NCBI GenBank assembly: GCA_021818955.1
Contig: JAKASR010000012.1
Coordinates: 1 to 64,000 of the forward strand
Reading direction: 5' to 3'
DNA from: Acidobacteriota bacterium
GTDB lineage: Bacteria > Acidobacteriota > Terriglobia > Terriglobales > SCQP01
DNA: 64,000 bases
Made by a program: the position numbers and the translations under genes. Of this stretch, positions 1-64,000 are shown piece after piece. The stretch's first letter is position 1. Each line of letters opens with the position of its first letter. Below the pieces are notes generated by a model, which was not told the DNA's origin, searched no databases, and was given only the letters and a program-made list of their open reading frames with translations.

Positions 1-2
1 AG

Positions 3-251
3 CATGGACTCGATGACGACCCGCTCGCCGCCCCGCTGCTCGCCTTGCTCGGCCGCGAGCATTACTGGCAAGGCACCGCCCAGGAGCTGGCCTCCGCGCT
101 GCGCCCCGCCGGCTGCGCTATCTCGCCGTTAACTTTAGGTAAGCGACTGCGTCAGCTTCAATCTTTTCTGGCCGTTCAGGGAGTGGACTTTAAGTCGCAA
201 AGGAATAATTCTCAGCGGCTGTATGTTTTTTCGTTACCGGAAGCAGTGTAA
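3..251 (+). CDS. C-terminal end of a primase/helicase-like mobile-element protein (partial, 5' end outside window)
   Basis: The frame is open from the left edge with no start in view, so only the last 82 residues are seen. They contain WQGTAQEL and, further on, LGKRLRQLQ and SQRLYVF. This order (W-x-G-T-A-x-E-L, then a P-x-x-LGK-x-L helix, then a strand ending in an aromatic) resembles the winged-helix tail that closes phage P4/plasmid-type primase-helicases and related DUF3987-like proteins carried by integrated elements. The assignment rests on that small domain only; no helicase or primase motif lies in the window. The TTG at 45 lies inside the domain and is unlikely to be the true start. 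A short-repeat array begins 19 bp after the stop, which fits the edge of an integrated element. No integrase or attachment site is visible. Confidence 0.5.
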   Translation, partial: HGLDDDPLAAPLLALLGREHYWQGTAQELASALRPAGCAISPLTLGKRLRQLQSFLAVQGVDFKSQRNNSQRLYVFSLPEAV

Positions 252-269
252 AAAATCGGATGGTTGCCC

Positions 270-376
270 AGTGACAGTTGGTGACAGTTGGTGACAATTG
301 AAAAACATTCAATTGTCACCAACTAAATTATTGAATTTAATGGAATTAATCCGGATGGTGACAGTAGTGACAATTG
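270..376. repeat. Short-repeat array 1: three direct repeats, inverted copy, AT-rich spacer, distal copies
   Basis: Three head-to-tail 10-mers lie at 271-280, 281-290 and 291-300 (GTGACAGTTG twice, then GTGACAATTG). A 16-bp perfect inverted repeat follows: GTTGGTGACAATTGAA at 287-302 and its complement at 308-323, with a 5-nt loop. After 34 bp of AT-rich DNA two more direct copies occur (358-366 and 367-376). There is no T-tract after the hairpin, so it does not look like an ordinary terminator. The layout is the same as at 60385-60481, although the repeat word differs. Iteron-like protein-binding sites or an element-borne replication/recombination site are possible roles; this is inference. 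The 252-568 gap otherwise holds the dispersed element at 441-482 and the DUF1810 promoter. Confidence 0.85.
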
Positions 377-440
377 ATTTTGATTTTTCCATTGAAAGTT
401 TTGCGGGCAAGAGGCGGCTATTAGCTTTCGGGGCAGCCGT

Positions 441-482
441 TTGCGAAAGCGTCAGCGCCTAAAAGTAAAAGCGGCCGAGCCG
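441..482 (+). repeat. 42-bp dispersed element, copy 1
   Basis: The core begins TTGCGAAAGCGTCAGCGCC and ends AAAAGCGGCCGAGCCG. It is identical over 42 bp to 7227-7268 and closely related to copies at 27979-28022, 45802-45844, 48003-48040 and 55911-55952, all in this orientation. It lies 86 bp before the DUF1810 start codon. No UUCG hairpin precedes this copy. Confidence 0.85.
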
Positions 483-534
483 TTTTCAACCAACTGCAAG
501 GCGCAGCCGCGCTTCCTTCATCGGGCAGATGCCG

Positions 535-562
535 TTGGTAGCTGGCAACTGATAGCTTTAAT
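535..562 (+). promoter_or_regulatory. Predicted promoter of the DUF1810 gene
   Basis: TTGGTA (535-540), a 16-bp spacer and TTTAAT (557-562) form a reasonable vegetative promoter. The expected transcription start, 6-8 nt past the -10 box, falls on the ATG at 569. No Shine-Dalgarno sequence is visible, so a leaderless transcript is likely. Confidence 0.45.
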
Positions 563-568
563 TTAGTC

Positions 569-991
569 ATGCCGGACGATCCTTACAATCTGCAGCGCTT
601 CGTCGATGCCCAGGCCAATGTCTATGCCGGAGTCGTGGCGGAGCTGCGGCGCGGGCAAAAGCAAGGACACTGGATCTGGTTCATCTTTCCCCAGATTCAG
701 GGCCTGGGCTATAGCGAAATGTCGCGCTTTTACGCCCTCGGCTCGCTGGATGAGGCCCGCGCCTACCTGCAACATCCCGTGCTGGGGCCGCGCCTGGAAG
801 CATGCGTCCGGCTGGCGCTCGAACACGGCGCCGCCAGCCCCGAAAGCATTTTCGGCGGGGTGGACGCGCTCAAATTCCGCTCCTCGATGACGCTTTTCGC
901 CGCCGCCGCCCAGGGCAACTCGGTTTTCTCCCAGGCTCTGGAAACCTTCTACCACGGCCAGCCGGATGCCCGAACCCTAAAGTTGCTTTAG
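569..991 (+). CDS. DUF1810 family protein
   Basis: This 140-residue protein matches the DUF1810 family along its length. Recognisable parts are the N-terminal LQRFVDAQ, the conserved GHWIWFIFPQIQGLG segment near residues 32-47, YALGSLDEARAYL (about 55-67) and the C-terminal FRSSMTLFAAAA. Its length is normal for the family. The protein is small and soluble, without a signal peptide or membrane segment. The biochemical role of DUF1810 proteins is not established, so none is proposed. The gene is transcribed alone: a predicted promoter sits directly upstream, and the operator of the toxin-antitoxin pair follows. A dispersed element lies about 90 bp upstream. No sign of truncation. Confidence 0.9.
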   Translation: MPDDPYNLQRFVDAQANVYAGVVAELRRGQKQGHWIWFIFPQIQGLGYSEMSRFYALGSLDEARAYLQHPVLGPRLEACVRLALEHGAASPESIFGGVDALKFRSSMTLFAAAAQGNSVFSQALETFYHGQPDARTLKLL

Positions 992-997
992 CTGGGC

Positions 998-1039
998 TGA
1001 TGATTTTGGCCGGCATACAAAAAATCATCAAATGATGAT
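998..1039. promoter_or_regulatory. Probable autoregulatory operator of the VapBC pair
   Basis: A perfect 7-bp inverted repeat, ATCATCA-AA-TGATGAT, spans 1024-1039 just upstream of the antitoxin start at 1063. A third half-site, TGATGAT, occurs at 998-1004. VapB antitoxins commonly bind such palindromes in their own promoter, alone or with VapC; the binding here is inferred. Confidence 0.6.
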
Positions 1040-1062
1040 AAATTCGGTGATTGAGGTGTTTT

Positions 1063-1263
1063 ATGCGTACTACTCTGGCGCTTGATGATGTATTAATTGC
1101 GGAAGCCCAATCCTTGACCGGCTTGAATGAAAAAACCGGTTTGATACGCGAAGCTTTAAAAGCGTTAATTGAACGCGAGAGCGCCCGGCGTTTGTCGCAG
1201 TTGGGAGGAACGCAACCGAATCTAAAAATGCCCCGGCGACGCCGGATGAGGCTTCAATCATGA
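1063..1263 (+). CDS. vapB: VapB-like type II antitoxin
   Basis: A 66-residue protein starting MRTTLALDDVLI, followed by LTGLNEKTGLIREALKALIE. This is the short ribbon-helix-helix type of N-terminus seen in VapB antitoxins of the DUF2191 kind: a beta strand (TTLALDD) that pairs in the dimer and binds DNA, then two helices. The basic C-terminal tail (residues 42-66) would be the toxin-wrapping part. The ATG at 1063 was preferred to 1051 because the family begins right at this strand. The stop overlaps the toxin start by 4 bp (ATGA), so the two genes are translationally coupled. A palindromic operator lies 24 bp upstream. Confidence 0.8.
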   Translation: MRTTLALDDVLIAEAQSLTGLNEKTGLIREALKALIERESARRLSQLGGTQPNLKMPRRRRMRLQS

Positions 1264-1637
1264 TTCTGGTGGACACCCCGATTTGGATCGATCATCTACG
1301 CGAGGAAAATATTAATTTAAAGCGCTATCTCAATCTCGGCCTCGTTTCTATTCATCCATTTATTATTGGTGAAATCGCGCTCGGTAACCTGTGTGATCGA
1401 AAATTGATATTGCGATTGCTATTGCAGCTTCCTCAAGTCAAAACGGCTAAGGATTGGGAAGTCTATTTGATTATCGAAAAGCATCAATTATGGGGAACTG
1501 GCATCGGATATGTGGATGCTCATCTGTTGGCATCACTACTCTTGACTCCCAATACTCAATTTTGGACGCGAGATCGGAAATTGCAACAGGCTGTTGGAAA
1601 ATGTGATTCCATTCAAAGCGGGCCAATTGTGTATTGA
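1260..1637 (+). CDS. vapC: VapC-like PIN-domain ribonuclease toxin
   Basis: A 125-residue PIN-domain protein. The four acidic residues expected for metal binding are present: D5 (VDTPIWIDH), E38 (IGEIALG), D86 (GYVDAHLL) and D105 (TRDRKL). PIN toxins of type II pairs cleave RNA, often tRNA or rRNA, and are held inactive by the partner antitoxin. Length and motif order are normal, so the toxin is probably functional. It overlaps the antitoxin gene by 4 bp. Its codon use is more AT-rich than the surrounding genes, which is common for horizontally acquired toxin-antitoxin modules and fits the nearby mobile-element remnant. Confidence 0.88.
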   Translation: MILVDTPIWIDHLREENINLKRYLNLGLVSIHPFIIGEIALGNLCDRKLILRLLLQLPQVKTAKDWEVYLIIEKHQLWGTGIGYVDAHLLASLLLTPNTQFWTRDRKLQQAVGKCDSIQSGPIVY

Positions 1638-1662
1638 TAATTAAGGGGTTTTTTCGATCGCA

Positions 1663-2886
1663 ATGCACTCAAAAATTATGAAAAAAGGCCATCTTGTGGT
1701 GGTTTTAGCCGTCGTGTCCATCGCCGCGATCGCCATCCTGGCGCATCGCGCCCGCGCCTCGGTGCGCGTGCCTGCCCTGGAGAAGCCTTTGCCGCCGCCC
1801 ACCGTCGACCCGGCCGCCTATAACGCCAAAATGCTTCAGCTCGCCAATCTGCCGCCCCAAACCGATTGCGCCCCCGCGCGCCGCCGGCTAGAGCCTCGGC
1901 CAGGACGTCAGACGGAGCGGAAGAACCGGCGTCGGACATTGCCCGCCCCGGCCCGCTCCAGCGCCATCGCTATTCATCCCGCCGCCTACGCCGGAAAGCA
2001 ATCCGCGTCGCGGCTGAAAACCATTGGGCGGCGGAAACCCGCGCGGCGGCCACGCCCGTGTCCAGCGCCGCTCTGGCCGGTGCATACCGTCCTTCCCCAG
2101 GCCGGCGCGTTGCTGCCTTTCAAGCGCATTGTCACTTATTACGGCAACTTCTATTCCCGCCAGATGGGCATTTTAGGCCAATATCCGCCAGCTCAGGTGA
2201 TTGCCCGGCTGCGGGCGCAGGCGGCCGCCTGGGCCCGGGCCGATCCTTCCACCCCGGTCGAGCTGGCGCTGGATTACATCGCGGTTTCGGCGCAGCAGGC
2301 GCCCGGGCGTTCCGGCCGATACCGCATGCGCATGCCCGGCGGCCAGATTGACAAAGCCCTGCGGATGGCGCGGCAAATTCACGGGCTGCTGTTTCTCGAT
2401 GTGCAACCCGGCTGGAGCACGGTGCAAGCCGAGGTGCCGCCGCTGGCGAAATATCTCCAACAGCCGAATGTCGAGCTGGCGCTCGATCCGGAATTCGCCT
2501 TGATCCGGGGCAAGCGCCCCGGCAAATACCGGGGCACGCTCAACGCCGCCGCGATCAACTTCGCCGCGCGCTTTTTGGCCAAACTGGTCGCGCGGAATCA
2601 TCTGCCGCCGAAACTGCTCGTCATCCACCGCTTTACCCAGCGCATGGTCACCGGTTCCGGCCGCATACGGCCCTTGCCTCAGGTCGAGATTGTCATGGAT
2701 ATGGACGGCTTCGGCTCGCCCGCCGAAAAGATTTCAGCTTATAGGGATTTTATCGAGCGTCGCCCGGTGCAGTTTACCGGCTTCAAGCTGTTCTACAAAA
2801 ACGATGTGAAATGGGGCGGCCACCTCATGACCCCCGCCGAAGTGCTGCGGCTCTCGCCTCGCCCCAGTTTTATCCTCTACCAGTGA
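1663..2886 (+). CDS. Conserved secreted or membrane-anchored protein of unknown function
   Basis: A 407-residue protein with one N-terminal hydrophobic segment (residues 9-27) that could be a signal peptide or anchor. From about residue 150 on (RIVTYYGNFYSRQMGILGQ, DYIAVSAQQAPG, LFLDVQPGWSTV, LALDPEFAL, KLLVIHRFT, MDMDGFGSPAEK, FTGFKLFYKND) it matches a conserved extracytoplasmic family known to me mainly from Actinobacteria and Acidobacteria; its function is unknown. Residues about 68-145 are unusually rich in Arg and Pro and look unlike either side, so two compensating frameshifts or a degenerate linker are possible. The start is uncertain between 1663 and 1678. It converges on hemH with a 9-bp gap. 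Confidence 0.7.
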   Translation: MHSKIMKKGHLVVVLAVVSIAAIAILAHRARASVRVPALEKPLPPPTVDPAAYNAKMLQLANLPPQTDCAPARRRLEPRPGRQTERKNRRRTLPAPARSSAIAIHPAAYAGKQSASRLKTIGRRKPARRPRPCPAPLWPVHTVLPQAGALLPFKRIVTYYGNFYSRQMGILGQYPPAQVIARLRAQAAAWARADPSTPVELALDYIAVSAQQAPGRSGRYRMRMPGGQIDKALRMARQIHGLLFLDVQPGWSTVQAEVPPLAKYLQQPNVELALDPEFALIRGKRPGKYRGTLNAAAINFAARFLAKLVARNHLPPKLLVIHRFTQRMVTGSGRIRPLPQVEIVMDMDGFGSPAEKISAYRDFIERRPVQFTGFKLFYKNDVKWGGHLMTPAEVLRLSPRPSFILYQ

Positions 2887-2895
2887 ATTGCTAAA

Positions 2896-3933
2896 TTACC
2901 GGGGGGAGGCCTGAACCACGCAGCACTCGGGCGCGCATGCGTCTTCGGGGGCGGCAAGTTGTCCGAGGGCGCGGCGGGGGCGGGAAGGCTCGAGCTGTTC
3001 TTCCACCAGCTCGCGCGCCAGGGAAATGAACTCCGGCTGCTCGGCGATGGCCGCGGCGCGCGTCCAGCCCAACCCCAGGGATTCGGCCAACTGCCTGGCC
3101 TCGATATCCAGGTCGTAGGCGACTTCCATGTGGTCGGAAAGGAAGCCGATGGGCGCGACCACCACCTGCGCGCCGGGAAACTCGCGGGCCAGGCGCCGCA
3201 GTTCGGCATCCAGCGCCGGCTCCAGCCAGGGCTGTGCCGGCGGGCCGCTGCGGCTCTGCCAAGCCTGGCTCCAGCTTTCAATCGCGATGCCATTTTCGAG
3301 CAGCGCTTCCAGCACCAGCGCGCAGGCTTCCCGCAGTTGCGCTTCGTAGGGAGAGCTTCTGGCCATCGCCAGCGGAATGCTATGAGCGGTGAACAGTAGA
3401 TGGGTAAGCTGCCGCTCGCCCTGCCGCATGGCGGCGCGAATCGCGCCGGCGGCGGCGGCGATGAAGCGGGGATGGTTGAAAAACAGGCGCAGCTTGCGCA
3501 GCTCCGGCGCGCCCGCGCCGGCGGCGGCGCGGGCGCGCTCGAGATCTTCCAGGTATTGCCGGCAGCCGGAATAGGAGCCAAACGCCGAAGTGGCCAGCAC
3601 CAGCGCGCGGCGCGCGCCGTCGGCGCGCATGCGGCGCACCGTATCCCCCAGCCAGGGATACCAGTTGCGGTTGCCCCAATAGAGCGGCAGTGCCAGCCCA
3701 TGGGCGCGGAAATCGGCATCGAGCGCGGCCAGCAGCCGGCGATTGTCGCGGTTTAGCGGGCTGCGCCCGCCGAAGCCGCGGTAATGCTCCGCCACCGCCA
3801 GCAGCCGGGCGCGTGGCACGTTGCGCCCGCGCAGCACCGTTTCCAGAAACGGCAGCACGTCGGCCTCGGCTTCGGGGCCGCCAAAGGAGAGCAGAAGGAA
3901 CGCGTCGAATGCGGGTTGGTTTGACCCCGGCAT
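2896..3933 (-). CDS. hemH: Ferrochelatase, probably coproporphyrin III type
   Basis: A 345-residue ferrochelatase that inserts Fe2+ into a porphyrin late in heme synthesis. Visible motifs are LLLSFGGPE near the N-terminus, YRGFGGRSPL (51-60), FTAHSIP with the metal-binding H184, and SDHMEVAYDLD with E270. C124 (YSGCRQY) and three C-terminal cysteines (C333, C337, C338) lie where actinobacterial ferrochelatases bind a [2Fe-2S] cluster, although the C-terminal spacing is not identical; a cluster here is inferred. The HemQ-like gene at 36790-37536 suggests the coproporphyrin-dependent route, in which this enzyme acts on coproporphyrin III. AAGGA lies just before the ATG. The gene stands alone and diverges from the transporter-like gene at 4024. 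Confidence 0.92.
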   Translation of the reverse strand: MPGSNQPAFDAFLLLSFGGPEAEADVLPFLETVLRGRNVPRARLLAVAEHYRGFGGRSPLNRDNRRLLAALDADFRAHGLALPLYWGNRNWYPWLGDTVRRMRADGARRALVLATSAFGSYSGCRQYLEDLERARAAAGAGAPELRKLRLFFNHPRFIAAAAGAIRAAMRQGERQLTHLLFTAHSIPLAMARSSPYEAQLREACALVLEALLENGIAIESWSQAWQSRSGPPAQPWLEPALDAELRRLAREFPGAQVVVAPIGFLSDHMEVAYDLDIEARQLAESLGLGWTRAAAIAEQPEFISLARELVEEQLEPSRPRRALGQLAAPEDACAPECCVVQASPR

Positions 3934-4023
3934 GAATCCTTAGTATGGCTCGAAGCGAGCGGTCCCAGGTTAGCTCCGGCTGATCCCCGCGCCAGGAAGC
4001 AAGCGATAATAAGAGCCTTGGCA

Positions 4024-4866
4024 ATGCCCATGAGCTTGGGGCTGATTTTAATTTTGTCGCTGCTGCTGGGCGTTGTGCATGGCCTGGCGCCGGACGAGCA
4101 TACCTGGCCCATCACTTTCAGCTACGCCATTGGCAGCTACAGCCGGCGCGGCGGCATGCGCGCCGGCTTGCTGTTTTCCGCCACCTTCGCCCTGCAGCGG
4201 GCGATTGCCTGCGAGCTGGCCTGGTTCATGCTGGCTCGCCTGCTGCAAACGCCCTTGTGGAACGATCTGATCTATCTGGTGGCGGGCGCGATTATGGTCT
4301 GGTCGGGCGCCTATATTCTGCGCTTTTGCCGCATTCCGCATTTTTTTCATAGCCACCGCCTGCAATATCCGCAGCCGGAACACCATCCCATGTGGCGCAA
4401 TATGCCGCTGGTGCACGGCTTCATCGCCGGCTGGGGCACCGGTGCTTTCGCCATCATTCTCTATACCGTGCTGGTGCCGGCCACGCACAGTCCGTATCTG
4501 GCCTTTTTGCCGGGGCTGTTCTTTGGCCTGGGCACGATGCTGATGCAAATGCTGATCGGCTCGATTTTCGGCGCCTGGATGGCGCGCCGCAAGCTGGATG
4601 ACGCCACCCGCACCCAGGTGGCGCAAAAAACCGCCGGACGCACGCTGCTCGGTACCGGCATCGTCTTCGTTGTGCTCGGCCTGGCCGACTTGAGCGGTCC
4701 GGCTAGTTGGCGGGCCTGGCTGCGCCAGCCGCTGGCGCCGCACCTGCCCATGGATCGCGATCTGTTGCTGGTGCTGCTGGTGCTGCTGGCCGTGGCGTTT
4801 TGGTCGCTGCGGCGCTCGGTGCGGGAAGTCAGGCCGGCAACAAAGGAAGCAAACGAAGCGAACTAA
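4024..4866 (+). CDS. Multi-pass membrane protein, NicO/TauE-like transporter
   Basis: About 280 residues with six or so hydrophobic segments: near the N-terminus, around 45-70, 80-95, 130-155, 160-180, 205-222 and the C-terminal stretch 240-260. The first helix carries VHGLAPDEHTWP, a His/Asp-rich motif resembling the HX4DH-type signature of nickel/cobalt transporters of the NicO/NixA class, and there is a second His cluster (HFFHSHRLQYPQPEHH) in a loop. A metal efflux role is plausible but not proven; the TauE/SafE or DsbD-like membrane fold is an alternative. The ATG at 4024 was chosen over TTG at 4018; 4030 is also possible. Diverges from hemH and is followed by a terminator. Confidence 0.55.
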   Translation: MPMSLGLILILSLLLGVVHGLAPDEHTWPITFSYAIGSYSRRGGMRAGLLFSATFALQRAIACELAWFMLARLLQTPLWNDLIYLVAGAIMVWSGAYILRFCRIPHFFHSHRLQYPQPEHHPMWRNMPLVHGFIAGWGTGAFAIILYTVLVPATHSPYLAFLPGLFFGLGTMLMQMLIGSIFGAWMARRKLDDATRTQVAQKTAGRTLLGTGIVFVVLGLADLSGPASWRAWLRQPLAPHLPMDRDLLLVLLVLLAVAFWSLRRSVREVRPATKEANEAN

Positions 4867-4901
4867 AGCGGGTAAAAGCGGGTTAAACGGCACGCACGCC
4901 G

Positions 4902-4941
4902 CGCCGCCCCGTCCCGCAAAGCGGGACGGGACGGCGGTTTT
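4902..4941 (+). terminator. Rho-independent terminator
   Basis: A GC-rich stem (GTCCCGC-AAA-GCGGGAC core, extended by CCGCC/GGCGG with one bulge) is followed by four T residues. It lies between the convergent genes ending at 4866 (+) and 4968 (-). Confidence 0.75.
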
Positions 4942-4967
4942 CTCTGGAGGAGAAAAGCCCATAGCGC

Positions 4968-5795
4968 TTACGGCAGCGAGAGCTGAAACCGCCTGGCCCG
5001 GAAGCGGCGGCCGAACCCGGCTGCGTCTTGCGGCGCCGGTTCTTCCGTCTCCGGCAAGCTTTCGGGCTGGCGATGCAGCCGGAAAATCAGATCCTGGCGG
5101 CGGCCGGTATGGAACTTGCGCAGCAGGCCGGCGACGTGGAATTTGACCGTGCGCTCGGAAATGTTCAGCCGCACGGCGATTTCCTTGTTGCTCAACTGCT
5201 CCAGCACCAGATCGAGCACCTCGCGCTCGCGCGGGCTGAGCCGCGCCAGTGGCGCCAGGCGCTGGGCGATGGGTACGCGCCCCAGCAGTTCATCGAGAAA
5301 TTGCGACAACAGCCGGCGCGGCGCCCAATACGCTCCCGCCTGCAGGTAACGGATCGCCCAGGGCAACTCCCGCCCCAGGCGGCGATACCGCACCAGCCCG
5401 CGCACTCCCATCAACAGCAGCGAGAGCGCCACGCGAGGCGGGAATTCGTCCCCCACCGCCAGCAATTTGGGCTCTTCGGCCGTGGAGGGCAATTCGGCCA
5501 ATACGCTTTCCAGCAGCCGATGCGTATGCACGTCCACGATCCAGATGGGGCAGCGCGAGAGCTGGGCGCAGCGTTCCCGTATGGGACTGGCGGCATCGGG
5601 TAACTGGAAGGGAAGTTCCACCTGGCAGGCGGCAACCTCGTAAGCCTGCCGGGGCAGGCAGGCCTGCAGGCGCTCCAGCATGACCGGATGGCTGGAAAAG
5701 ATGGCCACGCTCACTGGCGCGGCGGCGGTTCTTTCCGTTTTTTTGGCCGCAGCCTTGCCCGAGTTTAACGATTCCAACCGCGCGAATGCCGACAT
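4968..5795 (-). CDS. LuxR/NarL-type transcription regulator with degenerate receiver domain
   Basis: A 275-residue regulator. Residues about 28-165 have the size and strand/helix pattern of a response-regulator receiver (VSVAIFSSHPVMLERLQ, PIWIVDVH, KLLAVGDEF, GVRGLVRY), but the acidic triad is incomplete, so normal phosphorylation is doubtful. Residues about 186-240 are a clear LuxR-type helix-turn-helix (LSPREREVLDLVLE, SNKEIAVRLNISERTVKFH). The C-terminal tail is Arg/Pro-rich. AGGAG precedes the ATG by 7 nt. The gene diverges from dinB over a 287-bp gap. Targets cannot be read from the sequence. Confidence 0.85.
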   Translation of the reverse strand: MSAFARLESLNSGKAAAKKTERTAAAPVSVAIFSSHPVMLERLQACLPRQAYEVAACQVELPFQLPDAASPIRERCAQLSRCPIWIVDVHTHRLLESVLAELPSTAEEPKLLAVGDEFPPRVALSLLLMGVRGLVRYRRLGRELPWAIRYLQAGAYWAPRRLLSQFLDELLGRVPIAQRLAPLARLSPREREVLDLVLEQLSNKEIAVRLNISERTVKFHVAGLLRKFHTGRRQDLIFRLHRQPESLPETEEPAPQDAAGFGRRFRARRFQLSLP

Positions 5796-5936
5796 GCGAC
5801 GCTCCTATCGCGGCCTCCAAGGGCCATAAAATTTCGGAACGCAAGGAGCGCAAACCTTACCGGAATTCTACACGCCATTCCCTGAAAATGGACTAAGGCG
5901 AATAACCCATATCGCGGTGCAATCGAGCTGTGCCAT

Positions 5937-5961
5937 AAGCGTTAACGGCCGAGTCGGACAG
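5937..5961 (+). repeat. Short derivative of the dispersed element
   Basis: AAGCGTTAACGGCCGAGTCG and the next five bases are nearly identical to 55638-55662 and look like the 42-bp element with its central A-rich part deleted: both begin AAGCGT and end in CGGCCGAG-type sequence. It lies in the gap between the LuxR-type gene and dinB. Confidence 0.55.
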
Positions 5962-6082
5962 AAGTATTCTCAGGCTCGCCCGGTATCCGCATGCAAAACC
6001 GAAAGTTTTGCGCCTGGCCTGCTTGCAGCTATGCTCGGCTTATCGCCTTTCCGCGTGGGCGCGGCAGGGCCATTCACGCGGC

Positions 6083-7141
6083 ATGCGCAAAATTTTGCAC
6101 ATCGACATGGATGCTTTCTACGCCTCGGTCGAGCAGCGCGACCAGCCGGCTTTGCGCGGCCGGCCGGTGATTGTCGCCTGGCGCGGCCCGCGTTCCGTGG
6201 TCTGCGCGGCATCGTATGAAGCCCGCAAATTCGGCGTGCGCTCGGCGATGCCCGCGGCGCGCGCCGAACGGCTGTGCCCGGAAGCGGTATTCATCGCTCC
6301 GGATTTTTCCCGCTATCGCGCCGTATCGCTGCGGGCGCGCGAAATTTTTCGCCGCCATACCGATTGCGTCGAGCCGCTCTCGCTCGATGAAGCTTATCTG
6401 GATGTAACCGAAAACAAAACCGGCCTGCCCTCGGCCACGCGCGTGGCCGAAACCATTCGCCGCCAGATTCGCGAGGAATTGCGCCTGACCGCCTCGGCGG
6501 GGGTGGCGCCCAATAAATTTCTGGCGAAAATCGCCTCCGACTGGCGTAAGCCCGACGGCTTGTTCGTGATTCGTCCGGCGGAGGTGGAGCGTTTCCTCGC
6601 GACGCTGGCGGTGGGCAAGCTGCCGGGCGTGGGCCGCGTCACGGAAACCAAGCTGGCGCGGCTGGGCATCGCCACCCTGGGCGATCTGCGCCGGCTGGAA
6701 CCGGCGCGGCTGGCAGCCCAATTCGGCCGCTATGGCGGCCGCTTATACGAACTGGCGCGCGGCATTGACGAAAGCCCGGTCGAACCCAACCGGCCCACGC
6801 AATCCATTTCCGCCGAAGACACGGTCGAGCGCGACCTGCGGCTGGGTGAGATGGAGCCGCTGATCCGCCGCTTGGCGGAAAAGGTCTGGGCCGCTTCCCG
6901 GAAACAGCGCCGGCGGGCGCGCACTGTGGTGTTGAAGCTGAAGACCAGCGATTTCAAAGTGCTGACCCGCAGCCAGTCGCCGCGTCCGTTTCCCGCCTCC
7001 AGCGGCGAGTTGGCCGAGTTGGCGCTGGCGCTGCGGGCGCGGGTGGGCCTCGATCCTCGCCGGCTTTACCGCCTGGTGGGCGTAGGGCTGAGCAATTTCC
7101 GCGATCCGGAGGATGCGGGTATGCCGGGCTTATTCGGCTAA
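6083..7141 (+). CDS. dinB: DNA polymerase IV (Y family)
   Basis: A 352-residue translesion polymerase. The palm carries D8 (HIDMDAFYASVEQRD) and D102/E103 (PLSLDEAYLDV), the three metal-binding carboxylates; Y13 sits at the steric-gate position. SAGVAPNKFLAKIASDWRKPDG and the thumb helix-hairpin-helix KLPGVGRVTETKLARLGI follow, then the little-finger domain. A clamp-binding-like tail (AGMPGLFG) ends the protein. The ATG at 6083 was preferred to 6008 because Pol IV begins with this M-R-K-I-L-H-I-D segment. Such polymerases bypass damaged bases with low fidelity, usually under DNA-damage control. No LexA-type operator was recognised upstream. Confidence 0.95.
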   Translation: MRKILHIDMDAFYASVEQRDQPALRGRPVIVAWRGPRSVVCAASYEARKFGVRSAMPAARAERLCPEAVFIAPDFSRYRAVSLRAREIFRRHTDCVEPLSLDEAYLDVTENKTGLPSATRVAETIRRQIREELRLTASAGVAPNKFLAKIASDWRKPDGLFVIRPAEVERFLATLAVGKLPGVGRVTETKLARLGIATLGDLRRLEPARLAAQFGRYGGRLYELARGIDESPVEPNRPTQSISAEDTVERDLRLGEMEPLIRRLAEKVWAASRKQRRRARTVVLKLKTSDFKVLTRSQSPRPFPASSGELAELALALRARVGLDPRRLYRLVGVGLSNFRDPEDAGMPGLFG

Positions 7142-7189
7142 ATGCAACCGCCATGCCCGCAGCCGCTCTTCATACGGATGCGGCCATCC

Positions 7190-7268
7190 CTGAGTATTCG
7201 CCAAGCGTCCGGCTTCGGCCGGACCTTTGCGAAAGCGTCAGCGCCTAAAAGTAAAAGCGGCCGAGCCG
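7190..7268 (+). repeat. Dispersed element, copy 2, with upstream UUCG hairpin
   Basis: The 42-bp core lies at 7227-7268 and is preceded by a hairpin at 7207-7224: a 7-bp stem GTCCGGC / GCCGGAC closed by TTCG, which as RNA is the very stable cUUCGg tetraloop. The same extended form recurs at 55874-55952. The element ends 42 bp before the murE start; a TTG inside it can mislead gene callers into extending murE. Confidence 0.85.
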
Positions 7269-7310
7269 CCCGGCATTGCGCGGCCATTGGTTAGAATATT
7301 TGGCAACCGG

Positions 7311-8846
7311 ATGAATCTGGCAACGCTCACTCACGGGTTGGAAATTGTAAGCCTGCGCGGCGATCTGTCGCAGCCGATACGAGGCTTGCATTATGATTCA
7401 CGCCAAATTGCGCCTGGACAAGCTTTTGTCGCCATCCGGGGATATCAAAGCGACGGCAACCGCTTTGCCGGCATGGCCCGCGAACGCGGCGCCACGGCCA
7501 TTATTTCGGAACTGGCCCCGCCGGAAAACTGGACAACAGCATGGGTGCAAGTGCGGGATGCGCGCCGGGCCCTGGCGCAGGCCGCGGCCAATTGGTATGG
7601 CCATCCCTCGCGCCGGGTGGAGTGTGTCGGCCTGACCGGCACCAACGGCAAAACCACCACCGCCTTTTTGGTGGAAAGCATTCTGCGCCAGGATGGACGC
7701 AATACCGGACTGCTGGGCACCATCGAATACCATCTGGGCGAGCGCGTGATTGCCTCGCCGCATACCACCCCCGAGTCGCTGGATTTACAAGCGTTCTTAG
7801 CCGAAGTGGCGAAATTGGCCGCGGAGGGCGGCCGCGCCGCCGCCGTGATGGAAGTTTCCTCGCACGCGCTGGCGCTGGATCGCGCCTGGGCTTGCCGCTT
7901 TGCCGCCGCGGTATTCACCAACCTGACCCGCGACCATCTCGATTTTCACGGCAGCTTCGAGGCCTACGCCGCCGCCAAGCGCCGGTTGTTTGAAGGCACC
8001 GGCGACGGCCCGCCGCGGTTTGCCATCGTCAACGCCGACGATCCCGCCGGAGCAACGATGCTCGCCGGCTTTCGCGGCCCGGCGATCCGCTATGGCCTAT
8101 CGCCGGGCGCCGATTTCCGGGCGCTCGATTACCGGCTTCATGCCGCAGGCTTGGAGATCGAAATACAAGCGCAGCGGCCCCGGCCGGCGCAATTTTGCCT
8201 GCACAGTTCATTGGCCGGACGGGTGAATGTCTCCAATATTTTAGCCGCGGCCGCCGCGGCTTACGCCTTGGGAGTGGCGCCGGAAACGATTGCCGCCGGT
8301 GTGGCGGCGCTGCCGCGGGTGCGCGGGCGGTTCGAACGCGTGCTTGCCGGGCAGCCGTTTCAAGTCGTCGTCGATTACGCCCACACGCCCGACGCGCTGC
8401 GGAACCTGCTCGGCCTGGCGCGCGAACTGCTGCGCAGCCAGGCCCGGCCGGGACGGCTATTGTGCGCCTTCGGTTGCGGCGGCGACCGCGACCGCGGCAA
8501 GCGTCCGCAAATGGGGAAAATCGCGGGCGAGGCTTGCGATGTGGTTGTGGTTACCTCCGACAACCCGCGCCATGAACCGCCCGAGGCGATCCTGGCGGAG
8601 ATCGAAGCCGGCATGGCCGGAACTCCCGCGCGCCGCCGTCGGGAACCCGACCGGCGCGCGGCGATCTGCGGGTTGCTGCGCGAAGCGCGCCCGGGCGACC
8701 TGGTGGTCATCGCCGGCAAGGGCCATGAAACCGAGCAGATTATCGGCGATCGCCACCTGCCTTTCGACGACACGGAGGTGGCGCGCGCCGAGCTGGAAAA
8801 AATGGGCTGGCCGGCGCGCCGCCGCGAAACCAGCCGGCCAGGCTAA
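7311..8846 (+). CDS. murE: UDP-MurNAc-tripeptide synthetase (meso-diaminopimelate adding)
   Basis: A 511-residue cytoplasmic Mur ligase adding the third amino acid of the peptidoglycan stem peptide. The ATP-binding loop GTNGKTTT is at 110-117; SSHALALDR and TRDHLDFHGSFEAYAAAKRRLF (with the conserved Lys) follow, then YAHTPDALRN in the C-terminal domain. DNPR at 417-420 is the signature of enzymes adding meso-diaminopimelate. The ATG at 7311 gives the expected N-terminus; an upstream TTG at 7227 lies in a repeat and was rejected. A TAGAAT box at 7292-7297 puts transcription start only a few bases before the ATG. The gene lies outside a division/cell-wall cluster, which is uncommon. Confidence 0.95.
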   Translation: MNLATLTHGLEIVSLRGDLSQPIRGLHYDSRQIAPGQAFVAIRGYQSDGNRFAGMARERGATAIISELAPPENWTTAWVQVRDARRALAQAAANWYGHPSRRVECVGLTGTNGKTTTAFLVESILRQDGRNTGLLGTIEYHLGERVIASPHTTPESLDLQAFLAEVAKLAAEGGRAAAVMEVSSHALALDRAWACRFAAAVFTNLTRDHLDFHGSFEAYAAAKRRLFEGTGDGPPRFAIVNADDPAGATMLAGFRGPAIRYGLSPGADFRALDYRLHAAGLEIEIQAQRPRPAQFCLHSSLAGRVNVSNILAAAAAAYALGVAPETIAAGVAALPRVRGRFERVLAGQPFQVVVDYAHTPDALRNLLGLARELLRSQARPGRLLCAFGCGGDRDRGKRPQMGKIAGEACDVVVVTSDNPRHEPPEAILAEIEAGMAGTPARRRREPDRRAAICGLLREARPGDLVVIAGKGHETEQIIGDRHLPFDDTEVARAELEKMGWPARRRETSRPG

Positions 8847-8931
8847 ACCGGGCCGTATCCGCAGCTGATTTCCAACAATTCCGAGTGCAAATGGATTGCA
8901 TCGCGCGGCGCGCCGGTTTAATGTGGCCGCG

Positions 8932-10440
8932 ATGGCCTGCCGGATAGCATTGCGAGCGCGGCGAGGCTGGATTGCCGCCGTGGGTTTAGCGCTGGCATGT
9001 GTCGCGGCGTCGCCGGCGACTGCATCGCAAAAAGCCCAACCGGTACGCACCGCTGCCGGCGGAGTTAATCAGGCGTCCAGCGGAGTTAATCAAGCGCCCG
9101 CGCGCCCATTAAGCAATCGCGCAGTGCTGCGCTGGTATCGCCAGCGCCTGCCGGCGCAGGTGATAGCGGCGCGGATCCGGGCCGCGGCGCAGGTCAGATT
9201 CGATCTCTCCACCGCGGCCTTGCAGCAAATGCAGCGCGCCGGCGTTCCGGCGGCGGTGTTGGCGGCGATGATTGCGGCTCAGGCGCGGCAAGCCCTGGAG
9301 CGCGAGCGCGCGCGCCGGCGGCGTGCCGCCGCGGCGCGGCGGCAGGCGCGCCGGCTGCGAAAACAACGGGCGCGCGCCGCCGCCCTGCGGCGCGCCGCGG
9401 CGCAAACTTTTTGGCCGCGGCCGCGCTCGCGGGCATTTCTCGCGGCCATGCTGCCGCGCTTGGCTTGGGTGGCCGGCTATCGCGCGGCAAGGCGGCGCGG
9501 CCTGGCGGCCTATGGCTTCGTGCTGAGGACGCGAGGCCTTGTCGTCGCGGCCTGGCCGCGGCGGCGCCCGCCGGCCGCGGCGCAGGTGCGCTTGGGCAAT
9601 GGCGCCATCTACGACAAACCGCGCCTGCTCGATCTGGATGCGGGGCGGGGAGTGTTGTGGCTGCATTTACCGGCGCGGCAACTGGCGGCCCTGGACGCCC
9701 GGCGCGTCCGCCACGGCGAATTGACCGCCGGAACGGCCGCCGGCCGCCGCAAGACTGCCCCGGGGTACGACCGCTCGCCGCGCTTGTCTCGCGCCCAACG
9801 GGTGTATCTGCTCGCCTATACGGCCCAGCCAAGCGCGAATTGGCGCATGTTGCGCCGGCTGGACGCGCCCGCGGCCGCGCCGCCGGGAGCGCGGTTGATT
9901 GCCGCCCGCCTGGGGCGCGCGGCGGCGGCGCGCTGGGGCATCGGCGGGCGCTGGCTGGTAAGCCGTGCGCCGGCCACGCCGGGCAGTCCCGTCTTTGATC
10001 GCGCCGGAACCTGGCTGGGCATGGCCCTTGTGCCGCCGGGCGCGGGCCAGCCGCTGCTGCTCCCGCGAGGCGATCTGGCGGGACGCTCCGGACGGCGCGG
10101 GCGCAGGTTGTTGCGGGCCCCCGGCCCGGCGGCCTCGCGCCTATCCTCCAGCTTTTATATAGAAGACCGGACCGGGCATGACTACGCCAAGCGGCTGGCG
10201 GCGGAATTGGAAAAGCAATCCGGCCTGCGCCGCACGCGCCAACGCGGCCCAGCCCGCTGGCTGCTGGTGTTGACGCTCGAACGTGCGCGCCGGCGGCGCT
10301 GGGAACGGCTGGTTGTGCGCGATGCGGCGACGCGCGCGCGGGTGTGGTCGGGCGAAGAGCCGATTGAGCTGTTTCGGCGCAGCGCCGCCCGCCGGCTGGC
10401 GGATGATTGGCTGCGCACCGCTCCCGGCCGGAAAAAATAA
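8932..10440 (+). CDS. Secreted Ala/Arg-rich protein with degenerate trypsin-like region
   Basis: About 502 residues with an N-terminal signal peptide (hydrophobic core GLALACVAASPATA). Residues about 65-125 carry NRAVLRWYRQRLPAQVIAAR, FDLSTAALQQMQRAGV and PAAVLAAMI, matching a short motif frequent in secreted acidobacterial proteins. A very basic helical stretch follows (about 130-160). Around residues 200-390 the pattern resembles a two-barrel trypsin-like fold ending in TPGSPVFDRAGTWLGMAL; normal S1 peptidases have GNSGGP/GNSGSP here, and no clear His or Asp of the triad is seen, so catalysis is doubtful. The last 100 residues have a separate alpha/beta pattern. Function unknown. Confidence 0.6.
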   Translation: MACRIALRARRGWIAAVGLALACVAASPATASQKAQPVRTAAGGVNQASSGVNQAPARPLSNRAVLRWYRQRLPAQVIAARIRAAAQVRFDLSTAALQQMQRAGVPAAVLAAMIAAQARQALERERARRRRAAAARRQARRLRKQRARAAALRRAAAQTFWPRPRSRAFLAAMLPRLAWVAGYRAARRRGLAAYGFVLRTRGLVVAAWPRRRPPAAAQVRLGNGAIYDKPRLLDLDAGRGVLWLHLPARQLAALDARRVRHGELTAGTAAGRRKTAPGYDRSPRLSRAQRVYLLAYTAQPSANWRMLRRLDAPAAAPPGARLIAARLGRAAAARWGIGGRWLVSRAPATPGSPVFDRAGTWLGMALVPPGAGQPLLLPRGDLAGRSGRRGRRLLRAPGPAASRLSSSFYIEDRTGHDYAKRLAAELEKQSGLRRTRQRGPARWLLVLTLERARRRRWERLVVRDAATRARVWSGEEPIELFRRSAARRLADDWLRTAPGRKK

Positions 10441-10450
10441 GTTTAAGTTT

Positions 10451-10496
10451 AGAGTCTGGAAATTAGACTCTGCAGCCGCTCCCGTGTTTTTATAAT
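10451..10496 (+). promoter_or_regulatory. Inverted repeat and -10 box upstream of the YihY gene
   Basis: AGAGTCT (10451-10457) and AGACTCT (10465-10471) form a 7-bp inverted repeat with 7 bp between. A perfect TATAAT lies at 10491-10496, 14 bp before the ATG at 10511; no good -35 box is evident, so the palindrome, which covers that region, may bind an activator or repressor. It could instead be a weak stem downstream of the preceding gene. Confidence 0.4.
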
Positions 10497-10510
10497 TGGG
10501 TTACTGCGCC

Positions 10511-11572
10511 ATGTCTTCATCATCATCATCGGAAATTCCGCCGCCGCCCCCGCCGGCGGGCGCCGCTTACCCGCCGGAAGCCGCCGCCGGCTGGTTCACC
10601 GCGCTGCCTCCCGGCTGGCGGCCGCGCGCCCGGCTGTTGTGGCGGCAGACCAAAGCCGCCGCGAAGCTGCTCGGACCCAGCGCCAAGCTGCTTTTCCAGA
10701 TCGAGAACCACACTTACGCCTATTCGGTGGCGGCCAGCGTGATCCTGGCGTTTCTGCCTTTTCTGCTGCTGCAGATCACGATTGCCGGCATGTTTAAATC
10801 GTTGGGCTCGGTGCAAGTCATTTTTCAAGTGGTGCGCGATTACCTGCCCGCCGGGCAGTCGCTGATCATCAACGATTTGAAGTACCTTTCGACCCACCAC
10901 CAACATGCGGCGCAGGCGTTTTCGCTGCTGATGCTGGCGATCAGCAGCACCGGGGTTTTTCTGCCGCTGGAGGTGGCGCTAAACGGCATCTGGGGATTTC
11001 ACCGCAATCGCAGCTATGTGCGCAACCAGGGGGTTTCCCTCGGCCTGGTGGCCGCCTGCGGGGCGCTGGCGTATATCTCCGTGGCGTTGACGGCGGCCGG
11101 ACAGGGATTCGCCGGCCATTTGCTGCATTTCCTGCTGCCCGCGGCCTGGACCGGCGCTTTTCGCGCCAGCGATGCGGTGCTGGCCTGGTGTGTAATGCGG
11201 CTCTGCGTGCTGCCGGCGACGATTCTGGGTTTTTTTCTGATCTATTGGTGGCTGCCCAATGGCCCGGTTCCGGCGGTGCAGGTTTTCCCGGCAGCCTTTT
11301 ACGCCGGCCTGCTGGCCGAAATTTTCCGCACCGTGTTTCGCTGGGTGCTGCCGCTGCTGGATTTTAAAACCGTCTATGCCGATTTCGCCTTGCCGGTAAC
11401 GCTGATTGTCTGGGGCTTTGCCGGGGCGCTGCTGTTGCTGTTCGGCGCCAGTTTATCGGCGCGCGGCATCGCCCGCATGCCCGCGCATTTGCGCATGAAC
11501 CTGCCTTGGCGTGCCGGCCTGGGGCATCATCGCCGGCAGGCGGATGAAACCAAAACGCAGCCCGCGCCGTAA
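10511..11572 (+). CDS. YihY/BrkB family inner-membrane protein
   Basis: A 353-residue protein with a Ser/Pro-rich N-terminus (about 1-35) and six predicted membrane segments: about 75-97, 130-150, 175-200, 230-250, 270-290 and 305-325. SVAASVILAFLPFLLL, the GVFLPLEVALNGIWG segment and YAGLLAEIFRTVF are typical of the YihY/UPF0761/BrkB family. The family was once thought to be ribonuclease BN, an assignment since withdrawn; its real role is unknown. The ATG at 10511 gives a short 5' leader behind a TATAAT box. It ends 36 bp from the convergent export operon. Confidence 0.9.
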   Translation: MSSSSSSEIPPPPPPAGAAYPPEAAAGWFTALPPGWRPRARLLWRQTKAAAKLLGPSAKLLFQIENHTYAYSVAASVILAFLPFLLLQITIAGMFKSLGSVQVIFQVVRDYLPAGQSLIINDLKYLSTHHQHAAQAFSLLMLAISSTGVFLPLEVALNGIWGFHRNRSYVRNQGVSLGLVAACGALAYISVALTAAGQGFAGHLLHFLLPAAWTGAFRASDAVLAWCVMRLCVLPATILGFFLIYWWLPNGPVPAVQVFPAAFYAGLLAEIFRTVFRWVLPLLDFKTVYADFALPVTLIVWGFAGALLLLFGASLSARGIARMPAHLRMNLPWRAGLGHHRRQADETKTQPAP

Positions 11573-11608
11573 ATCCGGCCGCTGGTGAAGCCAGGAGCGG
11601 CGCCGCGC

Positions 11609-12862
11609 CTACTCGTAGCGGAGCGCTTCGATGGGGTTGAGTTTGGCCGCCTTCACCGCGGGATAGACGCCGAAAAACAAGCCGACACTGACGGCGGCGC
11701 CGAAGCCGAGATACATCGCCCAGAGCGGGATGGAGGAGGGCAGTTTCGGCAGCAGCACATTAATCAGCAGACTGATGAGCCAGCCGCCGGCGATGCCCAG
11801 CAATCCGCCCAGGCCGGTAAGGGTGACCGCTTCGGCGAGAAATTGTTGAATGATATCGGTGCGGCGGGCGCCGATGGCCTTGCGAACGCCGATTTCGCGG
11901 GTGCGCTCGGTGACCGAGACCAGCATGATGTTCATCACCCCCACGCCGCCAATGAGCATGCCAATCGAAGCCACGACCACGATGATGAGCGCTACTTCCG
12001 ACGTAATGTCGTGGAACTGCTTAATGATGCTGTCGGCGGTGGCGTAGCCAAAGCTGTCGGGCTGATTCCATTGATCATGGCGGCTGCGGCGCAGGGCGAT
12101 GCGAATCTCATCAATCGCCTGTTGTAATTCTCCCGGCTTGGCGGTGGCGGCGAAGAAGTGCTCGCGCGCGTTGGCATAAATTTTGCGGAACGAATCGTAG
12201 GGAATGATGGCGGCCAGATCCTGTTGATCGTTGCCGGCCATGTTCTGCGGGGCGAAAACGCCGATGACGCGAAAACTGTTGCCATTGACGTTGATATGCC
12301 CCCCGATGGGATCGGGGGTGCGTGGGAACAGGTCCTGCGCGAGCGTGGTGCCCAAAACAATCACCATCTGATGGTGGCGGTTTTCGATGGGGGTAAAGAA
12401 GCGGCCCGCGCCCAGGGTGCGGTTCATGACGACGGGATAATTGGGCATGGCGCCGCTGAACTGGATGCTGGCCACCACGTGGCCCTTGCGCACCGCCTGA
12501 TCGGGAGTGCCGCCGTATTCGCCGACATCGCGGAACACCTGCGGGCTGACAGCCTGGCAGGCGCTGCAGAAGCTCTCGACTTCGTCTATATCGTGTTGAC
12601 TGATGGGGGGGCGATTGAGTTCCTGCGGCGTCAGCCGGCCGACATGGATGCCGGGCTGAAATTTGTACACGAAGATGGTATTGGTGCCGAAGCTTTTCAT
12701 CTCGTTGGTAAACGATTGATTCAGCCCGGTGAGAATGCTGCCGATAGCCATCAGGGTGACCACGCCGACGAAGACGCCCAGGATGGTCAGCGCGGAGCGC
12801 AACTTATGGGAGCGCAGCGTGTCGAGCGCCAGATGCAGGTTTTCGCTGAGCGGGGTGGCCAT
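11609..12862 (-). CDS. MacB-like ABC transporter permease, second of two
   Basis: A 417-residue permease with the MacB/FtsX plan: N-terminal membrane helix after NLHLALDTLRSHKLRSALTI, a periplasmic domain of about 230 residues, and three C-terminal helices. VTERTREIGVRKAIGARR between helices is the usual coupling motif for the ATPase, and the end ...AAKLNPIEALRYE is typical. It is the last gene of a four-gene minus-strand operon (adaptor, ATPase, permease 1, permease 2) and begins one base after the stop of permease 1. The ATG at 12862 was chosen because the family N-terminus starts there. With two non-identical permeases, a heterodimer is likely. Substrate unknown. Confidence 0.9.
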   Translation of the reverse strand: MATPLSENLHLALDTLRSHKLRSALTILGVFVGVVTLMAIGSILTGLNQSFTNEMKSFGTNTIFVYKFQPGIHVGRLTPQELNRPPISQHDIDEVESFCSACQAVSPQVFRDVGEYGGTPDQAVRKGHVVASIQFSGAMPNYPVVMNRTLGAGRFFTPIENRHHQMVIVLGTTLAQDLFPRTPDPIGGHINVNGNSFRVIGVFAPQNMAGNDQQDLAAIIPYDSFRKIYANAREHFFAATAKPGELQQAIDEIRIALRRSRHDQWNQPDSFGYATADSIIKQFHDITSEVALIIVVVASIGMLIGGVGVMNIMLVSVTERTREIGVRKAIGARRTDIIQQFLAEAVTLTGLGGLLGIAGGWLISLLINVLLPKLPSSIPLWAMYLGFGAAVSVGLFFGVYPAVKAAKLNPIEALRYE

Positions 12863-12863
12863 C

Positions 12864-14105
12864 TCAAGTCTCCGCGCGCAGGGCCACAATGGGCTCCAGC
12901 TTGGCCGCTTTGGCGGCGGGATAGATGCCGAAGAAAAGGCCGACGGCGGTGGAGATGACCAGCGCCACGATCACGGCGCTCAGCGGCAACTGGAAGGGAA
13001 TCGGGGTCAAGTGTCCGGCGACGGTGGTAAACAGCCATGCCACCCCAATGCCGATGAGCCCGCCCATCGAGGAAAGCACCGCCGATTCGATCAGGAACTG
13101 CCAGAGCATGTCGCGGCGCCTGGCGCCGAGCGCCTTGCGGATACCGACCTCGCGGGTGCGCTCGGTGACGGCGGCCAGCATGATATTCATGATCACGATG
13201 CCGCCCACCACCAGGAAGACGGCGCTGACGCCCACCATCACCGCCGCAATCGAGCCGGTCAGGCGATGCCATAAATCCATGACCGCGCTGGAGCCGATGA
13301 TGCCGAAATCATCTTTGGCGTAGTAATTCAAATGATGGCGGGCGCGCATCAGCAGGCGCACCTCGTCAATGGCCGGAGTAATCAGGCTGGAGTTGGCGAC
13401 TTTGAAGCTGATGCCGATGGAATCCTGATTGCCATTCAGCTTGCGAAAGGTGGAGATGGGAATGAGGATGAACTGATCGAGGGAATTGCCGAAAACATTG
13501 CCCTGGCGGGTGGCCACGCCAATGATGCGAAAGCGATGGCCACCGGCAATCAGATGCCGGCCGAGGGGGTTTACGTCGGGAAACAGATGGGTGACCAGAT
13601 CGGGGCCGATGAATGCCACCATGGTGCGATGTTCCTCGTCGAAATGGTCGAGGAAACGGCCCTGCGCCACTTCGAAAGTGGACATGCTGATATCCGATGG
13701 GGTGACACCGCGCAAGCTGACTTGATCCATGCTTTGGCCATTGGCCTTGACGGTGCCGGTGGCATTAAAGCCGCTGAAAATAGTCGCCGCGGTTTCAACC
13801 GGCAGCTTGGCGTGCGTCTTTAAATATTCGTAATCGGCCATGTGCAGGATGGGATTGCGCTTGACGGCGGCCATATAGGCCTGGCGGTCGGTATATTCGT
13901 GCAAGCTAAAACGCGACAGGCTGAAGGTGTTCAGCCCCAGCCGCCCGATTTTGGTGGCCACGTAGAAGTTGACGCCATTCACCAGCGAAACCACCGCCAC
14001 CAGGGTGCAAATCGAGATGATAATGCCCAGCAGGGTTAAAAAGCTGCGCAGCTTGTGCGCCCAGAGGGACTCGAACGCAATCCGGATGGCTTCGCGAATA
14101 TGCAT
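12864..14105 (-). CDS. MacB-like ABC transporter permease, first of two
   Basis: A 413-residue FtsX/MacB-type permease. It begins MHIREAIRIAFESLWAHKLR and a first membrane helix, then a large periplasmic domain, then helices at about 285-310, 335-360 and 380-400. VTERTREVGIRKALGARRRD is the ATPase-coupling loop. The sequence differs clearly from the downstream permease, especially in the periplasmic domain, so the two are paralogues rather than recent copies. It starts 12 bases after the ATPase stop and ends one base before the next start codon, showing tight operon organisation. No ATPase domain is fused to it, unlike E. coli MacB. Confidence 0.9.
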   Translation of the reverse strand: MHIREAIRIAFESLWAHKLRSFLTLLGIIISICTLVAVVSLVNGVNFYVATKIGRLGLNTFSLSRFSLHEYTDRQAYMAAVKRNPILHMADYEYLKTHAKLPVETAATIFSGFNATGTVKANGQSMDQVSLRGVTPSDISMSTFEVAQGRFLDHFDEEHRTMVAFIGPDLVTHLFPDVNPLGRHLIAGGHRFRIIGVATRQGNVFGNSLDQFILIPISTFRKLNGNQDSIGISFKVANSSLITPAIDEVRLLMRARHHLNYYAKDDFGIIGSSAVMDLWHRLTGSIAAVMVGVSAVFLVVGGIVIMNIMLAAVTERTREVGIRKALGARRRDMLWQFLIESAVLSSMGGLIGIGVAWLFTTVAGHLTPIPFQLPLSAVIVALVISTAVGLFFGIYPAAKAAKLEPIVALRAET

Positions 14106-14117
14106 GCGCGCCTATTT

Positions 14118-14846
14118 TCAGGTCCGCACTGCCGCGCGCGCGGTGACCCGGTCTTCGGCAATCTGGCCGTCGCGAATGTGGATGACGCGATGAGCGTATT
14201 CGGCGATATCGTGCTCGTGCGTCACCAGCACGATGACGTTGCCTTGTTCCCAGAGCCGGTCGAAAACGCCCATGATTTCTTTGCTGGTGGTGCTATCCAG
14301 GTTGCCAGTCGGCTCATCCGCCAGAATCAGCGAAGGATGGTTGACCAATGCGCGGGCGATGGCGACGCGCTGGCGCTGCCCGCCGGAAAGCTCGTTGGGC
14401 TTGTGCTGGCGGCGATCCACCAGGTCCACCTTGCGCAGGGCTTCCAGGGCGCGCTCGGTGCGTTCCGCCGAGGGCACGCCGGCATAGATCAGCGGCAGTT
14501 CCACATTATGCTGCGCGGTCGCGCGCGGCAGCAGGTTGAATGTTTGAAAGACGAAGCCGATTTCCTTATTGCGAATGTAGGCTAATTCGTCGTCGGAAAG
14601 TTCGCCGACGGATTGCCCGTTGAGCCAATATTGCCCGCGGGTGGGGGTATCCAGGCAGCCAATCAGGTTCATCAGCGTGCTTTTGCCCGAGCCTGAAGGT
14701 CCCATGATGGCGACGTACTCGTTCCGCCGGATATTTAAATTGACGCCTCGCAGCGCCGACACCTGCTCGGCCCCCATGGCATAGACCTTCCACAGGTCTT
14801 CGGTGCGGATGACGAATTCGTGCGGGGTTGCGGCAGGCGTGGCCAT
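14118..14846 (-). CDS. MacB/LolD-type ABC transporter ATPase
   Basis: A 242-residue nucleotide-binding subunit. Walker A is GPSGSGKST (49-57), the Q-loop is FVFQTFNLL, the ABC signature is [15 protein letters not shown], Walker B is [12 protein letters not shown], and the H-loop is VTHEHD. The short insert after Walker A ([14 protein letters not shown]) fits the MacB/LolD/FtsE subgroup. It would power the two FtsX-type permeases encoded just downstream together with the periplasmic adaptor upstream. Seven bases separate it from the adaptor gene. Such complexes (type VII ABC systems) export macrolides, peptides or lipoproteins without moving the substrate through the membrane domain; the actual cargo here cannot be told. 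Confidence 0.95.
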
Positions 14847-14853
14847 GAGGTTC

Positions 14854-16239
14854 CTAACTGGCGGTATTCGCTGCAGCAGCGGCCGCCGCCGGATTCAGAT
14901 TATTGATCTTGATGCGGGCATGATTTTTCAGGGTGCGCAAGGCGCTGTACGGTCCCGTGACCACCTGATCGCCCGGGTGCAGCGCATTCAAGACCTGGAT
15001 GGTATCTTCGCCGGTGACGCCGGTCTTTACCGGCACAAACACCGCTTGCTGGCCGCGAATCACGAAGACTCCCTGGATGGGCTTGCCCGGTTTGGCGGCG
15101 GTGCCGGGGGCGGCGGCTTCCGCCACGCCCGGGCGGGCAGGCTGCAACTGTTGCGGGTCGCGCTCGACGATGGCCTGGATGGGAATGCTCAAGGCATCAT
15201 GCGCTACGGCGGTGATGATATGGCCGGTGCAGGACAGCCCGGGACGGATGCCTTCCGGGGGTTGGTTCAAGGTGATCACCACTTTGAAATCTTTCGCTTC
15301 CTGGTTCGCCTGGCCGCCGGAGGTGGTGGCCGCCACGCCAGTCGATTGCAGCAGCGCGGTATCGCCGACCTCGGTCACCGTGCCGGGGAATTCACGGCTG
15401 CCGTAAGCATCGATGGTAACCATGGCCGGCTGGCCCATTTTCACATGTTCAATATCGGATTCATCCACCTGCAGATGCGCGGTTACGACCGACATATCGG
15501 CGACCCGCATGAGCAGGCTGCCGGGCGAATTTTCAATTCCGAGCACGGCGGTGTCGCCTACATGCACCGGCAGATAGACCACCCGGCCATTTAACGGGCT
15601 GGTGTAGATGGTCAGGCTGAGTTGATCTTTGGCGCTCTGCAACTGCGCGCTGGCTTGCCGGATCTGCATATGCGCGCTGTGCAGCGTTGCCTGCGATTGC
15701 TGCACGCGCGCCTGATCCAGTTTGATCTGGGCGACGGCGGCATCGTAGGCCTCGAGGGCGGAATCGTAATCGGCGCGCGAAATCAGTTCCTGATGATAGA
15801 GCCCCTGAGCCCGGCGCCAGTTGGCCTTTTGCTGGGCGTATTGCGCCTCGCTCTGGAGCAGGCTGGCCCGCGACGTGGCGAGCGCGGCGTTTTGCGCCTG
15901 CGCCTGCGCTTCGAGCGTATGCAGGTTGGCGGTCATCGCGGCGACATTGGCGTGCTGCTGCACATTCCACAACTCCGCCAGGCGCTCGCCTCTCGTCACC
16001 CGGTCGCCTTCTTTGACGTATAAACGCGTAATCTGGCCCACCGAATTGGAGCTGATGTCGGCATAGTTTTTCGGCTTGATTTGCCCGGTCGCGGTCACGC
16101 GCGCGGTGACCGTGCTGCGCTCGACCCGGGCGGTTTGCACCGTGGTCACGCTCTGATTCCGATGCAGAATCGAAGCCACCACGACCCCGGCCAAGAGCAG
16201 CAGCGCCAGGGTGAACCAGAGAAGTTTTTTTCTTTTCAT
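14854..16239 (-). CDS. MacA/HlyD-type periplasmic adaptor (membrane fusion protein)
   Basis: A 461-residue protein with one N-terminal membrane anchor ([19 protein letters not shown]). A biotinyl-lipoyl-like half ([35 protein letters not shown]), a long alpha-helical hairpin rich in Ala and Gln (about 95-205), the second lipoyl half ([20 protein letters not shown]) and beta-barrel domains follow. This is the RND/MacA adaptor plan, bridging the inner-membrane ABC unit to an outer-membrane duct; no TolC-like gene is in the window. It is the first gene of the operon. On the same strand an 8-codon frame (16236-16262) with AGGAGG directly before its ATG ends in a TGA that overlaps this start (ATGA); whether it is translated is unclear. 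Confidence 0.92.
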
Positions 16240-16635
16240 TTAGACGGGAAGGGAATGCCCATTCCTCCTAAGCTATCAATACGCATCCGAAAGCGGCAAT
16301 GTTTCCCGGCAAAAGCGGATTCCTGTCCGCCCGCGCAACCCCGCCCTTCAAGACGGCTTCAACTCGCAGTCGCCGGTGAATGGCAAAGCCGCCTCGCTAA
16401 AACGAACTTCAAAGGGTATCGTTCAGAGATCCCGGGCGCGACGCTGGCGGCGGCCAGCTTTCGCCATGTAGCGATTGGTAAAGGCGTGCCGCGGCGGTTC
16501 CTGTGACCGCGCCCCGATCCGGCCCGCTTTTTCCGGATAAGTATCCTGGATTCTGTATTATAGCATACAGGCGCCAGCCGGCTTTGGTTGCCTTTTTGCT
16601 TGACCCTTCGACGGCGGGAACCTACAATGTGGGCT
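16240..16635. other. Divergent intergenic region between the export operon and the GWxTD gene
   Basis: About 400 bp without a convincing gene. It contains the possible 8-codon leader frame at 16236-16262 (minus), an AT-rich patch near 16545-16570 and the plus-strand promoter at 16600-16628. It must hold the start signals of both flanking transcription units. No repeat or RNA element was recognised. Confidence 0.6.
16600..16628 (+). promoter_or_regulatory. Strong predicted promoter of the GWxTD gene
   Basis: TTGACC (16600-16605), a 17-bp spacer and TACAAT (16623-16628) make a near-consensus vegetative promoter. Transcription start is expected near 16635-16636, which coincides with the A of ATG at 16636, so the message is probably leaderless. 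The alternative ATG at 16627 lies inside the -10 box and cannot be used from this promoter. Confidence 0.65.
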
Positions 16636-18378
16636 ATGCCAGAAGCAGAAGTGGGGAAGAGCCATAGCTGCGGCGTGTGGGTGCGGCGAACGGCTTTCGC
16701 TTTGGCAGCCGGCATGAGCTTGGCCGCCGCCGGCGCAATGGCCGCGGCCGGACAACAGCCAACCCGGCCGGTTACGCCCGGCCAGACCCTCGGCCCGCAG
16801 ACGAATCAGCGCAGTTACCAGCAGGAAAAAGCGCGGCGCAAGCGGCTGCAGAACGAACTGGAAGGCTATTACAAGAAATGGCTGAACCAGGACGTGCGCT
16901 ATATCATTACCCCCGCCGAGCGCGAAGCCTTTTTAAAGCTGCGCACCAACGAGGAGCGCGACCAGTTCATCGAGGCGTTTTGGCAACGGCGCAACCCCGA
17001 TCCGGACTCGCCCTACAACTCCTTTAAAGAGGAGTACTACCGCCGCATCGCCTACGCCAATGCCCACTTCGCCAATGGCGAGCCGGGCTGGCGCACCGAT
17101 CGCGGGCGCATTTGGATCATGTACGGCAAGCCGGATGAAATGGATACGCATCCCGACGGCGGCCCTTGGGAGCGCCCCGACTGGATGGGCGGCGGCACCG
17201 CCGTTACCTATCCTTTTGAAGACTGGATATACCACTACATTCCCGGCGTGGGCACGGAAGTAAAACTGGAATTTGTGGACAAGTGCATGTGCGGGGATTA
17301 TGAATTGACGATGGATCCCTGCGCCAAAGACGCGCTCAATGAAGTGCCGAACGGCGACCCCACGATGGCTGAGCAAATGGGCATAAGCAATCAATCGGCC
17401 CGCTTCAACAACACCAATGGCACCTCCTGCCCCGGCGGTTTCGGCGGCGGCTTCATGCCCGAGCGCTATAACGAATTCTCCCGCCTGGAGCAGTACGCCG
17501 CCATCTTCCGCCCCCCCAAAATCAAGTTCAAGGACTTGGAAGCGGTAGTCAGCAAAAACATCAACTACCACCTGCTGCCGTTCCGGTTCCGCGCCGACTA
17601 CGTCAAGATCACCGCCGACACCGTGCTGGTGCCGATCACGGTTCAGATCTCCGACCAGAACATGACGTTCCGGGAAAAGAACGGAGTGCAGCAGAGCCGG
17701 GTCAACATTCTGGGCCGCATTTCGACCCTGACCGGACGCACCGTGGACACGTTCGAAAACGTCGTGCGGCTCAATATCCCCGCGGAATTGCTGCCGCAAT
17801 ACGTCAACCCGGCCAACCCGCGCATGGCGCAGTACTGGCATGGCTCGCTGCTCCGCCCGGGACGCTACAAAATCGACTTGGCGCTCAAAGACGTCAACAG
17901 TCCCAATAAAATGGGCACCCTGCGCCGCGCCATTGTCGTGCCGCAGTACAGCGATCACAAACTGCAAAGCTCCACCATCATGTTGGCCGATGAAATCGAG
18001 AAAGTCCCCAGCCAGGATGTGGGCGCGGGACAATTCATCATCGGCAATACGAAAGTGGTGCCGGTGGTCGGGGCTCAGTTTACGCGCAATCAGTCCATGG
18101 GCATCTGGATGCAACTGTACAACTTGAAGGTCAACAAGACGACGCACAAGCCTTCGGCCACGATCGAGTGGCGCATCCTGAATGCCGCCAATAACCAGCT
18201 CATCTTCCAGCATAAGGAACAGGCGCAGACGCTCAGCAACGCCGCGGAACAGATGACGCTGGAAAAAACCCTGCCTTTGGAGAGCTTCCGTCCCGGCTCT
18301 TACCGATTGGTGGTGCAGGTCACAGACAATCTGGACGGGCAAACCATTTCTCCGCAGACGGAATTTTACGTAAAATAG
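16636..18378 (+). CDS. GWxTD domain-containing secreted protein
   Basis: A 580-residue exported protein. The signal peptide ends after AAGMSLAAAGAMAAAGQ. Residues about 75-190 form the GWxTD domain: YYKKWLNQDVRYIITPAERE, LKLRTNEERDQFIEAFWQRR, then GEPGWRTDRGRIWIMYGKPD, which holds the name-giving motif. The C-terminal half is rich in beta strands. Such proteins are common in Acidobacteriota and Bacteroidota-like genomes, often several per genome, and are usually placed in the cell envelope; their activity is not known. The start at 16636 is chosen from promoter position. The gene opens a plus-strand set with a barrel protein, a PDZ-type kinase and a sigma-54 activator, which hints at an envelope role under that control. 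Confidence 0.88.
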   Translation: MPEAEVGKSHSCGVWVRRTAFALAAGMSLAAAGAMAAAGQQPTRPVTPGQTLGPQTNQRSYQQEKARRKRLQNELEGYYKKWLNQDVRYIITPAEREAFLKLRTNEERDQFIEAFWQRRNPDPDSPYNSFKEEYYRRIAYANAHFANGEPGWRTDRGRIWIMYGKPDEMDTHPDGGPWERPDWMGGGTAVTYPFEDWIYHYIPGVGTEVKLEFVDKCMCGDYELTMDPCAKDALNEVPNGDPTMAEQMGISNQSARFNNTNGTSCPGGFGGGFMPERYNEFSRLEQYAAIFRPPKIKFKDLEAVVSKNINYHLLPFRFRADYVKITADTVLVPITVQISDQNMTFREKNGVQQSRVNILGRISTLTGRTVDTFENVVRLNIPAELLPQYVNPANPRMAQYWHGSLLRPGRYKIDLALKDVNSPNKMGTLRRAIVVPQYSDHKLQSSTIMLADEIEKVPSQDVGAGQFIIGNTKVVPVVGAQFTRNQSMGIWMQLYNLKVNKTTHKPSATIEWRILNAANNQLIFQHKEQAQTLSNAAEQMTLEKTLPLESFRPGSYRLVVQVTDNLDGQTISPQTEFYVK

Positions 18379-18418
18379 GCGCAATGCCCACGTACCCGGC
18401 CCCGGACCGGTACAAGCC

Positions 18419-20170
18419 ATGCGGCACGAGAAGCCTCATCCTGGTTTTGAATCGCGGCTGACCCTGACGCCGCCAGTCAAGGTTCTGCGGCTCGCGCGCG
18501 GCGCCAGGCCGGGAGCGGTCGCGTTGGCCTGGCTTTGCCTTGGCCTGATAGCCGGACTGGCTCCGAAATTGGCGGCGCAAAAGCCCGTGGCTAGCGTGAT
18601 TGGCGTGGTGACCGGAGCGCGGGGACGGCCGGAACCCGGCGCCGTCATCCTGCTGCGTCCCTTGCTGCGGCGGAATGGGGTTTGGCGGCGCATCACCGGC
18701 CCCGGCGGAGCCTTCCTGATTTCCATGCTGCCGGCGGGATTTTATTGGCTGCAGGCGGGCAAGGGCAATAAACTTTCCGCGCCGCAACGGCTGCAAATTC
18801 GCGAAGGCGAAACGGTGCTGTTGAACTTGAAACTGGCGCCCGCCGCCCGCGGTAAAATCATCAAAGGTTTGCGCGCCTATCGCTGGGTGCTGCGCGCCGA
18901 TGCCGTGCATCGGCCCATCCTGCGCTTCCGCGGCCAGGATTCCGGGCAGCCGCGGTGGACGCCCTTAAACGGTTCCGTATCCATGCTGGCCGGCAGCGGC
19001 GGCACCGCTTTTTCCATGCCCGCCGCCGTTAATACCAGCATTCAAATGCATACCCTGGCCGACGACATGCTGCTGGGCTTTAGCGGCAGCATGGGAACCT
19101 CCGGCTGGAATGCCAGCAGCAGTTTTACCGCATCCTTGACCCCGCAATTGCAGGGATGGTATCGCGGCTCCTGGCGCGCCACGGTGCAGCATATTCCCGC
19201 GCCGGTGCTGGGCCATTTGCCGGAACTCGACCTGTTTACCCTCAACTATTCCAATCAGGCCAATCTCGGCCGCAGCCTGCGGTTGCAATACGGCTTGATG
19301 ACCAGCGCGCTCAATGGCGTCAATACCTTGCGGCAGATCTCCCCTTATGCGCGGCTCAATTGGCAATGGGGGGCCGGCCGGCATCTGGAATATCGCTACG
19401 CCGCGGCTCCCCCGCCGCTCGTTTTTGAGCCCAACGGCCTGGAGTCGCCCAATCTCGCCCCGCGCATCAGCGTAAACGGCGGACAGCCGGTGATCGAGCG
19501 CGGCGTGCACCAGGAACTGGCCTTCTTTTCCAGCCTTGACGCTGCAAACGAAATTGAGTTGGCCTGGTTTTACGACCGCTTCCACCATGCCATCATCAAT
19601 GGCGCCTGGAACGGCGCCTTGCCGGTCGATTTGCTGAATTCGGGCAATATCCTGCCGGATCTCTATTCCAACTTGTTTAGCGCCGATGGCGGCAATTATG
19701 CCGGCAGCGGCGCTTTGGCCCTGCTGCAACACCAGTTGGAGCCGGGCTTGAATCTGAGCGTGGGCGCGGAAACCGGCCCCGTACTCGCGGCGCGGGGCGG
19801 CCGCCTGCTCGCGCTCAATCCCGAAAGCTTGCTGACGCAGACGCAAGCGGCTTCAATGTTTGCCCGCCTCTCGGGTGAGCTCGGGCCAACCCACACCCGC
19901 ATCATCTGTAGTTATCGCACCGCCGGCGCTCGTCAGCTCACCTCGCCCGACCCTTACGAAACCGAAGATACGGGCCAACCCTATGCCAATCTGCAAATCA
20001 GCCAGCCGCTGCCGCGCCTCCCGTTTGCGCAAGGACGCATGGTGGCCTTGGTTGAGGTGCAAAATCTGCTGGCCCAGGGTTACGTGCCGGTGTATACACC
20101 CGACGGCCGCATTATTTATTTAATTCAGGCGGCGAGAGCGTTGCGGGGAGGGTTGAGCTTCAATTTTTAA
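18419..20170 (+). CDS. Outer-membrane beta-barrel protein with carboxypeptidase-regulatory-like domain
   Basis: A 583-residue protein with a signal peptide (hydrophobic VALAWLCLGLIAGLAP). Residues about 58-140 are an Ig-like carboxypeptidase-regulatory-type domain (VASVIGVVTGARGRPEPGAVILLRP region, then a Gly-Gly-x-Phe-x-hydrophobic strand and LPAGFYWLQA). The rest alternates short beta strands and turns and ends in FNF, a terminal Phe expected for barrel assembly by the BAM complex. It resembles the acidobacterial Oar/TonB-receptor group but is half the usual length and shows no clear plug domain or TonB box, so active transport is doubtful. It starts 40 bp after the GWxTD gene and is probably cotranscribed with it. 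Confidence 0.65.
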   Translation: MRHEKPHPGFESRLTLTPPVKVLRLARGARPGAVALAWLCLGLIAGLAPKLAAQKPVASVIGVVTGARGRPEPGAVILLRPLLRRNGVWRRITGPGGAFLISMLPAGFYWLQAGKGNKLSAPQRLQIREGETVLLNLKLAPAARGKIIKGLRAYRWVLRADAVHRPILRFRGQDSGQPRWTPLNGSVSMLAGSGGTAFSMPAAVNTSIQMHTLADDMLLGFSGSMGTSGWNASSSFTASLTPQLQGWYRGSWRATVQHIPAPVLGHLPELDLFTLNYSNQANLGRSLRLQYGLMTSALNGVNTLRQISPYARLNWQWGAGRHLEYRYAAAPPPLVFEPNGLESPNLAPRISVNGGQPVIERGVHQELAFFSSLDAANEIELAWFYDRFHHAIINGAWNGALPVDLLNSGNILPDLYSNLFSADGGNYAGSGALALLQHQLEPGLNLSVGAETGPVLAARGGRLLALNPESLLTQTQAASMFARLSGELGPTHTRIICSYRTAGARQLTSPDPYETEDTGQPYANLQISQPLPRLPFAQGRMVALVEVQNLLAQGYVPVYTPDGRIIYLIQAARALRGGLSFNF

Positions 20171-20307
20171 GCTATCCACAAAGTTTCCTTTGGTGCTATG
20201 GATTTTAATAGTTCAGGTTATGAATTTTGGGAATCTTCCTCAGAGGGCATTTCTTAAATCGGTAAATCATAGTAAATTAACAACTCAAAATACCATTTCT
20301 ATTTGGC

Positions 20308-20335
20308 TTGGCTGGCAAGTCAAATGCACTATAAG
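20308..20335 (+). promoter_or_regulatory. Possible promoter of the kinase-regulator pair
   Basis: TTGGCT (20308-20313), a 16-bp spacer and TATAAG (20330-20335) lie 39 bp before the kinase ATG in an AT-rich gap of 204 bp. A moderate match; the two genes could also be read through from the barrel gene. Confidence 0.35.
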
Positions 20336-20374
20336 CTTATACGCCCCGTGCGCCAAGGTCTGCCAGTCAGCCGC

Positions 20375-23212
20375 ATGAAAACGAACAGCCAAATCCGGGT
20401 ATCCATCGCCGTTGCGCTGGTGGCGGCGGCGGTGGTGCTGAGTTTGGGAATCCTGGGTGCGAGCCAGCAATGGAAATGGCGCGCGCCGAGTGATGGAGTG
20501 CAATGGCAGTTAAGCCGGCACGGATTGCGCGCCGGCAAGGTGCGGTGGGGATCGCCAGCCTGGTATGCGGGGGTGCGCCGCGGGGATTGGCTGATCGCCA
20601 TCAACCGCGCTCCCCTGCAAAACCGGCGGCAATTGCAGCAGGCTTGGTATGCGGCGGGTCCGGGCGGAAGGCTCGACTATGTCGTGCTCTCCGGCCAAAA
20701 GCTGCTGCGCAAGCAGCTCAAAATGGGCATCGCGCCCCGGCACCGGCTGCGCTATGGCTATGAAGACCTGATCGCGCTCTGCTTTCTGGCCATTGGGTTG
20801 TATGTGCTGCTGCGGCGTTCGCCGGCGGGCCAGGCGCTGCACTTTTTCTGGTACTGCCTGGCATCCGTCCTGTTATTCGGCTTTCACTATACCGGCCGGT
20901 TAAATGGTCTGGATTGGGTGTTGTTCTGGGGCAATGTGGCGGGTACGCTGCTGGCGCCGGCGCTGCTGCTGGATTTCGCCTGCAATTTTCCGGAGCCTGT
21001 CGAACGGCTTCGCCGCGTTCCCGGCTGGCGCATTGGCCTCTATCTGCCCGCGGGTTTGCTGGCCTTGTTTCAAGTGGCGGTGGCGAGGGGCGCGTTGGGC
21101 GCGGGCGTCGAAGCGCAGTATGTGGCCGACCGGTTGGCTTATGGCTATCTGGGGGCTTGCCTGGCGTTGGTGGCGGGGCTGTTCTGGCGCAGCTATCGCC
21201 GCGCCGCCACCCCCTTGTTACGGCAGCAGTTGAAATGGCTGACGCGGGGCATGCTGGTTGCCGCCCTGCCTTTTCTGGCGCTTTATGTGATTCCCTTCGT
21301 CGCCGGCTGGCGCTTGCCTCCCGGCGCGGAATGGTCGCTGGCGGGCTTGGTGATCATTCCCTTTGCCTTTGCCAACGCCATCATCCGCTATCGGCTGATG
21401 GATACCGACATTCTGTTCCGGCGCGGCCTCGCCTTTACCATTGCCGCCCTGCTGGTGATCGCCGCCGATTTTGCCGCCATCGGCCTGATTGCCGCGCTCA
21501 TCCGCAACCGCCTGCCCGATACCGGCACGCTGGGTCTGGTGCTGGGGGTGGTGCTGGCGGCGTTGCTGTTTGAGCCGGTGCGGAACCGGGTGCAGGCGCG
21601 GCTGGAGCAATGGCTGGATCCGCAGGGAGGGTCCGAGCGCCAGGCCCTGGTGGAGATGGCCCGGCAACTCAGCGCCGAACGTTCTCTCGACCGCCTGATC
21701 GCCGGGGTACTGGAGCAACTGCAGCGCCGGCTGCGGTTGGACCGGGTGGCGCTGTTTTTGCATGAAAACGGGCATGTGCAACTGGCCGGCGGGCCGGGCC
21801 TGGCGCCGCTACCACCCGGACTGGAACTGGATTTTCTGGCTGCTGAAATCGAAGGCCGCCGCTATTGGTTTATTGAAAACCCGCAACAACAGGCGGGCCG
21901 TCCCGAACCGGAGCGCCGCGCCCTGGCGCAGCTCGATTTGCATTTTTACGTGCCCTGCCGCGCCCAGCGCCGGCTGCTGGCGGTGTTGGGACTCGGCCGC
22001 ACGCGCAGCGGCGATTATCTGACCAGCGAGGAAGCGGCGCTGCTCGAAATTCTCGCCGGGCAGCTCGCCATTGCGCTCGAAAATGCCCGCCTGCATGGAC
22101 AATTACAAGCCCAGGTGCGGCGCTTCGAACGGCTGAAGGAGTTCAATGAGAACATCGTCGAAAGCGTCGATGTGGGCATTGTCGCGCTGAGCCCGGATGA
22201 CCGCATTGAAAGCTGGAATACGCAGATGGAAGTGCTGACCGCGCGGCCTCGCGCCAGCGTCTTGCGGCTGCCATTGGAAGAGGCGCTGGGGTCGGAGTTT
22301 GCCGCGGCCTATTACCAGTCGCGGCCGGAAGGCGGCTTGCGCCGGCTGGAAAAATTTCCCCTGCAACTGGAGCCGGGCGCGCCGGCGCGCACCATCAATG
22401 TCGGTATCGCCCCGCTGGTCACGCCGCAAATGGAGCGCATCGGGCGCATTCTGCTCTTCGACGATATCAGCGAGCGGGTTGAGCTGGAATCGCAGTTGGC
22501 GCAGACCGAGCGCTTACGCTCGCTGGGCCTGCTGGCCGCGGGAGTGGCGCATGAAGTCAACACCCCGCTGGCGGTCATTTCCAACTACACGCAATTGCTC
22601 GCCAAGCAAACGCCCGCCGGCGACGCCCGCGCCGGGGTGCTGGAGGTCATTACTCGGCAGACGTTCCGCGCTTCGGAAATCGTCGCCAATCTGTTGCAAT
22701 TCGCCCGGGCGCAGGGCGGGGAAAAGTCGCCCGTGGACCTGCACGCGGTGCTGCACGATGCGCTGGCGCTGGTGGAGCACCCGCTGCGCAACGCCCATAT
22801 TCGAGTGGAAACCGAGTTCGATGCCAGCCTGCCCGCGGTGTTGGGCCATGCCGGCCAACTGCAACAGGTGATGTTGAACCTCATCCTGAACGCGCGCGAC
22901 GCCATGCCCTCCGGCGGCGAGTTGCGGCTCGCCTCCCGCGCCGTGGAGGGCGGGGTGGAGATTGCCGTCAGCGATACCGGCGCGGGCATAGCGCCGGAAA
23001 TCCGCGAGCGCATCTTCGACCCTTTCTTCACCACTAAAAAAGCGTGGCGTAATGGCAGTGGCGGCTGGGGCTCGGGCACCGGCCTGGGGCTTTCCGTCAG
23101 CTACGGAATCATTCAAGATCATCATGGCCGGATCAGCGTGGAAAGCGCCCCGGGGCGGGGCAGTTGCTTCCGCATTCAGTTCCCGGCCGCGGAAAGGACG
23201 TTGCATGCCTGA
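20375..23212 (+). CDS. Membrane sensor histidine kinase with PDZ-like, GAF and PAS domains
   Basis: A 945-residue hybrid of several sensing parts. A membrane helix near the N-terminus is followed by an extracytoplasmic PDZ-like domain (about 35-110; VRRGDWLIAINRAPLQN is the typical turn). About eight further hydrophobic segments run to residue 385. A GAF domain (about 430-575), a linker coiled coil and a PAS domain (about 590-690) precede the HisKA domain with H726 (GVAHEVNTPL) and the ATPase domain (N box LNLILNARDAM, G1 DTGAGIAPEIRERIF, G2 GTGLGLSVSYGII). The ATG at 20375 fits the first helix. It overlaps the sigma-54 activator gene by 8 bp, its evident partner. The PDZ part suggests sensing of protein ends or lipoproteins in the envelope. 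Confidence 0.9.
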   Translation: MKTNSQIRVSIAVALVAAAVVLSLGILGASQQWKWRAPSDGVQWQLSRHGLRAGKVRWGSPAWYAGVRRGDWLIAINRAPLQNRRQLQQAWYAAGPGGRLDYVVLSGQKLLRKQLKMGIAPRHRLRYGYEDLIALCFLAIGLYVLLRRSPAGQALHFFWYCLASVLLFGFHYTGRLNGLDWVLFWGNVAGTLLAPALLLDFACNFPEPVERLRRVPGWRIGLYLPAGLLALFQVAVARGALGAGVEAQYVADRLAYGYLGACLALVAGLFWRSYRRAATPLLRQQLKWLTRGMLVAALPFLALYVIPFVAGWRLPPGAEWSLAGLVIIPFAFANAIIRYRLMDTDILFRRGLAFTIAALLVIAADFAAIGLIAALIRNRLPDTGTLGLVLGVVLAALLFEPVRNRVQARLEQWLDPQGGSERQALVEMARQLSAERSLDRLIAGVLEQLQRRLRLDRVALFLHENGHVQLAGGPGLAPLPPGLELDFLAAEIEGRRYWFIENPQQQAGRPEPERRALAQLDLHFYVPCRAQRRLLAVLGLGRTRSGDYLTSEEAALLEILAGQLAIALENARLHGQLQAQVRRFERLKEFNENIVESVDVGIVALSPDDRIESWNTQMEVLTARPRASVLRLPLEEALGSEFAAAYYQSRPEGGLRRLEKFPLQLEPGAPARTINVGIAPLVTPQMERIGRILLFDDISERVELESQLAQTERLRSLGLLAAGVAHEVNTPLAVISNYTQLLAKQTPAGDARAGVLEVITRQTFRASEIVANLLQFARAQGGEKSPVDLHAVLHDALALVEHPLRNAHIRVETEFDASLPAVLGHAGQLQQVMLNLILNARDAMPSGGELRLASRAVEGGVEIAVSDTGAGIAPEIRERIFDPFFTTKKAWRNGSGGWGSGTGLGLSVSYGIIQDHHGRISVESAPGRGSCFRIQFPAAERTLHA

Positions 23213-24698
23213 ACCGGCGGTGAGTTGTCCCGCCCCGGAACCCTTGGAAACGGCGCGTCCGGCGCCGGGCCAGCGCGGCCGCGTGCTGGTGGTGGATGAC
23301 GAGCCGGCCATCCGCCAGGGTCTGGAAGCGTTGCTGAGTTTTGAAGGCTATGCGGTCGAATGCGCCGCCAACGGCCAGGAAGCGGTGCGGGCGGCGGAAA
23401 CGCAGCTCTTCGATGCGGTCCTGTTGGATGTCAGCCTGCCCGACGCCGACGGCCTCGAAGTCTTGCGCCGGCTGCGGCAGTTGGCGCCGATGCTGCCGGT
23501 GATCATGATCTCCGCCTATGGCACCATCGAGACCGCGGTCGCCGCCATGCAGGCCGGGGCGCGCACCTTCCTGCAAAAGCCCTGGGCCAATGACAAACTC
23601 ATTGCCGATCTCGACGCCGCCATTGCCGGCAGCCGCCTGGAGCAGGAAAACCGGCAGCTCAAGCGCGCCTTGCGGCAGCGCTATAGCTTTCCTTATATCG
23701 TGGGCAAAAGTGAGCCCATGCTGCGCATTTTTGATCTGGTGGAGCAGATCGCGCCCAGCCGTTCGACAATCTTGCTGCAGGGGGAAAGCGGCGTCGGCAA
23801 GGAACTGTTCGCCAAGGCGATCCACACCGCTTCGCCGCGCGCGGAAGCGCCTTTTGTGCCGGTCAATAGCGGCAGCATGCCGGTGGACTTGCTGGAATCC
23901 ATGCTGTTTGGCCACGTTCGCGGCGCCTTTACCGGCGCGGTCGCGCCTAAAAAGGGACTGTTCGAGGTCGCCAACCGGGGCACTATTTTCCTGGATGAAA
24001 TCGGCAATATGTCGCTGGAAACCCAAGCCAAGCTGTTGCGGGTTTTACAGGACCGCCGCTTCATGCGGCTGGGAGGCGTGGAAGAAATTCAGGTGGATGT
24101 GCGGGTGATCGCCGCCACCCATCGCGATTTGCAGCAGTTGACCCAGGACGGCCGCTTCCGCGAGGATTTGTATTATCGGCTGAACGTGATTACCCTGCGC
24201 CTGCCGCCGCTGCGCGAGCGCCGGGAAGACGTGCCGCTGCTGGCGGCGGCGTTTCTGCGGCGTTTTGCCGAGGAAAACCAGCGCCCCATCCCGCGGCTGT
24301 CTCCCGAAGCTTTGCGGCTGCTGATCGACTACGATTGGCCGGGCAATGTCCGCGAGCTGGAAAACGCGATGGAGCGCGCCGTGGTGCTCAGTTCCAGTCC
24401 GGTGATCGAGGCCGAACTGCTGCCCGAGCCGGTGCAAGGCCGCTATGCCGACATTCGCGGCGCCACGCTCGAAAATTCCCGCCGCGACATTTCGCTGTTC
24501 GCCATCGTCGAGGATTTTGAGCGCCGGCTCATTCTGGACATGCTGGAACAGACCCATGGCCGCCAGACCGAGGCCGCCGAGCGCTTCCAGGTGCCGTTAT
24601 CCACCTTGAATCAGAAAATCAAACGGCTGGGCATCGATATTAAAAAGTTCCGCGATCCGGCGCCGGGCGAAGAAGCCGCCGGCGCTAAAGGCAAATAG
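23205..24698 (+). CDS. NtrC-type sigma-54-dependent response regulator
   Basis: A 497-residue regulator. The receiver domain (about 25-140) has D31/D32 and phosphoacceptor D75 (LLDVSLPDADG) and K125. The AAA+ domain has Walker A GESGVGKE (193-200), the sigma-54-contact loop GAFTGA (240-245), Walker B GTIFLDEIG and the arginine-finger region LPPLRERREDVP. A Fis-type helix-turn-helix ends the protein (QTEAAERFQVPLSTLNQKIKRLG). The ATG at 23205, 8 bp inside the kinase gene and with AGGA upstream, gives a normal N-terminus; longer frames upstream are antisense-like shadows of the kinase. It should activate sigma-54 promoters when phosphorylated by the kinase. No -24/-12 promoter was clearly recognised in the window. 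Confidence 0.95.
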   Translation: MPEPAVSCPAPEPLETARPAPGQRGRVLVVDDEPAIRQGLEALLSFEGYAVECAANGQEAVRAAETQLFDAVLLDVSLPDADGLEVLRRLRQLAPMLPVIMISAYGTIETAVAAMQAGARTFLQKPWANDKLIADLDAAIAGSRLEQENRQLKRALRQRYSFPYIVGKSEPMLRIFDLVEQIAPSRSTILLQGESGVGKELFAKAIHTASPRAEAPFVPVNSGSMPVDLLESMLFGHVRGAFTGAVAPKKGLFEVANRGTIFLDEIGNMSLETQAKLLRVLQDRRFMRLGGVEEIQVDVRVIAATHRDLQQLTQDGRFREDLYYRLNVITLRLPPLRERREDVPLLAAAFLRRFAEENQRPIPRLSPEALRLLIDYDWPGNVRELENAMERAVVLSSSPVIEAELLPEPVQGRYADIRGATLENSRRDISLFAIVEDFERRLILDMLEQTHGRQTEAAERFQVPLSTLNQKIKRLGIDIKKFRDPAPGEEAAGAKGK

Positions 24699-24725
24699 GC
24701 GCTCGCGCCGCGCCTCCTCGCCGCT

Positions 24726-25442
24726 TTAGGGCTTGAGCGTCGGCCGCAACAGCACTTCGCTGGCAAAACTGCGTTCCGATTGTGTCGCCAGCATGGCCAC
24801 CACGTGCGCCACATCCTCGGGCTGCAGCATGCGGTTGCGGTGCTTGCCCCGGTTGGGCGCCAGGTCGGTATCTACGGAACCGGGGCAAATCACGCTGACA
24901 CGAATGCCATAGCTTCTCAACTCTTCCGCCGCCGCGTAACTCATGCCGTTCAACCCCCATTTCGAAGCGGCATAAACCGCGCCCATCGGCACCGGATTGT
25001 GCGCGGCCAGCGAGGAGATGTTAATCATCTGCCCGGACCGTTGCCGGATCATCACCGGCGCGGCAAAGCGCATCGCCAGATAGACCGCGCGCAGGTTGGT
25101 TTCCATGATGCCGTCCCAAGTCTCCAGCCCGGTTTCGTGCAAGGGAGACCCGAAGGCTCCGATCCCGGCATTGTTGACCAGCAGGTCAATGCGGCCTAGC
25201 GCGGCGGCGACCTCAATCAGCTTCCGGATTTGTTCCGGTTGCCGCAGGTCGGTGGGCTGGCTGATCGCGCTGCCTCCCAGAGATTCAAGTTCCCGGGCCA
25301 GCGAATCCAGGCGCGCCTGGTTTCTCGCCGCCAGCACGACTTTAGCGCCCAGAGCGCAAAGTTTGCGGGCAACCGCCTCCCCAATGCCATGGCTGGCCCC
25401 GGTTACGATCGCAACTTGCTCTTGTAGTGTCCTTTCTGTCAT
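24726..25442 (-). CDS. Short-chain dehydrogenase/reductase
   Basis: A 238-residue SDR of the classical type. The cofactor loop TGASHGIG is at 14-21, NNAGIG follows at about 88-93, the catalytic Ser lies in INISSLAAHNP and the YAASK motif supplies Tyr and Lys. AARNQ after the second strand suggests NADPH preference. The closing segment PGSVDTDL is typical. Substrate cannot be inferred. AGGAG lies 5 nt before the ATG. The gene converges on the sigma-54 activator gene and diverges from the TPR-protein gene. Confidence 0.92.
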   Translation of the reverse strand: MTERTLQEQVAIVTGASHGIGEAVARKLCALGAKVVLAARNQARLDSLARELESLGGSAISQPTDLRQPEQIRKLIEVAAALGRIDLLVNNAGIGAFGSPLHETGLETWDGIMETNLRAVYLAMRFAAPVMIRQRSGQMINISSLAAHNPVPMGAVYAASKWGLNGMSYAAAEELRSYGIRVSVICPGSVDTDLAPNRGKHRNRMLQPEDVAHVVAMLATQSERSFASEVLLRPTLKP

Positions 25443-25654
25443 AGTGGCTCCTGTGGGCGGAATTTCGCCGCGCCTGTCCCACTGCCTCAGGTAGTTGAAG
25501 CTTACGGGGTAACCTCGGCATCGTATGGTATAAAGAAACGTTCATGCCTGCGCCTCCCCTGCGCTCGACACTCAACTAGCGGACAGGGGCGGAGCTAAGC
25601 CGACAGAGTCGGCAGTTGAACGCCAGCAAGCGGCAAGCGAAGGAGACAGAAGGA

Positions 25655-27046
25655 ATGAAGAGGACCAGAAGCTTGGGAGTTGCCCTCATCCTGGCGCTGA
25701 TCGCCACGCTGGCGATAGCCCAAACCCCCGCGCCCGCCACGGGACAGAGTTCCACTGCTCCCACACCGGCAACTGGTGCGCAAAACACGAGCGCCCCCGC
25801 GGCGCCGGCGGCCCCCGCCATCCCTCCGCGCCCCTTGATGCAGGTGAGTTGCCCGGCGATCGCGCCCCCTGCCAACCCCGCTCAATTCCATTGGAAGCAT
25901 GGTTTGGCGGAATATAACGCTTATGCCGCCGCCATGAAAGCGGCTTCACCCGCCCAACAGGCGGAGGCGTTTGCGGATTTCGTCCAGAAGTTCCCCGATT
26001 CGGATTACAAAGTCGCCGCGCTGGAAGGCGAGATGCAAGCCGACTATCGCGCCGGGCAAACCGAGTCCGCCATTCAAGTAGGCCAGCAGTTGCTGGCTAC
26101 CGGCAAAGCCGACGCCGGCGCGCAAGTTCAGGTTTATTATCTGGTCGGCGGCCTGCTGCCTTCCGACATTCAACTGCAATCCAACCTGCCCCTGGTCGCC
26201 GAGGCGGGACAGTGCGGCCTGAAAGCCATGGATCGGATGGAAAAGCCGGCCAACGTTCCCGAGGCTACATTTGCGCAACAGCAACACGTGGCCGAAGCCA
26301 TTTTCCAGCGCGCCATCGGTTTTGTCGAATGGCACCGAAAAAACTACGCCGCCGCCATCGCGCCTTTGACCCAAGCCACACGGTTGAATTCCAAAGATCC
26401 CTCCAGCTATTACTGGCTGGGGCTTTCACAGCTCTATCAGCAGCCCGCCGATTTCCTCGGCGGCATCTTCTCCCTCGCCCGCGCCAGCGCCCTGGCGCCG
26501 AACGTCAGCCTGATCACGAATTATTTCCAGAAGGCGTACACCAATTATCACGGTTCCACCCAGGGTATGCAGGACGTGCTGAACCTGGCCAAGACCAATA
26601 CCCAGCCGCCGGCCAACTTCAATATTGTCTCTTTCGCGCAAATCCAGAATGCCGAAAACGAAGCCAAATATAAGGCGGAGCTCTATAAGTTCGAGCATCA
26701 ATTGCCCCCCGCCAACACCATCGAGGGCATCGAGGCCCGGCTTATGCGCCCGGATAAGGCCGCCAAAGTTTGGGGTAACTTGCGCGGGGTAGGGCTGCAG
26801 TTGAGCGGAGTGGTGGTTCGTTCCACGCTCACCCGGTTATGGCTCGCGGTGGGCAAGCCTTATAAGGCTAAAAACCAGGCGGACGTGCAAGTCGATTTGG
26901 TGATCCATCGCTTGGTGCGCCGGGGCGATACCGTCAATATCATTGGCGTGCCAATCGAATACCACACCAGCCCGCACCTGCTGATCGTGCTCAATAAGGG
27001 CCGGATTTTGCCCAACGGCGGGCCCAGCCGCAGCGGCGGGCGCTAA
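25655..27046 (+). CDS. Secreted TPR-like protein
   Basis: A 463-residue exported protein. MKRTRSLGVALILALIATLAIAQ is the signal peptide, then a Thr/Pro/Ala-rich linker to about residue 60. Helical repeats follow: FADFVQKFPDSDYKVAALEG, AIQVGQQLLATGKADAGAQV and YAAAIAPLTQATRLNSKDPS with YYWLGLSQLYQQ, the last pair being a good TPR. The C-terminal 90 residues look like a beta domain (LQLSGVVVRSTLTRLWLAV, VDLVIHRLVRRGDTVNIIGV). A scaffold role in the periplasm is likely but the partner is unknown. AGAAGGA precedes the ATG at 25655, which was preferred over the upstream TTG at 25616. A terminator follows. Confidence 0.7.
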   Translation: MKRTRSLGVALILALIATLAIAQTPAPATGQSSTAPTPATGAQNTSAPAAPAAPAIPPRPLMQVSCPAIAPPANPAQFHWKHGLAEYNAYAAAMKAASPAQQAEAFADFVQKFPDSDYKVAALEGEMQADYRAGQTESAIQVGQQLLATGKADAGAQVQVYYLVGGLLPSDIQLQSNLPLVAEAGQCGLKAMDRMEKPANVPEATFAQQQHVAEAIFQRAIGFVEWHRKNYAAAIAPLTQATRLNSKDPSSYYWLGLSQLYQQPADFLGGIFSLARASALAPNVSLITNYFQKAYTNYHGSTQGMQDVLNLAKTNTQPPANFNIVSFAQIQNAENEAKYKAELYKFEHQLPPANTIEGIEARLMRPDKAAKVWGNLRGVGLQLSGVVVRSTLTRLWLAVGKPYKAKNQADVQVDLVIHRLVRRGDTVNIIGVPIEYHTSPHLLIVLNKGRILPNGGPSRSGGR

Positions 27047-27074
27047 ACCGCGCTACCAACCCAACCTCACGCGG

Positions 27075-27106
27075 CGGCGGCCCTTTCGGGCCGCCGTTGT
27101 TTTTTT
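27075..27106 (+). terminator. Rho-independent terminator after the TPR gene
   Basis: A perfect 9-bp stem CGGCGGCCC / GGGCCGCCG with a TTTC loop is followed by TTG and a run of seven T residues. Confidence 0.9.
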
Positions 27107-27175
27107 CGGAGGGATTCCGGCTGAGTAAGATAGTCCTCGAAGCCCATTACCCGCGCTGTGCGCGGCCGGGCTTGC

Positions 27176-27880
27176 TTAAAGGTCCACCTTTTCCGGCAGA
27201 TTCATATCGAATTCAATTTCGGGTTGAATCATGGCCAGCATCGGACGTTCAATTTCTTCCGGCGTGAGCAAGCCGCAATCCGACCACTGGTCCGCGCGCA
27301 AGCGGAGCACTCGGGCCGGCATGGGCTGCATGTGCGGATGCGATACGCGCACGATGGATAATCCGCCTTTGGGGTGAGCGCCGCTGGCAAAACCCGCCAG
27401 GCGATGCGTTAAAAAATGAATGGCTTCTTCGGGATTCGGGAAGGGGGACGATTCGAAGCTGTGGGCCGAGCAGGCTTCCGCTTCGAGCCGGTGCTCGCCC
27501 GAGCGGCCTTCCACGCGATAATTGCTATAAGGTTCCGGTTGATCTTCGATTTGCAGCTTAACCGAAGCGTGTTCGGTGGGGATCGCCAGGCTCATAGCCG
27601 CGGCCGCGGCGCGCGATGAAACCCAGGACCGCAAAAAAAGAATGCCGGCCTGATCGCCGTGGCGGACATACAAGCGGTAGTTGATTTGGCGAAATCCGGT
27701 CAAAACATACGGGAACGCCGGCCCGGCTTCGAGGATGACCGTGGCCACGAACCCCATCGGTCCCGCCGGGGTGGGATAGATGTCCAGTTCCAATCCCGCC
27801 GGCAAATGCGGCCGCGCGCGCTCGGGAGGAACGGCGTGAATGAGGAACAATAAATTCCGCAGCTTAAGTCCAATTGCCAT
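27176..27880 (-). CDS. DUF2071 family protein
   Basis: A 234-residue soluble protein. Its N-terminus (HAVPPERARPHLPAGLELDI), GFVATVI, then INYRLYVRHGDQAGILFLRS and the later SVKLQIEDQPEPYSNYRVEG match the DUF2071/YqjF family, which has an acetoacetate-decarboxylase-like beta-barrel fold. Enzyme activity has not been shown for the family in general. Length is normal. The gene is monocistronic on the minus strand and diverges from the uracil-DNA glycosylase gene, with a dispersed element in between. Confidence 0.75.
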   Translation of the reverse strand: MAIGLKLRNLLFLIHAVPPERARPHLPAGLELDIYPTPAGPMGFVATVILEAGPAFPYVLTGFRQINYRLYVRHGDQAGILFLRSWVSSRAAAAAMSLAIPTEHASVKLQIEDQPEPYSNYRVEGRSGEHRLEAEACSAHSFESSPFPNPEEAIHFLTHRLAGFASGAHPKGGLSIVRVSHPHMQPMPARVLRLRADQWSDCGLLTPEEIERPMLAMIQPEIEFDMNLPEKVDL

Positions 27881-27978
27881 AAATGGAACAACCTGATCTG
27901 ATTTTACCCCGAGCGGGTTTCTCGCCGCCTCGGGCCGATGTGGGCGCCCTCCTGCACGAACTTTTAAGCTGGGAGCAG

Positions 27979-28022
27979 CTTCGCGAGCGCGTTGGCGCCT
28001 AAAAATAAAAGTGGCCGAACCG
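27979..28022 (+). repeat. Dispersed element, copy 3 (diverged)
   Basis: CTTCGCGAGCGCGTTGGCGC at the start and AAAAGTGGCCGAACCG at the end correspond to the 42-bp core with several substitutions. It ends only 17 bp before the ATG of the uracil-DNA glycosylase gene, and an in-frame upstream start inside it can mislead start prediction. Confidence 0.75.
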
Positions 28023-28039
28023 CTAAACTGGAATCAGCC

Positions 28040-28726
28040 ATGACGGCGGCATTAACCGAAATCCAACGCGTTTTGCCGGACTGCGAGTTATGCCCGCGCC
28101 TGCGCGCCTGGTCGCGGCAGGTGGCGCGCGAGCGCCGCCGCGCTTTTGCCGGAGAACCCTATTGGGGACTGCCGGTGCCCTCGTTCGGCGACCCGCGCGC
28201 GCGCTTACTCCTGATCGGACTGGCGCCGGCCGCTCACGGCGCCAATCGCACCGGCCGCATGTTTACCGGCGATCGCAGCGGAGATTTCCTGTATGCCGCG
28301 CTACACCGCGCCGGCTTGGCCAACCAGCCGCACAGCCGCAATCGCCAGGATGGCTTGCGCTTGCGCGATACCTGGATTGCCGCCGCGGTGCGCTGCGCGC
28401 CACCACAAAATCGGCCCACCCCGTCCGAATTCGATGCCTGCCGGAGCTGGCTGCGGCGCGAGTTGAATGCCTTGCCCCAGTTGCGCGCCGTCATCACCCT
28501 GGGCGCCCTGGCGCACCGCCAGTTTTTATTGGCCGCGCGCGAACTGGGCTGGATCGGGCGCCCCGCCGCCTTTCCCTTTGCCCATGCCGCCCAATACCGA
28601 TTGCCCCACGGGCTGACGCTTTTAGCCTGTTATCACCCCAGCCAGCAAAATACATTTACCGGACGCCTTACCCCGGCCATGCTCGATGCTGTGCTGCGCC
28701 ACGCTCAAATCGTGCTCGAAAATTAG
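28040..28726 (+). CDS. Uracil-DNA glycosylase, family 5 (UdgB-like)
   Basis: A 228-residue base-excision-repair enzyme. C15 and C18 (CELC), C119 and C134 are the expected [4Fe-4S] ligands. Motif A is GLAPAAHGANRTGRMFTGD (60-78), which has the AAHG-x-NRTGR form of family 5, lacking the catalytic acid or Asn of other families. Motif B is CYHPSQQNTFTGR. Such enzymes remove uracil and often hypoxanthine or other deaminated bases from double-stranded DNA. The ATG at 28040 was preferred to the start at 27992, which lies in the dispersed element. The gene is alone and converges on the ferredoxin gene. Confidence 0.92.
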   Translation: MTAALTEIQRVLPDCELCPRLRAWSRQVARERRRAFAGEPYWGLPVPSFGDPRARLLLIGLAPAAHGANRTGRMFTGDRSGDFLYAALHRAGLANQPHSRNRQDGLRLRDTWIAAAVRCAPPQNRPTPSEFDACRSWLRRELNALPQLRAVITLGALAHRQFLLAARELGWIGRPAAFPFAHAAQYRLPHGLTLLACYHPSQQNTFTGRLTPAMLDAVLRHAQIVLEN

Positions 28727-28827
28727 GCGGGAGGTGAACCGTACCGGCGACCGGTGAGGCGTTGAAACTGGCTGTAGGTTTATCCCGTTATTGAAAGCTT
28801 CTCAGATCGATTCTTTTTAGTTGGCTG

Positions 28828-28862
28828 AAAAACACCCACGCCGGCGGCCGCCGGCCTGGGTG
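28828..28862 (-). terminator. Rho-independent terminator after the ferredoxin gene
   Basis: On the minus strand a 12-bp stem (ACCCAGGCCGGC / GCCGGCGTGGGT, one mismatch, GGCC loop) is followed by G and five T residues. It lies 37 bp past the ferredoxin stop codon. Confidence 0.75.
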
Positions 28863-28898
28863 CCGGGCGGCGCGCCGGGGGAAGAAAAATCGGAAGCT

Positions 28899-29159
28899 TC
28901 AGCGCCCGAAATGCGCCGCGTTTTTCGCCGTATATTCCTGCCATTTCTCCGGCAGATCGTCTTGGGCGAAGATCGCGGATACCGGGCAAACCGGCACGCA
29001 GGCGCCGCAGTCGATGCATTCTACCGGATCGATGTAGAGCATCTGGGAGCCTTCGAAATCGGACTCGTCCTTTTTCGGGTGAATGCAATCCACCGGACAG
29101 GCGTCCACGCACGCCGTATCTTTGGTTCCAATGCAAGGCTCGGCAATGACATAAGCCAT
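28899..29159 (-). CDS. fdxA: 7Fe ferredoxin ([3Fe-4S][4Fe-4S])
   Basis: An 86-residue electron carrier. Cysteines lie at 9, 17, 21, 25, 48, 51, 54 and 58. By comparison with Azotobacter ferredoxin I, C9, C17 and C58 would bind the 3Fe cluster, C21, C48, C51 and C54 the 4Fe cluster, and C25 would be free. The sequence ACVDACPVDCIHP followed by ECIDCGACVPVCPV is typical of this group. GAGG upstream supports the ATG at 29159; a longer frame to 29246 has no family resemblance. No partner enzyme is adjacent. A terminator follows. Confidence 0.93.
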   Translation of the reverse strand: MAYVIAEPCIGTKDTACVDACPVDCIHPKKDESDFEGSQMLYIDPVECIDCGACVPVCPVSAIFAQDDLPEKWQEYTAKNAAHFGR

Positions 29160-29249
29160 ATCGTTTGTTTCCCTCGTGTTCGGTCCCGCCGCCAAGCGGC
29201 AAATGAACATTATAGAGGCATTTATTTGCGATCCGACCACGATCAATTT

Positions 29250-30209
29250 CTATCGCGCCGATAAGAAGCGCAAGGGGTGCCGTTTGCCGTCGCTGATAAA
29301 CCGGCGGCCGGGATGTTGGTCGAAGTAGCGCAGCCAGCGGCTGAGTTGATGATCGAAAACCTGTATGCGCGGCAGGCGGTGAGCATCGAATTTGCCGGTA
29401 TAAGGCGAGGGCGCGGGCCCCGCGCCGACCAGCACCACGCCGCGATAATTCCAATGCACGATATGCCCGCGGGGATCGCGCCAGCTTCCCGCCCAGGCTA
29501 AAGCGTTGGGATGGGGGAAGACGCCGTAAGGCAGGGCGAACGACACAATGGAATAATTCGGCAGCCAGCGCTGGAGCGCTTGTTGGCCGCGCCCGATGTC
29601 GGCGCCTGGATCGTGATTCCGCCCCAGATTGGTGTGCTCCCAGGTATGATTGCCGACCTCGCCGCCCAGCTTAAGAATCAATTCCAGCTTCTGCCGCGTG
29701 AATTGCGGCTGCCGAAAGGCCAAGTGATAGGCGGAGTTCACGAAAAACACGCCCCGCATGGGAAAATCCGGATGCCGGCGCGAAAACGCCAGCCAATGCG
29801 CCAGGACGCAATCGGCATCCAATTTCCCCCGCGGCGTAAATTTCACCTGGTGCAACAGCGAATCGTCAAAGGTCAGCACCACCGGCGTAGTGCCGGCGGG
29901 AACACGGAACTTGCCCGACGTGAGCTGGCGCAAGGTGATCGGGCGATAGCCGCCGGCTTCCAGTTGCGCCAGATCGTGATCGAAGCTGGCAAAAGAGCGG
30001 CGCCATTGCGTGTCTTTTTTCAACTCCAGCGGCGTTCCGCCGAGATGATGGTATTCCAGGACCATCACTTTCCCCGTGAGGTTGGGTTTGCGGAAAGCCG
30101 CCGCCGGCCGCGCCGCGGAACCGCCGCAGGAAAGTGCCAAAATCATTGCGGCCGCATAAAGACGGGCATGGGCGATTTTTTTGCCCGGGTTACGAGTCTG
30201 CGTAGGCAT
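29250..30209 (-). CDS. Secreted polysaccharide deacetylase-like (NodB-type) protein
   Basis: A 319-residue exported protein with an N-terminal signal peptide (ARLYAAAMILALSCGGS; the Cys is not in a good lipobox). The catalytic domain shows LEYHHLG, the TFDD motif with D115/D116, and the metal-binding GNHTWEH with H188 and H192, the three main motifs of carbohydrate esterase family 4. The later motif is FALPYGVFP. Family members deacetylate chitin, peptidoglycan or exopolysaccharide; the substrate here is not evident. An insert of about 30 residues between motifs 1 and 2 (HQVKFTPRGKLDADCVLAHW) is longer than in small deacetylases. It diverges from fabI. Confidence 0.85.
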   Translation of the reverse strand: MPTQTRNPGKKIAHARLYAAAMILALSCGGSAARPAAAFRKPNLTGKVMVLEYHHLGGTPLELKKDTQWRRSFASFDHDLAQLEAGGYRPITLRQLTSGKFRVPAGTTPVVLTFDDSLLHQVKFTPRGKLDADCVLAHWLAFSRRHPDFPMRGVFFVNSAYHLAFRQPQFTRQKLELILKLGGEVGNHTWEHTNLGRNHDPGADIGRGQQALQRWLPNYSIVSFALPYGVFPHPNALAWAGSWRDPRGHIVHWNYRGVVLVGAGPAPSPYTGKFDAHRLPRIQVFDHQLSRWLRYFDQHPGRRFISDGKRHPLRFLSAR

Positions 30210-30303
30210 GCGCGTTATCCTTATCCGATTCGGCGGCGGCAGGATTGGATTTGTACCGGCCCGCCCTATGGTATTTTAACGTCTTGTCAGAGGAAACCGT
30301 GCT

Positions 30304-31071
30304 ATGCCATTGCTCGAAAACCGTAACGCGCTGGTGATGGGGATCGTGAACCGATGGAGTTTGGCGCATGCGATTGCCGCCGCGCTGGCGCGCGAGGGCG
30401 CGCGCCTGCACCTGACCTACCAGGGAGAGCGCCAGCGGGAGACGGTGGAACAGATCGCCGCCGCCTTCCCTCAGGCGCGCGCCTGGGCCTGCGATGTTTC
30501 CAATGACGAGCAGATTGCGTCGCTTTTTGCCCGGTTGCAGAGCGAGAAGGTCGAACTCGATTGTCTGGCGCACAGCATCGCCTTTGCGCAGCGGGAGGAT
30601 CTCGATCGCGCCTTCGAACTGACGTCGCGCGAGGGATTTCGCATCGCCCTGGATGTAAGCGCTTATTCTTTCGTGGCCGTGGCCCGCGCCGCCGCCGCCC
30701 TGATGCCGCGCGGCGGCAGCATGCTCACGCTCACCTACCTGGGCGCGCAGCGGGTGATCCGCAATTACAACGTGATGGGGGTCGCCAAGGCGGCGCTGGA
30801 AGCTTCGGTGCGTTATCTCGCCGCCGACCTCGGCCCGCGCGGCATTCGCGTCAACGCCCTTTCCGCCGGGCCGGTCAAGACCGCTTCCGCGCGCGGCATT
30901 CGCGACTTCTCCAGCATCCTCGACCAGGTGGCGCAGCGCGCGCCCTTACGGCGCAACACCGATCCGGGCGAAGTCGGCGACGCGGCGGTCTTTCTGGCGA
31001 GCGATCTCAGCCGCGGCATTACCGGGGAAGTGCTGTACGTGGATAGCGGATTCCACATTCTGGGCATTTAG
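30304..31071 (+). CDS. fabI: Enoyl-[acyl-carrier-protein] reductase (FabI type)
   Basis: A 255-residue SDR-type enoyl reductase for the last step of the fatty-acid elongation cycle. It has the family form of the cofactor loop (GIVNRWSLAHAIA), HSIAFAQ, and the catalytic Y145, Y155 and K162 (YNVMGVAKAALEASVRYLA), with Tyr-x6-Lys spacing as in E. coli FabI. The end SAGPVKTASARGI...YVDSGFHILG is characteristic. This is the class inhibited by triclosan; no sensitivity prediction is made. GAGGAAA upstream supports the ATG. Its last 126 bp overlap, tail to tail, the end of the glycosyltransferase gene on the other strand. Confidence 0.95.
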   Translation: MPLLENRNALVMGIVNRWSLAHAIAAALAREGARLHLTYQGERQRETVEQIAAAFPQARAWACDVSNDEQIASLFARLQSEKVELDCLAHSIAFAQREDLDRAFELTSREGFRIALDVSAYSFVAVARAAAALMPRGGSMLTLTYLGAQRVIRNYNVMGVAKAALEASVRYLAADLGPRGIRVNALSAGPVKTASARGIRDFSSILDQVAQRAPLRRNTDPGEVGDAAVFLASDLSRGITGEVLYVDSGFHILGI

Positions 31072-32823
31072 ACTGCCGGCGTTGCGACGAATCCAGACCA
31101 ATGCCCAATCGGCGCCGGGTGGCGTGGGCAGGGCTTCCCGGAGCCTGCGGCGATGGGCCAGCGCGGCGCGCATGAAAGCCGGAATCGAGCGCCACCGCAA
31201 GACCGCCAGGCCTTGCTCCGGCCAGTGCGGCATCCGGTTTAATTCCGCCAGCCGGGCGTGGCGATAGAACTCGAGGCCATAGACCAGATTGCGGTCGGCT
31301 TGCCAGCCATAGAGCGGGCAGTGGCCGCCCCCGCTTCCCGCTTCCAGCACGCTGGCGTACGATTCGCCGCAGAATTGTGCGATCGCTTTCGCCAGCGGGC
31401 GAGTGCTGGCGGCGCGATCAATCGCCCCGCCCCAGCGCGCCAGGGTCAGTCCAGTGCCCAGCGTCACCAGCAGCATGGTGGTGGCGCTCAACAGCAGGGT
31501 GCGCCGCCGCCAGGCCCATTGCAAAAGAATGACAGCCAGGGCGGCGCAGATCAGCCATAGCGGGGTTTGCCGCCAGACCCAGGCCAGCGGCGGTTGTTCC
31601 GCCCGGGGAGCCAGCATCCAGGGCAGCAGCCAGACGCCTGCGGGAATCAGGCTGGCCAGCGCGGCGGTTATGACCAGCGCCCAGCGGGGGAAACTATCCC
31701 AATGCTCGGCCGCGATGGCGGCGATCATGCCCAGGCAGCCGGGGACAGCGGGCAGGATATAGCCGGGCAATTTCGATGCCGAGAGGCTGAAAAATATGAT
31801 GGGGAAAAGCGTCCATAACGCCAGCCATAACAGCAAAGGCCCGCGTTCGGTGGCTTCATCGGCCCAGCTTTGGCGGGCGCGCCAGCGGCGCCAGCCCGGG
31901 CGCGCGGCGGCGGCGGCTTCCGCCAGCGGCGGCCCTAGCCAACCGCACCAGGGAAAGATGGCGCCGGCCAAAACCGGCAGGTAATACCAGAAGGGTTCCG
32001 GGTGATGAAAGCGGTTGGTGGCAAAGCGTTCCAGGTTCTGTTGCCAGAAAAAGAAGCGAAAAAAGCCGGGATGGCGCCAGGTCAGCGCCGTATACCAGGG
32101 AAAGGCGACGGCTATAAATACCAGCCAGGGCCAGGGGCTGAGCAGGCGGCGCCAAGCTCCGGCGCGGCGCTGCAAGATGATCCAGGGTAAAACCAAGCCC
32201 GCTTCAAGGACGCCGGCCACCGGGCCTTTGGCCAGCACGGCCAAACCCAGGCCGGCGCCGGCGCCCATGAGCCAGATGCGCGCGACGGCACTGGAGTCGG
32301 CTCGCAAGCCTTCATAAGCGCAGATCAACGACAGGGTCATCAATGCGGCCAGCGGCATATCCGTGCTGGCAGCGCGGCCAAAACCTATGATGAACGCCGA
32401 ACTGAATCCCAACGCCGCCGCCAGCCAACCGGCGCGGCGGCTGTGCCGCCGCGCCAGCCATACCGACAATGCCACCACACTGATCAGCGCCAACACGCTA
32501 TTGGGCGCGCGCGCGGCCGCCGTTCCGGCGCGGAAGAGGCGGAATGCGATCGCCGCCAGCCAGTAATACAGCACCGGTTTTTCCAGCCAGATGCGCCCGG
32601 CCAGGCGGGGCGTAATGTAATTGCCGGTGTGCGCCATGGCCCAGGCAATGGCGGCATAACGGGGTTCGTCGGGGCCGACCAGGCCAAAATTTCCCAAACC
32701 ATAAAACAGCGTGACGGCGGCGGTGAGGGCCAGGCCGGCCGCGGCCAAGATCACCCCCGGCGTGAGGCCGCGCAAGCCCGCTGGTTTATCGGCGGCGGAT
32801 GGGGAGTGGCGCAATATTGGCAT
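30946..32823 (-). CDS. ArnT/PMT-type membrane glycosyltransferase
   Basis: A 625-residue GT-C glycosyltransferase. The first periplasmic loop has GPDEPRYAAIAWAM with the catalytic-type Asp-Glu, then ITPRLAGRIWLEKPVLYYWL, typical of the ArnT/PMT_2 family. Ten or more hydrophobic segments extend to about residue 470, followed by a soluble C-terminal part. Such enzymes move sugars from polyprenyl phosphate to lipid A or other envelope acceptors. The acyltransferase gene lies one base upstream on the same strand, which supports a lipopolysaccharide role. The 3' end lies antisense over the last 126 bp of fabI; the final 40 residues lack family conservation, so the overlap may have arisen by loss of an earlier stop. 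Confidence 0.88.
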   Translation of the reverse strand: MPILRHSPSAADKPAGLRGLTPGVILAAAGLALTAAVTLFYGLGNFGLVGPDEPRYAAIAWAMAHTGNYITPRLAGRIWLEKPVLYYWLAAIAFRLFRAGTAAARAPNSVLALISVVALSVWLARRHSRRAGWLAAALGFSSAFIIGFGRAASTDMPLAALMTLSLICAYEGLRADSSAVARIWLMGAGAGLGLAVLAKGPVAGVLEAGLVLPWIILQRRAGAWRRLLSPWPWLVFIAVAFPWYTALTWRHPGFFRFFFWQQNLERFATNRFHHPEPFWYYLPVLAGAIFPWCGWLGPPLAEAAAAARPGWRRWRARQSWADEATERGPLLLWLALWTLFPIIFFSLSASKLPGYILPAVPGCLGMIAAIAAEHWDSFPRWALVITAALASLIPAGVWLLPWMLAPRAEQPPLAWVWRQTPLWLICAALAVILLQWAWRRRTLLLSATTMLLVTLGTGLTLARWGGAIDRAASTRPLAKAIAQFCGESYASVLEAGSGGGHCPLYGWQADRNLVYGLEFYRHARLAELNRMPHWPEQGLAVLRWRSIPAFMRAALAHRRRLREALPTPPGADWALVWIRRNAGSLNAQNVESAIHVQHFPGNAAAEIARQKDRRVADFARIGVAP

Positions 32824-32824
32824 T

Positions 32825-33805
32825 TCAATAAAGTGGCGGCTCGCCCGGCGGGCGGGTCTTCCAGCGCCGGTGAACCCAAAGCCACTGGTCGGGATACCGC
32901 CGCACCCAACGCTCGATCACCGCCGCGTATTGCGCGGTGTTAGCCACCGTATCCTGCTCCTCCTGCCCGGTACGCAGCAAAGTCAGCGCCGGTTCGAAAT
33001 GCAGTACGTAGCGTTTGCGCTCGGCTTCCCAGACGCAGAAGCCGGGCACGACCGCGGCGCCGGTGCGCAGCGCAAGGCGAGCCAGTCCGGTCGCGGTGCA
33101 GGCGGGAATTCCGAAGAAGGGCACAAAGGCTCCCTGCGGAGGCGAGGAATTTTGATCGAGCAGGATGCCGACCGTTTCATTCGCGGCCATGGCTTGCAGC
33201 AAGGGACGGGCAAAATCGTGTTTGGTAATAGGCCGGTTGCCATGCAGGCCGCGATAGCGGTTGACCATTCGGTCCAAATAACGGTTATCCAGCGGGCGCA
33301 CGATAAATTTAATGGGGTAGCCTTGCAGGCTATGGGCAAAACTGGAAATTTCCCATCCGCCAAGATGGGCGGTCAGAATTAACACTCCGCGTCCGGCCGC
33401 ACGGGCGTTTAGAAAATGCTCCAGCCCCTCGGTCTCGAACCAATCCGCCAGCCGTTCACGGCGGTCGCGGGGAAAATGGCAGAATTCCGCCAGTTGCTGT
33501 CCCAGATGGCCATACAGGCGGCGCAGTTGCCGCCGCCGCCAGGCTTCCGGCTGCTCGGGAAAGGCCAGGCGAAGGTTGCGCATGCCGACGCGAATCAGGC
33601 GCCGATGCAGGGTATAAAAGGAGCCGGCCAGGACAAACCCGGCGCAGCGCGCGACGGGGCGCGGCAGCAATTGAATGCAGGTGGCGGCCAGCCAGACCGG
33701 CAGGAACAACAGAAATTCAATGCCTTGTCGCAGCCTGGGCGCAAATGGCCCCAACGGGCGCGATTTGGCGTTGCCGGAATCCAGCATGGCCGGCGCGGGT
33801 CTCAT
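32825..33805 (-). CDS. LpxL/HtrB-type lipid A acyltransferase
   Basis: About 326 residues. A hydrophobic N-terminal anchor (GIEFLLFLPVWLAATCIQLL) is followed by the acyltransferase domain: MRNLRLAFPE, LTAHLGGWEISSFA with the H-x4-E catalytic motif, a substrate-binding stretch KFIVRPLDN, and GILLDQNSSPPQGAFVPFFG. WLWVHRRWKTRP near the C-terminus is a family hallmark. These enzymes add secondary acyl chains to lipid A. The start is uncertain: 33805, 33787 and 33847 are all in frame, and no clear ribosome-binding site decides; 33805 is used. It is followed after one base by the glycosyltransferase gene, so both probably modify the same envelope lipid. Confidence 0.88.
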   Translation of the reverse strand: MRPAPAMLDSGNAKSRPLGPFAPRLRQGIEFLLFLPVWLAATCIQLLPRPVARCAGFVLAGSFYTLHRRLIRVGMRNLRLAFPEQPEAWRRRQLRRLYGHLGQQLAEFCHFPRDRRERLADWFETEGLEHFLNARAAGRGVLILTAHLGGWEISSFAHSLQGYPIKFIVRPLDNRYLDRMVNRYRGLHGNRPITKHDFARPLLQAMAANETVGILLDQNSSPPQGAFVPFFGIPACTATGLARLALRTGAAVVPGFCVWEAERKRYVLHFEPALTLLRTGQEEQDTVANTAQYAAVIERWVRRYPDQWLWVHRRWKTRPPGEPPLY

Positions 33806-34093
33806 CTGACCCATTGTGGCATGCCCGGCCGGGCTGGCCATCGCCATTGGAAGGAGTGAAGTCGTTGCACCCAAAAATAAGTGAGGTGTTTGCCAATCTC
33901 ATGCCGGGGTTCCGGGGTCACCATTGCACTATATGGCGGAGGGGCTGCAAATCCGCTTGATAGAATAATTGAGTCATGATAAAAAAGGGATGAGCCTCTG
34001 GGTGACTTTGCCTGGTTGCACGGTTTTTGGATTGAAGTCAAAGAAGTCAGAAATGACTGTTCAGTAAGTCTTTACGAGTTCTGGAGGTTGCGA

Positions 34094-34729
34094 ATGAAAT
34101 CGGTGCGTACGCTGATTGCCGGTTCTCTGATGGTGCTCACGGCCTCATTACCTCTGCTTTCGGCCCCCGGCGGAATCATTACACCGCTCGGAGGCAGCGT
34201 ATTACTGAATGGCCGCCCGGTCTTAGGCGGCACCGCCATTCAGGCTGGAGAGCGCATCAGGGTGAATCCCAGCGCCCAGGCGCGACTGGTATTGCCCGGT
34301 GCCGTCGTTCTGGCCGCCGGGAACAGCCTGTTTAGCCTTTTGCCGAATGCTCGCCGGCTGCTGCGCCTCGATTCCGGCGCGCTGCGCATCGAGGGCGCGA
34401 TGAGCGTGCAAGTGCGCACCCGCCGCATTGTTCCCCGTGCCCATGCGATCTATAGCGTTTTCCGCAATCAGCAGACCGTATATGTTCAAGCTATTCGCGG
34501 GACAGTAAGCCTCATCGGTGCGGGCAAGCCTTATTCAGTCGCTCCCGGCACCATGATACGTTTTGACGACCAAAATGCAACGCCTTCCGGCGCCGGCAGC
34601 GTGACCACCCACACCCTCCGCAATACGGTGATCATCGTTTCCGCCGCCGCCGCGGGCATAATTGGCGGTCTGGTGACGCACTCGCAATCCACCGCCAATG
34701 GCAATGTGGTGGTTTCGCCGTCCTACTAA
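34094..34729 (+). CDS. Exported FecR-like protein
   Basis: A 211-residue protein with a signal peptide (TLIAGSLMVLTASLPLLSAPG). LGGSVLLNGRPVLGGTAIQAGERIRV and the following beta-rich section to about residue 150 resemble the FecR-type periplasmic domain (a start-up Gly-Gly strand, T-A-I-x-x-G-x-x-I-R turn, LDSGALRIE). Near the C-terminus a hydrophobic stretch (NTVIIVSAAAAGIIGGLV) could be a membrane anchor or glycine-zipper. Unlike true FecR it has no cytoplasmic anti-sigma part and no sigma-factor gene adjoins. GGAGG lies 6 nt before the ATG, which decides the start. A strong terminator follows. Confidence 0.65.
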   Translation: MKSVRTLIAGSLMVLTASLPLLSAPGGIITPLGGSVLLNGRPVLGGTAIQAGERIRVNPSAQARLVLPGAVVLAAGNSLFSLLPNARRLLRLDSGALRIEGAMSVQVRTRRIVPRAHAIYSVFRNQQTVYVQAIRGTVSLIGAGKPYSVAPGTMIRFDDQNATPSGAGSVTTHTLRNTVIIVSAAAAGIIGGLVTHSQSTANGNVVVSPSY

Positions 34730-34761
34730 AAAACATTAAATACATTTTCCTCAAGCCTCCT

Positions 34762-34798
34762 CCACAGGCCGCCCTCTTCCGGGCGGCCTGTGGCTTTT
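34762..34798 (+). terminator. Rho-independent terminator after the FecR-like gene
   Basis: A perfect 13-bp stem, CCACAGGCCGCCC / GGGCGGCCTGTGG with a TCTTCC loop, is followed by CTTTT. Confidence 0.9.
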
Positions 34799-34887
34799 CA
34801 GGGCGCGGGCGCAAACGGCTTTTTTGCTTCGGCCAGCGTGCTGCCCCGGCGGCGTTTTAAACTGGACTGTCGGGTCAAGGAGCGGTC

Positions 34888-35874
34888 ATGGAACTGGGCA
34901 TCATTGGTTTGGGGAAGATGGGCGGCAACATGTCACGCCGGCTGATGCGCGCCGGGCATACCTGTTTTGGCTGGGATGCCGATGCCGCCAAGGTGAAGGC
35001 CATCGCCGCCGAGGGAGTTCGCGGCGCCCGCTCGCTGGCTGAGCTGGTGCGCGCCATGACCCCGCCGCGCGCGGTCTGGATCATGCTGCCCGCCGGCGCC
35101 ATTACCGACCAAACCGTCACCGCGCTGGCCAGGGCGCTCGAGAAAAATGACGTTGTGATTGACGGCGGCAACAGTTTTTATCAGGACGATTTGCGCCACG
35201 CCGCCGAGCTGCGCCCCCAGGGGATTCATTTCATCGATTGCGGCACCAGCGGCGGGGTATGGGGCCTGGAGCGCGGCTATTGCCTGATGATTGGCGGCGA
35301 GGCCGAACCGGTCCGCCGCCTCGATCCCATTTTTCGCGCGCTGGCGCCGGGGCGCGGCGACCTTCCCGTTACCCCGCACCGCGAAAACCGCGCTGCCTCA
35401 ACCGCCGAGTTGGGCTATTTGCATTGCGGCCCGGTCGGCTCCGGGCATTTTGTCAAAATGGTGCATAACGGCATCGAGTACGGCATGATGCAGGCCTACG
35501 CCGAGGGCTTGCAGATTCTGCACCGCGTTAACGACCCGGCCATCCCCGAAGCCCGCCGCTATCAACTCGATTTGGCCGATGTTACTGAAGTCTGGCGGCG
35601 CGGCAGCGTGATCGCTTCCTGGCTGCTCGACCTGACCGCTTCCGCGCTGGCCCAGAGCCCCGACCTCAGCCAGTATTCCGGCACCGTCGCCGACTCGGGC
35701 GAAGGGCGCTGGACGATTCAAGCCGCCATCGAAGAAAGCGTCCCCGCCACCGTGCTGTCGCATGCGCTCTATAACCGATTCCGCTCGCGCGAAGAGCATA
35801 ACTTCGCCGATAAGCTGCTCTCGGCCATGCGCGCCGGTTTCGGCGGCCACATCGAAATCAAGTCCGGCGATTGA
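34888..35874 (+). CDS. gnd: 6-phosphogluconate dehydrogenase, short (NAD-type) form
   Basis: A 328-residue oxidoreductase. [19 protein letters not shown] is the Rossmann start, with D30/D32 (FGWDADAAK) suggesting NAD rather than [14 protein letters not shown] and the substrate motif [20 protein letters not shown] follow, then the catalytic Lys in [20 protein letters not shown]. The length and this order match the Gnd/GntZ short form that converts 6-phosphogluconate to ribulose 5-phosphate and CO2. AAGGAGC lies upstream of the ATG. No other pentose-phosphate gene is next to it, so the gene appears to be transcribed alone, after a strong terminator. Confidence 0.92.
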
Positions 35875-35981
35875 TTGCTCCGTGCATCACGGGTGGGGCC
35901 GAGCTTAGATGGCAGACGCCCTGGCCTGGCTACAAAATACGCGCCGCTGCTGTGGAAGAAACGGCAGTCCTGGCGTGGCCG

Positions 35982-36785
35982 CTAGCGTTTCCTGCCGGCT
36001 CTCGCTCTTTTATTCTTAGCCGCTGCCGGCGCTTGCGAGCTCCAGGTTTTATCCGGCGCATGGCAGATTTTTTCCAGCGGACATGTTTTACAGCGAGGGC
36101 CGCGCGCCAGACAGAGCTGCCGGCCGTGCCAGATGACGCGGTGAGCGAAGTTGATCCACTCCTCGCGCGGCAGCAGGCGCATTAAATCGGCCTCGATTTT
36201 TTCCGGGGCCAGTTCCCGCGTCAGTCCCAGCCGCCGCGAGACGCGTTGCACGTGCGTATCCACCACCACGCCCACCGGCAAATGGAACCAGGTGCCCAGC
36301 ACGACGTTGGCGGTCTTGCGCGCCACGCCGGGCAATCGGGTCAATTCCTCCATGGTTGGCGGCACCTGGCCGCCATATTCCCCGGCAATCATCTGTGCCG
36401 CGCCGACGATCGAGCGCGCCTTGTTGCGATAAAACCCGGTGGATCGGATTTCCGGCTCGAGTTGCTCCGGCGTGAGCGCGGCCAGGTCGCTGGGCTTGGG
36501 ATATTTCGCAAACAGGCCGGGCGTGACCAGGTTGACCCGCTGGTCGGTGCACTGTGCCGACAGGATGGTCGCCACCAGCAGTTGCCAGGCATTTTGATGG
36601 GTAAGCGCGCAGATGGCGCCGGGATAAGTTTTTGCCAGAATGGCAAGGATCTGGCCCACGCGCGTCTTTGAAGTCTCCAGCGGAGCGGCGGACGCGCGCT
36701 CGCGCTGAGCCGCCGCCGCGGGCTGCTTCCGCGGTCGCGGCGCGGCCGCGCGTCGAGAGGTTTTTGCGGATTTTGCGGCCGGCAT
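35982..36785 (-). CDS. nth: Endonuclease III
   Basis: A 267-residue base-excision-repair glycosylase/AP lyase. The helix-hairpin-helix (LTRLPGVARKTANVVLGTWF) holds catalytic K157, and VVVDTHVQRVSRRL has D176. The C-terminal cluster motif C-x6-C-x2-C-x5-C (CLARGPRCKTCPLEKICHA) binds [4Fe-4S]. It removes oxidised pyrimidines. A basic Ala/Lys/Arg-rich N-terminal extension of about 38 residues precedes the core, and a basic tail follows the cluster. The ATG at 36785 was used because the longer frame upstream is out-of-frame readthrough of the HemQ-like gene. It starts 4 bases after that gene's stop, so the two are cotranscribed. Confidence 0.95.
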   Translation of the reverse strand: MPAAKSAKTSRRAAAPRPRKQPAAAAQRERASAAPLETSKTRVGQILAILAKTYPGAICALTHQNAWQLLVATILSAQCTDQRVNLVTPGLFAKYPKPSDLAALTPEQLEPEIRSTGFYRNKARSIVGAAQMIAGEYGGQVPPTMEELTRLPGVARKTANVVLGTWFHLPVGVVVDTHVQRVSRRLGLTRELAPEKIEADLMRLLPREEWINFAHRVIWHGRQLCLARGPRCKTCPLEKICHAPDKTWSSQAPAAAKNKRARAGRKR

Positions 36786-36789
36786 AAAT

Positions 36790-37536
36790 TCAGCTCCGCC
36801 CGGCGCTGCGCCAGGCCGCGCGCCCGATGAAAAAGGGTCCCATGCTGGCGATGTATTGCGAGGTCTGGCGGGTTTTGCGCATGGCCTGCACGCAGGCGGA
36901 GAGGGGATGCAGTTCGCGTCCAGCCAAGCCGATGATGAAATCGTTGTCGGCGCGATCCAGGCCGAAGCAGGCCAGGCGTATATCCTGCGCCAGCCCGGCG
37001 GCGCCAAAAGCATGGCCGATGCGCCCGTGCTCGCGCAGAATCGCGGTTTGCTCTTCGGCCGGCAGCGCGGAAAAAGCGCCTTTTCGCCGCAGCGGATACC
37101 ATACCGCCCAGGCATGCTCTTCCGCCAGCGCGGCCCGCACCGGATGGCGCAGCAGCCAATCTTCCAGGTCGGGCTCGTGCCCCAGCGCGTAGGTGCGCCC
37201 GAACAGGCTGAACTCGCGGCGCGGCTGGAGCCCCGTCCAGGCCGGCCCCTGCAGGCAGGCGCGCAGCCGCGTGGCGAAATATTCCGGATCGTCGCTCCAG
37301 CTCAATAACCCGACACTGTGCGCGTCCTGCAGATCGAGATACAGCACGCCGGGAAGGCCGGCGGCTTCCAGGCCGGCGCTCAACGGCGCGATGTCGGCGG
37401 CGCCGGCGAAGACCTGGAGTTGCATGAACAAGCGCCGGTTCAACCGTTGCGGTTCGGTTGCGCCCGGCTTCGCGCCGGCGGCGCGGCTCGGGCGCGGGCC
37501 GCCGTGTTCGTACATGTCGGGTTGGAAGTCGGTCAT
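36790..37536 (-). CDS. hemQ: HemQ-like coproheme decarboxylase (chlorite dismutase family)
   Basis: A 248-residue member of the chlorite dismutase family. SQYIASMGPFFIGRA at the C-terminus, the internal WYPLRRKGAFSALPAEEQTAIL and REHGRIG are family landmarks. Y147 lies where HemQ has its reactive Tyr, and H170 is the likely heme-iron ligand. HemQ oxidatively decarboxylates coproheme to heme b in the coproporphyrin-dependent route. The ferrochelatase at 2896-3933 is the partner step. A true chlorite dismutase is less likely, since YP and not the Cld distal-Arg context is seen, but this rests on motif reading only. Four bases separate it from nth downstream. Confidence 0.82.
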   Translation of the reverse strand: MTDFQPDMYEHGGPRPSRAAGAKPGATEPQRLNRRLFMQLQVFAGAADIAPLSAGLEAAGLPGVLYLDLQDAHSVGLLSWSDDPEYFATRLRACLQGPAWTGLQPRREFSLFGRTYALGHEPDLEDWLLRHPVRAALAEEHAWAVWYPLRRKGAFSALPAEEQTAILREHGRIGHAFGAAGLAQDIRLACFGLDRADNDFIIGLAGRELHPLSACVQAMRKTRQTSQYIASMGPFFIGRAAWRSAGRS

Positions 37537-37633
37537 GACTTCTTATTTTGGCATTCCCGCCCGGAAAAACGGAATTGCGCCGGAATTGAAAATTAATGCG
37601 ATCTGCCGCCGCCCGGTTTGCGTATAACTATTT

Positions 37634-40054
37634 ATGGGATCGGATCTGCGCCAAGCGCTGCGCCTGTTGCGCCGGGAGCCGGAGTTTGCCGCCGCCGCCA
37701 TTCTCGCCCTGGCCTTGGGCCTGGCCGCCAATACCGCCATCTTCTCGCTGGTGCATGGCATCCTGCTGCGGCCACTGGCGTATCCCCATGCTAATCGCCT
37801 GGTGGGCATTCAAGAACGCATTCCCAGCCTGGCCGCGCGTTATCCCATGATTCCCATCAATGCCAAAGCCTGGCAGGCCTGGAGCCGGAATGCGCGCTCG
37901 CTGCAGGGCATTGCGATGCTCAGAAGCGGCAATTCCAATCTGACCGGCGCCGGCCAGCCGGTGGCGCTCGATGCCCCCAGCGTGACCGCCAATTTATTCA
38001 AAGTTCTGGGCGTCGAGCCGCTGCTCGGCCCCGGTTTTTCCGCCACCGCCGACCAGCCCGGCGCGCGCCGCGAGGCGGTGCTGACCTATGGCCTGTGGCG
38101 CAGCCGCTTTCACGCCGATCCTAATATCATCGGTCGCGGCATCATGCTCGACGGCAATCTAGACACCGTCATGGGCGTGCTGCCCTCCGATTTTCATTTT
38201 TTCAAAGGCAATGAACTGAGCCCCTTGATTGGAATCGGCCGCCGGCCGCAACTCTTTGTCGCGCAACGCATTTCTAATAATCGATTGCAGGAAGATGGCA
38301 ATTTCAATTACGCCGCCATTGCGCGCCTGCGGAAGGGCTACAACCTCGGTCAGGCCCGATTCGAGCTCAATCGCATCGTTGCCCGCCTGACTTCGCCCCA
38401 GATTCCCGAATTGCAAGCGGTAGTGGTGCCCTTGCGCAGGCTGGTGACTGCCGGCGCGCGCCGCGGTTTATGGCTCTTGCAGGCGGCGGTGTTGGCGGTG
38501 CTGCTGATTATCTGCGTGAATCTGGCCAATCTGCTGCTGGCGCGCGCCGCGGCGCGCGAACAGGAAGCCTCCATCCGCGCCGCGCTGGGCGCCGGCCGCG
38601 CAAAGCTGCTGCGGCTGGTGATGGTCGAATCGCTATTGCTGGCGGTGCTGGGCGGCTTGCTGGGTCTGGTGCTGGCGAAACTCGGCATGCATGCCCTGAT
38701 GTCGGCGGCGCCCGCCAGCCTGCCGCGCCGTCATAATGCCAGTCTGGATTGGGCGGTGCTGGCCTTTACCTTTCTCATTTCCCTGCTGGCCGGCGCGCTG
38801 GCGGGCGCGATTCCCGCTTGGCGCCTGGCGCAGGCGCCGCCTCGCAACGCGCTCTATGGCTCCGGCCCGCGTGCCGGCGCCAGCCGCCGCCGCGTGCGCG
38901 CGCATGCGCTGCTGCTGGGCGCCGAAGCCGCGCTCTGCGTGGCGCTGCTCCTGATCGCCGGGCTGTTGCTCGATGGCTTTGCCCGCCTGGCGCATCGCCC
39001 GACCGGCTTTGCTGTCCGCGGCGTGCGCGAAGTCCGCATCGATCTGCCGCCCCACGCCTATGGCAAAGCCGAGGTCCGCCGCCAGTTCTGGCTCAATTTG
39101 CTGGCGGCGGCGCGCCGCCTGCCGGGCGTGCGTTCCGCCGCGCTGATTAACACCCCGCCGCTCGGCGGCAACAATAATGTCAATCCGATCATGGTCCCCG
39201 GCGACACCCGGCCGCTGATCGAGCAGCCACTCGCCAATTACCGCGTCATTACGCCGGGCCTGTTCCAGCTCCTGCGCATTCCGCTCGTCGCCGGACGCCG
39301 GCTGACGGACGCCGACCGCGGCCAGCCGGTGGCGATCGTCTCAGTCTCCGCCGCGCGCGCCGCCTGGCCCGGACGCGATGCGTTGGGGCAAGTCTTCCGA
39401 AGCAATCCCGACTCGAAACTGCCGGATCGGGTGGTGGGCGTGGTCGCGAATATGCGCGGCATTGGCTTGTTCGATCCGCCGGGTTTGATGGTCTATCGTC
39501 CTTTTGACGCCAACTACGGCGGCACGCTGTTGCTGCGCAGCGCGCTTCCCGCCGCGGCGCTGGCGCCGGAATTGCGCCGCGTGGTCTGGAATCTCGATGC
39601 CAATCTGCCGGTACAGCGCCTGCGCTCGATGCGCCAGGTCATGGCCGCCACGCTCGCGCCGCGCCGGTTCCAGTTAATGCTGGTGGCGATTTTCGCCCTG
39701 GCCGCGCTGCTGCTGGTCGCCTTCGGCATTTACGCCGTGGTGGCCTATGCCACCCAGCGCCGAACCCGCGAGATCGGCATTCGCGTCGCCCTGGGCGCGG
39801 AGCCGCCCCATATTTATCGGCTGTTGGTCTTGCAGGCTTTGCGCCCGGTGCTGATCGGCATGCTGGCCGGCCTGGGTATCGCCCTGGCCGCGGGACGCTG
39901 GCTCTCCAGCCTGCTGTTTCATGTGCGCCCGTACGATCCGTGGGTGTTCTCGGTGGTAATCGTGGTGCTTGCCGCCGTGGCGCTGGCCGCCAGCTCGCTG
40001 CCCACCCGTCGAGCATTGAAACTCAATCCGGTTTCCGCGCTGCGCGCCGAGTAA
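37634..40054 (+). CDS. Large FtsX/MacB-type permease (acidobacterial orphan type)
   Basis: An 806-residue protein with two MacB-like halves. DLRQALRLLRREPEFAAAAI and AANTAIFSLVHGILLRPLAY at the N-terminus, then FKVLGVEPLLGPGF and LTYGLWRSRF, identify the long orphan permeases abundant in Acidobacteriota. Membrane segments lie near residues 20-42, 275-300, 325-350, 375-395, 430-455, 675-700, 725-745 and 765-785. ARAAAREQEASIRAALGAGR and TQRRTREIGIRVALGAE are the two ATPase-coupling loops. No ATPase gene is adjacent. TATAAC at 37623-37628 places transcription start about at the ATG. It converges on rdgB with 4 bp between. Confidence 0.9.
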   Translation: MGSDLRQALRLLRREPEFAAAAILALALGLAANTAIFSLVHGILLRPLAYPHANRLVGIQERIPSLAARYPMIPINAKAWQAWSRNARSLQGIAMLRSGNSNLTGAGQPVALDAPSVTANLFKVLGVEPLLGPGFSATADQPGARREAVLTYGLWRSRFHADPNIIGRGIMLDGNLDTVMGVLPSDFHFFKGNELSPLIGIGRRPQLFVAQRISNNRLQEDGNFNYAAIARLRKGYNLGQARFELNRIVARLTSPQIPELQAVVVPLRRLVTAGARRGLWLLQAAVLAVLLIICVNLANLLLARAAAREQEASIRAALGAGRAKLLRLVMVESLLLAVLGGLLGLVLAKLGMHALMSAAPASLPRRHNASLDWAVLAFTFLISLLAGALAGAIPAWRLAQAPPRNALYGSGPRAGASRRRVRAHALLLGAEAALCVALLLIAGLLLDGFARLAHRPTGFAVRGVREVRIDLPPHAYGKAEVRRQFWLNLLAAARRLPGVRSAALINTPPLGGNNNVNPIMVPGDTRPLIEQPLANYRVITPGLFQLLRIPLVAGRRLTDADRGQPVAIVSVSAARAAWPGRDALGQVFRSNPDSKLPDRVVGVVANMRGIGLFDPPGLMVYRPFDANYGGTLLLRSALPAAALAPELRRVVWNLDANLPVQRLRSMRQVMAATLAPRRFQLMLVAIFALAALLLVAFGIYAVVAYATQRRTREIGIRVALGAEPPHIYRLLVLQALRPVLIGMLAGLGIALAAGRWLSSLLFHVRPYDPWVFSVVIVVLAAVALAASSLPTRRALKLNPVSALRAE

Positions 40055-40058
40055 ACTT

Positions 40059-40706
40059 TTAGAGACGACTGTGCGTGCTATTATGCCGCCGCGCCCAGTC
40101 CAGCAAGGCGCGCGCGGCCTGGCCGCGATGGCTGTAATGCGCTTTTTCCTGCGCGGTCAATTCAGCGAAGCCGCAGCCGGCGGCGGGCGAAAAAAACAGC
40201 GGATCGTAGCCGAAGCCGTTGTGGCCGCGCGGGGCATCCAGAATATAGCCTTCCGCCTTGCCCTCGAACGTCGCCAGCACCTCGCCTTCTCGCGCCACCG
40301 CCAGCACGCAGACAAAGCGCGCGCTGCGGCGCTCGCGCGGGACGCCGCCCAGTTTTTCGAGCACCAGGCGGTTGTTCGCTTCGTCATCGCCGCCGGAATA
40401 GCGCGCGGAGCGGACGCCGGGCTCGCCCTGGAGCGCATCCACCACCAGGCCGGAATCGTCGGCCATTACCAGCGGACCCTGACCCGGAATTCCCACGGCG
40501 GCATGGTTATGCATCCCGCCGGCCTCCGCTGCCCAGCGGCTGGCCTCGCCGGCCTTCAGGCAGGCATTGGCGAGAAAGGTGTCGCCGGTTTCCTCGATTT
40601 CCGGCATGGTTTCGATTCCCGGCAGCAGTTCGACCCGCAGCGCCGGCGCCATGCCGTCGAAATCGCGCAGTTTGCCGCGATTGCGGCTGGCTAAATAAAT
40701 GCGCAT
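40059..40706 (-). CDS. rdgB: RdgB/HAM1-type dITP/XTP pyrophosphatase
   Basis: A 215-residue house-cleaning enzyme that hydrolyses dITP, ITP and XTP to monophosphates, keeping deaminated purines out of DNA. LASRNRGKLRDF at the N-terminus, TFLANACLKAGEAS, MADDSGLVVDAL, GVRSARYSG, GYDPLFF and SHRGQAARAL are the family motifs in order. A short insert (GGMHNHAAVGIPGQ) after the third helix is longer than in E. coli RdgB. It is the last gene of a minus-strand run after the acuI-like gene (6-bp gap); the pairing with rph in one operon is frequent in bacteria. Confidence 0.95.
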   Translation of the reverse strand: MRIYLASRNRGKLRDFDGMAPALRVELLPGIETMPEIEETGDTFLANACLKAGEASRWAAEAGGMHNHAAVGIPGQGPLVMADDSGLVVDALQGEPGVRSARYSGGDDEANNRLVLEKLGGVPRERRSARFVCVLAVAREGEVLATFEGKAEGYILDAPRGHNGFGYDPLFFSPAAGCGFAELTAQEKAHYSHRGQAARALLDWARRHNSTHSRL

Positions 40707-40712
40707 GAGTCC

Positions 40713-41765
40713 TCAAGCGTTGACGTCAAGGATGACCCGGCCTTGAATCTGGCCGTCCAGAATGGCTTGCGAGAGGGGAACAATCCGCGACAGCGGTTCG
40801 ACGCGGCTGACCGCGTCCAGAGTTTTGGCGGGCATCTCTCCCGCCAGCCGTTGCCAGGCGGCTTGGCGTTTTTCCGGGCCGCAGTGGGTGGAACTGATGC
40901 CTTGCAGCCGCACGCCACGCAGAATAAATGGATAAACGCTAAGCGGCAGATCGGCCCCGCCGGCTAGGCCGCAAGCGGCCACCGCGCCGCCGGCCACGGT
41001 GGCGGCCAGCAAATTGGCGAGGGTGGCGCCGCCCACATTATCCACCGCGCCCGCCCATCGTTCGCTGGCCAGCGGCGGCGGCGTGCCGGCCAACTCCGCG
41101 CGCGGCACGATGCGAGCCGCGCCGAGCCGGTGCAAATAAGCTTCCAGTTGCGGCCGGCCGGTGAAGGCGGCGACGCGATAGCCGCGGGCGGCGAGCAAGG
41201 CAATCGCCAGCGAGCCCACCCCGCCGGCCGCGCCGGTGACGGCGATTTCGCGGGCCGGCTCGCCGCGCTCGGGCCGTAAGCCGGCCTCTTCCAGCGCCAT
41301 CAACGCCAGCATGGCGGTAAAACCGGCGGTGCCGATGCCCATCGCCTGCCGGGGGGTAAAGGCTTCCGGTAGCGGCATGAGCAGTTCCGGCCGCAGCCGC
41401 TGGCGGCGGCTATAGCCGCCCCAATCGGTCTCGCTCAGGCCCTGGCCGATGCCGAGGACGCGATCCCCGCGGTGAAAGCGCGCGTCGGATGACTCCAGCA
41501 CCGTCCCGGCCAAATCAATGCCCAGCACCATGGGCGAGCGGCGAATGATTTTTCCGCGTCCGGTTACCGCCAGCCCGTCTTTATAGTTCAGCGAGGAATA
41601 CTCGATCGCGACCAGCACCGGAAGCGGCGGCAGGTCGGCATCGCGCAAGCGGCGAAATCCGGCCTGATAGCCTTGCGGCTGTTGTTCCGCGATAAAGGCG
41701 GGGAATTCCGCGGGCGCGGCGTGGGAGCCGGCCGGGGGCGCGGGAGCTGCGGCGTTAGGCGCCAC
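40713..41765 (-). CDS. YhdH/AcuI-type zinc-free quinone oxidoreductase-like reductase
   Basis: A 350-residue medium-chain reductase. EYSSLNYKDGLAVTGRGKII and VLGIDLAGTVLESSDARFHRG match the YhdH/YhfP subgroup, whose E. coli and Ruegeria members (AcuI) reduce acryloyl-CoA with NADPH. The cofactor loop is TGAAGGVGSLAI. No structural-zinc cysteines are present. The first 18 residues are an Ala/Pro-rich extension, so the true start may be further in. It overlaps the end of rph by 11 bp and precedes rdgB by 6 bp. Acryloyl-CoA reduction protects cells from a toxic intermediate; this role is inferred from the family. Confidence 0.88.
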   Translation of the reverse strand: MAPNAAAPAPPAGSHAAPAEFPAFIAEQQPQGYQAGFRRLRDADLPPLPVLVAIEYSSLNYKDGLAVTGRGKIIRRSPMVLGIDLAGTVLESSDARFHRGDRVLGIGQGLSETDWGGYSRRQRLRPELLMPLPEAFTPRQAMGIGTAGFTAMLALMALEEAGLRPERGEPAREIAVTGAAGGVGSLAIALLAARGYRVAAFTGRPQLEAYLHRLGAARIVPRAELAGTPPPLASERWAGAVDNVGGATLANLLAATVAGGAVAACGLAGGADLPLSVYPFILRGVRLQGISSTHCGPEKRQAAWQRLAGEMPAKTLDAVSRVEPLSRIVPLSQAILDGQIQGRVILDVNA

Positions 41766-42522
41766 GCGCGGGCTCCGCGGGAGCAGCGTTTCGGGTTGCG
41801 GCCGGCAGTCCCAGGGCGGCGCGCTGCGCCGCCAGTAATTCGCCGATGCCCTGGCGGGCGAGGCGCAGCATTTGCTCCCATTCCGGCTGGCCGAAGGGCC
41901 GCCGTTCCGCCGTGGCCTGCAGCTCGATGAACTGGCCGGTGTCGGTCAGGGCGACATTGATATCCACGTCCGCGCGGGAGTCCTCCTCATAACTCAAGTC
42001 GAGCCAGGCCTCGCCGCCGACCAGGCCGGCGCTAACCGCGGCGACGGCGCCGCGCAAGGGCAGGCGGGGCAGGGCGCCATTGGCGGTCATCGCCGCCAGC
42101 GCCTGATAAAGCGCCACCCAGGCGCCGGTGATGGAGGCGGTGCGGGTGCCTCCGTCGGCCTGGAGCACGTCGCAATCCACCATCAGGGTGCGCTCGCCCA
42201 GGCCGTTCAAGTCGGTGGTGGCGCGCAGCGCGCGTCCAATCAGCCGCTGGATTTCATGCGTTCGTCCGCCCACGCGCCCGCGGCTGGATTCGCGCGGCGT
42301 GCGGGTCAAGGTCGAACGCGGCAGCATGCTGTATTCGCAACTGATCCAACCCTGTCCGCTGCCGCGCAAAAACCCGGGCACGCCTTCTTCCACCGAGACG
42401 GCGCAGATGACGCGGGTATGGCCGAGTTCGATCAGGGCCGACCCCTCGGCGGTCGGGAGGTAGCCCGGTACAATCCGTGCCGGACGAAGCTGGCCGGCGG
42501 CGCGCAGGTCTTGCCGCAACAT
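41755..42522 (-). CDS. rph: Ribonuclease PH
   Basis: A 255-residue phosphorolytic 3' exoribonuclease that trims tRNA 3' ends. It begins MLRQDLRAAGQLRPARI, the normal family start; GTGE-like strand VICAVSVEEGVPGFL, WISCEYSMLPRST, GGRTHEIQRLIGRALRA and DCDVLQADGGTRTASITGAW follow in order. The more distal ATG at 42597 would add 25 residues without family support and overlap the redoxin gene, so 42522 is used; AAGGA lies upstream. The first residues read LRQDLRAAGQL where many have RxDGRxxDQL, a mild departure. It sits between the redoxin and acuI-like genes. Confidence 0.93.
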   Translation of the reverse strand: MLRQDLRAAGQLRPARIVPGYLPTAEGSALIELGHTRVICAVSVEEGVPGFLRGSGQGWISCEYSMLPRSTLTRTPRESSRGRVGGRTHEIQRLIGRALRATTDLNGLGERTLMVDCDVLQADGGTRTASITGAWVALYQALAAMTANGALPRLPLRGAVAAVSAGLVGGEAWLDLSYEEDSRADVDINVALTDTGQFIELQATAERRPFGQPEWEQMLRLARQGIGELLAAQRAALGLPAATRNAAPAEPARGA

Positions 42523-42593
42523 GATGGTTTCGATTCCTTGTTCTGGCGATGGCGTGATGACGATCCCGCGCCGCGGGATCAAAAACGGGAGCT

Positions 42594-43085
42594 TCAACCG
42601 GGACGCAGCGCCGGTATCGCCTCCTCGGAGGTAAACAAGGGCGTGGGCGCGGCGGAGCTGGCTTCGGCGAAGTCGCGATTGAGGGCTTCGTAGTCGTCGC
42701 GGACAAATCCCACAATCGAACGCGCGATGTTTCCATCGCGCCCGATGCTGAAGAGGGTGGGCACGATGGTCACGCCCCAGGCGCGGCTGACCGCGCCCAC
42801 GGCATCCAGCGCCAGCGGCATGCCCAGGTCATATTCCTGGGCGAAACGCCGGGTGGTCTTCAGGTCGTTTTGCGAAATGCCAAGCAACAGGCTTTGGCCG
42901 TGCCCGTAGCGCCGGCGGATGCGCTCCAGGAAAGGAAAGCTGAATTGGCAGATGGGACAATCGGTGCGAAAGAAAGCCAGCACCACCGGCCCTCCGCCCA
43001 GGGCTGCGCCGAGCGTGAATTGGCGGCCATCGGTTTGTTGCAATTCCAGCGCGGGAGCTTTCACCCCAGGCGGTAACGCGGCCAT
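42594..43085 (-). CDS. Thioredoxin-fold peroxiredoxin/TlpA-like protein
   Basis: A 163-residue cytoplasmic thioredoxin-fold protein. VVLAFFRTDCPICQFSFPFL contains C43 and C46 as a C-x2-C pair, where typical peroxiredoxins have T-x3-C and thioredoxins C-G-P-C. The AhpC/TSA-like opening (GVKAPALELQQTDGRQFTLG) and GVTIVPTLFSIGRDGNI with the cis-Pro complete the fold. A reductase or peroxidase role is possible; the CPIC site favours disulfide exchange. No signal peptide is present. It is the first gene of the run leading into rph. Confidence 0.75.
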   Translation of the reverse strand: MAALPPGVKAPALELQQTDGRQFTLGAALGGGPVVLAFFRTDCPICQFSFPFLERIRRRYGHGQSLLLGISQNDLKTTRRFAQEYDLGMPLALDAVGAVSRAWGVTIVPTLFSIGRDGNIARSIVGFVRDDYEALNRDFAEASSAAPTPLFTSEEAIPALRPG

Positions 43086-43172
43086 GCGGCACCTTCCTCG
43101 ACTTCAGCTTTATTTTAGCGTTTCCCGGGCGCCGGTAAGGCGGGCCGGAAATAATGCTGGGCTTGCTTCTTT

Positions 43173-44159
43173 TCAGTTCTCGGCGGCGCCGCCGTTTTGC
43201 AGTTGGCGCCGCAGCAGGCCGGCGATGTCTTGCGCCGCCTGCCGCGCCGCCTGCAATGCGCCCGGCTCGAACGAGATGGCGCCCACCCGCGGATGCCCGC
43301 CGCCGCCATATTGCTCGCACAAGCTGGCCAGGTTGATCATGCCGGGCACGGCGTGCCAGGGATTGGAACCCACCGAGACCTTGGTGCGAAAGCTGCTGCG
43401 GCTCACGCCCACGCTATAGACGGTTCTCGGGCAGAGCGCATAGGGGATGAATTTGTTGTATCCCTCGAGATCGTATTCGGTAAGGTCGAAATAGGCTACG
43501 CCCCCATGGCAATCGAGCAGGCCGCGCATTAATTTTTGGGTTTCGCGATGGCGCTCGAGCAGCGGTTGCAGTTCCTGCTGCACGTAATCGAGGCGTAATA
43601 ACTGTTCGAGGGAATGGCGCAGATAGTCGGGAATCAGGCGTTGCAAAAAATCGGGCCGGCGCGAGCCCTCAATCGCCAGCGTCAGCTTCAGCGCCGGCTC
43701 GGCCAGCGCGACTGCCGCCTCGGCGCTGGCGAACGACGCGCTATCGATGATGTCGGACCAGCGTGTCAGCTCGGCCACCGGCGCGGAATCGAAGCCGAAG
43801 CGTTCGCGGCCGATGTGCGCAATGAAACTGGCGCAGGAAGGGGACTCGGGATCGTAAAACTTGCGTCCGCCGGCGTCCTGGCGGAAATGTTCCGCGTCGG
43901 CGGCGCTTAAAAAGGCGCTCTGGTGATGATCGAACCACCAGGTAATGCGCGGGTCGGGCGAATATTTAAAATCCACAATCGCGTTTTCGTCCCCGGTAAA
44001 TTCGGCGGGATTGAAAAGATCGTTCGCCTTATGCGCCAGTCCGCGATACTCGAACTCGGCCTCGGCCTGGATGCGGGCGCGATACAACGCGCTGAAAACT
44101 GCGGCCGAAACGGAGCCGTCGAAACATTTGTCATGGAAAAAAACTCGTACCCGGCGCAC
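43173..44159 (-). CDS. DHH/DHHA1 family phosphoesterase
   Basis: A 328-residue phosphoesterase. VFFHDKCFDGSVSAAVF at the start, a metal-binding D63 (AIVDFKYS), WWFDHHQSAF with DHH at 77-79, and the C-terminal LCEQYGGGGHPRVGAISF (DHHA1 GGGH motif) are visible. Family members cleave short oligoribonucleotides, cyclic dinucleotides or pAp; which one acts here is not decidable. The start is a GTG at 44159 with GGGAGGG 8 nt upstream; an ATG in another frame just before it is not the start. A gap of 142 bp without evident features separates it from serS. Confidence 0.85.
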   Translation of the reverse strand: MRRVRVFFHDKCFDGSVSAAVFSALYRARIQAEAEFEYRGLAHKANDLFNPAEFTGDENAIVDFKYSPDPRITWWFDHHQSAFLSAADAEHFRQDAGGRKFYDPESPSCASFIAHIGRERFGFDSAPVAELTRWSDIIDSASFASAEAAVALAEPALKLTLAIEGSRRPDFLQRLIPDYLRHSLEQLLRLDYVQQELQPLLERHRETQKLMRGLLDCHGGVAYFDLTEYDLEGYNKFIPYALCPRTVYSVGVSRSSFRTKVSVGSNPWHAVPGMINLASLCEQYGGGGHPRVGAISFEPGALQAARQAAQDIAGLLRRQLQNGGAAEN

Positions 44160-44301
44160 GCCTTCATCCCTCCCGCGCCTCCGGCCCGATGGCCATGGCG
44201 CAAGCGTTTCAGAATGCGGTTGCCGGCGCGCTTTGTCAAGCGGCGGGGGAAAACGGCGGAAATTTTCAAGCCGCAGCAGGGAGCAAACGGCGGCGTCCGC
44301 G

Positions 44302-45630
44302 TCACGCGGCCGCTGTAATTTTTTCCGCGCCGCCCATATAGGGGCGGAGCGGCTCGGGAATCAGGATCGAGCCATCCTGCTGCTGATAATTTTCCACCAC
44401 CGCGATCCAGGTGCGGCCGATGGCCAGCCCGCTGCCGTTGATCGTGTGCGCCAGGCTGGTTTTCCCGCGGCTGGCGGTGCGAAAACGGATATTGGCGCGC
44501 CGCGCCTGGAAATCCTCGAAATTGCTGCAAGAGGAGATTTCGCGATAGGCGCGCTGGCCGGGAAGCCAGACTTCCAGGTCGTAGGTCTTGGCGGCGCTGA
44601 AGCCCAGGTCGCCGGCGCAGAGCGCCATGACGCGATAGGGCAAGCCCAGCGCCTCCAGCACGGCGGCGGCGTCGCGGGTCAATTTTTCCAGATCGTCATA
44701 GGAGCGCTCCGGGTGGCTGATCTTCACCAGTTCGACCTTTTGAAACTGGTGCTGGCGGATCAACCCGCGCACATCCTGGCCATAAGAGCCGGCTTCACGG
44801 CGGAAGCAGGGAGTATAGGCGGTGACGTTAACCGGCAGTTGTTTGTCTTCCAGCACCTGGCCGGCAAAGAGATTGGTGAGCGGCACCTCGGCCGTCGGGA
44901 TCAACCACAATTCATCATCGCGGCAGCGATACAGTTCGTTTTCGAATTTGGGCAATTGCCCGGTGCCGAACATGCTGGCGGTGGAGACCAGCGCTGGCGG
45001 CAGGATTTCGGTATAGCCATGGCCGGCGGTATGGAGATCGAGCATGAAATTGGCCAGCGCGCGTTCCAGCCGCGCGCCGGCGGCGCGGTAAACGGCAAAA
45101 CGCGCGCCGGCCAGCCGGGTTCCCGCTTCCAGGTCGAGAATGCCCAGCGCCGCGCCCAGTTCCCAATGCGGCCGCGGCTCGAAGTCGAATGCGCGGGGCT
45201 CGCCCCAGCGCCGGATTTCGGCATTGTCTTCCGCCCCGTGCCCGGCGGGCACGCTGGCGTGCGGCCGGTTGGGCAGGGTGGCCAACAGAGGCTCGAGCCG
45301 CGCTTCGAGCGCTTTTAACCGCTCATCCAGCGCCTGAATCTCGCTGCCCAGGCCGCGCGATTCGGCTTGCAGTTGCTCGCGCTCGTGCCGGATCGTCTCC
45401 GCTTGCAATGGCTCCGTGCCGGCGGTTTCGCTCTTCAGTTGCCGCTGATAGACCCCGATTTTTTCGGAAATCTGGTTTCGCCGCTGCTTCAGCTCGTCTG
45501 CCTGGCGCGCCAGTTGGCGGCGTTCCGCATCGAGCTGGCGCAGCGGCTCCAATTCCAGCGTCATGCCACGCGCCTGGAGCATGGCTTCGACGGCATCGAG
45601 ATGATCGCGCACAAATCCGGGATCGAGCAT
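44302..45630 (-). CDS. serS: Seryl-tRNA synthetase
   Basis: A 442-residue class II aminoacyl-tRNA synthetase. The N-terminal coiled coil (about 25-105) grips the long variable arm of tRNA-Ser. The catalytic domain shows motif 1 near [19 protein letters not shown] (as RALANFML), motif 2 [20 protein letters not shown], the [10 protein letters not shown] segment and motif 3 [20 protein letters not shown]. Length and order are normal for bacterial SerRS. A TAGAAT box about 17 nt before the ATG suggests a short leader. No T-box or other leader structure was recognised. Confidence 0.96.
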
Positions 45631-45719
45631 CGTCTAATAATCCCATGATTCTACCGGCCGCAGCCATGTTGCCCCCGCTGCCCGGCGTTGCGCATCAAAG
45701 CTGCGAGTCCGCATTTCCT

Positions 45720-45844
45720 GAAGCGTTAACCGCCGCGGCGAACGGTATCCATAAGCATAAGCTTTCGTCCGCCGCGGCGGCTGTCCGCTTTCGGCCCGAC
45801 CTTGGCGCAAGCGTTGGCGCCGAAAAGTAAACGCGGCCGAGCCG
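45720..45844 (+). repeat. Dispersed element, copy 4, with degenerate upstream parts
   Basis: The core at 45802-45844 (TTGGCGCAAGCGTTGGCGCC start, AAACGCGGCCGAGCCG end) is diverged from the 42-bp consensus. A decayed hairpin (TGTCCGCTTTCGGCCCGAC) lies just upstream, and a sequence like the short derivative (AAGCGTTAACCGCCG) lies near 45720. The 45631-45964 gap between serS and the DUF2339 gene otherwise holds a TATAAT at 45857-45862 and no gene. Confidence 0.7.
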
Positions 45845-45964
45845 GCCGCCCAGGGCTATAATCGGCTCGTCTGCGAGGAAAGAAAAAATACCGCCGGCAA
45901 TCGCTGCCGGACGGTTCTCGCCGGGAATGCGGGGCCGGCGGCGCGAGGGAGGGCAACCAGCGCC

Positions 45965-47905
45965 ATGGAGAGCCAGCAGCCAAACCCGATGGCTTCGGAA
46001 ATATCGGAAATCGAGGAGCTGCGGCGGCGGATCGAGCGCCTGGAACAGTTGCACGCCGCCGAATTGCGGCCCGCATCCCCCTCCCAGGGGAAATCCGCCG
46101 CCCCGCCGCCTGTGCCCGCTACGGCGGAAGTTGGCGGCGGCGCGGCCGCGGCCGTTGCCGCGGTCGCCCCCTATCCTCAATCCGCTCCGCCCGCCGGCCC
46201 GCGGTCAAAAACAAGCGCTCCCTCGCTCGCCCCTTCGCCCGCGGCCGGGGTGGAAGCGGCTCCTGCCTCCGCCTCATCGCTGGAAGCGCGAATCGGCTCG
46301 CAATGGTTGAATCGCGTCGGCATTATGGCGCTGCTCATTGGCGCCGCCTGGTTTTTGAAATATGCCATCGCCCGGCACTGGATCGGCCCCGCTGGCCGCG
46401 TCGGAATAGGCCTGCTCTCCGGGATTTTATTGCTGGCCTGGTCGGAACGTTTTCGCCGGCGTGGCTATATTCCCTTCGCGCAAGCGATCCAAGCCATCGG
46501 CAGTGGCGTATTGTATCTTGCGCTTTGGGCCGCTTCGCAGCTCTATCACCTCGCCCCCGCGCCGGCCGTGTTTATCGGCATGCTCGCCGTCACCGCCGGG
46601 AACGGCTACATGGCCTGGCTGCGCGATTCCCGGCTGCTTGCGTTTTACGCGCTGGCCGGCGGCTTTGCCATTCCCTGGCTTTTATCGAATGGGCGCAACC
46701 AGCAGCCGGAATTATTTTCCTATCTGTTCATGCTCAATCTCGCGCTTGCCTGGCTTTATACCCGCAAGCCCTGGTTGCGGCTTCTGCCTGTGGCTTGGCT
46801 GGCGACTTCGTTTTACGGGCTGGCCTGGACGATGCATTTTTATGCGCCTCAAGAGCTGGCTTCGACCTGGTTTTGGACGCTGGCTTTTTTCCTGCTTTTT
46901 TCGCTTAGCCTGCTGCACTCCTGCCGCTTGGCGAATGAGTGTCGATTCCCGGTGCTGTGGCTGTGGCTACCATTCATGATTGGACTGGGCGGCTATGTAA
47001 GCATGTACCTGTTGCTGCAAGGCGGCCCGCATGATGCCTGGGTGAGCGGGGTGGCGCTGGGCTTCAGCGGCTACTATCTGCTCCTGCTGCGGCGGGCGCC
47101 GGCCGCCGCCGGGGATCATGTGGCTTTTGCCGTGCAACGCATCTCGGTGCGGCACCTCATCCTTGCGGTCGCATTCCTGACGCTGGCCATTGCGCTGCGC
47201 GCCCGCGGCCAGGCGTTGACCACCGGGCTGCTAATCGAGGGCGCGGGGCTGATGCTGCTCGCCCATCGCTTTCGCCGCCGGCCGCAACTTCGCCCGCTGG
47301 CGGCCATCGTGTTGTTGCTGGCGCTCTCGGCGGTGTTCTTTTCCAACGATTATGCGGGAACGCGTGTCGTTTTCAACCCGCGCTTCGCCGACTACCTGCT
47401 GGCGATTGCCGTCTTTGGCTTGGCCGCCTGGTTGTTGCGGGGCGGCTTAAGCCAGCGCGGCGGGGCAAGTGAACAGCGGGCGGCAGCGCCGGATTGGGGC
47501 GTAATCGGCAGTTGCTGTTCCACGATCGCCATCTTGCTGCCCGTCGCGGCGGTCAGCGATGAAATTCATACTTGGTTCTGGAGCCGCTTTCTCTGGAACG
47601 GTCCCGCCAGTTGGCTGGCCAACCATATTGCGGCGCAGTTCAGCTATTCGGCCTGGTTTATGCTCTACGGCGCCGTGCTGCTGGGCGCCGGTTTCTGGTG
47701 GCGGCGAACCGGGCTGCGCTGGCTGGCGCTGGGTTTGTTGGCGCTGGCCATCGCCAAAGTCTTCAGCTATGACATCTCCGCCCTCAGTCCCGGCTTTCGC
47801 GTGCTGAGCTTTATGGTCCTGGGAGTGCTCTTGCTCGCGGTCAGTTATGCCTACCAGAAAAACTGGTTGAACCTGCGCGCCAGTGGGATGGAAACCAAAC
47901 CCTGA
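45965..47905 (+). CDS. DUF2339 family polytopic membrane protein
   Basis: A 646-residue inner-membrane protein. The N-terminus has a short coiled coil (ISEIEELRRRIERLEQLH), then a Pro/Ala-rich linker to about residue 105. SLEARIGSQWLNRVGIMALLIGAAWFLKYA is the DUF2339 entry motif; about fifteen closely spaced hydrophobic segments follow to the end, where FSYDISALSPGFRVLSFMVLG matches the family's last conserved block. The role of DUF2339 proteins is unknown; transport or envelope assembly has been guessed. TATAAT lies about 100 bp upstream, immediately after the dispersed element. A further copy of the element follows the gene. Confidence 0.85.
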   Translation: MESQQPNPMASEISEIEELRRRIERLEQLHAAELRPASPSQGKSAAPPPVPATAEVGGGAAAAVAAVAPYPQSAPPAGPRSKTSAPSLAPSPAAGVEAAPASASSLEARIGSQWLNRVGIMALLIGAAWFLKYAIARHWIGPAGRVGIGLLSGILLLAWSERFRRRGYIPFAQAIQAIGSGVLYLALWAASQLYHLAPAPAVFIGMLAVTAGNGYMAWLRDSRLLAFYALAGGFAIPWLLSNGRNQQPELFSYLFMLNLALAWLYTRKPWLRLLPVAWLATSFYGLAWTMHFYAPQELASTWFWTLAFFLLFSLSLLHSCRLANECRFPVLWLWLPFMIGLGGYVSMYLLLQGGPHDAWVSGVALGFSGYYLLLLRRAPAAAGDHVAFAVQRISVRHLILAVAFLTLAIALRARGQALTTGLLIEGAGLMLLAHRFRRRPQLRPLAAIVLLLALSAVFFSNDYAGTRVVFNPRFADYLLAIAVFGLAAWLLRGGLSQRGGASEQRAAAPDWGVIGSCCSTIAILLPVAAVSDEIHTWFWSRFLWNGPASWLANHIAAQFSYSAWFMLYGAVLLGAGFWWRRTGLRWLALGLLALAIAKVFSYDISALSPGFRVLSFMVLGVLLLAVSYAYQKNWLNLRASGMETKP

Positions 47906-48002
47906 AAGTAGTTGTTGCCGCTTCAAACGATATCGTCCGGTCAAACCGTTTGATTCGCCGCGATGAGCGCTCCCCCTGCGGTTGGAGGAGGGCGCGATGG
48001 GG

Positions 48003-48040
48003 CGAGCGTCAGCGCCTAAAAAGTAAAAGCGGCCGAGCCG
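48003..48040 (+). repeat. Dispersed element, copy 5
   Basis: GCGAGCGTCAGCGCC, one extra A in the A-rich middle, and AAAAGCGGCCGAGCCG match the core except at the left end. It lies between two convergent genes and stops 2 bp short of the GH3 stop codon; this is the only copy not upstream of a plus-strand gene. Confidence 0.8.
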
Positions 48041-48042
48041 CC

Positions 48043-50712
48043 TTAGACTTTTAACCGCGCCTGGGCGTGCAAGCGCAAGTCCGCCGAGGACGCGCCCACC
48101 GCCAGCCGTAGCGTGCCGGGTTGCAACACGTATTTCCGCACGGTTTCGTCCCAGTACCAGAGCGCCGGCTCGTGATGCGGCAGCGACAGTTGGATGGTTT
48201 TTCGCTCACCCGGCTTGAGCTCCACCCGCGCAAAGCCCACCAGTTGCAGCCGCGGGCGTTGGACGCGCGAGCGCGGCGTGGTGACATACAACTGGGCAAT
48301 TTCGGCGCCGGCGCGGTCGCCGGAATTTTCCAGATCGAAGCTGATGCCCAGTTGGCCGCCGGGCGCGAGTTGGCGCGCATCCAGTTGCAAATTGCTATAG
48401 GTAAAGCGGGTATAGCTGAGGCCGTAGCCAAAGGGATAGAGCGGCTTGCCGGGAAAATACATATACGTCCGGCGACCGCGGCGAAGATTGAACTCATGAA
48501 ACGAGGGCAGTTGCTCCAGCCCGCGATACCAGGTCTCGGCCAGTTTGCCGCCGGGATTGATGTCGCCGAACAGGGCTTCGGCAATGGCCGTGCCCTGCGC
48601 CTGCCCGGCGCAAACGGCGCACAAAATGGCGGGCAAATGCCGGTCGGCCCAGGGAATCGCCAGCGGCGAATTGGTATTGAGGATGGCGATGGTTTGGGGA
48701 TTGGCGGCATGGAGCCGGCGCAACAGTTGCGGCTGGGCGCCGGGTAAAGTGATGTCCTGGCGATCGTGCTGTTCATGGGCGACCGTCTGGTCGGCGCCCA
48801 CTACCGCCAGCACCACATCGGCCTGTTTGGCGGCGGTCTCGGCTTCGCGCAGCCAAGCCTCGTTGGCGGGACCCTGCATCGTGCAGCCGCGCACGATCTG
48901 AATTTCCACCGCTGTGCTCGCGGCCGGCGCCGCGGACTGGGGCAGCAGCTCCAGCCAGTCGAGCTTCATCAGGCGGCGATGCGGTTGTCCTTTGAAAACC
49001 AGGTAATACGAATGCGGGCCGCTGGCCGAGAGCGGCGCGCTGATCTCGCGCCAACTCCGCCACCCGCCGGTGGCCGGCGCGTCGAGGGAAGCCGCCAGCT
49101 TGCCCTTGAGCGAATCCAGCCGCAATTCGATGCGTCCGCCGCCGCGGGCGCTGGCCACGCGCAAGCGAACCTGGGTTTTGCCGGTGAAATCCTGCGCCGG
49201 CAATTGCAGATTGTCGCCATTCTCGATATTGCCTACCGAGCCATCCGGCCGCATGTAATGGCGGTTTTTCAGTTCCCAGCTCACCGCTACCGCGTCGGAG
49301 GCGAATATGCGGCGCCGCGGTTGCGGCGCACCCAGCACCGCCGCCACGCCATCGGCCACCGAGATATTGACGAACGGCCCGCCGCTGTAGCCGCCCAGCG
49401 CGCAGCGCCCGGCCAGCGGGCCGGTAAGGAGCACTTTGCGCACCCGGGCTTTATCCAGCGGCAGCGTCTGGTTCTCGTTTTTCAGCAGGACCAGGGTCTG
49501 GCGCGCCGCTTCCACCGCCAGTTCGCGATGCGCGGCGCTGTCCACCACGTCGAAGCCAATTCCGCCCCAGGGCGTGGCCGAGGGCGGATCGAATTCGCCC
49601 ATGAGAAAACGCGCCGAGAGCAGCCGGGTCAGGGCGCGGTCAATGTCGTGCTCGCTGACCAGTTGCTCCGCCAGCGCCTGGGGCAGGTGTTTCTGGTAAG
49701 AGCCCCAGGCAAAGCCGCAGTTCAAGTCGCAGCCGGCCTGCATGGCGAGCGCGGCCGCCTGCGCCGCGGTGGGCACGTAATGATGGGTTTTCCAGATGTC
49801 CTGCACCGCATCGCAGTCGGAGGTCACGTAACCCTGAAAGCCCCAATGCCCGCGCAGCAGCCGGGTCAGCAGAAAATGATCGGCGCTGCACGGAATGCCG
49901 TTGACCTCGTTATAGGCGCTCATCACCGTAAAAACGCCGGCCTCGACCGCGGCTTGAAAGGGGCGGGTGTAATACTCCCAGAAACTGCGCGGGTCGAGCG
50001 TGGCCGAAATGACATGGCGGTCATCATCGGTTTCGTTGGCGATGAAGTGCTTGGCGCAGCAAACCGTTTTCAGATGCTGGGGGTCGCGTCCCTGCATGCC
50101 GGCCACGACCGAGGCCACCAGACTGGACATGAGATAGGGATCTTCCCCCAGGGTCTCGTCGATCCGGCCCCAGCGCGGGTCTTTGGCGGTATTCAGTGTT
50201 TGCGGCGAATAAAACGCCAGCGCGGTGCCGCGTTGGCGATTGTAGGCGCGGCCCTCATCGGAAACGGCGGTATAGACGCGCTCGGCCAATTCCGGATTCC
50301 AGCTATTGGCCATGGCCAGCGGCACGGGGAACGAAGTCACCGGGCCGCTGCGCGCTAGCCCGTGCAACGCTTCATGCCAGTACTGGTAAGCGGGCAATTG
50401 CAAGCGCGCAATCGCCGGGGCGGTATTGCCCAGTTGCGAGACCTTTTCCGCGATCGTCATCCTCGCCACCAGCCGCCGGGCCCGCCGCCGCGCGCGCGCC
50501 AGGGCTTGCGCATCGAGTCGGAAATTTTGCGGAATTTGCGGAAGCAAACCCACGCCCGATTGCGCTGTGGCCGTACCCTCCATTTGAGCCATGGTCGGCA
50601 ATGACACCAGGCTGATGCCGGCGGCCAGCGCGCTTAAAAACTGGCGCCGTTCCATGCTCGTTTGGCGCGGGGCGGCGTTTCCGGCATTCGTGCGGGGAGA
50701 TGAGTTTGGCAT
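48043..50712 (-). CDS. GH3 beta-glycosidase with inserted CBM6-like domain, Tat-type signal
   Basis: An 889-residue exported glycosidase. MERRQFLSALAAGISLVSLP at residues 20-39 is a twin-arginine-type signal. The GH3 N-terminal domain has KHFIANETDDDRH (the KH substrate motif) and the nucleophile D299 in GYVTSDCDAVQDI. The second GH3 domain is split by a beta-sandwich of about 130 residues (about 490-620; RLRVASARGGGRIELRLDS, GGWRSWREISAPL, HSYYLVFKG), which looks like a CBM6/35 sugar-binding module. GKLAETWYRG, FPFGYGLSYTRF-type text and a C-terminal fibronectin-like domain follow. The subgroup fits beta-xylosidase or beta-glucosidase. AAGGAAG precedes the ATG by 9 nt. Divergent from the TonB receptor gene. 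Confidence 0.92.
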   Translation of the reverse strand: MPNSSPRTNAGNAAPRQTSMERRQFLSALAAGISLVSLPTMAQMEGTATAQSGVGLLPQIPQNFRLDAQALARARRRARRLVARMTIAEKVSQLGNTAPAIARLQLPAYQYWHEALHGLARSGPVTSFPVPLAMANSWNPELAERVYTAVSDEGRAYNRQRGTALAFYSPQTLNTAKDPRWGRIDETLGEDPYLMSSLVASVVAGMQGRDPQHLKTVCCAKHFIANETDDDRHVISATLDPRSFWEYYTRPFQAAVEAGVFTVMSAYNEVNGIPCSADHFLLTRLLRGHWGFQGYVTSDCDAVQDIWKTHHYVPTAAQAAALAMQAGCDLNCGFAWGSYQKHLPQALAEQLVSEHDIDRALTRLLSARFLMGEFDPPSATPWGGIGFDVVDSAAHRELAVEAARQTLVLLKNENQTLPLDKARVRKVLLTGPLAGRCALGGYSGGPFVNISVADGVAAVLGAPQPRRRIFASDAVAVSWELKNRHYMRPDGSVGNIENGDNLQLPAQDFTGKTQVRLRVASARGGGRIELRLDSLKGKLAASLDAPATGGWRSWREISAPLSASGPHSYYLVFKGQPHRRLMKLDWLELLPQSAAPAASTAVEIQIVRGCTMQGPANEAWLREAETAAKQADVVLAVVGADQTVAHEQHDRQDITLPGAQPQLLRRLHAANPQTIAILNTNSPLAIPWADRHLPAILCAVCAGQAQGTAIAEALFGDINPGGKLAETWYRGLEQLPSFHEFNLRRGRRTYMYFPGKPLYPFGYGLSYTRFTYSNLQLDARQLAPGGQLGISFDLENSGDRAGAEIAQLYVTTPRSRVQRPRLQLVGFARVELKPGERKTIQLSLPHHEPALWYWDETVRKYVLQPGTLRLAVGASSADLRLHAQARLKV

Positions 50713-50920
50713 GTCGCAATTCTTCCTTAATTGACCATGATCATTTTTTACTTTCGCCCAATGGACAGCGTAAAAAGCGGATGATAAGTGATGAAGTGAC
50801 TGGGTGGCAAGATAATGTCGTGCTTATTTTGGGGGTGGGAGGGTGCGCGGGCGCAGCCTTGTGGTAAATTCTTTACAGGAGTTTACCCGGCTTGCCCGTG
50901 TGTGGATTGTAGCCGGTCAT

Positions 50921-50986
50921 TTTGAGTCATTGCGAGATCTATCAATTTGAGTCATTGCGAGATCTATCAATTGCGAGATCTATCAA
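50921..50986. repeat. 25-bp tandem repeats upstream of the TonB receptor gene
   Basis: A 25-bp unit (TTTGAGTCATTGCGAGATCT then ATCAA) occurs twice head to tail at 50921-50945 and 50946-50970; its last 16 bp occur a third time at 50971-50986. Each copy holds the palindrome AGATCT. The array ends 42 bp before the receptor ATG and could be a cooperative regulator site. The rest of the 316-bp gap (50713-51028) shows no gene and no clear promoter; AGGAGAG before the ATG is the receptor's ribosome-binding site. Confidence 0.85.
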
Positions 50987-51028
50987 AAGATCACAGGTGC
51001 GCCGTGCGCGCCTACTAGGAGAGGGATC

Positions 51029-54000
51029 ATGAAAAAGTTTTATGTGTGGTGTTTATTCGTTGCTCTGGGGCTGGGCATTTCCGCCGGCCGGCTGCAATCC
51101 CAGACGGTGACTGCCAGTCTCAAGGGCACGGTAACCGATGCCTCCGGCGCCGTGGTTCCAGGCGCAACCGTCACCATTCACAATGTCGCGACCGGCGCGG
51201 AGCGCACGGTGACCAGCGATAGCGCGGGCTTATTTGTAACTCCGCTGCTGCCCATCGGCAGCTACAACGTGACGGTCAGGGCGAAAGGATTTCGAACCTA
51301 CACCGAAGCCGGGGTGGTGTTGAACGTGGGCGCGCAGCGCAGCCTGATCATCACCCTGCAGCCGGGCACGGTCATGCAGACGGTGCAGGTCAGCGCCAGC
51401 ACGGTCGCGGTGCAGACCACTTCTGCGGCGCAGTCGGGAACTATTACCGGCCGCCAGATCCGCAGCCTGGCGCTGAACAACCGTAACTTCGAGCAGTTGG
51501 TGACGCTGCAGCCTGGCGTGTCTTCCACCCAGGGCGCGACCGTCGGCTTCGGGCTCAACAACGTGACCGCGGTTGCGATCAACGGGACGCGTCCTTCGGC
51601 CAGCAACTGGACCGTGGACGGCGCCGACGTCAACGACAGCGGTTCGAATTTCACCTTGCTCAATGTGCCGAGCGTCGACGCCATTCGCGAGTTTACGCTG
51701 GAGCGCGGCACCTATGACGCCGAGTACGGACGCTCGGGCGGCGGCCAGATCATGGTCGAAACCCGCAGCGGCACCAACCAGTTCCACGGCACCGGTTACG
51801 AGTTCGTGCGCAATGACAAGCTGAACGCCAATGACTTTTTCGCCAACCGTGCCAATGCGAAGCGGCCTCCGCTGCGCTATAACGATTTCGGCTACACCGT
51901 CGGCGGACCGATTGTCAAGAACAAGACCTTCTTCTTCTTCAGCCAGGAGTTCCGCCGCAACAGCTTGCCCGGCACCGACACCTTTTACATTCCCAACCCC
52001 AAGGAACTGAAGGGTGATTTTTCCGGCATCACCACGCTGAATCCGGCTTCGGCCCCGGCCGGCTGCATCACCAATGGCCCGGATGGACAGCCCGACCAAC
52101 TCAGCCCCAACTGCTTCTCCAATAACGCCGCGGTCTATATCAAAAATTCCTACGCCAAGTTCACGCCGAATGGCGGCGATTCCGGACCGGGCAGTTCCTG
52201 CACCTCCTCCACCGCCATCTGCTCCTACACCACGCCGATCAACTCGACCAACAATTACCGCCAGGAAATCGCGCGCGTTGACCAGAACATCGGCAACAAG
52301 ATCCAGTTGTTCGGCCGCTATATGGATGACAGCACGCCGACCACTTACCCGCTCGGCATCTGGGGCGGTTCCAACCTGCCCGGCATTTCCAATAGCGATG
52401 TCAACTCGCTCGGCCGCAATTTCGTCATCCATATGACGGAAGAGTTCTCGCCCACGGTGGTCAACGAGCTGGCTTTCAACTACTCCTGGGGCGGCATCAA
52501 TATCGTCAATGTCGGGGCCAGCGCTAGCATGTCGAATTTCCCCGGCATGGCGTTTACCGGAATGCCCTATACCGACGCCTACAATCGCGTTCCGACGGTA
52601 TATATTTCCGGTTTCACCGATCCCAACGGCGGCTCCAATGCGCCTTACCACGAGCGCAACGTTGACAAGGAACTCTACGATAACCTGTCCATCATCCACG
52701 GCAATCATTCCATCCATACCGGAATCAGCGCGCAGTGGATGACCAAGACCGAGAATTCCTCGGCCGGTAACGGCGGCTATGCCTTCTATGGCAGCAACGG
52801 CAATTCGCCCTTTGCCAGCTTCCTGCTCGGCCAGTCTTACGATTTTAGCCAAGCCTCGCGCGACATCATCCCCTACCTGAACTTCGTCAACACCGAAGCT
52901 TATGTGCAGGATGATTGGAAAATCACCCCGCGGCTGACCCTGAACCTGGGGGTGCGCTACAGCTATTTCCCCACGCCGCACGATAAGAACGGCATCCTCG
53001 ACAACTTCGACCCCCTGGTCTTTAATCAATTGGCGACGGTGGGCTTGATCAATCCGGCAACGGGCTTATTCGCCAAAGGCACGCCCAGCGGCTACATCAA
53101 CGGCATCATTGTCGGCGGAGCGAATTCACCCTACGGCCAGCAGGTTAATCCCAGCTATAAAACCGGTCTCGCTCCCCGCCTCGGCTTTGCCTATGACGTC
53201 TTCGGCAACGGCAAAACCGCCATCCGCGGCGGCTATGGCATGTTCTACGATCGTTCTCTGAACGGTATCTGGGAACAGAACCAGTTCGCCGATCCGCCCT
53301 TCGTCAACAGCATCTTCGAGCTGAACCCGGGCAATAACGATCTGCTCGACAACCCCAGCGCCGGCACCGCCGTGGTCGGCCTCTCTCCCCATAACCTGCA
53401 TGCCACCGGCAACCCCGCCTTTAAGGTGCCCTATGTGCAGGATTGGAACTTTTCCATCGAGCAGCAGCTCTCTAGCAATACCGTGTTCCAGATCGCTTAC
53501 GTCGGTTCCAATGGCACTCACCTGCTGGGCGAAATGGATATCAACCAGGTGCCGCTACGGGCGCGTTTCGCCAATCCGGCGTATAACGTCAATGCCATCC
53601 GGCCTTATCGCGGCTATGGCGCGATCAACAGCATCGTGCCCGAGTTCAACTCCAACTACCATTCGCTGCAGGTTTCACTTAACCGCCGCATGAGCGCGGG
53701 CTTGAACCTGGGAGTGGCCTATACCTGGTCGCGCGCGCTGACCAACAACACCAGCGATCGCTCGAGTCCCATTTACGATACCTATAATCCAGGTCTGGAT
53801 TACGGCTTGGCCAACTTCAACCGCAGCCAGGTGCTCATTTTCAACTATGTCTACGATCTGCCCTTCTACCGCAATCAACGCGGCGCGGTGGGGCATGTGC
53901 TGGGCGGTTGGGAAATCTCCGGGATCAATACCTTTGAAACCGGAACCCCCTTTGGCCTGCACCAGAACCTCGATCCCTTCAATTGTTACGATTGGGGGGG

Positions 54001-54406
54001 GTGCTCGAACCCGCGTCCGGGTACCTTCCCGGGCGGAATCGGCATCGATCCCAGCGCGGTGAGCCCGCGTCCCGATCAGGTGTACGGCAATCCGATTCCG
54101 GTGAGCGGCCAAACCATTGACGAGTGGTTCAATCCGAAAGCATTCGCCAACGCCGTCGGCCATTTTGGCACTTCCGGCGCCAACATCATCGTGGGTCCCG
54201 GTTTGGTGAATTGGGACTTCTCGTTGTTGAAATCAATCCAGCTCACCGAGCGCTTGCACGCCCAGTTGCATGGCGACTTCTTCAACATCCTCAATCACAT
54301 GAATCCCAATAATCCAGCCACCTACATTGACTATGCCTCGGCCGGACACATCTATTCGGATTATGAACCGCGCACCGTGCAGCTCGGTCTCAAGCTGAAC
54401 TTCTAA
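51029..54406 (+). CDS. TonB-dependent receptor with carboxypeptidase-regulatory-like domain (Oar-like)
   Basis: A 1125-residue outer-membrane receptor. After the signal peptide, residues about 27-110 are the Ig-like regulatory domain (LKGTVTDASGAVVPGATVTI, GLFVTPLLPIGSYNVTVRA). The plug region (about 125-250) has RQIRSLALNNRNFEQLVTLQ, NWTVDGADVNDSGSNF, DAIREFTLERGTYDAEYGRS and GGQIMVETRSGTNQFHG. A large barrel of some 850 residues ends in LGLKLNF with terminal Phe. No SusD-like partner is adjacent, as usual in Acidobacteriota. Flanking GH3 and GH63-like genes suggest uptake of oligosaccharides, but the ligand is unproven. AGGAGAG precedes the ATG; tandem repeats lie upstream and a terminator follows. 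Confidence 0.93.
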   Translation: MKKFYVWCLFVALGLGISAGRLQSQTVTASLKGTVTDASGAVVPGATVTIHNVATGAERTVTSDSAGLFVTPLLPIGSYNVTVRAKGFRTYTEAGVVLNVGAQRSLIITLQPGTVMQTVQVSASTVAVQTTSAAQSGTITGRQIRSLALNNRNFEQLVTLQPGVSSTQGATVGFGLNNVTAVAINGTRPSASNWTVDGADVNDSGSNFTLLNVPSVDAIREFTLERGTYDAEYGRSGGGQIMVETRSGTNQFHGTGYEFVRNDKLNANDFFANRANAKRPPLRYNDFGYTVGGPIVKNKTFFFFSQEFRRNSLPGTDTFYIPNPKELKGDFSGITTLNPASAPAGCITNGPDGQPDQLSPNCFSNNAAVYIKNSYAKFTPNGGDSGPGSSCTSSTAICSYTTPINSTNNYRQEIARVDQNIGNKIQLFGRYMDDSTPTTYPLGIWGGSNLPGISNSDVNSLGRNFVIHMTEEFSPTVVNELAFNYSWGGINIVNVGASASMSNFPGMAFTGMPYTDAYNRVPTVYISGFTDPNGGSNAPYHERNVDKELYDNLSIIHGNHSIHTGISAQWMTKTENSSAGNGGYAFYGSNGNSPFASFLLGQSYDFSQASRDIIPYLNFVNTEAYVQDDWKITPRLTLNLGVRYSYFPTPHDKNGILDNFDPLVFNQLATVGLINPATGLFAKGTPSGYINGIIVGGANSPYGQQVNPSYKTGLAPRLGFAYDVFGNGKTAIRGGYGMFYDRSLNGIWEQNQFADPPFVNSIFELNPGNNDLLDNPSAGTAVVGLSPHNLHATGNPAFKVPYVQDWNFSIEQQLSSNTVFQIAYVGSNGTHLLGEMDINQVPLRARFANPAYNVNAIRPYRGYGAINSIVPEFNSNYHSLQVSLNRRMSAGLNLGVAYTWSRALTNNTSDRSSPIYDTYNPGLDYGLANFNRSQVLIFNYVYDLPFYRNQRGAVGHVLGGWEISGINTFETGTPFGLHQNLDPFNCYDWGGCSNPRPGTFPGGIGIDPSAVSPRPDQVYGNPIPVSGQTIDEWFNPKAFANAVGHFGTSGANIIVGPGLVNWDFSLLKSIQLTERLHAQLHGDFFNILNHMNPNNPATYIDYASAGHIYSDYEPRTVQLGLKLNF

Positions 54407-54437
54407 GCGCGTTTCGAGGTTTTACTCCTCTTCCTTC

Positions 54438-54476
54438 CGCCGGCGTTTCGGGTGCACCCGGAACGCCGGCGTTTTT
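54438..54476 (+). terminator. Rho-independent terminator after the TonB receptor gene
   Basis: A 16-bp stem (CGCCGGCGTTTCGGGT paired with ACCCGGAACGCCGGCG, one G-T wobble, GC loop) is followed by TTTTT. Confidence 0.9.
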
Positions 54477-54506
54477 ATTTATGTTTGCGGCGGTAAGCTA
54501 ATAGAG

Positions 54507-55646
54507 ATGGCGGCAGTATTGTTCTTATTACTTCTGGCCCAGGCCCCGGCCAGGCCCGCGGCAATTTCGCCCGCCGCCGCCCGCCTGCTGGCGGCCGGCT
54601 CGGCGGCGCTGGCGGCGGGCAAGCCCCAAGCGGCGATCGTGGATTTTCGCCGCGCCACCCGGCTCGCGCCCCGCTTTTTCGGCGCCTGGAACGATCTGGG
54701 CGCCGCTTTGGCGCGCGCCCGGCGCCTGCCTGAAGCGGCGCGGGCCTACCGCCGCGGCTTGGCCGTGGCGCCCGATAATCCCGATCTGTTGCGCAACCTC
54801 GGCGTGACCGAGTTCCGCCGGCGACATTTTGCCCGCGCCCTGCCGCTGCTGCGGCGCTCGGCACGGCTCGACCCCGGGAATTTTCAGGCCGCCGACCTGT
54901 TGGGCATGAGTTATCTGGCCCGCAATCGCAATCGCGCCGCGGCGCGCTGGCTGGGGCGCGCCTCGCGGCTCCATCCGCGCGATCCGCGCGCGCTTTACCT
55001 GCTCGGCCAAGCCGATCTGCGTCGCGGCGATATGGCGGCGCTGACTAATGATTTTGCCCGGCTGATGCATGTTGCCCCCGATTCCGCCGAGGCGCACATG
55101 ATGATGGCCATGGCTTACGACCATGGCAACCGCGAACCGCTGGCCTTGAAAGAGTGGCTGGCGGCGGAAAAAATCAACCCCCAATTCCCCGGCGTGCACG
55201 ACGGCCTCGGCTTGGGCTATTGGAAGCTCGACCATCCGGCCGAGGCTGAGCGCGAGTTCCGGCGGGAGTTGGCCGGCGATCCCAACGACTACGCCGCCAA
55301 TTATTTTCTCGGCCGGCTGTTGTTGCGCACTGGCCAACTGCCGCGGGCGGCTCGCCATTTGCAACGGGCCACCGCCGCCGGCCCCCGCGCCTATATGCCC
55401 TGGCTGGAACTGGGACGCGTCGATATGATGCTGCACCACCCCCGCCGGGCGCTGGCGCCGTTGCGCCGTGCGGCCCGGCTCAAGCCCCATTCCGTCCGGG
55501 CTCACTTTCTCCTGGGCAACGCCTACGCTCAGCTCGGCCAGCCCGCCGCCGCCCGCCGCCAACGCGCCCTTGCCGCCGCCGCTCGCGCGAAAAGTTGGGC
55601 GGATTATAATCGTCTTCTCGCGAAAGCCCCTCGCCAAAAGCGTTAA
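54507..55646 (+). CDS. TPR-repeat protein, exported
   Basis: A 379-residue protein with a short hydrophobic N-terminus (AAVLFLLLLAQAPA) and about nine tetratricopeptide repeats. Clear units are GSAALAAGKPQAAIVDFRRA, FGAWNDLGAALARARRLPEA and PDLLRNLGVTEFRRRHFARA; further ones run to ARAHFLLGNAYAQLGQ-like text near the end. TPR scaffolds bind other proteins; in the periplasm they often work in envelope assembly or in polysaccharide handling. It lies 100 bp after the receptor terminator, so it probably has its own promoter. The stop codon TAA belongs to a short derivative of the dispersed element, which therefore fixes the gene's 3' end. Confidence 0.82.
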   Translation: MAAVLFLLLLAQAPARPAAISPAAARLLAAGSAALAAGKPQAAIVDFRRATRLAPRFFGAWNDLGAALARARRLPEAARAYRRGLAVAPDNPDLLRNLGVTEFRRRHFARALPLLRRSARLDPGNFQAADLLGMSYLARNRNRAAARWLGRASRLHPRDPRALYLLGQADLRRGDMAALTNDFARLMHVAPDSAEAHMMMAMAYDHGNREPLALKEWLAAEKINPQFPGVHDGLGLGYWKLDHPAEAEREFRRELAGDPNDYAANYFLGRLLLRTGQLPRAARHLQRATAAGPRAYMPWLELGRVDMMLHHPRRALAPLRRAARLKPHSVRAHFLLGNAYAQLGQPAAARRQRALAAAARAKSWADYNRLLAKAPRQKR

Positions 55647-55662
55647 CGGCCGCGTCGGACAG
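55638..55662 (+). repeat. Short derivative of the dispersed element overlapping a stop codon
   Basis: AAGCGTTAACGGCCGCGTCG and the next five bases match 5937-5961 with one difference. Its TAA is the stop codon of the TPR gene, so the element inserted at, or grew into, the coding end. Confidence 0.6.
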
Positions 55663-55769
55663 CAGTTTTCGTCATTGGCAATTTCAGAGAAATTGCCTCT
55701 AGCTATGTCCGCAGGCCGGGTTCGCGCGGGGTTCCTATTAGGTCCCGCGCCTATGAACGACAATACCAA

Positions 55770-55854
55770 GCAATTCCGCAGGAATTGCGCCAAGCAAGCC
55801 GGCAATTCCGCAGGAATTGCGCCAAGCAAGCCGGTAATTCCGCAGGAATTGCGC
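55770..55854. repeat. 32-bp tandem repeats, each with a 19-bp palindrome
   Basis: Two identical 32-bp units (55770-55801 and 55802-55833) and a 21-bp third copy (55834-55854, one change) stand head to tail. Each contains GCAATTCC-GCA-GGAATTGC, a perfect 8-bp inverted repeat with a 3-nt centre. There are no unique spacers, so it is not a CRISPR array. The 55647-55998 gap also holds dispersed element copy 6 and no gene. Confidence 0.9.
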
Positions 55855-55873
55855 CCGGCAATGCCCGGCAGCC

Positions 55874-55952
55874 ATGAGTATTCGCCCTGCGTCCGGCTTC
55901 GGCCGGACCTTTGCGAAAGCGTCCGCGCCTGAAAGTAAAAGCGACCGAGCCG
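55874..55952 (+). repeat. Dispersed element, copy 6, with upstream UUCG hairpin
   Basis: The hairpin GTCCGGC-TTCG-GCCGGAC lies at 55891-55908, and the 42-bp core, with three substitutions against copies 1 and 2, at 55911-55952. The extended homology with 7190-7268 is about 79 bp and includes ATGAGTATTCGCC-like text at the left end. It lies 46 bp before the GH63-like start. Confidence 0.85.
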
Positions 55953-55998
55953 CAAAAATTAAAAAAATAATCGGCAAGCGGCGTGATAAGTTTTCAGG

Positions 55999-57984
55999 GT
56001 GAACGCGTTGAAAAATTGTTTTGGCATGCTTTTCCGCCTGGGTTGTCTCCTTTGCGTTTTGATCGCCGCCGCATGCGCGCAGGCGCCGGCACCCACGCCT
56101 GTGAACGCGGCTCGGCTTTATGCTCAAATGCAGCGTCGTCTCGCGCAAGGCTGGAATACCTGGGCGGTGAACAGCGTCATCACGCAAGTTGATTTGCCGC
56201 AAGCACTCGCCATTCACGCCGGCTTGTGGCAACGCGGCACGGTAAACGGGAATGATTTTCTCGCTTCCGCCTTGATTGGCCGGCAGGGCGGGGGAGTGGA
56301 ACAGGTCATTCCCGGTCCGCATGCTTATGACGGCTCTTATACCTCGCTGCGGTTGCTCTGGCGCGGCGACCGCATCCGCATTGAAACCGCCCATGTGGGA
56401 CGCGATCTGGTGCTGTTGGCGACGCCGCTGCGGCGGAATCCGCGTCTGCACCTTGCGCCCGACATCGTCTTTTCCGCCGATATGCTGTGGAACCGGCCGG
56501 GCTGGGTCGAAAAGCGCGGCGAAAGCATTGTGGCCAGGTTTTCAACCGGCGCCGCGGCGCCGCCAGGCCCTCGCCGGTCCGTTGCCGCTCGAACGGTCCG
56601 CATTTATTTAACCGGCCACGACACCCATGATCCCAATGCGCCGGTTAGCGGAGCCTATTTTTCCGCCGTGCTCGACCGCCCGGTGGGGCTCAGCACCGGG
56701 CGCCCGCGCAGCTTGGCCGAAATCCGGCAAGCGCTGCACCTCCAGAAACAGCGTTATCGAGCCTCGATTGCCCGGTTTGGCAAACTCGAGCCGGTCGCCG
56801 ACGCGATTCAAAGCGTGATCGGCTGGGATACCATTTACGACCCCGAGGGCCGGCGCGTCATCTCGCCCGTCAGCCGCATCTGGAGCGTGAGCTGGGGCGG
56901 CTATGTACTCTTCGATTGGGATACCTTCTTTGCCGCCCGCCTCGCCGCCGTCGGCGACCGCGATCTGGCCTACGCCAACGCCGTCGAAATCTGCCGCGAG
57001 ATCACGCCCGCCGGCTTTATTCCCAATTACGCCCGCAGTGGCGGCTGGAAGAGCTTCGATCGTTCCGAGCCGCCGGTGGGCGCGATCACTCTGCTCGCGC
57101 TCTATCGCCAATTCCACGACCGTTGGTTGTTGCGCGAGACATTCGCTCCGCTGTTGCGCTGGAACCGCTGGTGGGCGAAGCATCGCGACCGCGACGGCTA
57201 TCTCGTCTGGGGCAGCGATGGCGAAAACCGTCCTGTGAATCTGGACGACGCCACCGCGGGCACGCGCGCCGGCGCCATTCTCGAATCGGGGCTGGATAAC
57301 AGCCCCATGTATGACCATGCCGCTTACGATCCCCTCCGGCATCAGCTTGAATTCGCCGATGTCGGGCTGATGAGTCTGTATATTGCCGACTGTAAAGCGC
57401 TGGCGAAAATCGCCGATATTCTGCGCCGGCCCGGCGTAGCCGCGAAACTGCGCGCCCGCGCCGCTCGTTACCGCGCCCGCTTGCAAACGATGTGGAACCC
57501 GCGCCTGGGCATATTCCTGAACAAAGACCTGCGGACCGGCCGCTTCAATCGCCGGCTCTCGCCCACGAATTTTTATCCGATGCTGGCCGCGGTGGCGACT
57601 CCGGAACAGGCCGAGCGCATGGTCCGCGAGCACCTGCTGAACCCGCATGAGTTCTGGGGCCGCTGGGTGATTCCTTCAATCGAGCGCGACGATCCGGCCT
57701 TTAAAGACCAGAACTATTGGCGCGGGCGCATTTGGGGCCCGATGAATTATCTGGTTTATCTCGGCCTGCGCCACTACCGCTTGCCGCTTATGGACCGCGC
57801 CCGCCGCGGCCTGGCGCGCAAATCGCTGGCGCTGTTTCTGAAAGACTGGTTGGCCCGCGGGCACGTCCACGAAAACTACAACGCCATTACCGGCGCAGGC
57901 GACGACGTGACCAACAGCGATCGCTTCTATACCTGGGGCGCGCTGCTCGGCCTCATCAGCCTGGACGAGGCGCATTCCAAATAA
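55999..57984 (+). CDS. GH63/GH37-like exported glycosidase (trehalase/MGH1 type)
   Basis: A 661-residue exported enzyme; hydrophobic MLFRLGCLLCVLIAAACAQ is the signal peptide and may hold a weak lipobox. The N-terminal 230 residues are a beta-rich domain. The (alpha/alpha)6 barrel follows: YVLFDWDTFFAARLAAVGD with the conserved Trp-Asp-Thr, then SGLDNSPMYD in the middle, NRRLSPTNFYPML, and NYWRGRIWGPMNYLVYLGL near the end, typical of GH63/GH37-related mannosylglycerate hydrolase and trehalase-like enzymes. The substrate is probably an alpha-linked sugar. The GTG at 55999 is used; ATG at 56026 is an alternative. It converges on the second GH3 gene with 11 bp between. Confidence 0.82.
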   Translation: MNALKNCFGMLFRLGCLLCVLIAAACAQAPAPTPVNAARLYAQMQRRLAQGWNTWAVNSVITQVDLPQALAIHAGLWQRGTVNGNDFLASALIGRQGGGVEQVIPGPHAYDGSYTSLRLLWRGDRIRIETAHVGRDLVLLATPLRRNPRLHLAPDIVFSADMLWNRPGWVEKRGESIVARFSTGAAAPPGPRRSVAARTVRIYLTGHDTHDPNAPVSGAYFSAVLDRPVGLSTGRPRSLAEIRQALHLQKQRYRASIARFGKLEPVADAIQSVIGWDTIYDPEGRRVISPVSRIWSVSWGGYVLFDWDTFFAARLAAVGDRDLAYANAVEICREITPAGFIPNYARSGGWKSFDRSEPPVGAITLLALYRQFHDRWLLRETFAPLLRWNRWWAKHRDRDGYLVWGSDGENRPVNLDDATAGTRAGAILESGLDNSPMYDHAAYDPLRHQLEFADVGLMSLYIADCKALAKIADILRRPGVAAKLRARAARYRARLQTMWNPRLGIFLNKDLRTGRFNRRLSPTNFYPMLAAVATPEQAERMVREHLLNPHEFWGRWVIPSIERDDPAFKDQNYWRGRIWGPMNYLVYLGLRHYRLPLMDRARRGLARKSLALFLKDWLARGHVHENYNAITGAGDDVTNSDRFYTWGALLGLISLDEAHSK

Positions 57985-57995
57985 ATAGCCGGGCC

Positions 57996-60137
57996 CTAGG
58001 GAATTTCCACTGCCGCGTGCATCGGCAAATTTTCCGACGAAGTCCCAACCGCGACCTCATACCGTCCCCTGGGCATCCGCCAGGCATGCCGTGCGGTGTC
58101 GTACACCATAAAGCCCCGCTGCTCAATCGGCAGCCGCAGCGCCCGAGCCTGTCCCGGCCGTAGCTGAACTTCGGCAAAGCCGCACAACTGCGGCCCCGGC
58201 TCGCCATTTGCCGCCGGCTGCCGGCAGTAGGCTTGGACCACTTCGCTGCCCGCCCGCATCCCGGTATTGGTGACTTCGACCCTGGCTTCCACTTGTCCTT
58301 GTCCCGGCAATTGATGCAGCCGAAAATGGCTCAGTTTGAACGTGGTGTAACTCAGGCCGAAGCCGAAGGGAAACAGCGGGTGTTGATGCTGCGCTTCATA
58401 CCAGCGGTAGCCGGTCTCGAGTTTTTCGCTATATACCGAGTTGCCGTTGATTCCCGGCCACTGTTGCCGCCCGGCGGTCGGTACAGCCTTCGCCGCTGCG
58501 GGAAAAGTGAGCGTCAGCTTGCCGCCCGGGTCGGCATCGCCGAAGAGCACCGCCGCGATAGCGTTGCCGGATTCCTGTCCGGGATACCATGCCTCCAGCA
58601 CGGCCCGCGCCCGGCTCAGCCAGGGCATCAGCACCGGTCCGCCGGTATTGAGCACGACGATGGTATTCGGATTGGCCGCGGCCACCGCCGCAATCAGGGC
58701 ATCCTGGTTGCCGGGCAATTGCAGATTCGGACGGTCGGCGCCCTCCGACTCCGGCGCGCCGGCAAAGACAATGGCCACGCGCGCGGCGCGGGCGCTATGC
58801 GCCGCCGCCGCCAGGTTGGCGCCGTCATCATAAATTACCTTGCGGGACGCCCCCGCCCGTTTGCGAATGCCGGCAAGCGGGCTAATCACATACGGCGGCA
58901 CGACATAGGAACTGCCGCCGCCTTCGGCCACGGTTTTGCCGCCGGCGTCTTCGCCGATCACCGCGATGGCGCCTTGCCGGGGAAGCGGCAGCGCGCCGCC
59001 TTTGTTTTTCAGCAGCACCATGCCCGCTTCCGCCGCGCGCCGGGCAAAGCTCGCGTCGGCGGGACTGTCTGCTTTAGCCGTCCAGCTCCCCCTTGGCTTC
59101 CGGTCGAACAGTCCCTGGCGAAACATGATCCGGAGTATGCGCCGGACTTGGGCATCCAATTCCGCCTGCGTGACCGCGCCATTCTGGACTGCGCGTTTCA
59201 AGGCCGCGCCGTAGTAGCGGCTGCCGGGCATTTCCTGGTCCAGCCCCGCGCGCGCCGAGGGTGCGGTCGAATGCGTCGCTCCCCAATCGCTCATCACCCA
59301 GCCGTGAAACCCGAGCTGGCGCCGCAGCATGGTATGGAGCAGTTGCCGGTTTTGGCAGGAATAAATCCCGTTCGTCTTGACGTAAGCGCACATCAGCGTG
59401 CCCACATGGGCGGCCTGCACCGCGGCGCGAAACGGTGGCAGATAGATTTCCTCCAGCGTGCGTTCATCGACCACCGAATTCGCTTGAAAACGATTCGTCT
59501 CCTGCTGCATGGTCAGATACATGTTGGCGTCGGCGATGGGCCCGGCGCTCTGCACCCCGCGAATCTCCGCCGCCGCCATCCGCCCGTTGAGATACGGATC
59601 TTCGCCGTAAGTCTCGAAACTGCGGCCCCACTCCGGCACCCGCACCACGTCCACCGTCGGCCCCAGAAATACGTTCGTGCCTTTGGCCCACTCCTCCTGG
59701 CCCAACACTTGCCCATAGGCATGGAGCAAGTTCGGATTCCAACTCGATGCCACCGCCAGCGGCGCCGGTAACAAGGTGGCGTTATGGGCTCCATTTCCCA
59801 CCCCGGCGCGGCCATCCGCCAGACGCAGCGCCGGAATTCCCAGCCGGGCGTTCCCCGGCACGTAGCCGACGTAGCCTTTCACCGGCATCGGCTGCACCCC
59901 GTGCAAGAGCGCAATCTTTTCATCGAGCGTCATCGCTTTGAGCAGCAGCTCGGCTCTCCGCCCGGGCGAAAGCGCACGATTCATCCACGGCCGCCGGGCC
60001 ATAGCCTCGGGCTGAACTGTGGCGGCCGGCCCGCGCGGTGCGGCGGTTCGGGTAGGCCATGCCGCCAGGCTCATACAGGCGGCGAGTTGGAAAACAGCAG
60101 CAATCATGCCAGCGCGGCGGGTGATATTAAAGTGCAT
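57996..60137 (-). CDS. GH3 beta-glucosidase-like enzyme with altered KH motif
   Basis: A 713-residue exported GH3 protein: signal peptide, N-terminal barrel domain, alpha/beta sandwich (GGKLTLTFPA) and a C-terminal fibronectin-like domain (VEARVEVTNTGMRAGSEVVQ). D284 in GWVMSDWGATHS is the expected nucleophile and ETYGEDPYL is intact. In place of the usual K-H-F/Y-x-x-N-x-QE-x-x-R motif, the text is ANMYLTMQQETNRF: the Lys and His that hold the sugar at subsite -1 are missing, while QETNR is kept. Activity may be changed or lost. The gene adjoins the GH63-like gene and shares no close identity with the GH3 enzyme at 48043. The start lacks a clear ribosome-binding site. Confidence 0.88.
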   Translation of the reverse strand: MHFNITRRAGMIAAVFQLAACMSLAAWPTRTAAPRGPAATVQPEAMARRPWMNRALSPGRRAELLLKAMTLDEKIALLHGVQPMPVKGYVGYVPGNARLGIPALRLADGRAGVGNGAHNATLLPAPLAVASSWNPNLLHAYGQVLGQEEWAKGTNVFLGPTVDVVRVPEWGRSFETYGEDPYLNGRMAAAEIRGVQSAGPIADANMYLTMQQETNRFQANSVVDERTLEEIYLPPFRAAVQAAHVGTLMCAYVKTNGIYSCQNRQLLHTMLRRQLGFHGWVMSDWGATHSTAPSARAGLDQEMPGSRYYGAALKRAVQNGAVTQAELDAQVRRILRIMFRQGLFDRKPRGSWTAKADSPADASFARRAAEAGMVLLKNKGGALPLPRQGAIAVIGEDAGGKTVAEGGGSSYVVPPYVISPLAGIRKRAGASRKVIYDDGANLAAAAHSARAARVAIVFAGAPESEGADRPNLQLPGNQDALIAAVAAANPNTIVVLNTGGPVLMPWLSRARAVLEAWYPGQESGNAIAAVLFGDADPGGKLTLTFPAAAKAVPTAGRQQWPGINGNSVYSEKLETGYRWYEAQHQHPLFPFGFGLSYTTFKLSHFRLHQLPGQGQVEARVEVTNTGMRAGSEVVQAYCRQPAANGEPGPQLCGFAEVQLRPGQARALRLPIEQRGFMVYDTARHAWRMPRGRYEVAVGTSSENLPMHAAVEIP

Positions 60138-60189
60138 GGGGCGTCAAGGGAAACCGAGGCATAGAACACGCGTAGTGGAACAGGGCCGA

Positions 60190-60396
60190 TTATAAAAGAA
60201 TTGATTGGCCTTGGACAGTCCGCGTCTGGATGCCGCTGGCCAGATGCTTAGCGAATTTCTTATCCGATGTGACGATCGTCAAGCCTTCCATTTGTGCTTG
60301 CGCTATCAGCAGGCGATCCAAGGCAGCGCGATGGTGAGAGGGCAAACGGTGCGCCGCCAGGTGGAAGTATGCCCAGGGCTGACGAGATGGCGGCAA
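60190..60396 (-). pseudogene. Truncated PIN-domain toxin (C-terminal part only)
   Basis: About 60 residues match the C-terminal half of PIN toxins: LPSHHRAALDRLLIAQAQ, GLTIVTSDKKFAKHL with two of the acidic residues. The N-terminal half, which should carry the first Asp and Glu, is absent: upstream the frame runs directly into short-repeat array 2 (TTGCCGCCAT units). No antitoxin gene is present. A TTG could start translation but would give an inactive product. The break at the array points to a recombination or insertion event there. Confidence 0.7.
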
Positions 60397-60481
60397 GATG
60401 GCGGCAAGATGGCGGCAAAAATCAATTTGCCGCCATTCGTAAATTGCTCTTATTAAACTATTTAGCTGGCTGATGGCGGCA
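60385..60481. repeat. Short-repeat array 2: three direct repeats, inverted copy, AT-rich spacer, distal copy
   Basis: AGATGGCGGCA occurs three times head to tail (60385-60395, 60396-60406, 60407-60417). ATGGCGGCAAA at 60409-60419 pairs perfectly with TTTGCCGCCAT at 60426-60436 across a 6-nt loop. After 35 bp of AT-rich DNA a further direct copy lies at 60472-60481. The plan and even the spacer length equal those of the array at 270-376, with an unrelated word. It truncates the PIN toxin remnant and ends 50 bp from fadA. No terminator-like T-run follows the stem. Confidence 0.88.
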
Positions 60482-60531
60482 ATGCAACCAATTTGAAAAA
60501 ATTTCCGGGGTCGGGCTGGTTGGCTGGCGTT

Positions 60532-61740
60532 TCAGTTTTGCAGGTTTTCAATCACTCCCGCGGCGCCCATCCCGCCGCCAACACACATGGTGATCAGCCC
60601 AAAGCGCGCGCGGCGCCGGCGCAGTTCGTAAAACATCGAGACCGCCAGGCGTGCCCCGGTGCAGCCCAGGGGATGTCCCAGGGCGATGGCGCCGCCATTG
60701 ACATTGACGCGAGATAAATCCAGGCCGGTTTGCGAGATCACCGCCAGCGCCTGCACGGCGAAGGCTTCGTTTAACTCGATCAGATCCATCTCTTCCAGGC
60801 GCCTTCCGGCGCGTTCAAGCGCGCGCGGAATGGCGGCTACCGGCCCTAAACCCATGCGTTCCGGCTCAATGCCGGCGACCGCGTAAGCGCAGAGCCGGCC
60901 CATCGGACGCAAATTATGCCGCCGCACGATGGCTGCATTAGCCACCAGCAGCGCCGCCGCGCCATCGCTCATCTGCGAAGCGTTGCCGGCAGTGACCTGT
61001 CCCTGGAAATGAAAGGCCGGCGGCAGCGCCGCCAAAGCCTCCGGCGTGGTCTCGGCGCGCGGGCATTCATCCTGTTGCAGGGTGATTTCGCGCCAACCCG
61101 CGGCCGCGCTCTCCAGCGGCTCGCCCGCGGGCAGGGACGGAACACGCGTGCTCACCGGCACGACCTCTTCGGCAAAGCGTCCCTCGGCCATGGCGGCCAG
61201 CGCGCGGCGGTGGCTTTCATAGGCAAACGCATCCGCCGCCTCGCGGCCGATGCCGGTTTCCACCGCCAGCCGTTCCGCGGTCAAGCCCATGCTCAGGTAG
61301 GCGTCGGGATAATGCTCCAGCAGCCAGGGATTAGGCGAGGGGCGATGCCCGCCCATCGGCACCCGGCTCATGCTCTCAACCCCGCCCGCCAGCGCCAGCG
61401 GCGCGCCGCCGCGCACACGCGCATCGGCAAGCGCCAGCGCCTCCAGGCCCGAAGCGCAAAAGCGGTTGACGGTCATGGCCGCCGTTTGGACCGGCAATCG
61501 GGCGCGCAGCGATGCGATCCGCGCCACGTTCAGCCCCTGCTCGGCTTCCGGCATGGCGCAGCCGAGCACGACATCTTCCACTTCCCGCAAGGCTTCGTCT
61601 TTTGGAATGCCGCCGCGCTCCAGCGCGGTTTCTAGCGCCAGCGCCGCTAGATCCTCGGGACGCGCCGCGCGCAATGCTCCCCGGCCGGCGCGGCCCACCG
61701 GAGTGCGCGCCGCCGCTATGATGAAAGCCTCGAAAGGCAT
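60532..61740 (-). CDS. fadA: Acetyl-CoA acyltransferase (thiolase)
   Basis: A 402-residue thiolase. C95 ([12 protein letters not shown]) forms the acyl-enzyme; [51 protein letters not shown] with the catalytic His, and [13 protein letters not shown] with the second Cys are all present. The chain length and the neighbour point to the degradative 3-ketoacyl-CoA thiolase that ends each round of fatty acid beta-oxidation. It starts 25 bases after the stop of the fadN-like gene, in the same order as fadN-fadA of Bacillus. Regulation is not visible. Confidence 0.95.
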
Positions 61741-61765
61741 GGTGATTTTCTCGCGAGGCGAGCGG

Positions 61766-64000
61766 CTAATTGCGGAGCGCTTTGCCCGTTTTCAGCATGT
61801 GGGCAATGCGATCGCGCGTGCGAGCTTCCCCGCATAACGACAAAAATGCCTCCCGCTCCAATTCCAAAACCGCTTCTTCGGTTAACCCGGCGCCGGCCGG
61901 AGCGCCCCCGCCGGCGATCACGCCGGCCAGTTGGCGCGCGAGATGGAGATCGTAATCGCTGATGCGGGCCGCCTGATGCAGTAGGTAAGCGCCCAGTTCC
62001 AGCCGCGCCCGGAAGTCGGGCCCGGCGGCGGGAATCAACTCCGGCGCCCGCGGGCTCCAGCCTCGCTCTGCCAGCCGTAGGGCTTCGGCTCTGGCCTCTT
62101 CCAGCAGGCGGTCGCGATTGGGCACGATGACGGCGGCATCGCCGAGTAGGCCCCATTTCCGCGCTTCGTGGGCGGAGCTGGAGACGTGGCTCAGCGCGAT
62201 GGTTTCAAACGCCGACTGCAGCGCATCCTCATAGGCATCCAATGCGCCCGGCGGCTTCATGGCGCTCGTGCTCGCCCGCGCCGCGCGCATCATCTCTTTG
62301 CATCCGCCCCCGGCCGGAATCAGGCCGACGCCCAACTCCACCAGGCCGCAATAGAGTTCCACATGCGCGACCACCCGCGGCGCCGAAAGCATCAATTCGC
62401 AGCCCCCGCCCAGGGTCAGGCCAAAAGGCGCGGCCACCACCGGCACGGGCGAGCGCTTCAGTGCCAGGTTCATGCGCTGAAAACCTTCCACGGCGAGGGC
62501 GATATCATCCCAATTTTCTTCATCCATTTCCAGCAGCAACAACAGCAGATTGGCGCCGGCGGAAAACTGCGCCCCCTCGTTGCCCACCACCAGCGCGCGA
62601 AACGGCGCCGGGCGCTCGTGCAAAACCGACGTGATCAGCTCGGCGGTTTCGGGGCCGATCGTGTTCAGCTTGGAATGAAACTCCAGGCAAGCCACGCCGT
62701 CACCCAGATCCTTCAGCGAGCAGCCGGCATTGCGCCGCATCACCGGCGCGGTTTCGAGCCGTGGCCGCGGCAGCGCCAGCGGGGCATAATCGCCTCTGGC
62801 GGCATCGAAAACCTGCCGCGTCGCCGGTGCGTACCAGCCTGCCGCGCCCGCTTTTTCCAGTTCCGCCACCGCATGCGGCAGTTGCCGGGCATGGCCCCGC
62901 CAGTACGCCAGGGTGGCGGCGAATCCGGCTGCGTCCCACAACTCGAAGGGCCCCCACTCCCAACGAAAACCCCAGCGCATGGCGCGATCTATGATTTCCG
63001 GCGATACCTTGAGCTCGGGCAGGATCTCCGCGCAATATAGCCAAAGCTCGCCCAGGGAGCGCCAGAGAAATTGCCGCGCCTGATCGTCCGCCGGCGCTTC
63101 CAGCAGCAGCGCCCGCAGCCGCTCTCCGATATCGGGCAGGGCCTCGGCGCGGCGCAATGCCGGCAGTTCCGAACGCCGCCGGGGACGATATTCCATCGTC
63201 TCCAGGTCCAGCGCCAGCACCTGGCTCGGCGGGGCATCGCCTCCCGGCGGCGCCGGCGCCGGCAGGCGGCGATAAAACCCCTGGCCGGTTTTTTCGCCTA
63301 GCCAGCCGCGGCTCAGCATGGCTTCCAGATAGCCGGGCAAGCGGTAACGATCGGCTTCGCGCGGCAGCCGCCGGCGCGCGTTCTCGGCCACTTTGGCCAG
63401 CACATCGAGCCCGACCACGTCGGCGGTGCGGAAGGTCGCCGATTTCGGCCAGCCCAGCAACTCGCCGGTTAGCGCATCGGCATCTTCCACGCTCAGGCCC
63501 AGTTCCGCGGCGGCCTCGGCCGCGCGCAGAAAAGAATAGGCCCCGACGCGATTGGCGATGAAATTGGGCGTATCGGGCGCGTGCAGCACGCCTTTTCCCA
63601 GTTGCCGCTCGGCGTAGCCGGTGAGGGCGGTAACTGCCTCGGCGCCGGTCTCGGGCAGCGGAATCAATTCCAGCAGGGGCAGGTAACGCGGTGGATTGAA
63701 AAAATGCGCGCCCAGGGCGCGCCGCCGCGCTTCAGCCGGCAGCGCGGCGCAGATTGCCGCCACGGATAAGCCGCTGGTATTGGTGCTGAAAATGGCGTGC
63801 GGGGCAAGATAGGGTGCGCTGCGGGCCAGCAACGCGCGCTTGATTTCCAATTCTTCGGCGACGGCTTCGATGACCCAATCGGCGCTGCGCAACGATTCGA
63901 GATCGTCATCGAAGTTGCCCAACTCCACCAGCCGCGCCTGCTCGGGCAGAAATAACGCCGGCGGCTTGGCTTCCAGCGCCCGCCGCCAGCCCGCGCGCGC
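61766..64000 (-). CDS. fadN: 3-hydroxyacyl-CoA dehydrogenase/enoyl-CoA hydratase, FadN type (partial, 5' end outside window)
   Basis: The last ~744 residues of a two-domain beta-oxidation enzyme; the frame is open to the right edge, and EAKPPALFLPEQARLVELGN continues upstream of the GTG at 63926-63928, so that codon is not the start. The dehydrogenase part has DWVIEAVAEELEIK, SNTSG-like IFSTNTSGLSVAAI, GAHFFNPPRYLPLLELIP and NRVGAYSFL. A helical middle follows. The C-terminal hydratase/isomerase part has LNTIGPETAELI, FSAGANLLLLLLE and APFGLTLGGGCELML. Dehydrogenase-first order matches FadN (YusL), not FadB. It oxidises and hydrates acyl-CoA before the thiolase encoded next. Confidence 0.93.
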   Translation of the reverse strand, partial: ARAGWRRALEAKPPALFLPEQARLVELGNFDDDLESLRSADWVIEAVAEELEIKRALLARSAPYLAPHAIFSTNTSGLSVAAICAALPAEARRRALGAHFFNPPRYLPLLELIPLPETGAEAVTALTGYAERQLGKGVLHAPDTPNFIANRVGAYSFLRAAEAAAELGLSVEDADALTGELLGWPKSATFRTADVVGLDVLAKVAENARRRLPREADRYRLPGYLEAMLSRGWLGEKTGQGFYRRLPAPAPPGGDAPPSQVLALDLETMEYRPRRRSELPALRRAEALPDIGERLRALLLEAPADDQARQFLWRSLGELWLYCAEILPELKVSPEIIDRAMRWGFRWEWGPFELWDAAGFAATLAYWRGHARQLPHAVAELEKAGAAGWYAPATRQVFDAARGDYAPLALPRPRLETAPVMRRNAGCSLKDLGDGVACLEFHSKLNTIGPETAELITSVLHERPAPFRALVVGNEGAQFSAGANLLLLLLEMDEENWDDIALAVEGFQRMNLALKRSPVPVVAAPFGLTLGGGCELMLSAPRVVAHVELYCGLVELGVGLIPAGGGCKEMMRAARASTSAMKPPGALDAYEDALQSAFETIALSHVSSSAHEARKWGLLGDAAVIVPNRDRLLEEARAEALRLAERGWSPRAPELIPAAGPDFRARLELGAYLLHQAARISDYDLHLARQLAGVIAGGGAPAGAGLTEEAVLELEREAFLSLCGEARTRDRIAHMLKTGKALRN

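Follow-up and report, generated by a model that had tools for sequence, protein, structure and literature searches.

Two repeat arrays of one layout lie in the window analyzed here (64,000 nucleotides of an Acidobacteriota bacterium, contig JAKASR010000012.1, hereafter C13), and we consider it very likely that each represents an iteron-type replication origin for a hexameric helicase of the SF3/D5 type (Rep). The original prediction had placed a primase-like gene beside the arrays and offered iterons of an element-specific initiator as one reading, and this reading is well supported: an iteron-type origin is the most likely identity of the arrays because, among 14 genomes, they occur in exactly those that have the rep gene family, because most rep genes adjoin an array, because plasmid homologs of the gene have the same plan, and because the protein has a predicted fold like that of SaPI5 Rep, with a winged helix. 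Under this explanation, held with the same high confidence as a whole, array 1 (270-376) would serve as origin for the rep gene with its tail at 3-251, and array 2 (from 60385) would belong to a set of solo origins, units of about 110-130 bp that carry no gene.

Array 1 begins with three direct copies of the word GTGACARTTG on the forward strand at 271-280, 281-290 and 291-300 (GTGACAGTTG, GTGACAGTTG and GTGACAATTG; period 10 nt). Perfect inverted arms of 17 nt (286-302 and 308-324) enclose a gap of 5 nt, the second arm carrying the inverted iteron copy on the reverse strand. These are followed by an AT-rich spacer with the core common to the family (325-355, placed by alignment), which is a candidate DNA-unwinding element, by two forward-strand direct copies at 356-376, a degenerate GGTGACAGTA (356-365) and an exact GTGACAATTG (367-376), and by an AT-rich right tail (377-391) that ends in TTTTTCC and whose final bases are common to dispersed near-identical copies. 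Upstream, positions 3-251 of the forward strand encode the C-terminal 83 amino acids of an SF3/D5-type AAA+ initiator-helicase (Rep-like), truncated by the contig edge and including the winged-helix part, as judged from the translation and from homology to full-length relatives. Array 2 has no rep gene nearby. It consists of three forward-strand copies of ATGGCGGCAA starting at 60387, 60398 and 60409 (60387-60418; period 11 nt), perfect inverted arms of 11 nt (60409-60419 and 60426-60436) around a gap of 6 nt, with the inverted iteron on the reverse strand at 60426-60436, an AT-rich spacer core of 36 nt (60437-60472), a forward direct copy (60473-60482) followed by a degenerate one, and a right tail, TGCAACCAATTTGAAAAAATTT (60483-60504), common to its relatives. 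The predicted repeats, inverted copies, spacers and direct copies were thus all found in place.

Both arrays are real and exceed chance expectation. We scanned 1.24 Mb of the genome that contains the window for a word with a tandem copy within 8-15 nt and an exact inverted copy after 3-10 nt, and obtained 13 matches, 11 of which belong to the array family; five first-order shuffles gave 1, 0, 0, 0 and 2 matches. The expectation that such layouts would be more frequent than in shuffled sequence therefore holds.

The arrays are members of a dispersed family. By DNA similarity within the same genome, array 1 has three close copies with unrelated flanks (89-95% identity over approximately 124 nt) and one diverged copy, and array 2 has seven relatives. 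A DNA similarity search is too narrow because the words change, and we therefore built a covariance model, R1, from 8 array copies. R1 identified about 27 full-length copies in the genome of the window (G000, 3.8 Mb; E < 0.05), about 31 matches in a congener (G003; E < 0.01), and 2 and 4 matches in a pair of genomes from a second genus, with zero arrays in the other ten of 14 genomes of the same family. When 299 genomes of the class were searched under stricter filters, R1 matched G000 only and none of the 298 others; arrays of this form that carry these words are therefore confined to the lineage. All of these genomes are metagenome-assembled, and all array copies in their contigs were taken as chromosomal.

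The repeat words had been described as unrelated in the original prediction. They instead form a graded series around RTGRMRGYAA (GTGACAATTG, GTGACGGCAA, ATGACAGCAT, GTGGAAGTAA, ATGGCGGCAA and GTGGCGGCAA), and the spacers have a common core, TAA...TTGAA.TTAAA...TTAA; AT content over the family is 73% in the core versus 38% in the flanks. Word changes are common to all copies within an array, an observation that we count as new: word identity is 0.94/0.85/0.89 within the same element versus 0.69/0.67/0.75 between elements (0/2000 permutations). Additionally, some arrays are composed of two parts. At L154:2076-2171, L157:1501-1596 and L204:8759-8854, for example, the direct copies before the hairpin gap have a word other than that of the inverted and right-hand copies, and the array of contig C1 in G003 likewise changes its word across the gap. 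These chimeric arrays suggest that half-origins may recombine at the hairpin gap.

Clustering of the reading frames around the arrays revealed one recurrent gene family, which is that of the "primase-like" gene of the window. The rep family is present in the same four of the 14 genomes as the arrays and in no other; leftover matches of the rep search (E about 1e-4) share a Walker-A motif and lie nearly all in frames of approximately 800-820 amino acids. No Pfam or NCBIfam model matched the rep proteins above its cut-off. In an AlphaFold2 model of the protein from contig C77 of G003 (pLDDT 81) the C-terminal end is a winged helix, and the best solved relatives found by Foldseek are the African swine fever PrimPol (AsfvPrimPol), SaPI5 Rep (7ola) and the helicase region of NrS-1. 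An SF3/D5 AAA+ helicase core with a C-terminal DNA-binding domain is therefore present as a predicted fold. In other phyla, some proteins of the family are Prim-Pol fusions. Prim-Pol (PF09250) was found in none of G000, G003 and G007, the last of which is half-complete, and G008 encodes one on another contig. Among pattern-matched candidates we confirmed 417 rep loci in many phyla and also in Archaea, which points to a very widespread, uncharacterized helicase family that appears to be tied to iteron origins with a recognizable conserved plan.

At most rep genes an array lies directly 3' of the stop codon, each with its own word. In G000 these words are GTGGCGGCAAG (C43), GTGACAATTG (C13, the window), GTGACATCW (C7) and GTGGAAGTA (C21); in G003 they are CTGTAGGCAA (C1), GGGTGCCGTTT (C77, a textbook layout) and GGTCATCT (C40); and in the second genus they are CGGGTGCCGGG (G007 C85 and G008 C72), GCGCGTAGG (G008 C116) and ATGACGATA (G008 C85). 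The arrays of C45, C31 and G008 C10 are less regular, and at five rep genes a downstream array was not clearly seen. Arrays occur in both orientations relative to rep. Sequence common to the mobile rep unit of G000 C43 and C23 begins about 165 bp 5' of the annotated start, with unrelated flanks, and up to the array the unit contains rep and array alone.

Pairs of rep genes in G000 point to an exchange of specificity. Over 237 nt the C43 rep has a single mismatch to the fragment on C21, after which identity falls abruptly to roughly half, near the start of the recognition helix and wing in the model (the winged-helix segment); despite the near-identical rep bodies, the array words are GTGGCGGCAAG and GTGGAAGTA. 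Similarly, contig C9 breaks off within a rep body, its last 127 nt start both C13 and C7 with 0 mismatches, and past these 127 nt the two rep tails diverge and lead to the words GTGACAATTG and GTGACATCW. A second copy of the upstream rep body is found on C26. The C9/C13/C7 and C23/C21 joins were read from assembly overlaps or inferred. Two rep pairs therefore appear to combine nearly identical bodies with different recognition tails and words, which we count as new. Conversely, the orthologous pair G007 C85 and G008 C72 has an identical word and a C-terminus that is 62% identical. Among the 10 reps whose words are known (45 pairs, of more distant relationship), C-terminal identity does not correlate with word similarity (rho -0.02), and the proposed specificity code therefore has its support in the two swap pairs and in the orthologous pair that shares a word. 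Natural pairs with the same helicase body and a different tail and word would make the splitting of initiator-origin specificities (incompatibility groups) directly testable.

A possible mechanism can be outlined from these features. The winged helix of Rep would read the array word, and several Rep subunits would load on the tandem and inverted iterons. The loaded Rep may then melt the AT-rich spacer of 30-36 nt and unwind outward, with priming presumably performed by host enzymes, as a Prim-Pol gene was not found in the genome of the window or in the congener. Solo units of approximately 110-130 bp would be copied around the chromosome without the gene.

Other features were observed in the neighborhoods of the arrays. 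A remnant of the C-terminal part of a PIN-domain toxin gene (60190-60378, reverse strand; PF01850 at E=9.4e-5, which falls slightly short of the curated cut-off) abuts array 2. The original prediction had drawn attention to this toxin, and we rejected it as a part of the system: it is one chance neighbor, and the other PIN gene (1260-1637) is separate and intact-looking. The latter belongs to a VapBC-like antitoxin/PIN toxin pair; a DUF1810 gene and then this pair (together 569-1637) directly follow the rep-origin unit of the window. A RES toxin/Xre-MbcA antitoxin pair (L158:6561-7956) borders the C43 rep-origin unit on its left, and DUF1156 methyltransferase-like and DUF499 ATPase-like genes, possibly of defense, adjoin the C21 array (L159:8625-15030). 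Dense degenerate 7-nt tandem repeats (CTCTGCG/CTTTGTG) are located just 5' of the C9 and C26 rep copies (L200:8930-9330 and L217:412-828). A REP-like repeat (GGCCGAGYCG and AGCGTTAAnGGCCGAG) is found in G000 at a density of about one per 6 kb (for example window 470-485, L054:13300-13500, L132 and L134); it lies within approximately 250 bp of 10 of 26 arrays versus 8% of random 600-bp windows, intergenic bias being uncontrolled in this comparison. The window also contains short near-perfect tandem repeats at 50917-50986 and 55770-55855, with units of 25/16 and 32 nt.

The link to primase-like genes proposed in the original prediction stands insofar as the rep family is found beside arrays, and falls short insofar as most copies are not adjacent to rep. 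No rep similarity was detected within 1.5 kb of 40 of 46 array loci, and among the six with a match, two (L132 and L140) gave weak ones that low complexity may explain; most arrays therefore cannot be simple rep-linked origins. Nor is a cognate rep visible for the GTGGCGGCAAT solo copies of the congener. At the sites orthologous to those of array 2 and the C12 copy, the congener has no array. Four other genomes that have rep-linked arrays show tandem words on one to three contigs each, not dispersed by the dozen, and the literature that we searched contains nothing comparable to a chromosome-wide scattering of such origins. On the basis of their sequence most copies are probably solo origins, which we count as new. 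This raises the question of the role of dozens of plasmid-type origins within a bacterial chromosome. One tentative answer, which we regard as possible and not as probable, sees in the solo arrays a new type of non-autonomous mobile element. A naked origin, about 120 bp long, would be spread through the chromosome in trans by the initiator helicase together with host replication and repair, without a transposase, and rep-origin pairs would split into new specificities by a joint swap of winged-helix tail and word.

It is also conceivable, if unlikely, that the solo arrays serve as decoys. By titration or handcuffing of Rep they would exclude any incoming or resident element that has their word, an incompatibility acting in defense or copy control, and this role would be compatible with their being origins. 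Iteron replicons are known to be blocked by extra iterons, and for three types in G000 the solo words equal those of resident reps. However, the solo units retain the AT-rich spacer and the right tail, which are unnecessary for titration, their near-identical dispersed copies look mobile rather than selected, and some solo words have no resident rep.

The mobile appearance of the solo arrays could alternatively be that of a MITE-like element moved by an unrelated transposase that binds the iterons, the link to rep being secondary. Units of 110-130 bp with sharp ends, unrelated flanks and 89-95% identity would fit such an element, as would the empty orthologous sites in the congener. The ends, however, are not inverted repeats, since the right-end words point in the same direction as the left-end words; target duplication was not seen in the flank comparison, the empty sites of the congener being too diverged to define ends; the rep family is the only one that recurs beside arrays, with no transposase family doing so; and the pairing of rep and array reaches to plasmids. 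The terminal inverted repeats and target duplications of MITEs and insertion sequences are thus lacking, and we hold this explanation to be improbable. Transposon ends, including Tn7/CAST-like, IS607 and RAYT types, were rejected on the same observations of non-inverted right-end words, absent target duplication and no recurrent transposase.

A function of the hairpin as RNA (attenuator, terminator or small RNA) is very improbable. Double changes are found at all 10 of its 10 pairs, in an alignment that was fitted to the hairpin and so leans towards it. Nevertheless, the mismatches comprise 11 G.T versus 17 A.C, and the lack of preference for G.T points to a DNA site and not an RNA stem; the non-pairing direct copies change together with the hairpin, the arrays occur in both orientations relative to rep, and there is no Rfam match. 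Recombinase attachment sites (a core inverted repeat with arm sites), which the original prediction had also offered, are scarcely credible: a layout in which inverted words flank a short gap and further direct words are present does resemble an integrase site, but the gap varies in length within the family and so allows no fixed overlap, and no recombinase, integrases included, recurs beside the arrays.

The preferred explanation, that the arrays are iteron-type origins of Rep, can be compared with known systems. REP/BIME and MITE-type repeats are likewise short, dispersed and present in many copies, whereas the acidobacterial arrays are distinguished by their iteron layout, by word variation that extends over the whole element, and by a link to a helicase instead of a RAYT or DDE transposase. 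The C-terminal domain of SaPI Rep recognizes the iterons of an origin that directly follows the rep gene, and the same downstream-iteron recognition has been shown for Cch2 (PMC7581432). The acidobacterial proteins resemble SaPI Rep and SCC Cch/Cch2 in the helicase fold (7ola being among the best matches), in the C-terminal DNA-binding domain and in the origin just after the gene; they differ in sequence (13% identity) and in that no primase domain is recognized in them, and their loci do not appear to lie on a recognized phage satellite and include many solo copies.

The rep family itself is encoded on plasmids of Streptomyces, Actinacidiphila, Methylobacterium, Stanieria, Chlorohelix and Methanothrix. 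In S. melanogenes the array 3' of the gene consists of four direct copies of GGTGACGCRG, one inverted copy, about 38 nt, two direct copies and ATTTCC; the same order is found downstream of the gene in S. cellulosae, pFP12, S. alfalfae and Chlorohelix, and a looser version in pFP11, pSTS2, Actinacidiphila and pFRL5. Downstream iterons were not seen on the large linear Streptomyces plasmids L230 and L239 or on the Stanieria and Methanothrix plasmids. Across phyla, an 8-mer occurs at least four times in the 400 bp just downstream at 12 of 76 rep-family loci versus 19 of 1397 other windows. A strict layout scan gave 8 matches downstream of 78 rep-family genes versus 11 in eleven times more sequence elsewhere, and the full plan is therefore not universal in the family.

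The plasmids pFP1, pFP11 and pWTY27 replicate from rep and iteron loci, and their Rep proteins bind the iterons (PMC3583192); we infer that the gene adjoining the pFP11 iterons is the rep of that study. The original prediction knew of no described family with this plan, and the pFP11-type rep and iteron replicons have it. Plasmid reps differ in that they usually adjoin a Prim-Pol gene, a partner that is common in plasmids though not shown to be universal, and that was found in neither of the two acidobacterial genomes of the genus. Solo-origin dispersal on the acidobacterial scale is a further difference, not seen in the four other genomes checked. A homologous rep beside the array is a feature of the rep-linked arrays, including array 1, and not of the solo arrays, including the one at 60385, and solo copies match only the sequence features of an iteron replicon. 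The rep-linked copies appear, from their sequences, to have the testable core features of iteron theta origins, the Prim-Pol partner excepted. Like the pFP11/pFP12/pWTY27-type Streptomyces theta replicons, they combine a homologous ATP-binding rep (pFP11, pFP12) with an iteron array directly downstream and in the same order, in which short direct repeats at approximately helical spacing are joined by inverted copies and an AT-rich segment, and the arrays of S. melanogenes and S. cellulosae share with the acidobacterial ones both a GGTGACGCAG-type word and the ATTTCC tail.
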